From positions 1-21,856 of the IMG/VR virus record IMGVR_UViG_3300009285_002181: a stretch of DNA of 21,856 nucleotides; one strand, 5' to 3'. Below, in pieces: positions 1 to 21,856 of this stretch. This stretch comes from a virus. The position numbers were made by a program, and so were the translations under genes. The first letter of the stretch is position 1, and each line of letters starts with the position of its first letter. The notes under the pieces are model-generated. The model saw only the letters and a program-made list of their open reading frames with translations, ran no database searches and was not told where the DNA came from.

Positions 1-3000
1 CAGAAGCGTACTCCTCGTCTGTCATGTTCCCGAGGAGGAGATCCTTCATAACGCTGGACTGGATGAGTTGGAACGCGCCAAAGGCCAAGGTCCGAGCTCG
101 GTCCATAGCGTCGGCCCCGGGCTCGACCAACTGCTCCCAGGCGCTCTCCCCGACAAACCCCCGATACTTCTCGACGATCCTGCGGCCCTTCTGCGTGTTC
201 TTGCGGTACTCGGCCAGAACCCATTTCTTGTGCCCCTGCGATATGAAGCTGGCGAGATGCGCCCCGACCGGAGAAGCGAGTTGGAGGGCAGCGTTGAAGG
301 ATATCCACCACATAGATGCCATCGACGTAGCGAACCGGATGCCGACTTCCGCGGTCCCCCCCTGCTCAAACATCCACTTGGTGTTCCCCTTCTGCGCGTT
401 GAGGTACTCCTTGACGAACGCCTCCAAGCCTTTTTGCAAGTCTTTGCCCGTCTCGGAAGTATCCGCGTCACGAAGGGACTGAGTGATGGCCTGGACCGTG
501 GGAACAATCTCGTCCAACGCCATCTTGGTAAACAAGTCCTCCCCGTACCTCGCCGCCGACCGCAAGACATTGAGAGATGGCTTCAACTCCCCCGACCGAT
601 GGAGGGATTGCTTGAAAAACTTCTGAAACCCGAGGACCTGACCCTGCGTGTCGCGGATGGTTATCTTGACATCCACCTTCTTGAACTGCCGCCAGAACTC
701 CTTGAAAGTCTCCTTGAAACCCGCCTCCGGTATCCCCCGGACCAGCTCCCCGACCGACATCTTGAAATGTGGGGCGTACCGATTATCGACGTAGGCCGAG
801 CTTTTCATCGACTCTGTTTCAATCAAATAATCGTAGGCCATTTGGTAAAAGTCCGTCAGGAAGTCCGCGAACCGTATCTCCTCCGGAGTCATAGCCGACT
901 CCATCGCCGCCTTCTCGGTAGCGTCGGCCTCCAGGTACCGGAATATATTCGACTGTTGGGGGGCGAGAAAATCGGCCACCTTAGTCAAAAGCCCGGACTT
1001 TTTTCGGCGGGAAGCGATGGCCTTAGCCCCCAACTCGTACAGGGTTTTGTGGAAACCCCGATAAACGACGGCCGCTTTCTCCTTCGATGTCTTGGTCCGG
1101 TGAACCAAAAGGTCGAAGAACACGCCGCGTTCCCCTAGTCGAGTGTCATGCCGATTCACGTCGAACTCCCCTATCTTCGTCCCCCGCAACTGCTCCGGGG
1201 TCTTGCCGGTCGCTTCCACCGCCGCCCGCTGTAGTCCTTCCCGAGTCTTGACTCCCTTGAAATCCTCGGTCAGATTCAGCGCCTTCACGAACCGAGGAGG
1301 CAAGGCGGTGGAGTCCTTATCGTACTCGCGCACTATGTCTGTCAACTTCTGCAACTGTTCGGTCGTCATTACGGACAGATTAGGGAGCTCGTGGAGCTTT
1401 CGGACATACCCTAACTTCTTGATGTTCTGATCCTTGACAGCCTTGTGGAGTTCGGTCCTGGCGGCGTTCTTCTCCTCCGCCGCCTTGGCTTGCTCCTCGA
1501 AATGTGCGACGTAATTCCGAAATTCCACGTCGCCCATCAGACCGATGTTCTTACTCTTCAAAATCTTCTGGACGTTGCCCTTGGTCAGTTTGTGCGTAGA
1601 CGCCACGTTCTTGATGGCTTGGGCGCGAACTTTGATGACATCCTTCCGCCCCTCTTTGAAGCCCGCAGACACGACGTCCTCCAACTGCGCGGCCTTCATC
1701 AGCAAGGATTCCTCCCGCATAACCGATGACTTCTCTGGGGCCGTGGTCAGGAAAAACGCCCGCTGCCTGTCGATTTCTTCCAGACTAGTCAGGTACTCCC
1801 GCGCCGTCTTATCGAGGACCCGAACCGATGCCCCCTTACGGATGGCGACTTTACGGGCTTTCGTCAAGGCGTCCAAAGCGGTGTTGGTGGCCGCGGCGTC
1901 AGCGTCGAGGGCCTCGACCCGGGCCTTGATCTCCAGATCCCGGGTCTGTTCGTCCATCGACAGCGGGACTTTCCGTTCAGCGGGGAGGTCTTCCCGCGCC
2001 TTGTCCAGTACTGCGTCAACCGACGAAACCAACTCCTCGGTCGTGATATCGTCCGACAAAAATTGGTCCAGAGTGGCACCGATATTCTCGGTGGCCGTTT
2101 CCTCGACGGTAGGAGACGGAGCCTCTTCGACGACCGTCGCGGACGCCGAGGGCGCAACGGGAGTAGCCGGCGTCGGGGCTTCCTTCGTCTTGGCCTCCCT
2201 CTCTTCCAACACCTTCGTCACCGCTTCCGTCTCTTTGGCTTCCGCCCTAGCCAGCTTCACGTCCTGCACCTTGGCAGACACGACGCTGACCCCCGGGCCT
2301 ACCGCACTCAGCCCGACAGCGGCGGGTAGGGACTCGACAAAAGTCCGGCTGAATTCCTGCCCGTACTTCTCCGGGGTGTTCATCAACTCCGGGCGGTCCT
2401 CAACCTTGGCGGCGAGATCGTTGGTAACGAGATCGACAAGAGTCTGGAGTTCCTCCGTCCCCAGCTCGACCCCCGTCCCTTCTGCCCACCGCACCGCGGC
2501 CCCGACCAGGGCGTTCTTGACGGGTTTGGAAGACATAACCACTCGCAAAAAGCCCTTTTTGATGGGCTCCGTCATAAACCCGAAAGACGCGAACTCTAAA
2601 GACCCCTTTATTACCCCGGCGACGGGGGCGTACTTCTTAATCGTCTCGATGTCGTACCCTTGGGCGTCCATCGCTTGCGCGGTGCTTCCCATCTCCTGCC
2701 GAACGAAAAACCGCCAAGAATTCGCGCTGGCCCCAGCCGCCGCCCCCCGGCCCAACATCGCCAAAGACCCTCCAGGCCCAACGACGGCGGCCGCAGCCGC
2801 GGGTCCTGCCGCCGCGACTGCTCCTACCGCCGCCCCTTTCGCCTGTGACTCAATGGCCCCCACCATCAACGGAATCTGCTCCGCTATCCCCCCGGTGATG
2901 AACCGGGTGGTCGCCACCGGGTTCTTGATGGCCTCGGCCGCGAACTCCCCCAAGCCGTTACGATAGACCAACTCGGGAGCTTTGGACAGAGCATACTTCA

Positions 3001-3511
3001 ACCGTTCAACCTCAGACTCCGCACGGGCTTCGTCAGGCTTCTTCTGTCCCGTAACAGCCTGCGCCCAAAACTCGTTAGCGATGAGTCCAACTTCCCCTTG
3101 GTGCATCCGCGCGAAAAATTGGTCCTTAATCCCCATGCGCCCGGAAGTGACCGAATGGACAACGTCCTCGGGGACATTGAACCACATCTTCCCTTCGGCG
3201 TCGTACCACTCCGCCGTCTCGTTGAGAACGGGGTTGGCTCCCTCGACGTTGACCCGAGTGTACTCCCGCTGGTCGCCGTCCTCGGAAATCTGGAACACTT
3301 CATGCTTCCCGTCTTGGCTTTCAACGATGTTGTAGGAAAACTTGGCCCGATGAGGGGCTTCCGCCGATTGGGCCACAGGCCCCATACCGTCCTGAGGGAT
3401 GACATCTTCCTCCTGAACGCTGGTCTGCGGAGAAGGGGCGTCAGGCACCCGGGCAATCGTTGGTGCCGGGTCGTTGGGAAACGTCCGTACAGGCCCGCTT
3501 CTTGGGTCCAC
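1..3511 (-). CDS. Giant virion-associated (ejection-type) protein, gp16 position, partial at left edge
   Basis: The reading frame is open for 1170 codons from a GTG start at 3511 to the left edge of the window, with no stop. The GTG directly follows the stop of the upstream gene, and GGGGAGG lies about 6 nt before it. Seen: a proline/charge-rich N-terminus, an Ala/Gly-rich hydrophobic stretch at about residues 226-255, a charged helical segment and a Pro/Ala/Thr/Glu linker at about 420-475, long helical regions after that, a segment around 905-916 (AYVDNRYAPHF), and a hydrophobic segment near 1060-1080 (MASMWWISFNAALQL). It is the last visible gene of the tail/internal-core cluster, the place of T7 gp16. 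By position it is probably ejected with the DNA; the hydrophobic stretches would fit membrane contact. The C-terminal half also resembles large phage polyvalent proteins. I see no lytic transglycosylase motif in the visible part. The CDS call is firm; the function is inferred from context. Confidence 0.85.
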   Translation of the reverse strand, partial: MDPRSGPVRTFPNDPAPTIARVPDAPSPQTSVQEEDVIPQDGMGPVAQSAEAPHRAKFSYNIVESQDGKHEVFQISEDGDQREYTRVNVEGANPVLNETAEWYDAEGKMWFNVPEDVVHSVTSGRMGIKDQFFARMHQGEVGLIANEFWAQAVTGQKKPDEARAESEVERLKYALSKAPELVYRNGLGEFAAEAIKNPVATTRFITGGIAEQIPLMVGAIESQAKGAAVGAVAAAGPAAAAAVVGPGGSLAMLGRGAAAGASANSWRFFVRQEMGSTAQAMDAQGYDIETIKKYAPVAGVIKGSLEFASFGFMTEPIKKGFLRVVMSSKPVKNALVGAAVRWAEGTGVELGTEELQTLVDLVTNDLAAKVEDRPELMNTPEKYGQEFSRTFVESLPAAVGLSAVGPGVSVVSAKVQDVKLARAEAKETEAVTKVLEEREAKTKEAPTPATPVAPSASATVVEEAPSPTVEETATENIGATLDQFLSDDITTEELVSSVDAVLDKAREDLPAERKVPLSMDEQTRDLEIKARVEALDADAAATNTALDALTKARKVAIRKGASVRVLDKTAREYLTSLEEIDRQRAFFLTTAPEKSSVMREESLLMKAAQLEDVVSAGFKEGRKDVIKVRAQAIKNVASTHKLTKGNVQKILKSKNIGLMGDVEFRNYVAHFEEQAKAAEEKNAARTELHKAVKDQNIKKLGYVRKLHELPNLSVMTTEQLQKLTDIVREYDKDSTALPPRFVKALNLTEDFKGVKTREGLQRAAVEATGKTPEQLRGTKIGEFDVNRHDTRLGERGVFFDLLVHRTKTSKEKAAVVYRGFHKTLYELGAKAIASRRKKSGLLTKVADFLAPQQSNIFRYLEADATEKAAMESAMTPEEIRFADFLTDFYQMAYDYLIETESMKSSAYVDNRYAPHFKMSVGELVRGIPEAGFKETFKEFWRQFKKVDVKITIRDTQGQVLGFQKFFKQSLHRSGELKPSLNVLRSAARYGEDLFTKMALDEIVPTVQAITQSLRDADTSETGKDLQKGLEAFVKEYLNAQKGNTKWMFEQGGTAEVGIRFATSMASMWWISFNAALQLASPVGAHLASFISQGHKKWVLAEYRKNTQKGRRIVEKYRGFVGESAWEQLVEPGADAMDRARTLAFGAFQLIQSSVMKDLLLGNMTDEEYAS

Positions 3512-5095
3512 TTACGGCCTCCCCACCGACGGACTTCCGAACTTCTGCTTCACCGCTTCCCGGGCGGCCTTGATCGTGGCATCCTTAGTCAACGACATCC
3601 CCTCGTCTTCCAAGCGGGTTAACGTCTCCATGTAGAAATCCCAAGCAGCGTTCTGCCTGACAATGGGTTGGGTCTTGTAACCCCGCATCAGCCGGCCCAT
3701 CTCGGCATTCCCGGCTTCCCGGGCGGTCTGACTCCCCCACCACAAACGCTGTGTCGGATGATACCCCCAGGTGTCCCCTTCCTCTCGCCCCCGCGCGCCC
3801 GGTTTAACCCGGTGGATTTGGTCAAGCATATTCCGGCCCGCCCCCGGGCTCAACCTCTCATCCCCAATCCGACGCATGATATCTGTCGTCAGTTTTACCG
3901 CGTCAGCGTAGTCGGCTTTAGCCCCCTTCTTGGTCAGAGCCAGATACCGGTTGCGGAAATCCTCCTCCACCGCAGGATCTCCGACCGAAGTGTTGGGGTT
4001 GTTCTTCTGCCACATATAGGTCATGGCCTTGACGTACTCGATCTTGTCGTCGATCAGGCGCAACCGTTCAGCCTTCTCCGCCCGAACCCGTTCGGCGTCG
4101 GTCTCCGTCAATCCGGGGACCTCCCGGTAGTCGGGGTCATTCTCGACCAACTCCCGTTCGGCCAAGCTGTTACGTATCTGTTCCACCCCCGTCTCCGGGG
4201 TCCACGTCTTTCCGTTCCGACCCAAAAGCCCATCGAAACTGTCGCTGTCCCGCTGCGCTCCATCGAGAAGGGAGTCCACCCGCTTCCGGTTGAGTGACCC
4301 CATGAAACTCATCTTAGCGCTCTCGAACAACGACTGGCGTTTTGACGCGCTCAACACCGCCAGAGGCCCGGTGCTTTTCGGCCAATCATTCCGCAGAAAA
4401 TTCGCGGGGTCTTTCTCGATGCGTCGATTGGCGTAATTCTCAGCGGACTCAGTAAGAAAGTGTTTCCACTTGGTAGACGCCTCTTCCGGGCTGTTGGTGA
4501 ACTGGAGCGTGGCCCCCTGTTTCTTCCAGACTTCGGCCTGATAATCCGCCAACCCGTCAAGAGAAGTCCGATCCTTGGCCCCGGTAGCTGCGGTCTGGAG
4601 ATCGTCAGACGACCCGACCCGAATCTTCTGAACCTTTCGGAGTGACACCTGACGATTGAGGTCAGCCAAGTGTGACCCGATGGTCTGATTCGTCTCCCGA
4701 GCAAGGATGAGCCCCTGCGCTGAATTCGGAGCGTTCTGGACTTCTCGCTCAGCGTCCTGTTGGATAACCTTCATGTACTCATCCACCCACTTATCCGGGT
4801 CGTCAGGGAACTGCCGTTGGACCCCAACCACGGTGTCCAAAGACATCTGATTGAACACAGTAGACCGCTTCTGCGCTTCCATCACGTCGGCTACCTGTTG
4901 AATCTTCTCCCGCGCCAGCGCGTTCTGCTTCGCCGCGCCCAACTTCTTCTTGGCTTCCGCGGACGCGAGATTTTGCACCAACGGGGCGATCTCCCGCAGG
5001 GCGTCTGAAATCTCACCGTACCCGCCGCCGAACGGTGCCGTGCGCGGGAGGTTCACTCTGACGCGGTCGTCGGGGAACTCTGGAATTCGAGGCAT
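3512..5095 (-). CDS. Internal virion protein, gp15-like position
   Basis: A 527-residue protein. Its ATG shares one base with the stop of the preceding gene (TGATG), so translation is probably coupled. The sequence is almost entirely charged and helical, rich in Gln, Ala, Glu and Lys, without signal peptide or membrane segment. An early helical block follows a Pro/Gly-rich N-terminus (about residues 1-30). I recognise no enzymatic motif. It follows a gp14-like gene and precedes the giant gp16-position gene. In T7-like podoviruses the equivalent place is taken by gp15, a subunit of the ejected internal core that helps form the periplasmic conduit. The assignment rests on order, size and helical character, not on a diagnostic motif. 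It could instead be an unrelated virion protein of the same region. Confidence 0.8.
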   Translation of the reverse strand: MPRIPEFPDDRVRVNLPRTAPFGGGYGEISDALREIAPLVQNLASAEAKKKLGAAKQNALAREKIQQVADVMEAQKRSTVFNQMSLDTVVGVQRQFPDDPDKWVDEYMKVIQQDAEREVQNAPNSAQGLILARETNQTIGSHLADLNRQVSLRKVQKIRVGSSDDLQTAATGAKDRTSLDGLADYQAEVWKKQGATLQFTNSPEEASTKWKHFLTESAENYANRRIEKDPANFLRNDWPKSTGPLAVLSASKRQSLFESAKMSFMGSLNRKRVDSLLDGAQRDSDSFDGLLGRNGKTWTPETGVEQIRNSLAERELVENDPDYREVPGLTETDAERVRAEKAERLRLIDDKIEYVKAMTYMWQKNNPNTSVGDPAVEEDFRNRYLALTKKGAKADYADAVKLTTDIMRRIGDERLSPGAGRNMLDQIHRVKPGARGREEGDTWGYHPTQRLWWGSQTAREAGNAEMGRLMRGYKTQPIVRQNAAWDFYMETLTRLEDEGMSLTKDATIKAAREAVKQKFGSPSVGRP

Positions 5096-5577
5096 CAGCC
5101 GAGTCCTCCGTACCTGGGGATGTTCGTGCTCGTGGTCTGTTGTGTCGTTTGGTAAAGCGAGTTGTAGTAGTTTACCTTGCCCCTGTTCTGCGCCCCTTGC
5201 GACATCGTGGACCCCGCCTGAGTCGCGCCACCGAGCATCGCGCTACGACCGCCGGACGCCGCCTGGGTCCCCAAAGCGTACTGTTCCATCTGCGCGAACC
5301 GCCCCTGCATCTCGATGGCCTGGGCGTTCTCGCCCGAGATACGCTCTGTCTCAGCCAGGATGTCCAAAGGCGACCCCGTGAGCATGACCCCGCTCTTCCC
5401 GTATGCGACGGCCTGTTTGGCCTTGAATCCCTTCGCCTGTTCCCGGTACCGGGCCGCATCGAACCGAGCTTCCTCAGCCAAGAAGTCGCCGCGGGAACGG
5501 TAGCCCTTCTCCTGCTCCTGCCCTTCGAGGAAGGAAGCGAACCCTGCCGCGCCTTGGATGAGGGCTAGCCACCACAT
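5095..5577 (-). CDS. Internal virion protein, gp14-like
   Basis: A 160-residue protein. I chose the ATG at 5577, which overlaps the upstream gene by 13 nt and has a G-rich ribosome binding site (GGGGGGA) just before it. An in-frame start further upstream would lie wholly inside the previous gene. The N-terminus is hydrophobic (MWWLALIQGAAGFASF). It is followed by an Ala/Gln/Arg-rich helical region with the signature SGVMLTGSPLDILAET (about residues 62-77), then a Gly/Ala/Ser/Gln-rich tail. The pattern of a short hydrophobic N-terminus, helical body and SGV-x-x-x-GSP-L motif recurs in internal virion protein B (T7 gp14-like) of podoviruses. Those proteins sit in the internal core and reach the outer membrane on ejection. 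Its place between gp13-like and gp15-like genes supports this. Confidence 0.85.
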   Translation of the reverse strand: MWWLALIQGAAGFASFLEGQEQEKGYRSRGDFLAEEARFDAARYREQAKGFKAKQAVAYGKSGVMLTGSPLDILAETERISGENAQAIEMQGRFAQMEQYALGTQAASGGRSAMLGGATQAGSTMSQGAQNRGKVNYYNSLYQTTQQTTSTNIPRYGGLG

Positions 5578-5993
5578 ACGTCCCCCCGGTACTCCCACAT
5601 ATCGCGGCCCTTCGTGTTGTTCTGGCTCGGAATAAACCCCATATGCCGCAAGAACCGTTGGGCGCACTCGTCCGGGTCGGCCAACGCGCAGACCCGGTTG
5701 TATCTCCCCATCAGAAGCCCAAGCCCGCGCCGGCAAGCCTTGACCAGGGTCTTCGAGTGCCGGGCGACGGCCGTGGACGGCAAAATCAGAACCTCCACCG
5801 CGTCGTCCGCAATCGGGATAGCGGCAAGAACGCAGACCGGGGGGCCGTCGGGGGTTGGGAGGACCGTCACGCACAACCCCTTCGCGGCCAATTGCATGAG
5901 GATGCGGAGTCCATCCTTCTTGTCCACGACGGACTGAACCGCAGAGGGCATCCGCATCTGTGCCAAGTGCTCCGGCAGAAAATCGACGGTCAT
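5565..5993 (-). CDS. gp13-like internal virion protein with GNAT-like fold
   Basis: A 142-residue protein. The ATG at 5993 overlaps the upstream stop by four bases (ATGA), which argues against the longer frame reaching 6095. The sequence has the outline of a small acyltransferase (GNAT) domain: alternating hydrophobic strands (CVTVLPTP, VCVLAAIPI, AVEVLILPS), then a helix, then VCALADPDECAQRFLRHMGF at about residues 105-124. The segment RFLRHMGF matches the RFL-x-x-x-GF/GA ending typical of GNAT domains and of T7 gp13 (RFLKTIGA). In T7, gp13 is needed for correct virion core assembly and enzymatic activity is not established. Position between gp12-like and gp14-like genes fits. Catalysis here is unproven; only the fold resemblance is suggested. 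Confidence 0.8.
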   Translation of the reverse strand: MTVDFLPEHLAQMRMPSAVQSVVDKKDGLRILMQLAAKGLCVTVLPTPDGPPVCVLAAIPIADDAVEVLILPSTAVARHSKTLVKACRRGLGLLMGRYNRVCALADPDECAQRFLRHMGFIPSQNNTKGRDMWEYRGDVCGG

Positions 5994-8683
5994 TCCTCGT
6001 CCCCTGTCGCGTACTCGATATCTATGAATTGTACCACACAAGGATACGGGTCTTCCTGCTTCACGACGACGAACTTCTCCCCTTCCGTAGACCAATCGTC
6101 TTCGTAGGGGAGTTTGCGGATGCCGGAGAAAACCGGGTCGGGGCGATTTGACGCCAGAAGCGCCTCGGTCGGATAGGATGCGTCCGTCAATTCGTAGGGG
6201 TCGGTCCCAAACTTCACCCCCAAGGTGTGCAGGAGACGCAACGCCAAGGCCACTATGTTCCGGGGCTTGGCCTGTGCCGGGCCTGTCCGCCCGCCTAACT
6301 CCAAGTTATGTGTCTGGAGAAACCCGGCGTACGTGGCCCCAACGTGGAGAACGGCGAACCGAGGGGACACGCTCCACACTCCCGACCCCACGCTGGCCCC
6401 ATTTGCTACCGTCGCATCGCCGTCCGCCAACGCCCCCACTCCAGCGGTGGGAAAAAGCGCCGGGATGGTTATCTCCACCACCGCAAAATACCAATCCCCC
6501 GCCAACACCGATGTTGATACCTGGAGCCCAGAGTAAATGTAGATACGCTCCGTTATCTCCACCGTCACCGTCGTCGGATTCGTGTAGGCGGTAATGGTGG
6601 CCCGCCCCGTGCCGAGTCCGGTCTGCGGGTCGGCTTTGACCCATATTTCTGAGCCCACATCCCCTGCCAAGAACACAGACGCCGATGCGGTGCAAGTGCG
6701 CCCGGTCCCCACCGTCAAGGCCGAGAAAGACAGATTAGCACCCGCATCGACCCCCCGGTCAGACCCGTCGTATGTTTGACAGAAATCGGTGTGAACGCAC
6801 TCTGCCTGTTGCCGCCAAATCGAGTTTAAATACCGTGGCCAATCCACCGCCTTCGTCCCGCCTGAAATCCCTGGCAGATCGTAAAAATCTTCGGGGTCAT
6901 AAAAGACAGGAACGTCCGCCATCCGCAAGACCGACCGAGCGAGCTGCCCACCTTCTGCCAGGTCATTGAGGTACTCGTAATGCTTCCCCACCGCCCACAA
7001 CGCATCGGCGTCATCCGCCCGCGGAAGGACCGCGAAATCCTCCGCCCCGGACCCAACCCCGCCAAGCATGTGTCGGTGCCACCCCGTCACGTTCTCCGAA
7101 GCGTGAACGGAACACGCCGCCATCGTCCCGTCGTCCATGACGGCCCACAGAACGTCGGGACGGCCGGCTTGGAAAGCTAAGCGGACGAACCCCCGTTCCC
7201 CAATATGCTCCGCGTTCAAAGTCAAATCACGGGTCGCGTAGGTCGCAGACGAGGAGTCGTAGGCGAACATCCTGACCGCTTTCCCCCCGCGCTGTATGAA
7301 CGCCACCCGTCCGCCCCCGGACGCCGGCATGATGGCCGCGCACCCGTAAGCGTCCACCTGTTTCACACTTATGCTCGACGGAGTGATGGGCTCCCCGAGC
7401 CCCCCGCCCGTAACCGCAAACGGCCCACCCAACGTCCCGACTGCCAAGAACTCCGGGGTCCCGACCCCCCAAACGCACGTCGGAATCATCCCGTTCGTAG
7501 GGGCGATGGCGAAGAAACAGGCATGGTCCGCATCTGCCCCGCCCGTGAAAATGTCGTACCGAGCCGCCCCCGTCGTCGAAACTGGCGACCGACTCCCCAT
7601 GAGGATGTTCGGCCGTTGGTTCGTCCCGACATACCACAGGCGCCCCTCGTAGAACGTGACTCCGACGGGGTTGTCCACGGCGGGGGTGGCCGTCCCGTCA
7701 GACGTGTAGGTAGTGAATCCCGTTGTGTCGATGTACGCCCGGGTCGTCGAATGGAGAAGGTAGGCTTTCACCGCCCCCCCGGTGTTCTCGATAATCTCCA
7801 GTTGGTAACTGACCCCGTTGACCTCGGTCATCCCGACGACTGCGGCGAAAGCGTAGACGACATTCTCGTTGACGACCGACCCCGCCGCGAACGTGACGAC
7901 CCCCTGCGTGGCCTTCGTGATGCCCGTTATCACTAAGACTGCACCGGCGGCGAACGGTGTGTCAGTGAACGATACCGCGTTCAACGCCCAAGTCCCGCCC
8001 GAGTCCAACGTCAACTTACGCGGGGTGTGGTTCGGGTGGGTCAGGTACATTGTCGTGTCGTACTGCGCGTACTGGATGTCAGAGATCTCCGCGGCCAAAT
8101 AGGGAGAAGCGATATGAGAGACGACCCGGAGCGTCCCGCCCGACGTGTACGTTCCCCACCCCGTCATCACGACCGTCGTCCCTCGGACGTAATCCGTCAA
8201 TTGGACGTTGTTCCCGCCCGTCTTCGTCATCCTAAAAATGCGCCCGTTGATGGCCGGGATGCCCACCGCCCCCGTAATGATGACCGGGTACGAGTCAGAT
8301 AGTTTCGTCGCATCGCTGACCGAGATGATGCCCGTCGCCGCGGTGATGACTCCGGTCATGGTCACGGCGTCGCTGGTTGCAATCCCGTTCGGGACCGTGA
8401 CCAAGGCCCCGTCTGACCCGAACACTCGCATGACAGAATCCGTGAACTCCAGCATATAAGACGCAGAGTCCCCGAACTGGAACGGAATGATGCGGGCCAC
8501 AGCCCCGAACCGAGTCCAGTTGTTCCACCGAAAACCGGGGCGATACCTCGCGCACCCGGTCACGTCCGCGATGAAGTTGACGAGTTTACGGCAGGATGAC
8601 GCAAACCACCCCGTATCGAATCGCCCCCGGGATTTTGGGGACGTTTCACCACCCGCGAAGTTGACTAGGGTCGCATTAGCCAC
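5990..8683 (-). CDS. Tail tubular protein B (gp12-like tail nozzle) with FCCH-like repeat domains
   Basis: An 897-residue protein from the GTG at 8683, which overlaps the previous gene by 8 nt. The ribosome binding site is weak; an ATG at 8728 is the alternative and would add 15 residues. The early segment VNFAGGETSPKSRGRFD (residues 7-23), followed by CRKLVNFIADVTGCARYRPG, matches the opening N-F-x-x-GE-x-SP-x-x-x-GR-x-D and RRPG pattern of podoviral tail nozzle proteins. Two related beta-rich repeats lie at about residues 104-189 and 247-337, with the motif G(M/I)-x-x-(L/V/I)NG and a YTSGG/YTSDG ending. They resemble the FCCH domain annotated in other phage tail proteins. Residues 345-600 are beta-propeller-like, with repeated short strands such as RLWYVG and DVLWAVMDDG. 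Residues 655-712 form another small beta domain (SVFLAGDVGSEIWV). The protein would form the distal tail tube below the gp11-like ring. Confidence 0.88.
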   Translation of the reverse strand: MANATLVNFAGGETSPKSRGRFDTGWFASSCRKLVNFIADVTGCARYRPGFRWNNWTRFGAVARIIPFQFGDSASYMLEFTDSVMRVFGSDGALVTVPNGIATSDAVTMTGVITAATGIISVSDATKLSDSYPVIITGAVGIPAINGRIFRMTKTGGNNVQLTDYVRGTTVVMTGWGTYTSGGTLRVVSHIASPYLAAEISDIQYAQYDTTMYLTHPNHTPRKLTLDSGGTWALNAVSFTDTPFAAGAVLVITGITKATQGVVTFAAGSVVNENVVYAFAAVVGMTEVNGVSYQLEIIENTGGAVKAYLLHSTTRAYIDTTGFTTYTSDGTATPAVDNPVGVTFYEGRLWYVGTNQRPNILMGSRSPVSTTGAARYDIFTGGADADHACFFAIAPTNGMIPTCVWGVGTPEFLAVGTLGGPFAVTGGGLGEPITPSSISVKQVDAYGCAAIMPASGGGRVAFIQRGGKAVRMFAYDSSSATYATRDLTLNAEHIGERGFVRLAFQAGRPDVLWAVMDDGTMAACSVHASENVTGWHRHMLGGVGSGAEDFAVLPRADDADALWAVGKHYEYLNDLAEGGQLARSVLRMADVPVFYDPEDFYDLPGISGGTKAVDWPRYLNSIWRQQAECVHTDFCQTYDGSDRGVDAGANLSFSALTVGTGRTCTASASVFLAGDVGSEIWVKADPQTGLGTGRATITAYTNPTTVTVEITERIYIYSGLQVSTSVLAGDWYFAVVEITIPALFPTAGVGALADGDATVANGASVGSGVWSVSPRFAVLHVGATYAGFLQTHNLELGGRTGPAQAKPRNIVALALRLLHTLGVKFGTDPYELTDASYPTEALLASNRPDPVFSGIRKLPYEDDWSTEGEKFVVVKQEDPYPCVVQFIDIEYATGDEE
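7673..8374 (-). repeat. Two FCCH-like repeat domains in the tail nozzle gene
   Basis: Copy A is at 8117-8374 (residues about 104-189) and copy B at 7673-7945 (residues about 247-337). Both run from a T-x-A-x-x-G-(V/I)-(V/I/S) strand through G-(I/M)-x-x-(I/V)NG to a G-x-YTS-(G/D)-G turn. Copy B is much closer to the copies in the neighbouring gp11-like gene than to copy A: the GMTEVNG motif is identical to one of them, and the nucleotide strings around it are visibly similar. Confidence 0.7.
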
Positions 8684-9848
8684 CGTGATACCGGGTGTCC
8701 CAGGACCGGAAGCCAAACCGGCGGGCATCCCGAATCCGGCTGCGCTCGATCCGGCGTGGGGGTTTTTCCTGTCCACAGACCGACGCCGCGGTCTTCTGCG
8801 CGAACAGGACTTCCCGTTCGATGGCCGCAACGAGGGAAGGCTTGAGGGAGAACTTGTAGGACAAGGCCAGAGCCAGGTTCCGCCACAGAACGTCCACGAA
8901 GAGCGCGTCGAACTGCGTCACGTTGCGGGCGTCGTGGACGTAGGTCAGGTCCAAGGCGCCGTCGTCCCCGTAGTCCGTGAAGATGTGGTTTTGGCTCACG
9001 TCGTATTCCTTCGAGGACAAATCGGCCAACAAGGCCGTGTCCCCCATCGCCAGGAGCCGAAGGTTGTCCCCCGGGAGCAAATACGCCGTGGAGTACCCGA
9101 ACGCCGGCTGGACCGCCTGAACCCCGGGGGAGGCCACCCCGCCCGACGTGTAGGCCCCGAACGCCGATGAATCGACTATGGCTCGGGTGGTGCTGTTTTG
9201 GAGGTACGCCTGAACCGATCCATCCGTCGTGTCCTTCTGACGAAGGTAGTAAGAATTGGAGTTGAGGCCCGTCATCCCGGCCACATCTGAAAAAGCGTAG
9301 AGAAGCCCCTCGTTGATAGTGGACCCGGCGGCGAACGTGATGACACCTCCCGTAGCCGCGGCGGTGGCCCCGGTCAAGAGCAACCCGGCGTCCGGGGTCG
9401 CCGTACCGTCGGAGACGTAGGTGGTGAACGCCGCGGTCGAAATGTGGAGGTCGGCGGTGAGGGGGTCCATCAGGTACGCCGTTTCGGTGTCGTCGATGAT
9501 TTCGAGTTTGTAGGTCTTGCCGTTGACCTCCGTCATCCCGGCCACGCCCGAGAACGTGTAGACCTTGTCCTCGTCAATGGACCCCGCGTCGTTGAACGTC
9601 ACCACCCCCTCCGCGGCCTTCGAGATGGCGGTCACGACGAGAGTCGAGTTGAGAACCTTGAACTTCTTGGCGAAATTGAAGAGAAAACGACGGAGGAGAG
9701 CGCGTTTCGTCTGCTCGTACTGCCGAGCGCAAACGACCTCGATGTCGGTGGACGGAAGCTCGATGGCCGTGATGGGGCGTTGGCCTAGCCGGTCCAGGGC
9801 CAGATTGCAGAGGTCAATGGACGACGCCGGCGCCCCGACTCCCGCCAT
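8676..9848 (-). CDS. Tail tubular protein A (gp11-like gateway/adaptor) with inserted repeats
   Basis: A 390-residue protein with AGGAG 8 nt before the ATG. Residues 1-66 form the helical first half of the gp11 family: a SIDLCNLALDRLGQ opening and the RRFLFNFAKK helix end. Residues about 247-350 are the second half: AFGYSTAYLLPGDNLRLLAMGD, NHIFTD and the helix NVTQFDALFVDVLWRNLALALS. Between them lie two copies of an 85-90 residue beta domain (about 68-155 and 160-243). They replace what is normally a short linker and roughly double the protein relative to T7 gp11 (about 196 residues). The product would form the ring connecting the portal to the nozzle. The very C-terminus, residues 360-390, is Arg-rich. 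Confidence 0.9.
   Translation of the reverse strand: MAGVGAPASSIDLCNLALDRLGQRPITAIELPSTDIEVVCARQYEQTKRALLRRFLFNFAKKFKVLNSTLVVTAISKAAEGVVTFNDAGSIDEDKVYTFSGVAGMTEVNGKTYKLEIIDDTETAYLMDPLTADLHISTAAFTTYVSDGTATPDAGLLLTGATAAATGGVITFAAGSTINEGLLYAFSDVAGMTGLNSNSYYLRQKDTTDGSVQAYLQNSTTRAIVDSSAFGAYTSGGVASPGVQAVQPAFGYSTAYLLPGDNLRLLAMGDTALLADLSSKEYDVSQNHIFTDYGDDGALDLTYVHDARNVTQFDALFVDVLWRNLALALSYKFSLKPSLVAAIEREVLFAQKTAASVCGQEKPPRRIERSRIRDARRFGFRSWDTRYHGG
9120..9647 (-). repeat. Two FCCH-like repeat domains inserted in the gp11-like gene
   Basis: Copy 1 is at 9384-9647 (residues about 68-155) and copy 2 at 9120-9371 (residues about 160-243). Aligned landmarks are GVVTFNDAGSIDEDKVYTFS against GVITFAAGSTINEGLLYAFS, GMTEVNG against GMTGLNS, and FTTYVSDGTATP against FGAYTSGGVASP. 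These landmarks also match copy B in the next gene, so the same module has been duplicated both within and between adjacent tail genes. Confidence 0.75.
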
Positions 9849-9869
9849 GTGCTCTTCTCCTTTCGGCCC

Positions 9870-9905
9870 CCATCGCCCTCCCCTCAGTCGAGGAGAGGGC
9901 GATGG
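9870..9905 (-). terminator. Strong hairpin between decoration-like gene and gp11-like gene
   Basis: A 16-position stem (9870-9885 with 9890-9905) with one mismatch and a 4-nt loop lies in the 69-nt gap after the 163-residue gene. It is very GC-rich and has no clear T-run on the minus strand. It could act as a weak terminator, or as an RNA-processing or 3'-end stabilising structure for the capsid/decoration message. Confidence 0.5.
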
Positions 9906-9917
9906 CCGGCAGACGCC

Positions 9918-10409
9918 TTAGCCGATGACGTACTCGACGACGTAGGAGATGGTCCCCGCGACGCTGCCGATGGTGTTGGCCGTGAGCGCCAGGACGTACC
10001 CCTCTTCCTTGTTGGTGATAGTCTTGCCGAGGAGTTCCCACACCTTGTCGCCCACGTCAGCGATCGGCACCGAAGTCATGCCGTTGTTGGACGCCGCCGT
10101 GATCGCCACTCCCGAGGACAGGTCCAGGCCGTCCGCCAGGATATCGACATCCGCGGCGACCCCGCCGTCGGTGTAGAACCCGAGGTCGTAGTCGGTCCCG
10201 TCGGTGATGGCATCCGCGTAGATCTCGGCCCGGCAGATGACCGCGTTGGAAGGCAGTCTCGCCAGCTTGAAGATGCTGGTGTCGCTGTCCGCGGCCGCGA
10301 CCTCGAACGTGCCGGCGATGGCGCACACCTTACCGCCGGCGACCTGGGAGGTCTGACCGTATCGGCCAGCCTCCACGTCGCTGTTCACCCACTTGTTCTC
10401 TACGGCCAT
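9918..10409 (-). CDS. Probable capsid decoration or accessory virion protein
   Basis: A 163-residue protein with AGGAG 7 nt before the ATG. It is Gly/Ala/Thr/Asp-rich and predicted mostly beta, with no membrane segment. The N-terminus is short and polar (MAVENKWVNSDVEAGRYGQ) and the C-terminus ends in hydrophobic strands (GTISYVVEYVIG). It lies immediately downstream of the major capsid gene, within the same hairpin-bounded, promoter-led unit. That would give high expression and suggests a stoichiometric virion component. Small beta-rich proteins directly after the coat gene are often decoration or head-fibre proteins. I recognise no named family, so the role is inferred from composition and position. 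Confidence 0.8.
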   Translation of the reverse strand: MAVENKWVNSDVEAGRYGQTSQVAGGKVCAIAGTFEVAAADSDTSIFKLARLPSNAVICRAEIYADAITDGTDYDLGFYTDGGVAADVDILADGLDLSSGVAITAASNNGMTSVPIADVGDKVWELLGKTITNKEEGYVLALTANTIGSVAGTISYVVEYVIG

Positions 10410-10455
10410 ATCGTTTCTCCTTTACGACTGTGGTACGGCTACGGCGAAAGACCTT

Positions 10456-10503
10456 CTGCCCTCCTGCCTCGCTCTATTACGAAAGAGAGAAGCAGGAGGG
10501 CAG
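10456..10503 (-). terminator. Perfect 12-bp hairpin between capsid and decoration-like genes
   Basis: CTGCCCTCCTGC at 10456-10467 pairs with GCAGGAGGGCAG at 10492-10503. The 24-nt loop can pair further (CTCT with AGAG). It lies 12 nt past the capsid stop codon. No T-run follows, so it may be a partial terminator or a processing/stability hairpin rather than a full intrinsic terminator. Confidence 0.5.
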
Positions 10504-10514
10504 ATTGTGGGTGC

Positions 10515-11405
10515 TTACGAAGACGTGGTCGTGACCTTCTGGATGAGCTTCCCTTCGGTGCGGACGGCGCCGAAGTCGAACTCGACGACCACCTGTTTCG
10601 TCTCGTGCAGATCGGGCCGTGGCTCGACCTTCACGCTGATCTCCTTGCTCATCCCGACACACATGGCGCGGGTGGACATGACGAAGCAGGACCGGACGGA
10701 CGACGTGACCGAGAGGATGGGCTGAGTCGCCCCGCCGGAGAACAGCACGAAGTCCAGGCCGACGCCGGACGTGATACGCCCCTTGTCGATGACGTACTGC
10801 CGGGAGAAGTCCCCGCTGACGAGCTCCGTCTCCTTCATCAGAGCCGTGTGCTCGTTGCCCGAGATGCCCATGACGAGCTTCTCCGGCACGTCGTTGCCGA
10901 CCTCGTTGTCGATGAAGTTCTCGATGGCCTCCAAGAGCTTCTCGTAGGTCAGACCCGCGGTCGCCGTGACCGTGGTCCCGTTGTCGTTGGCGAAGGTGAC
11001 GGCGGTGTCCATGTCCTTGCCCGTGTAGACGGAGGCGAACTGCGCCTCGCAGACGATGCGGTCGAACACGCGCTCTATCGCCCGGACGCAGGACTGAGCG
11101 TACTCGCCCTGGGGGTCGTTGAGCATCGAGCGAACGTCGCCCGCGTCGATGGGGAGGACCACGGCGAAGCGCCGGCGGGTGATGCGGCGCCGGTTGTGGT
11201 CGATGTCGGAGAACTGGATCGGCTGGTGCCGACCGCTGAGTTCCCGGGCTTCCACCAAGCCCAGGCCGTCGTAGGCGAACTTCTCGCCCTTCATCTGCTG
11301 GATCATGACGTACGGACGGAGGCGGGCGCGGATCTGCTGCGCCGCCTTGTGGACGTTCGCGGAAAACTCAATGACGTATGCCTGGTCGATCTCTTCGACT
11401 GCCAT
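10515..11405 (-). CDS. Major capsid protein
   Basis: A 296-residue protein with GGAGG 7 nt before the ATG. It follows the scaffold gene and precedes a small beta-rich virion protein, the normal place of a coat gene. Sequence landmarks resemble HK97-fold phage coat proteins: an N-terminal helix that engages neighbours (FSANVHKAAQQIRARLRP), an early extended segment, a long spine-helix region (SCVRAIERVFDRIVCEAQFA, about residues 106-125), a central segment LLEAIENFIDNEVGND followed by KLVMGISGNEHTALMKE, and C-terminal beta strands (KEISVKVEPRPDLHETKQVVVEF) like the P-domain. It would form the head shell around the scaffold. Its own promoter and a leader of about 170 nt precede it, unlike most genes of this operon, consistent with the large amount of coat protein required. 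Confidence 0.9.
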   Translation of the reverse strand: MAVEEIDQAYVIEFSANVHKAAQQIRARLRPYVMIQQMKGEKFAYDGLGLVEARELSGRHQPIQFSDIDHNRRRITRRRFAVVLPIDAGDVRSMLNDPQGEYAQSCVRAIERVFDRIVCEAQFASVYTGKDMDTAVTFANDNGTTVTATAGLTYEKLLEAIENFIDNEVGNDVPEKLVMGISGNEHTALMKETELVSGDFSRQYVIDKGRITSGVGLDFVLFSGGATQPILSVTSSVRSCFVMSTRAMCVGMSKEISVKVEPRPDLHETKQVVVEFDFGAVRTEGKLIQKVTTTSS

Positions 11406-11583
11406 GATACTGCCTCCAAAACGCGATTTTTTACGTCGACGTCAACTTCGTCGCGGGACGCAGTATCCGGCTCAACGCCTCTCCGGGTGCTACCCTTCTC
11501 CTACTCCAACCGAGGAGCAATCGAGGTCGGAACTCTTACCGACCATTAACGGGGGAGTTGCCTCCGTATCCGTCTTCCCAACA
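11406..11583 (-). promoter_or_regulatory. Long structured 5' leader of the capsid message
   Basis: About 170 nt separate the predicted transcription start from the capsid ATG, unusual in this tightly packed operon. It holds a GGTCGG/CCGACC hairpin (11525-11530 with 11539-11544). Near the gene, CGCGA at 11422-11426 faces TCGCG at 11451-11455 around a 10-bp palindrome ACGTCGACGT (11433-11442), just upstream of the ribosome binding site. No ORF of note is seen. Confidence 0.5.
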
Positions 11584-11613
11584 AATATACACCAAGAACC
11601 GCAGACCTGTCAA
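11584..11613 (-). promoter_or_regulatory. sigma70-type promoter for the capsid gene
   Basis: On the minus strand, TTGACA (11613-11608) and TATATT (11589-11584) are separated by 18 nt: a perfect -35 and a five-of-six -10. The -35 overlaps the stop codon of the scaffold gene. The predicted start is near 11577, which gives a leader of about 170 nt before the capsid gene. Confidence 0.7.
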
Positions 11614-12485
11614 GCCTTTTTGGTAGCCGCGATCTTTTCGCACAGAGAACGGACCTTCGCCCGGACCTCTTCGTGCTTCGGATCCCACTCGTTGCTGTAC
11701 GCCGGAGTGGCGACGAGCTTGTTCACTTCGTCCCGAAGAGATACCCCGTCCTGCGGCGTGGAAGACTTCCCCCCGCCATCGGCACCCCGATCTTCCGATT
11801 CGTACTTGGAATGGATGGCGTGGTAAAGCGCGGCCACGACCAGGACCGCGTCGTTGTCCAGCTTGCCCAACCGTTCCCGGGCCGCGGGGACCGTGGCCGT
11901 GGCCGTGTCGAGCATGGCCTTGGCCTTCGCCAACGCCTTGTCCTTCTCAGCTCCAAACATGGTCGTGACCTCGGCGTCGAACTTCTTGTCCTGCTCGATG
12001 GCCGCGGCCTTGCCAGCCTCTACCTGGGCTTTTTGAGCTTCCCGAAGGGCGGGGACCAAGGCGTCTTGGAACTTCCGGGCCTGGGACTTGTGGATACCCG
12101 CTTTGTGGAAAGAGTCGCGCACCATCTTGGAGAACACCGGGTCCTCCTTATCACCTTCGGGGACCACAATCTCGTAGTCCTCGGGCTTCTCGGGCCGGAG
12201 CGCGGTACCGAACTTCTCCCATTCCTCGGCCGGAGCGTCGGCCGCGGGGACACCGGACTTCTTCCCGACCAGGGTTTCGGCGCCGTCCAGCTTCTTGAAC
12301 AGGGCGACTCGGGCCTCCGGGCCGTCCTCCATCGCCGCGATCTCCTTGAGGTAGGGCTTGGAACGGAAGTCCTCGGGGATGAACTCGCTGAACGACTTCT
12401 TGGCACCGACCTCGGGTGTGGCGGCGGGAGGGGGCGTCTTGACGGGGTCCGGCGTGGTGTGCGCGGGAATCGTTTCCTGGGGCAT
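11610..12485 (-). CDS. Capsid assembly scaffold protein
   Basis: A 291-residue protein whose ATG lies one nt after the stop of the upstream gene, with GGAGG inside that gene's end. The composition is typical of phage scaffolds: a Pro/Thr-rich N-terminus, then SEFIPEDFRSKPYLKEIAAM (about residues 32-51), a motif class common in scaffold proteins of this type, then long charged Ala/Lys/Glu helices and a basic helical C-terminus (EVRAKVRSLCEKIAATKKA). The C-terminal basic helix is where scaffolds such as that of P22 bind coat; that function is inferred here. It lies between portal/Bbp19-like and coat genes. Its stop codon overlaps the -35 box of the capsid promoter. Confidence 0.9.
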   Translation of the reverse strand: MPQETIPAHTTPDPVKTPPPAATPEVGAKKSFSEFIPEDFRSKPYLKEIAAMEDGPEARVALFKKLDGAETLVGKKSGVPAADAPAEEWEKFGTALRPEKPEDYEIVVPEGDKEDPVFSKMVRDSFHKAGIHKSQARKFQDALVPALREAQKAQVEAGKAAAIEQDKKFDAEVTTMFGAEKDKALAKAKAMLDTATATVPAARERLGKLDNDAVLVVAALYHAIHSKYESEDRGADGGGKSSTPQDGVSLRDEVNKLVATPAYSNEWDPKHEEVRAKVRSLCEKIAATKKA

Positions 12486-12486
12486 A

Positions 12487-12792
12487 TTATTCAGCCTCCT
12501 CTTCCGTCCTCTTCGGCAGTTCGACCGGGATCAGGAGTTCGGGGTCGGCCAGGCGCCGAAGCAGCATATACGGGACACGCCGGGCCGTGTTGTAGGCCGT
12601 GCTCTCCGTATCTATGAGCCCGGTCCTCGGGTCGAGCGCAACCCCGGTGTCGTGAAACCCCGCGGTCTTGCACAGGTACGTCACGAGCTCTTGACCTTCC
12701 TTCGTCCTGAGAACGATGTTGACAACCTGTTTCAGCCTTTCCTGCTCCGCCTTCCTCTTCCTCGCGGCTTCCCCCTGCTCCTCTTTCGTCAC
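12487..12792 (-). CDS. Bbp19-like small phage protein
   Basis: A 101-residue protein with a GTG start in a GTGA overlap with the portal stop and GGAGGAC upstream. The N-terminus is a charged helix (residues 1-22). The core VVNIVLRTKEGQELVTYLCKTAG (about 23-45) and the later YNTARRVPYMLLRRL segment (about 67-81) match the outline of the Bbp19 family found between portal and scaffold genes in several podoviruses: a helix, G-x-x-x-(L/V)-x-x-L, then a G/A-RR-x-x-x-x-L helix. Its function is unknown; the location suggests a head or portal-assembly role. The family call rests on motif resemblance and position only. Confidence 0.75.
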   Translation of the reverse strand: MTKEEQGEAARKRKAEQERLKQVVNIVLRTKEGQELVTYLCKTAGFHDTGVALDPRTGLIDTESTAYNTARRVPYMLLRRLADPELLIPVELPKRTEEEAE

Positions 12793-14576
12793 TTGCTCGT
12801 CCTCCCTCCGTTCATTCCCATCCCGGCTCGGGTCGCGTCCGCTTGCGCCACGTTCCGGCCCGCTTCGGCCACGTCCTTCATGCCCGCCACCAAGGTCGCC
12901 GCACGTTGCATCTGTGCGGCCGCGGCCCGGACCTTCGCCACGTCGTCTTTCAAGCGCAGGACATCCCGCGGCGTCCCCGTGTACTGAACGAGGTTCCGGG
13001 TGAAAGCGTCCACGTCGATGTTGTCGATGGCCCCGGGCAGGAGTGAGAGATTCGGCATCGCCTCAAGGACCGTCATCATGCCCTGGAGCTTCTCCGCTTG
13101 CATGAACCGTTTGGCCGGGGAGATGTACTCGATCTCGAAGACTTCCAAGCTAGCGGCAGCGGCCGCAGCGACGGCGGGAGGAACGACGACTTCCTCGATG
13201 CCTGTGATGTTCTTCCAAAGGCGACGGAGTTTCCCGCCCACCCCCACGTCCACCACTCCGAGCATACCGCGGCGGTAGAGGACGTTGAAGGTGCGGGTGA
13301 TGAGAGGGGTGAATATCTCCTTCTCCTGACGAGAGAATATGGACCCGAGCGCGTCACCGCGCATCTTGTTCCGGACGGAAACCTCGAACGCGGTCATCTG
13401 CGTGGAGTTCCCGAGGTCCATGAGCCGATCCAGAAGGAAGGACTGCATGACCGCCTGCTTCAACTGCTCCAGCTTCTTGTCTGCGAACTGGAACTCCCCG
13501 ACCGTGAACAGGGGTTCGATGAGCCGGCCGCTTCCCACTCGCCCATCCGTCTCGACGATGTTCAGGGCGTGGGCCGACGTGTCCACCGACCCGCCCCCGA
13601 GGACCGTGCAGTCCTGCATGGCAAGAGGTGGATCGAGCTGCTTCTCCGCGGCGACGAGAGTGGATTCCTCAAGGACGTTGAGCGACCGAGCGAACGGGAG
13701 CGCGGACATGGCTGGTGAGCGCCCTTGGACTTCCCCCACCGTCTTGTAGAACCGACCGACGAAGACGAACATATCCTGCACCCCACCTTCCCGCATCTCG
13801 ATACGGTTGGTCAGGTCGATGTGGCAAGTGCGGGCGGACATCCCGGCGACCCCCGGGCGTATAAAGCCGTTCTTGTCGCGCTCGGGGGTCTTGGGTTCGA
13901 GGACGGTCAGAACTTCGATCTTCTCGTCCCGCCGAGCGGTATTGGGGGCTTTCCAGGCTTCCAAAACCTTGGGCGAGATAATGTCGTCGGGCCGGTTGTA
14001 CTTCCCCACCAACTGACGAACGGTCAAAGTCTCCACATAAAAGATACGGTCTACGGCCCCGTAGGCGTTCTCGGTGCAATACATCGACTTGACGCCCCAA
14101 GTGTCGTAGTAGATAGGAAGGGACATCTCGTCAGGTTCACTCTCGATGGCGGCGACACCGCAGATGCCGAACGCGGCCTGGTCGATGAAATATTCCATGA
14201 GAGCCAAGGACAACCCGGCATCGGGATTATCCATCGCGGCGTACATCTCGTCATTGACGAAATCGAAGTACCTCTCGACGCCGGGGAGTTCGCGCAAACG
14301 ACGGACGGGCTTGAGGCGCATGGACCGGGCGGCGTCGGGCCACATCATCGCCAAGACCGCAGCGGCCATCGTGTAGAGGGCGACCTGACCCGTGTTGTCG
14401 AAGATGTCGTCCTGCAAGAACTCCCCCGGGCTTATGGCATGGGTGAAGTCCTGCTTCCGGGTCAGGAACGTCTCCGCGATGGCCTGATAGTGGATATCCC
14501 ACGGAGCCTTCTCGGTCTTGAGGCTCTCCAGCTCCGCGCAGTAACGCTCGACGGACGATTCGGTCAGTTCCGCCAT
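12789..14576 (-). CDS. Portal protein (head-tail connector)
   Basis: A 595-residue protein with GGGAG about 4 nt before the ATG. The N-terminal helices (SVERYCAELESLKTEKAPWD) and the later DIFDNTGQVALYTMAAAVLAMMWP (about residues 55-78) match the opening of podoviral head-tail connector proteins. Near residues 479-487 is the IEYISPAKR motif and near 523-540 FTRNLVQYTGTPRDVLR, both recurrent in this portal family. An Ala-rich helix (AAAAAS) precedes them. It forms the dodecameric ring through which DNA is packaged and ejected. It overlaps the next gene by four bases. Its length is in the usual range for podoviral connectors (about 500-700). Confidence 0.93.
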   Translation of the reverse strand: MAELTESSVERYCAELESLKTEKAPWDIHYQAIAETFLTRKQDFTHAISPGEFLQDDIFDNTGQVALYTMAAAVLAMMWPDAARSMRLKPVRRLRELPGVERYFDFVNDEMYAAMDNPDAGLSLALMEYFIDQAAFGICGVAAIESEPDEMSLPIYYDTWGVKSMYCTENAYGAVDRIFYVETLTVRQLVGKYNRPDDIISPKVLEAWKAPNTARRDEKIEVLTVLEPKTPERDKNGFIRPGVAGMSARTCHIDLTNRIEMREGGVQDMFVFVGRFYKTVGEVQGRSPAMSALPFARSLNVLEESTLVAAEKQLDPPLAMQDCTVLGGGSVDTSAHALNIVETDGRVGSGRLIEPLFTVGEFQFADKKLEQLKQAVMQSFLLDRLMDLGNSTQMTAFEVSVRNKMRGDALGSIFSRQEKEIFTPLITRTFNVLYRRGMLGVVDVGVGGKLRRLWKNITGIEEVVVPPAVAAAAAASLEVFEIEYISPAKRFMQAEKLQGMMTVLEAMPNLSLLPGAIDNIDVDAFTRNLVQYTGTPRDVLRLKDDVAKVRAAAAQMQRAATLVAGMKDVAEAGRNVAQADATRAGMGMNGGRTSK

Positions 14577-14855
14577 ATGGCTCCCGTGCGGGTGAGGATG
14601 AGATTGGAAGAGACGACAGAGACGGACGCACCTACCCGCCGGCCGAGTCTCAGGTCAGCGCAAAAGACGGACGGCTCGACGACCCGGGCGCGGGAATCGA
14701 GGAGTGGGAGAGGATGGCCCACTCCCATACTCGCTGTCGCACGGGTCGTCGAGAACGCGCCAATGGTCCGGGCCGCAAGAAGGCGGACCTGTTTTTGGTA
14801 GGAGGTCGTCACCGTTCTAGCCCGCATCTCGTCGCGCTTTTTACCGTCACGATTC
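14577..14855 (-). promoter_or_regulatory. Untranslated spacer before portal with nested inverted repeats
   Basis: This 279-nt gap has no convincing gene. It contains a nested structure: a 12-bp outer stem (14675-14686 with 14742-14753, CTCGACGACCCG) enclosing an 8-bp stem (14701-14708 with 14718-14725, GGAGTGGG). A smaller hairpin, GGTCCG/CGGACC, lies just upstream at about 14765-14793. No consensus promoter was seen on the minus strand. A 100-codon frame from a TTG crosses it but lacks support. Confidence 0.6.
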
Positions 14856-15095
14856 TTAATTCCCAAAGCCTTTCCCCTTCTCAGCCGGGTCCCCGAACCC
14901 GGTGTCGTTCACGGACAGGAACACGGGGAGGGGGGTTGAGTCGAACGTGACCTTGCTCCCCACCTTCAACGCCAAAGACATCGGGAGAGCCACAGGGGCG
15001 TTGGGGACGAAAGCTGGTGTCTGCTGCCCAGGAGTCCACTCTCCTCCTCCGGGCGGCAACTCCCCGGGGCCGTCATAGTTTTTCCTCGGGGGCAT
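14856..15095 (-). CDS. Small proline-rich protein of unknown function
   Basis: A 79-residue protein starting three nt after the preceding stop; the ribosome binding site is weak. The N-terminus is Pro/Gly-rich and low in complexity (GELPPGGGEWTPGQQTP). Residues 40-70 look like a small beta structure (SLALKVGSKVTFDSTPLPVFLSV). I recognise no family. Its place between the large terminase and portal, in the same operon, suggests a minor head or packaging role, but this is inference from position only. Confidence 0.6.
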   Translation of the reverse strand: MPPRKNYDGPGELPPGGGEWTPGQQTPAFVPNAPVALPMSLALKVGSKVTFDSTPLPVFLSVNDTGFGDPAEKGKGFGN

Positions 15096-15098
15096 AGG

Positions 15099-15467
15099 TC
15101 AATTCCCGAACAGGGTGCTCCTTCCGCCCGATGTGTTGAAGCCTGTTCCACCCCGGTACTGCGTAGGGGCCAAGGACATCCCCCACCCGAATCTCTGACC
15201 CGTCGTCTCGGCGGTCTTCTTCGCTTGCGTCTCCGCTTCCTGTTGAGCTCGTAGTTGGGCGAGGCGTTGATCCTGGAGTTCCTGTTCGCGTTTCCTCTGC
15301 TGTTGGGCTTCCCGCACGTTCCAACCCACCCCGACCTTGAGGGGGTCGTTCAAGCGAGCGAATTTCTCCCAGGTTCCGCTCTTGGGATCCTTGAGAAACG
15401 CCCCCATATTGTTGAGGTCCTCTGCCCCCTGCTTCGGGTCCCATTGGCCTAGGCTGCTGGAACTCAC
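15099..15467 (-). CDS. Small coiled-coil protein of unknown function
   Basis: A 122-residue protein. The GTG start overlaps the terminase stop by four bases (GTGA), with GGAGG upstream inside the terminase gene. Residues about 50-88 form a Gln/Arg/Glu-rich predicted coiled coil (EAQQQRKREQELQDQRLAQL). It is followed by a Gly/Thr/Ser-rich tail ending STLFGN. There is no membrane segment or enzyme motif. It resembles the short coiled-coil proteins often found in phage head clusters. The overlap with the terminase gene implies coupled expression. Confidence 0.75.
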   Translation of the reverse strand: MSSSSLGQWDPKQGAEDLNNMGAFLKDPKSGTWEKFARLNDPLKVGVGWNVREAQQQRKREQELQDQRLAQLRAQQEAETQAKKTAETTGQRFGWGMSLAPTQYRGGTGFNTSGGRSTLFGN

Positions 15468-17146
15468 CTTCGCATCCTCCGCATAGACCGGAGAGGGCTC
15501 TCACGCTTCTCAGGCTTCGAGTACTCTCCCTTTTCTCCCCGCATCTCCCTCTTCACCTTGTACGCGAACGTTAGAATGAACGACGACACAATGTCGGGCG
15601 AGAGCCCACCGTTCAGCTTCTTGATCTCCCGCGTTGACTTTATGTATCGTACACCGTTGGAGTCCTCTTCGTCAAGAGGTATCGCGGCCAGGTCGGAATG
15701 AACGTCGTCGTCATCGGGGATACGCACGTCCCCGCCATTCACCCAATCGGCAGACGCGATGAACATCTCAGATCGTTTGTTCCGAAAACGGCGTGGGTCG
15801 ATGGACGCCTCTCCAAACCACACGCCTTGAACGGTTCGACGGTGGCCCAGCTCCCAAAGGCGGTCCACCACGTCCCGGCCAAAGCCCATATCGACGAACA
15901 CCTTGTCGGCCTTGTCCTTCTCGATGACGTGGTGGGCCAGAATCCCGGCAAGCTGCATCCCTCTCATGCGCGAATACTTCTCGGTCTTAATCCAATGCCT
16001 TCCACGGCGATAGGTGATGGTGGTGCGATCGGCGTTGTCGGAATCGCCGGCCACGTCCACACCGACGATGAGGGGGGCGTCAGGATCGGTGAGTATGCTT
16101 TTGCGCGCCGCGGTCATCGCGTCGGCCCGGTACAGGCCGATGGCCGTAGACTGAAAAGCCTCGACGGGGTTGGCCGGGTAGATTTGGCGGAACTTCGCTT
16201 GACCTACCTCCAGGCTCCCATTCCGCTTGTACTGCAAAATCTTGGCCCGACGCCAGAGAATTTTGCGACGGGTGCGGGCTAGACCGTACTCCTTCAACAG
16301 ATAGGCGTTGACGTACTCATCTTCCTCCTCGGTGAGAGGGGAGAAATCATCTTCCCTTTCATATTCGTCCTGCCAGAACCAGGGAATGAACACCAATTCA
16401 TAATCCCCGACGCCGTGCATGGCATTTCGACACATGTCGTAGAAAAGCCCGTTCGGCCCGTTCGCCGTAGACTCCAGGAATATCTCCGTCCCCGGCATAT
16501 CCCCAACCGTCTCCAACATCCCGTCTTGGATGGCATAAGCGTGTTCACAATATGCGGGCTCCGACCAATGGATGAATTGCGACGTTCCGCCACGGGACAC
16601 GTTCTCATTACCCGCTGTGCCCACCCCGTAGTCCGACTCTATCCGGGGGAAGGTCATTTGATTCTTGTTCGATGCCCCCACTTCCGGTCTCAGAGGTTCC
16701 GCGACATTGTCGTGAACCCGAGTTACCATCTTGAAGAGCCGGCCCGTCGCGCTCGCATCGTGCGACAAAACGAACACCGACGTACCAGGATTCCGAGACG
16801 ACTTATGATACCCCCGTATGGATATGTAAGTCGAACACCCCACCTGACGAGCTTTCAGAATAAGCAACCGCACTCGCCCCTTCCGACGGAGTTGGTCCTC
16901 AGTACGTTCATGTAGGTACAGTTGTCCGCGAGTGGGGACCCACTTTATCAGCGCCCCCGATTCGCCAGCCCGCTTCGATTCTCCATCCTCCGCATCCCCC
17001 CCACTTTCCCCCCATTCGCCCATCATCTCCTTACCCTTGATGAGAACGGGAGCGACCTTCGCAAAATATAGAAGGTCTGTTTGGAGCCGGTGATGGATGC
17101 GGTCGAGTTCGGACTTGGTGACGGGGAGGGGGGTGCGTTGGCTCAT
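15464..17146 (-). CDS. terL: Terminase large subunit
   Basis: A 560-residue DNA packaging motor. The ATG overlaps the upstream stop by four bases. Visible motifs: Walker A-like KARQVGCST at residues 98-106, Walker B ending IFLES at 222-226 with catalytic Glu225, and SRGGTSQFIHWSEPAY at 184-199. The C-terminal RNase H-like nuclease has candidate metal-binding Asp residues in IVGVDVAGDSDNADRTTI (Asp364), KVFVDMGFG (Asp419) and LSPDIVSSFILTFAY (Asp518). It pumps DNA into the prohead through the portal and cuts concatemers. Length and motif order are normal. The packaging strategy (cos, pac or direct repeats) cannot be read from this sequence alone. Confidence 0.96.
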   Translation of the reverse strand: MSQRTPLPVTKSELDRIHHRLQTDLLYFAKVAPVLIKGKEMMGEWGESGGDAEDGESKRAGESGALIKWVPTRGQLYLHERTEDQLRRKGRVRLLILKARQVGCSTYISIRGYHKSSRNPGTSVFVLSHDASATGRLFKMVTRVHDNVAEPLRPEVGASNKNQMTFPRIESDYGVGTAGNENVSRGGTSQFIHWSEPAYCEHAYAIQDGMLETVGDMPGTEIFLESTANGPNGLFYDMCRNAMHGVGDYELVFIPWFWQDEYEREDDFSPLTEEEDEYVNAYLLKEYGLARTRRKILWRRAKILQYKRNGSLEVGQAKFRQIYPANPVEAFQSTAIGLYRADAMTAARKSILTDPDAPLIVGVDVAGDSDNADRTTITYRRGRHWIKTEKYSRMRGMQLAGILAHHVIEKDKADKVFVDMGFGRDVVDRLWELGHRRTVQGVWFGEASIDPRRFRNKRSEMFIASADWVNGGDVRIPDDDDVHSDLAAIPLDEEDSNGVRYIKSTREIKKLNGGLSPDIVSSFILTFAYKVKREMRGEKGEYSKPEKRESPLRSMRRMRR

Positions 17147-17637
17147 GACGCGAGGGGGTCTGCGTCGGCGTCAGGAGTAGTCGGCTTCTCCTCGCGCCGC
17201 GCCAGCTCCGTCAGCATATCTTGGTACGTGAGCGTGACGTTCTTCGTCTCGACGGCTTGCTTGGGTTTCCCGAGGATACGGTCTTCCAGGGATTCGAGAT
17301 GGGCGAGGCCGCCAGGCGCCGCGGCAGAACGGGCGCGTCGGACCTGAGCGACCTCGATGTTCGTCATCCCAAAAAACTCTTCCTCCCCCGAGATTACAAG
17401 GCCGGTCAGGGGGTCAACGGCAGGGACATAGAGGGTCGAAGCCGCGGCCCGGGCCGTCTCTTCGATCTGCGGCTTGGTCAGGAGGGGGGCGGTAGACGGC
17501 GTCGGGAGTCCAGTTACCGGGTCCCACACCATAACACGGCGAAGAGGGGCTACCGGACGAGGAACGAGAGGAGCCGACGATGACGCCGAGGATTGCACCG
17601 TGGGCTCCTCCTCGTTCCTAGATTCGTCTTCGAGCAC
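17143..17637 (-). CDS. Putative terminase small subunit
   Basis: A 164-residue protein. The GTG start is 8 nt after the preceding stop; the ribosome binding site is weak (GAGAAG). Residues 1-60 are low-complexity, rich in Ser, Pro and Ala. The segment ARSAAAPGGLAHLESLEDRI (about 102-121) continues with LGKPKQAVETKNVTLTYQDM (about 122-141). It follows the pattern of an Ala-rich helix, then L-x-DR-x-x-GKPKQ, seen in small terminase-like phage proteins. It directly precedes and overlaps terL, the usual place of the small subunit, which selects viral DNA. No clear helix-turn-helix is visible. The assignment is from position plus this motif. Confidence 0.6.
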   Translation of the reverse strand: MLEDESRNEEEPTVQSSASSSAPLVPRPVAPLRRVMVWDPVTGLPTPSTAPLLTKPQIEETARAAASTLYVPAVDPLTGLVISGEEEFFGMTNIEVAQVRRARSAAAPGGLAHLESLEDRILGKPKQAVETKNVTLTYQDMLTELARREEKPTTPDADADPLAS

Positions 17638-17645
17638 TCAGCTTC

Positions 17646-18284
17646 TCACACCCCGGCCACGTCTGGATTCATCTCGGCCAACTCCTTCTTCTCGGCCAAA
17701 GACGCCTTGCGCTTCTCCTCTCGACGGGTGAAGACCTCCAAAGGGTTCTGTAGGAAATCCACGAGCGAGGACCGGAGGTCAGACGTGTCGGTGTAGAACG
17801 CCACGTCGATGGGCGCTTTCTTCTCCACGATGAGCGCCAGGAGTTGAGGCCGGGTCATGTACATCACGTTCGTCGCCGCGGGCGTGTCAGCGGTCAGCGG
17901 TTCGATGGAGACGAGCTCGTGGGTCCGGTACCCCGTGGCCTCCGGATGCAACTTCTTGATGGCGGGCAGAAGTAAGGAACGCACGATGACTCCCATCGCC
18001 CCATCGCTCTTCGGGACGTTGACGGTGATCTCGTAAGGCTTGAGGACTTTCCCGCGCTGACCGTCGTTCCCGGCCAGGGCGTAATACTCTCCGCGGACCA
18101 CGCAGCGAAAGCCCTTCCCGCCAGGGGCAGACGTGGAATGGACGGCGTCGGCCCGCTTGGCGATGGGAAGTGGTTTGGCCGGCACGACTTCGAGCGCATC
18201 GGTCGGTTGCTCGGCCAGGGGATCGACTTCGGTGGATGTAGCAACGCCTTTCAGCAATTCGTCCATCATCGGATCTTTGGTCAT
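17646..18284 (-). CDS. First late-operon gene, unknown function
   Basis: A 212-residue protein starting about 20 nt after the predicted transcription start, with GAGAGGA 9 nt before the ATG. Residues 1-50 are acidic and Pro/Ala-rich. Residues about 55-140 look like a beta-rich domain (KGFRCVVRGEYYALAG, VLKPYEITVNVPKS, GVIVRSLLLPAIKKL). The C-terminus is a charged helix (FTRREEKRKASLAEKKELAE). I do not recognise the family. As the first gene of the unit leading into the terminase genes it may act in packaging or head assembly; nothing in the sequence decides this. Confidence 0.85.
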   Translation of the reverse strand: MTKDPMMDELLKGVATSTEVDPLAEQPTDALEVVPAKPLPIAKRADAVHSTSAPGGKGFRCVVRGEYYALAGNDGQRGKVLKPYEITVNVPKSDGAMGVIVRSLLLPAIKKLHPEATGYRTHELVSIEPLTADTPAATNVMYMTRPQLLALIVEKKAPIDVAFYTDTSDLRSSLVDFLQNPLEVFTRREEKRKASLAEKKELAEMNPDVAGV

Positions 18285-18309
18285 GTAGTGGGTTCCTCTC
18301 TTGAACAGG

Positions 18310-18339
18310 ATTATAAACGATGATGGACGGAGAAGTCAA
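18310..18339 (-). promoter_or_regulatory. sigma70-type promoter of the late (leftward) operon
   Basis: On the minus strand, TTGACT (18339-18334) and TATAAT (18315-18310) are separated by 18 nt. The predicted start is near 18303, leaving a leader of about 20 nt with the ribosome binding site. The -10 is perfect and the -35 is five of six. Confidence 0.75.
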
Positions 18340-18345
18340 TAGGGC

Positions 18346-18373
18346 GGAACTTTTTCCCAGGGAATTTTTTCCC
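18346..18373. repeat. Twin 13-bp direct repeats upstream of the late promoter
   Basis: GGAACTTTTTCCC (18346-18358) and GGAATTTTTTCCC (18361-18373) differ at one base and are offset by 15 bp. They lie just upstream of the -35 box, read from the leftward promoter. They could be an A-tract UP-like element or paired binding sites for a late activator or a repressor. Confidence 0.6.
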
Positions 18374-18893
18374 GTGTGTGCGCCCACCCCCTCAAGTACC
18401 TAATCGTTCCCTGGCCCCCCGCGCGATTTTGGGGGCACCGGGGTCGGAATGAAGGGGGGAGGGTTTCCCCCGTTTCGGCTCTACGGCAACGCGGAGCTAC
18501 CCGATAACTGCAATATAGGACACCTATTGCACAATCCGGAGGGTAGCTGGGTACCCTACCGGAGCTCCTACGCCGCCCCAGGGTGCACAATCCTCCCCCC
18601 TTATGAGGTATCGGCCCATCCACCAGGGGGCACGCGCCGCGGGCGCCGGCGCTCGGTGCGATAGGCAAAACAGGCGAAAAAGGGCGAAATGGGCACTATA
18701 AGGAGCAGGCAAGTGCTGTATGTAACATAATACATATTATCGTTAGCTGGATAGCGAAAAGCATAGGGAATTACAGGGAAACACGTTTTGGCGTAGTGAG
18801 ATCAGCAGGGCTCATGGGTCCAGGCGCCGGCCGGGGGAAGTGAAGAAAAGGGCACATATCCTATTAAGGAATGGCCGAAGCAGAAAATTAGCT
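18374..18893. other. Gene-free, strongly folded intergenic segment
   Basis: No credible gene is seen. At 18495-18502, AGCTACCC can pair with GGGTAGCT at 18541-18548. The same GGGTA also forms a local hairpin AGGGTA/TACCCT (18540-18545 with 18552-18557), flanked by CCGG pairs (18536-18539 with 18559-18562). Between them, 18509-18531 is a hairpin with ATAGG/CCTAT and TGCA/TGCA arms. The decamer TGCACAATCC is at 18583-18592, and all but its first matched base pattern recurs after the TATTGC at 18525-18530. Further right the sequence is more AT-rich, with an imperfect TGTAT/ATACA inverted repeat near 18719-18735. Confidence 0.6.
18664..18694. repeat. Helically phased GGCGAAAA-type short repeats
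   Basis: GGCAAAA, GGCGAAAA, GGCGAAAT and GGCA start at 18664, 18673, 18683 and 18692, spaced 9, 10 and 9 bp, close to one helical turn. Phased A-tracts of this kind bend DNA, and the array could also be a protein-binding site. Confidence 0.5.
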
Positions 18894-19256
18894 GTATGTT
18901 TGCCTGAAAAACGCCATACGCAACATACACAGAAAAGTGCTGGAGGCTGGGGGGCGTGTGGGCCATACGTAGGGTGTGCCATACATACATATAGATAAAT
19001 CTAAAACCTTTCCCTTATCTAAGGGTATGTAGTACCCAAAAAATCCAGCTTTCCCGCTGGAGGGAATGGCCATACTCAAACCCATACACTCAAAAACCCT
19101 ACGCATCGGAAAACCGCATAATCGCATCTTTTTGTGTATGGTGCGTTTTTCACCGTTCCCATACATTACCCCCATCCATACGCTCCCAAACATGAAAAAC
19201 GCAAAATGAGTGTAGGGAAAACGTCGACCAAAACCCCGACAAAAATAGGACCATAC
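18894..19256. repeat. CCATAC hexamer cluster (iteron- or operator-like array)
   Basis: Nine exact CCATAC/GTATGG copies start at 18914, 18963, 18979, 19070, 19082, 19136 (reverse), 19159, 19176 and 19251. One-mismatch ACATAC/GTATGT copies are at 18894 (reverse), 18923, 18983 and 19025 (reverse). GAAAAACGC also occurs at 18906, 19143 (reverse) and 19194. The segment is visibly AT-richer than the rest of the window, has no credible gene, and ends 6 bp before the -35 box of the rightward promoter. Confidence 0.75.
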
Positions 19257-19261
19257 AGGTC

Positions 19262-19290
19262 TTGACAGAATCACGATTACATGGTATAAT
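19262..19290 (+). promoter_or_regulatory. Perfect-consensus sigma70 promoter, rightward
   Basis: TTGACA (19262-19267) and TATAAT (19285-19290) are separated by 17 nt, the full consensus. The predicted start is at about 19297. It would drive the rightward block of small genes and, being maximal in strength, is likely controlled by the adjacent CCATAC sites. Confidence 0.9.
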
Positions 19291-19295
19291 CAGGA

Positions 19296-19362
19296 TGCGA
19301 TGGAGAAACAATCTGGCCGCCCCCCGACGGGAGAAACACTCCATCGCACGTCGGGGGGCGGC
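19296..19362 (+). promoter_or_regulatory. Interlocked inverted repeats at the 5' end of the rightward transcript
   Basis: Arm A (19296-19305, TGCGATGGAG) is perfectly complementary to A' (19339-19348). Arm B (19316-19329, GCCGCCCCCCGACG) is perfectly complementary to B' (19349-19362). The order is A-B-A'-B', with 10 nt between A and B, 9 nt between B and A', and none between A' and B'. This is a pseudoknot topology or two mutually exclusive hairpins. The predicted transcription start falls within one or two bases of arm A. Confidence 0.8.
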
Positions 19363-19403
19363 TTGATCTTTGCGGTCAAAAGACGAAAATAGGGGGTAGA
19401 AAA

Positions 19404-19607
19404 ATGAAAACCAAATCAAAGTACGCATTTTTCGCAAGCAGTTCTTCGGTTAATGCTGGATGGGACTCTTTCTTGTATGGGCGTTGGCTTAATCTGCTAC
19501 ACGCGAAGCTGAAAGCCGAAACCAATGCCTCCAACCGGGTGGATGTGGTAGGGGATGGGGAGTTCCCGACATACATAACAATCAAAAGAATATCGGAGGC
19601 CAAATAA
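19404..19607 (+). CDS. Small protein of unknown function, first rightward gene
   Basis: A 67-residue protein, the first gene after the rightward promoter and its folded leader. A G-rich site (AGGGGGT) lies about 7 nt before the ATG. It is a short basic protein with aromatic residues in the first half (FASSSSVNAGWDSFLYGRWL) and a strand-like end (FPTYITIKRIS). It has no membrane segment and no family I recognise. Its first codons (MKTKSK) are nearly the same as those of the next gene (METKSK). Confidence 0.7.
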   Translation: MKTKSKYAFFASSSSVNAGWDSFLYGRWLNLLHAKLKAETNASNRVDVVGDGEFPTYITIKRISEAK

Positions 19608-19608
19608 C

Positions 19609-20010
19609 ATGGAAACCAAATCGAAGCGCACGCCGGGGCCGTGTCCGTGCGGGACGGGAAGCGGGCAGCACACGCACAACGATGTAGAAGGAATTAGCGC
19701 AGGGCCGTGGGTCCGAATCAATAGACTCGACGAACGGGGAACACCTTGCGGAATCAACATCGAAAACGAAGATAACATCATTTGCAGACCCCCCGACGGG
19801 GCTACAGTTACGGGAATCAAGACGTACCCGCACCAGTCAGCCAACGCCCGCCTCATTGCCGCTGCGCCGGAATTGCTGGATGCGTGTAGAAGGGCGGGGG
19901 ATACGCTGGCCTGGTTGGAGCGCAAATACGGTAATCTCGCCCCCGACGCGGGAATCACAGAAAGCCTCGACGACATCCGATCCGCGATCAACAGGGCCAC
20001 GGGCCGTTAG
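19609..20010 (+). CDS. Conserved-type small phage protein of unknown function
   Basis: A 133-residue protein; the ATG is one nt after the previous stop, with GGAGG about 9 nt upstream. The N-terminus has a short Cys/Gly cluster (PGPCPCGTGSG). The segment SANARLIAAAPELLDACRRA (about residues 77-96) is a motif I know from many small phage proteins, in which a beta region ending in A-N-A-x-LIAAAPELL leads into a helix. Those proteins have no established function. It is probably co-transcribed with its neighbours. Confidence 0.85.
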   Translation: METKSKRTPGPCPCGTGSGQHTHNDVEGISAGPWVRINRLDERGTPCGINIENEDNIICRPPDGATVTGIKTYPHQSANARLIAAAPELLDACRRAGDTLAWLERKYGNLAPDAGITESLDDIRSAINRATGR

Positions 20011-20037
20011 CCGTTATCTAAGGAGGAGGAGGGCAAA

Positions 20038-20097
20038 ATGGCAAACGAAGCGTATTTTGAAAAACTGAAAACGGAACCCGACTGGAGACCAAAATGA
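20038..20097 (+). CDS. 19-codon mini-ORF coupled to the next gene
   Basis: MANEAYFEKLKTEPDWRPK follows an unusually strong ribosome binding site (AAGGAGGAGGAGGG) and ends with a TGA overlapping the next ATG (ATGA). It is either a genuine microprotein or a leader peptide whose translation delivers ribosomes to the next gene. I favour a coding role in coupling. Confidence 0.55.
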   Translation: MANEAYFEKLKTEPDWRPK

Positions 20098-20420
20098 AAA
20101 CTGAGACGACGAGAAAAACTCTCGGGACAAAACTACTTGAGTTATCCATACTGGATGATGTGAGGTTGACTGAGGAATACTGGGGAACCCGACTGATTCA
20201 CCGATCCGGAAAATACTGGTTGCAGGATTGGGTCAGTGGATTCGGGGGGATGCACCCGATCACCCCCCGTCGGGTGCTGGTCCGGGAGATGTCGATTCTG
20301 ACTACCTCATCGGAGATCGAGGAATACCTGAAACCCCAATCTGATCTTTCCGACGGTGATCCACTGGGTTACACTCCCAGGGATGTCCGACGGGTCCACC
20401 TTTCGGTCGCTGCCGGCTGA
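20094..20420 (+). CDS. Small protein of unknown function
   Basis: A 108-residue protein with GGAG 7-8 nt before an ATG that overlaps the mini-ORF stop. Residues 1-60 look globular (TKLLELSILDDVRLTEEYWG, LIHRSGKYWLQDWVSGFGG); the second half is helical and then polar. I recognise no family. It belongs to the rightward block of accessory-type genes. Confidence 0.75.
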   Translation: MKTETTRKTLGTKLLELSILDDVRLTEEYWGTRLIHRSGKYWLQDWVSGFGGMHPITPRRVLVREMSILTTSSEIEEYLKPQSDLSDGDPLGYTPRDVRRVHLSVAAG

Positions 20421-20568
20421 TCCGGGTTTCGGCCATAGGGTCCGGGTGCGAGCCCGGGCCCCTTGGCGGGAATCTAGGATCAAGACGAATCGGTGCAGGC
20501 GTTGGCTCAGGCGTTGTACGGGTCCGATAATGCGTTGACGGGTGAAAGACTTTAGGCAGGAGGGTGAA
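20421..20568 (+). other. Spacer with GC-rich hairpin and a possible gene remnant
   Basis: A 9-bp hairpin (20438-20446 less one G-U position, with 20453-20461; loop 20447-20452) follows the previous gene. No T-run follows. A short open stretch from a GTG at 20493 to TAG at 20555 encodes VQALAQALYGSDNALTGERL. It reads like part of a known type of phage protein but lacks a ribosome binding site, so it may be a decayed fragment. Confidence 0.45.
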
Positions 20569-20634
20569 ATGAAAACGATCCAAGTTAAAATCTACAAATT
20601 CGCAGAGGCGTTGTCTGGCATCGACGTAGGCTAG
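20569..20634 (+). CDS. 21-codon leader-type mini-ORF, possible truncated gene
   Basis: MKTIQVKIYKFAEALSGIDV plus a terminal Gly is preceded by AGGAGGGT at ideal distance. The start resembles larger phage proteins that open with K-x-I-x-V-x-(I/L)-YKF-x-EL, but here the frame stops after 21 codons. The TAG stop directly abuts the base of the following hairpin element. That placement suggests its translation controls the next gene. A leader peptide, a truncated gene, or both is possible. Confidence 0.55.
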   Translation: MKTIQVKIYKFAEALSGIDVG

Positions 20635-20682
20635 TACCCTGCTACCTTCCAACGTTCGCAGACGTTGGAAGCATGGAGGGTA
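20635..20682 (+). promoter_or_regulatory. Hairpin element copy 1, ribosome-site sequestering
   Basis: The outer stem TACCCT (20635-20640) pairs with AGGGTA (20677-20682). A symmetric 5x5 internal loop (GCTAC and CATGG) follows, then a perfect 10-bp inner stem (20646-20655 with 20662-20671) and a TCGCAG loop. The 3' side of the outer stem contains most of the GGAGGG ribosome binding site of the next gene. An upstream TAG stop abuts the first base. Confidence 0.75.
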
Positions 20683-20687
20683 TACAA

Positions 20688-20930
20688 ATGAACGTGAAAA
20701 AGATGAAACCGTGGGCCTATCAGCATTTGCGGGCACCCAATTCCCCGATGGGGAACCCGCAACGGCTGTATGTCGTTTACGCGCGTGATGGGCGCGTGTT
20801 AGAAGTGATTGATGAAGGATACCGGGGGCTGCCGGCGACGTTGCGGCATGGGTCCAGCGTCGTGGAACTGTCCAGCATCGAAATCCCCCGGGGCGAGTAT
20901 CACGCCTGGCGACGCGGGTATACGGGCTAG
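20688..20930 (+). CDS. Small protein of unknown function
   Basis: An 80-residue protein. I chose the ATG at 20688, 7-8 nt after GGAGGG. An in-frame ATG at 20673 would start inside the hairpin element and lacks its own site. The sequence is basic, with a beta-like centre (RLYVVYARDGRVLEVIDEGY) and VVELSSIEIPRGEYHAWRRG at the end. The family is not recognised. Both sides of the gene are marked by the same hairpin element, so it appears to sit in a repeated regulatory unit. Confidence 0.75.
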   Translation: MNVKKMKPWAYQHLRAPNSPMGNPQRLYVVYARDGRVLEVIDEGYRGLPATLRHGSSVVELSSIEIPRGEYHAWRRGYTG

Positions 20931-20990
20931 TACCTTACTACCTTCCCCCCACACAGTATCGCAAGCTGTGGGGGGGAAGCATGGAGGGTA
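20931..20990 (+). promoter_or_regulatory. Hairpin element copy 2, ribosome-site sequestering
   Basis: The architecture is the same as copy 1. Outer stem TACCTT (20931-20936) pairs with AGGGTA (20985-20990) using one G-U pair. The internal loop is ACTAC and CATGG. The inner stem (20942-20956 with 20966-20979, one bulged A) has a loop containing TCGCAAG. The inner stem differs greatly in sequence from copy 1 yet stays complementary. The upstream TAG abuts the element and the next gene's ribosome site is in its 3' arm. Confidence 0.75.
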
Positions 20991-20997
20991 TAACCAT

Positions 20998-21210
20998 ATG
21001 AGGATGTATCGATCGACGGCTAATAGTCGGTCCTGGTGGCGGGGGTGTCTGTTACGGGTGGTGGACGACAACGGGCATGAGGTGGGACGCCACGTGGTCC
21101 CTACTATGCACTGCAACGTCATCACGTACTGCCAACGGCACCCGGGAGGACGTCACGCGGCGATAGTGCGCGATATCATCACCAGGGGCGGCGGAGTTGC
21201 GGGGTTTTGA
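20998..21210 (+). CDS. Small Arg/His-rich protein of unknown function
   Basis: A 70-residue protein. The ATG at 20998 lies 8-9 nt after GGAGGGT of hairpin copy 2; frames starting further upstream would overlap the previous gene. The protein is rich in Arg, His, Trp and Cys (SRSWWRGCLLRVVDDNGHEV, TYCQRHPGGRH). It has no membrane segment and no recognised family. A six-codon ORF starting at 20981 inside the hairpin ends at a TGA overlapping this ATG. Confidence 0.65.
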   Translation: MRMYRSTANSRSWWRGCLLRVVDDNGHEVGRHVVPTMHCNVITYCQRHPGGRHAAIVRDIITRGGGVAGF

Positions 21211-21211
21211 C

Positions 21212-21331
21212 GTGCTAACCTATTACCATACCCCGGCCCAACGGCGCCGAGCTCATAGGACCGTAGTCCTGCGGACTCTGGCACTAGCCGTTGCCTTGTG
21301 GGCCGGCGTGTACGTGATCCTGCTGCTATGA
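21212..21331 (+). CDS. 39-residue putative single-span membrane protein
   Basis: A GTG start one nt after the previous stop, with a GGGG run about 7 nt upstream as a weak site. The N-terminus is basic (YYHTPAQRRRAHR) and is followed by one hydrophobic helix to the end (VVLRTLALAVALWAGVYVIL). This is a cytoplasmic-anchor, single-span pattern. Phage proteins of this size and shape include holin-like and host-modulating peptides, but nothing here tells them apart. Confidence 0.5.
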   Translation: MLTYYHTPAQRRRAHRTVVLRTLALAVALWAGVYVILLL

Positions 21332-21347
21332 GCTAGCGCTTTTGGCA

Positions 21348-21445
21348 GTAAGAGGTAAATGCGTTCGGCCGAAATCGGTCTGTCCTTTCGGCCGTAAGAG
21401 GTAAATGTGTTTTTCACAAGTCGTGTCGTCGGTAAGAGGTAAATG
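21348..21445 (+). repeat. Three copies of a 14-nt SD-ATG unit with chained mini-ORFs
   Basis: GTAAGAGGTAAATG occurs exactly at 21348-21361, 21394-21407 and 21432-21445 (spacings 46 and 38 nt). AGAGGTAAA recurs at 21731-21739. The ATG of each unit opens a short frame: 21359-21397 (12 codons, stop TAA inside the second unit), 21405-21446 (13 codons, stop overlapping the third unit's ATG) and 21443-21469 (8 codons, stop overlapping the next gene's ATG). Confidence 0.7.
21366..21394 (+). other. Hairpin between first and second SD-ATG units
   Basis: CGGCCGAAA (21366-21374) pairs with TTTCGGCCG (21386-21394), a perfect 9-bp stem with an 11-nt loop. It ends at the first base of the second repeat unit. 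Confidence 0.55.
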
Positions 21446-21465
21446 AAAATCGGAGGAACAGGATC

Positions 21466-21732
21466 ATGAAATTATGGAAGATAAGCCAGAACACGAATAA
21501 CGACTACGACACGTTTGACAGCGCGGTGGTGGCCGCCAAGACTGAGTCGGATGCACGTGCTACGCATCCTTTGGGGGATGGTTCGGCGGTACCAACCGGG
21601 GAGGGGGTTACGGACACGGAAAGCTGTCTGGCCCCATGGACCGGCCAGGGGAATGTCGTGGTCGAGTACGTCGGGACGGCAAAACCGGGGACCGAGGCCG
21701 GGGTCATTGTCGCGTCGTTCAATGCCGGCTAG
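21466..21732 (+). CDS. Conserved-type phage protein of unknown function (MKLWKISQ family)
   Basis: An 88-residue protein with GGAGGA about 8 nt before the ATG. The opening MKLWKISQNTNNDYDTFDSA, the DARATHP segment (about residues 29-35), and the ending VVEYVGTA ... GVIVASFNAG match a small protein type I have seen in many phages (K-x-(Y/W)-KISQ-x-x-N-x-(G/D)-YDT-x-DSA, ending ASFNAG). Its function is unknown. The ATG overlaps the stop of an 8-codon frame starting in the third SD-ATG unit, so initiation may be coupled. Confidence 0.88.
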   Translation: MKLWKISQNTNNDYDTFDSAVVAAKTESDARATHPLGDGSAVPTGEGVTDTESCLAPWTGQGNVVVEYVGTAKPGTEAGVIVASFNAG

Positions 21733-21756
21733 AGGTAAAGGCGAATTGGGGGAAGC

Positions 21757-21856
21757 ATGGAAATCGAGTCGATGCTGGCTCTTGCCTTGGCCCTGTGTTT
21801 GTGCGCCGTGTTTGTCCCTCGGCTTGATGTCCTGTCCTCCCCCTGGATCGAGGCGT
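21757..21856 (+). CDS. Putative small membrane protein, partial at right edge
   Basis: A frame open from ATG 21757 to the window edge (33 codons seen), with GGGGGAAG directly upstream. After MEIES comes one hydrophobic helix (MLALALALCLCAVFV) and then a polar segment. The start context GGGGGAAGCATGG resembles the 3' part of the two hairpin elements, but the matching 5' arm is absent. The product may be a single-span membrane protein; the rest is outside the window. Confidence 0.55.
   Translation, partial: MEIESMLALALALCLCAVFVPRLDVLSSPWIEA

Follow-up and report, generated by a model that had tools for sequence, protein, structure and literature searches.

Two copies of a hairpin linker predicted to enclose the Shine-Dalgarno sequences of small genes in a podovirus fragment

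Why do two successive junctions between unrelated small phage genes carry the same stretch of DNA, in which a stop codon, a hairpin and a Shine-Dalgarno (SD) sequence follow one another? The whole stretch analysed, hereafter the window, is a virus fragment of 21,856 bases. Its minus strand encodes podovirus structural genes, namely terminase, a head-tail connector (PF12236), a capsid protein (PF19821) and tail proteins, and its plus strand carries small genes, probably early ones, downstream of a consensus promoter-like site, TTGACA-17-TATAAT (19262-19290, plus strand, 12/12 matches). The linkers thus sit among the small genes of a podovirus whose structural set is T7-like. The leader following the promoter-like site (19292-19367) can fold into a highly stable hairpin (GCCGCCCCCCGACG/CGTCGGGGGGCGGC) or into a competing pairing of TGCGATGGAG (19296-19305) with CTCCATCGCA (19339-19348); the two cross each other and would form a pseudoknot or be mutually exclusive. 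No tRNA was found in the window.

The genes joined by the linkers, all on the plus strand, are a 21-codon ORF, MKTIQVKIYKFAEALSGIDVG (20569-20634), with its own SD GGAGGG and its end at the stop of copy 1, an 80-aa ORF (20688-20930) between the two copies and a 70-aa ORF (20998-21210) 3' of copy 2. The first has no PHROG match and no homologue, the second and third match no family and are unlike each other, and searches for protein relatives of the 80-aa ORF, and in phages of the 70-aa ORF, found none. Further downstream, an 88-aa ORF (21466-21732) matches phrog_5444 and has 42-48% identical proteins in N4-like Escherichia phages; in vB_EcoP-ZQ2 the counterpart gene overlaps the end of the gene for RNAP1 subunit B. 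Ahead of it, the linker GTAAGAGGTAAATG occurs three times (21349-21466), creating a chain of micro-ORFs of 8-13 codons, and a fourth variant, TAGAGGTAAAG, lies at 21731.

Alignment delimits the repeated unit as a pair of direct repeats on the plus strand, 20629-20684 (copy 1) and 20925-20992 (copy 2), each composed of a glycine codon, a stop codon, a hairpin and an SD; it starts with GGCTAG, the last codon and the stop of the upstream gene, and ends with GGGTATA. The consensus reads GGCTAG TACCYT RCTAC CTTCC (core) GGAAG CATGG AGGGTA TA. The arms of the two copies are identical at 20/22 and 18/18 positions (38/40 in total), and the cores, of 16 and 28 nt, are unrelated in sequence and each self-complementary. 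In copy 1 the TAG (20632-20634) is followed by a hairpin at 20635-20682 (-28.5 kcal/mol, z -7.2) with the outer stem TACCCT (20635-20640)/AGGGTA (20677-20682), a 5x5 internal loop GCTAC (20641-20645)/CATGG (20672-20676) and an inner stem CTTCCAACGT/ACGTTGGAAG (20646-20655/20662-20671) closed by the loop TCGCAG (20656-20661). In copy 2 the TAG (20928-20930) is followed by a hairpin at 20931-20990 (-36.3 kcal/mol, z -5.4) with the outer stem TACCTT (20931-20936)/AGGGTA (20985-20990), the internal loop ACTAC (20937-20941)/CATGG (20980-20984) and a longer inner stem, CTTCCCCCC-A-CACAG/CTGTGGGGGGGAAG, which includes the unrelated core (20947-20974) and has a loop with TCGCAAG. ViennaRNA places 1-3 extra pairs within the internal loop, and the sole difference between the outer stems, C to T, retains a G-U pair. 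The original prediction had the coordinates and architecture of both copies right, including the outer stem that starts directly after the TAG and the inner-stem cores that are unrelated yet each pair with themselves. The internal loop also holds an ATG. In copy 1 (20673-20690) it shares the frame of the downstream ORF; in copy 2 (20981-21001) it yields MEGITI-stop, a frame that overlaps the likely start.

The repeated hairpin exceeds chance. Both folds lie far below those of dinucleotide shuffles (7.2 and 5.4 standard deviations for the 54- and 65-nt pieces tested), and 0 of 200 shuffles folded as well. When the arms were held fixed and only the core was shuffled, equally good folds arose in 20/5000 cases for copy 1 and in 0/5000 for copy 2, and swapping the core halves between the copies raised the energies from -13.9 and -25.8 to -7.8 and -5.4 kcal/mol, with most of the pairing lost. 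The early region contains eight exact 14-mer repeats (at most one in 50 shuffles) and five hairpins of -27 kcal/mol or below; since shuffles gave 0-6 of the latter, hairpin abundance alone is not significant. Another stop-adjacent hairpin, the most stable in the plus-strand scan, lies at 20419-20481 (plus strand) and starts within the TGA of a 108-aa ORF; its sequence is unrelated to the linkers and it has neither a T-run nor a close ATG. The claim of an RNA hairpin element reused in tandem is supported by the repeat and the folds, both obtained by computation.

Alignment and comparison of the ORFs revealed no similarity between the copies outside the arms or in the coding regions, and duplication of the flanked genes was rejected, the 80-aa and 70-aa sequences not being similar. 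As the flanking ORFs are unrelated and the arms nearly identical, selection or copying acts on the linker itself, which was copied on its own, or is kept, independently of the genes that it joins and carrying the stop codon along. The linkers do not read as intrinsic terminators: the stems continue as TACAAATG and TAACCATATG with no T-run, and the units were not listed by the promoter/terminator scan. They resemble PeSLs, the promoter/stem-loop cassettes between genes of T4-type phages that are proposed to promote gene shuffling (cited in PMC4503421), in being stem-loops at gene junctions; PeSLs are composite promoter-terminator motifs, whereas the linkers have no promoter-like site and no T-run.

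We then asked whether the linker occurs elsewhere. No further copy was found by four pattern scans of IMG/VR (in one scan, among the matches listed) or by one pattern scan of the GTDB species genomes, and annotated phage records gave no blastn match to the early region. A covariance model built from the two copies, as the original prediction had proposed, returned nothing believable from 47 sources; its hits scored 16-26 bits and were mostly loci fetched by a similar pattern. Among the pattern matches, L001 lies inside a coding frame and has no element, L128-L132 miss the full stem and L167-L174 are sequences or hairpins without GGAAGCATGG. By protein, the portal has no relative in IMG/VR, the terminase has relatives on four contigs, all without the early region, and the 31 loci with relatives of the 88-aa ORF include none with the element. 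In the related podovirus MW202485 (L164, 5368-6063), a 24-base tandem-repeat array lies inside a hypothetical gene. Because no further copy was found, the covariation rests on one pair of paralogues: the complementarity is real, and it is one comparison rather than a phylogeny. The lack of further copies and of covariation beyond these two, named in advance as evidence against the element, weakens the finding and does not refute it, as the collections yielded no close relative that has the early region. The proposal of a switch or a ligand-binding RNA is left unsupported, with no third copy or orthologue and no Rfam match in the window at the gathering score.

The SD sequences are masked by the hairpins, as computed from both folds. 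The GGAGGG of the 80-aa ORF (20675-20680, plus strand) and that of the 70-aa ORF (20983-20988, plus strand), 7 and 9 nt from their ATGs, were said to lie in the 3' strand of the outer stem; this holds for AGGG in both copies, and the first two G fall in the internal loop. Opening the SD costs 11.8 (copy 1) and 7.4 kcal/mol (copy 2) in the isolated unit, in agreement with the notion of a hairpin hiding the ribosome site, and 9.0 and 7.5 kcal/mol in a longer context. Among 23 starts in the window, the linker SDs are the second and third most closed, exceeded only by that of the capsid gene. Both downstream SDs are therefore predicted to be closed by secondary structure, as in known coupled gene pairs.

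Hairpins also occur at other gene boundaries of this lineage. In the window and three genomes related by terminase at about 50% identity (L006-L008), two junctions, capsid/163-aa and 163-aa/tail, have strong hairpins of unrelated sequence after the stop codon (4/4 genomes); those of the window lie directly 3' of the capsid and 163-aa stops, at 10452-10511 and 9862-9921 on the minus strand. Immediately ahead of the capsid start, a hairpin takes up the capsid SD, both in the window (11406-11470, minus strand) and in the leaders of L006, L007 and L008. Capsid-leader arms pair within a genome at -18 to -24 kcal/mol, L006 arms with those of other genomes at -5 to -12 kcal/mol only, and arms of the three less divergent genomes across genomes at -11 to -22 kcal/mol; since these three pair better with one another, most of the covariation signal comes from L006. 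With the capsid SD also masked by a covarying hairpin, the lineage appears to use SD-masking hairpins. Although these hairpins are not copies of the linkers, they raise the likelihood of an RNA role for them, and the capsid leader is possibly the better testable SD-masking element of the two.

How could a masked SD be released? According to the original prediction, a ribosome terminating at the upstream stop melts the stem and exposes the site. To mimic the ribosome footprint, the stop and 12 nt downstream were blocked in the fold, whereupon the outer stem is predicted to be lost and the inner hairpin to stay. In copy 1 all SD bases but the first G, at 0.11, then become 0.71-1.0 unpaired; the unpaired values for copy 2 are 0.24, 0.96, 0.99, 0.21, 0.12 and 0.84, a weak alternative pairing holding two bases at 0.12-0.21. 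By this computation the SD would be mostly released in copy 1 and only partly in copy 2, for which the prediction is weaker. Reinitiation would have to bridge long distances from stop to start, 53 and 67 nt, so that coupling would need to act by unfolding. The layout is that of the RNA-unfolding model of coupling, which is documented with comparable spacings of +52 to +62 nt (PMC12548453).

Our preferred reading, to which we give about an even chance, is that the unit is a linker of an early operon that makes translation of the next gene depend on that of the preceding one through RNA-unfolding coupling. The intercistronic linker would supply the stop codon of the upstream ORF and then the hairpin, the outer stem of which (UACCYU/AGGGUA) would close over the SD of the next ORF, and free 30S subunits would seldom start the downstream ORF. 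A ribosome terminating at UAG would cover about 12 nt downstream and displace the 5' strand of the outer stem, exposing the SD with the inner hairpin still folded, and translation of the downstream ORF would become dependent on that of the upstream ORF. In this form, stop-codon-triggered translation is a reasonable reading, and we infer for it a single transcript through the region, translation of the small ORFs and coupling in the cell. Against it count the two copies in one 21.9-kb fragment, with no orthologue in the collections searched, the two SD bases of copy 2 that stay largely paired when the footprint is blocked and the upstream ORF of copy 1, which has just 21 codons and no homologue. 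Moreover, coupling neither needs nor by itself explains the conservation of the internal loop and of the UCGCA loop; the kept loop bases could stem from a recent duplication or from a bound protein or nuclease.

The main rival to coupling, possible though rather unlikely in our estimate, is that RNase III processes the mRNA at the hairpins, as it does between the early genes of T7. A cut by the host enzyme in or near the internal loop would split the polycistronic mRNA, removal of the 5' strand would free the SD and the upper hairpin would cap the upstream mRNA. A site for a double-stranded RNA nuclease could show such covarying inner stems and conserved internal loops, and a scan for stop, hairpin and SD also picked T7 R0.5, R1.0 and R1.3 (for T7 sites other than R1.1, at what we take to be their positions), which share with the linkers a lower stem, an internal loop, an upper stem of 9-11 bp, a stop at or near the lower stem and an SD soon after. 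The scan is loose, however, with 64 hits in 326 kb of real and 126 in 580 kb of shuffled DNA, and since these rates are about equal, the likeness to T7 is a resemblance and not a test. T7 R0.3 and R1.1 carry the UCGCAAG loop of copy 2, a weak match since GCAA loops are common in RNA. The linkers are, like the early-mRNA sites R0.3-R1.3, intercistronic hairpins near the upstream stop, built of a lower stem, an internal loop and an upper stem; the next SD lies just downstream of the hairpin in T7, whereas it lies within the lower stem in the linkers, the cleavage of which is putative. R1.1 itself, at position 5887 (PMC8708148), separates genes 1.0 and 1.1, and its internal loop measures 4/5 nt (PMC6121014).

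It is improbable, in our view, that the unit is a translational operator at which an RNA-binding protein of phage or host, by reading the conserved arms together with the internal loop, keeps the SD of several genes closed simultaneously. CsrA recognises an A-N-GGA core, into which the AUGGA of the internal loop, overlapping the SD, would fit, but AUGGA occurs in many SDs. The two copies differ in the core and agree in the arms, the internal loop and the loop bases, a conservation that may only reflect recent copying. Protein operators at initiation regions exist in T4 (PMC3014915). No candidate protein was identified in the window. That the unit acts as DNA, as an inverted-repeat protein site at gene starts (a role proposed for the ESAS of cluster K mycobacteriophages) or a recombination linker for the exchange of small genes, we consider about as improbable: near-identical arms between unrelated genes, and imperfect inverted repeats with a variable spacer by the starts, as in the ESAS of mycobacteriophages (PMC3203893), would suit it, but there are only two copies, the pairing continues through both unrelated cores although binding to half-sites would not call for this, and the C to T change of the outer stem keeps a G-U pair, whereas the ESAS authors report departures that do not support pairing (PMC3203893).

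Returning to coupling, the linkers are a variant of known SD-masking intercistronic hairpins. In the RNA-unfolding pairs MS2 coat/lysis, f1 VII/IX and E. coli rpmI-rplT (PMC12548453), the downstream SD is likewise closed by structure, and the upstream ribosome has to unfold it; the linkers differ in that one unit, stop included, recurs between unrelated genes while its core is exchanged, and in that coupling is here predicted. The leaders of T4 genes e, soc, 49 and I-TevI also close the SD or start codon in an RNA helix, and those of gene e and I-TevI have a late promoter in the 5' strand of the structure, so that late transcripts escape (PMC3014915); unlike in these two, our scan found no promoter-like site inside the linker units. 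Besides the RNase III sites, the other close parallel absent from the original prediction is the start-associated repeats of cluster K mycobacteriophages. SAS and ESAS are short elements repeated at the starts of non-structural genes (PMC3203893; PMC12699233), with the SD inside the conserved sequence and an upstream stop that can fall inside the element. ESAS are the nearest repeated start-site elements, and the linkers have their anatomy upstream of the start, imperfect inverted repeats (17 bp in ESAS, 16 nt in the linker) with a variable spacer, here the 16- and 28-nt cores. The sequences differ, the start-proximal linker arm GGAAGCATGGAGGGTATA not matching GGGATAGGAGCCC, the consensus that ESAS/SAS have beside the start codon, and so do the numbers, with 11-19 SAS per genome against two linker copies. 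The ESAS authors doubted pairing in the mRNA and judged it unsupported (PMC3203893), whereas in the linkers the spacer also pairs and the change in the outer arm keeps pairing; in 2025 the role of ESAS was described as still needing experimental verification (PMC12699233).

It would be a long shot that a self-contained RNA linker with its own stop, hairpin and SD copies itself and spreads between the small early genes of this group of phages, its arms read by a specific protein or nuclease, and so subjects several of these genes to a common post-transcriptional control. The present basis is two copies in one fragment, and these offer a clean test of whether ESAS-like start repeats act as RNA, a question open since 2011. 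If our reading is right, a portable linker of stop, hairpin and SD would let phages extend an operon by new small genes with ready-made control of their translation.
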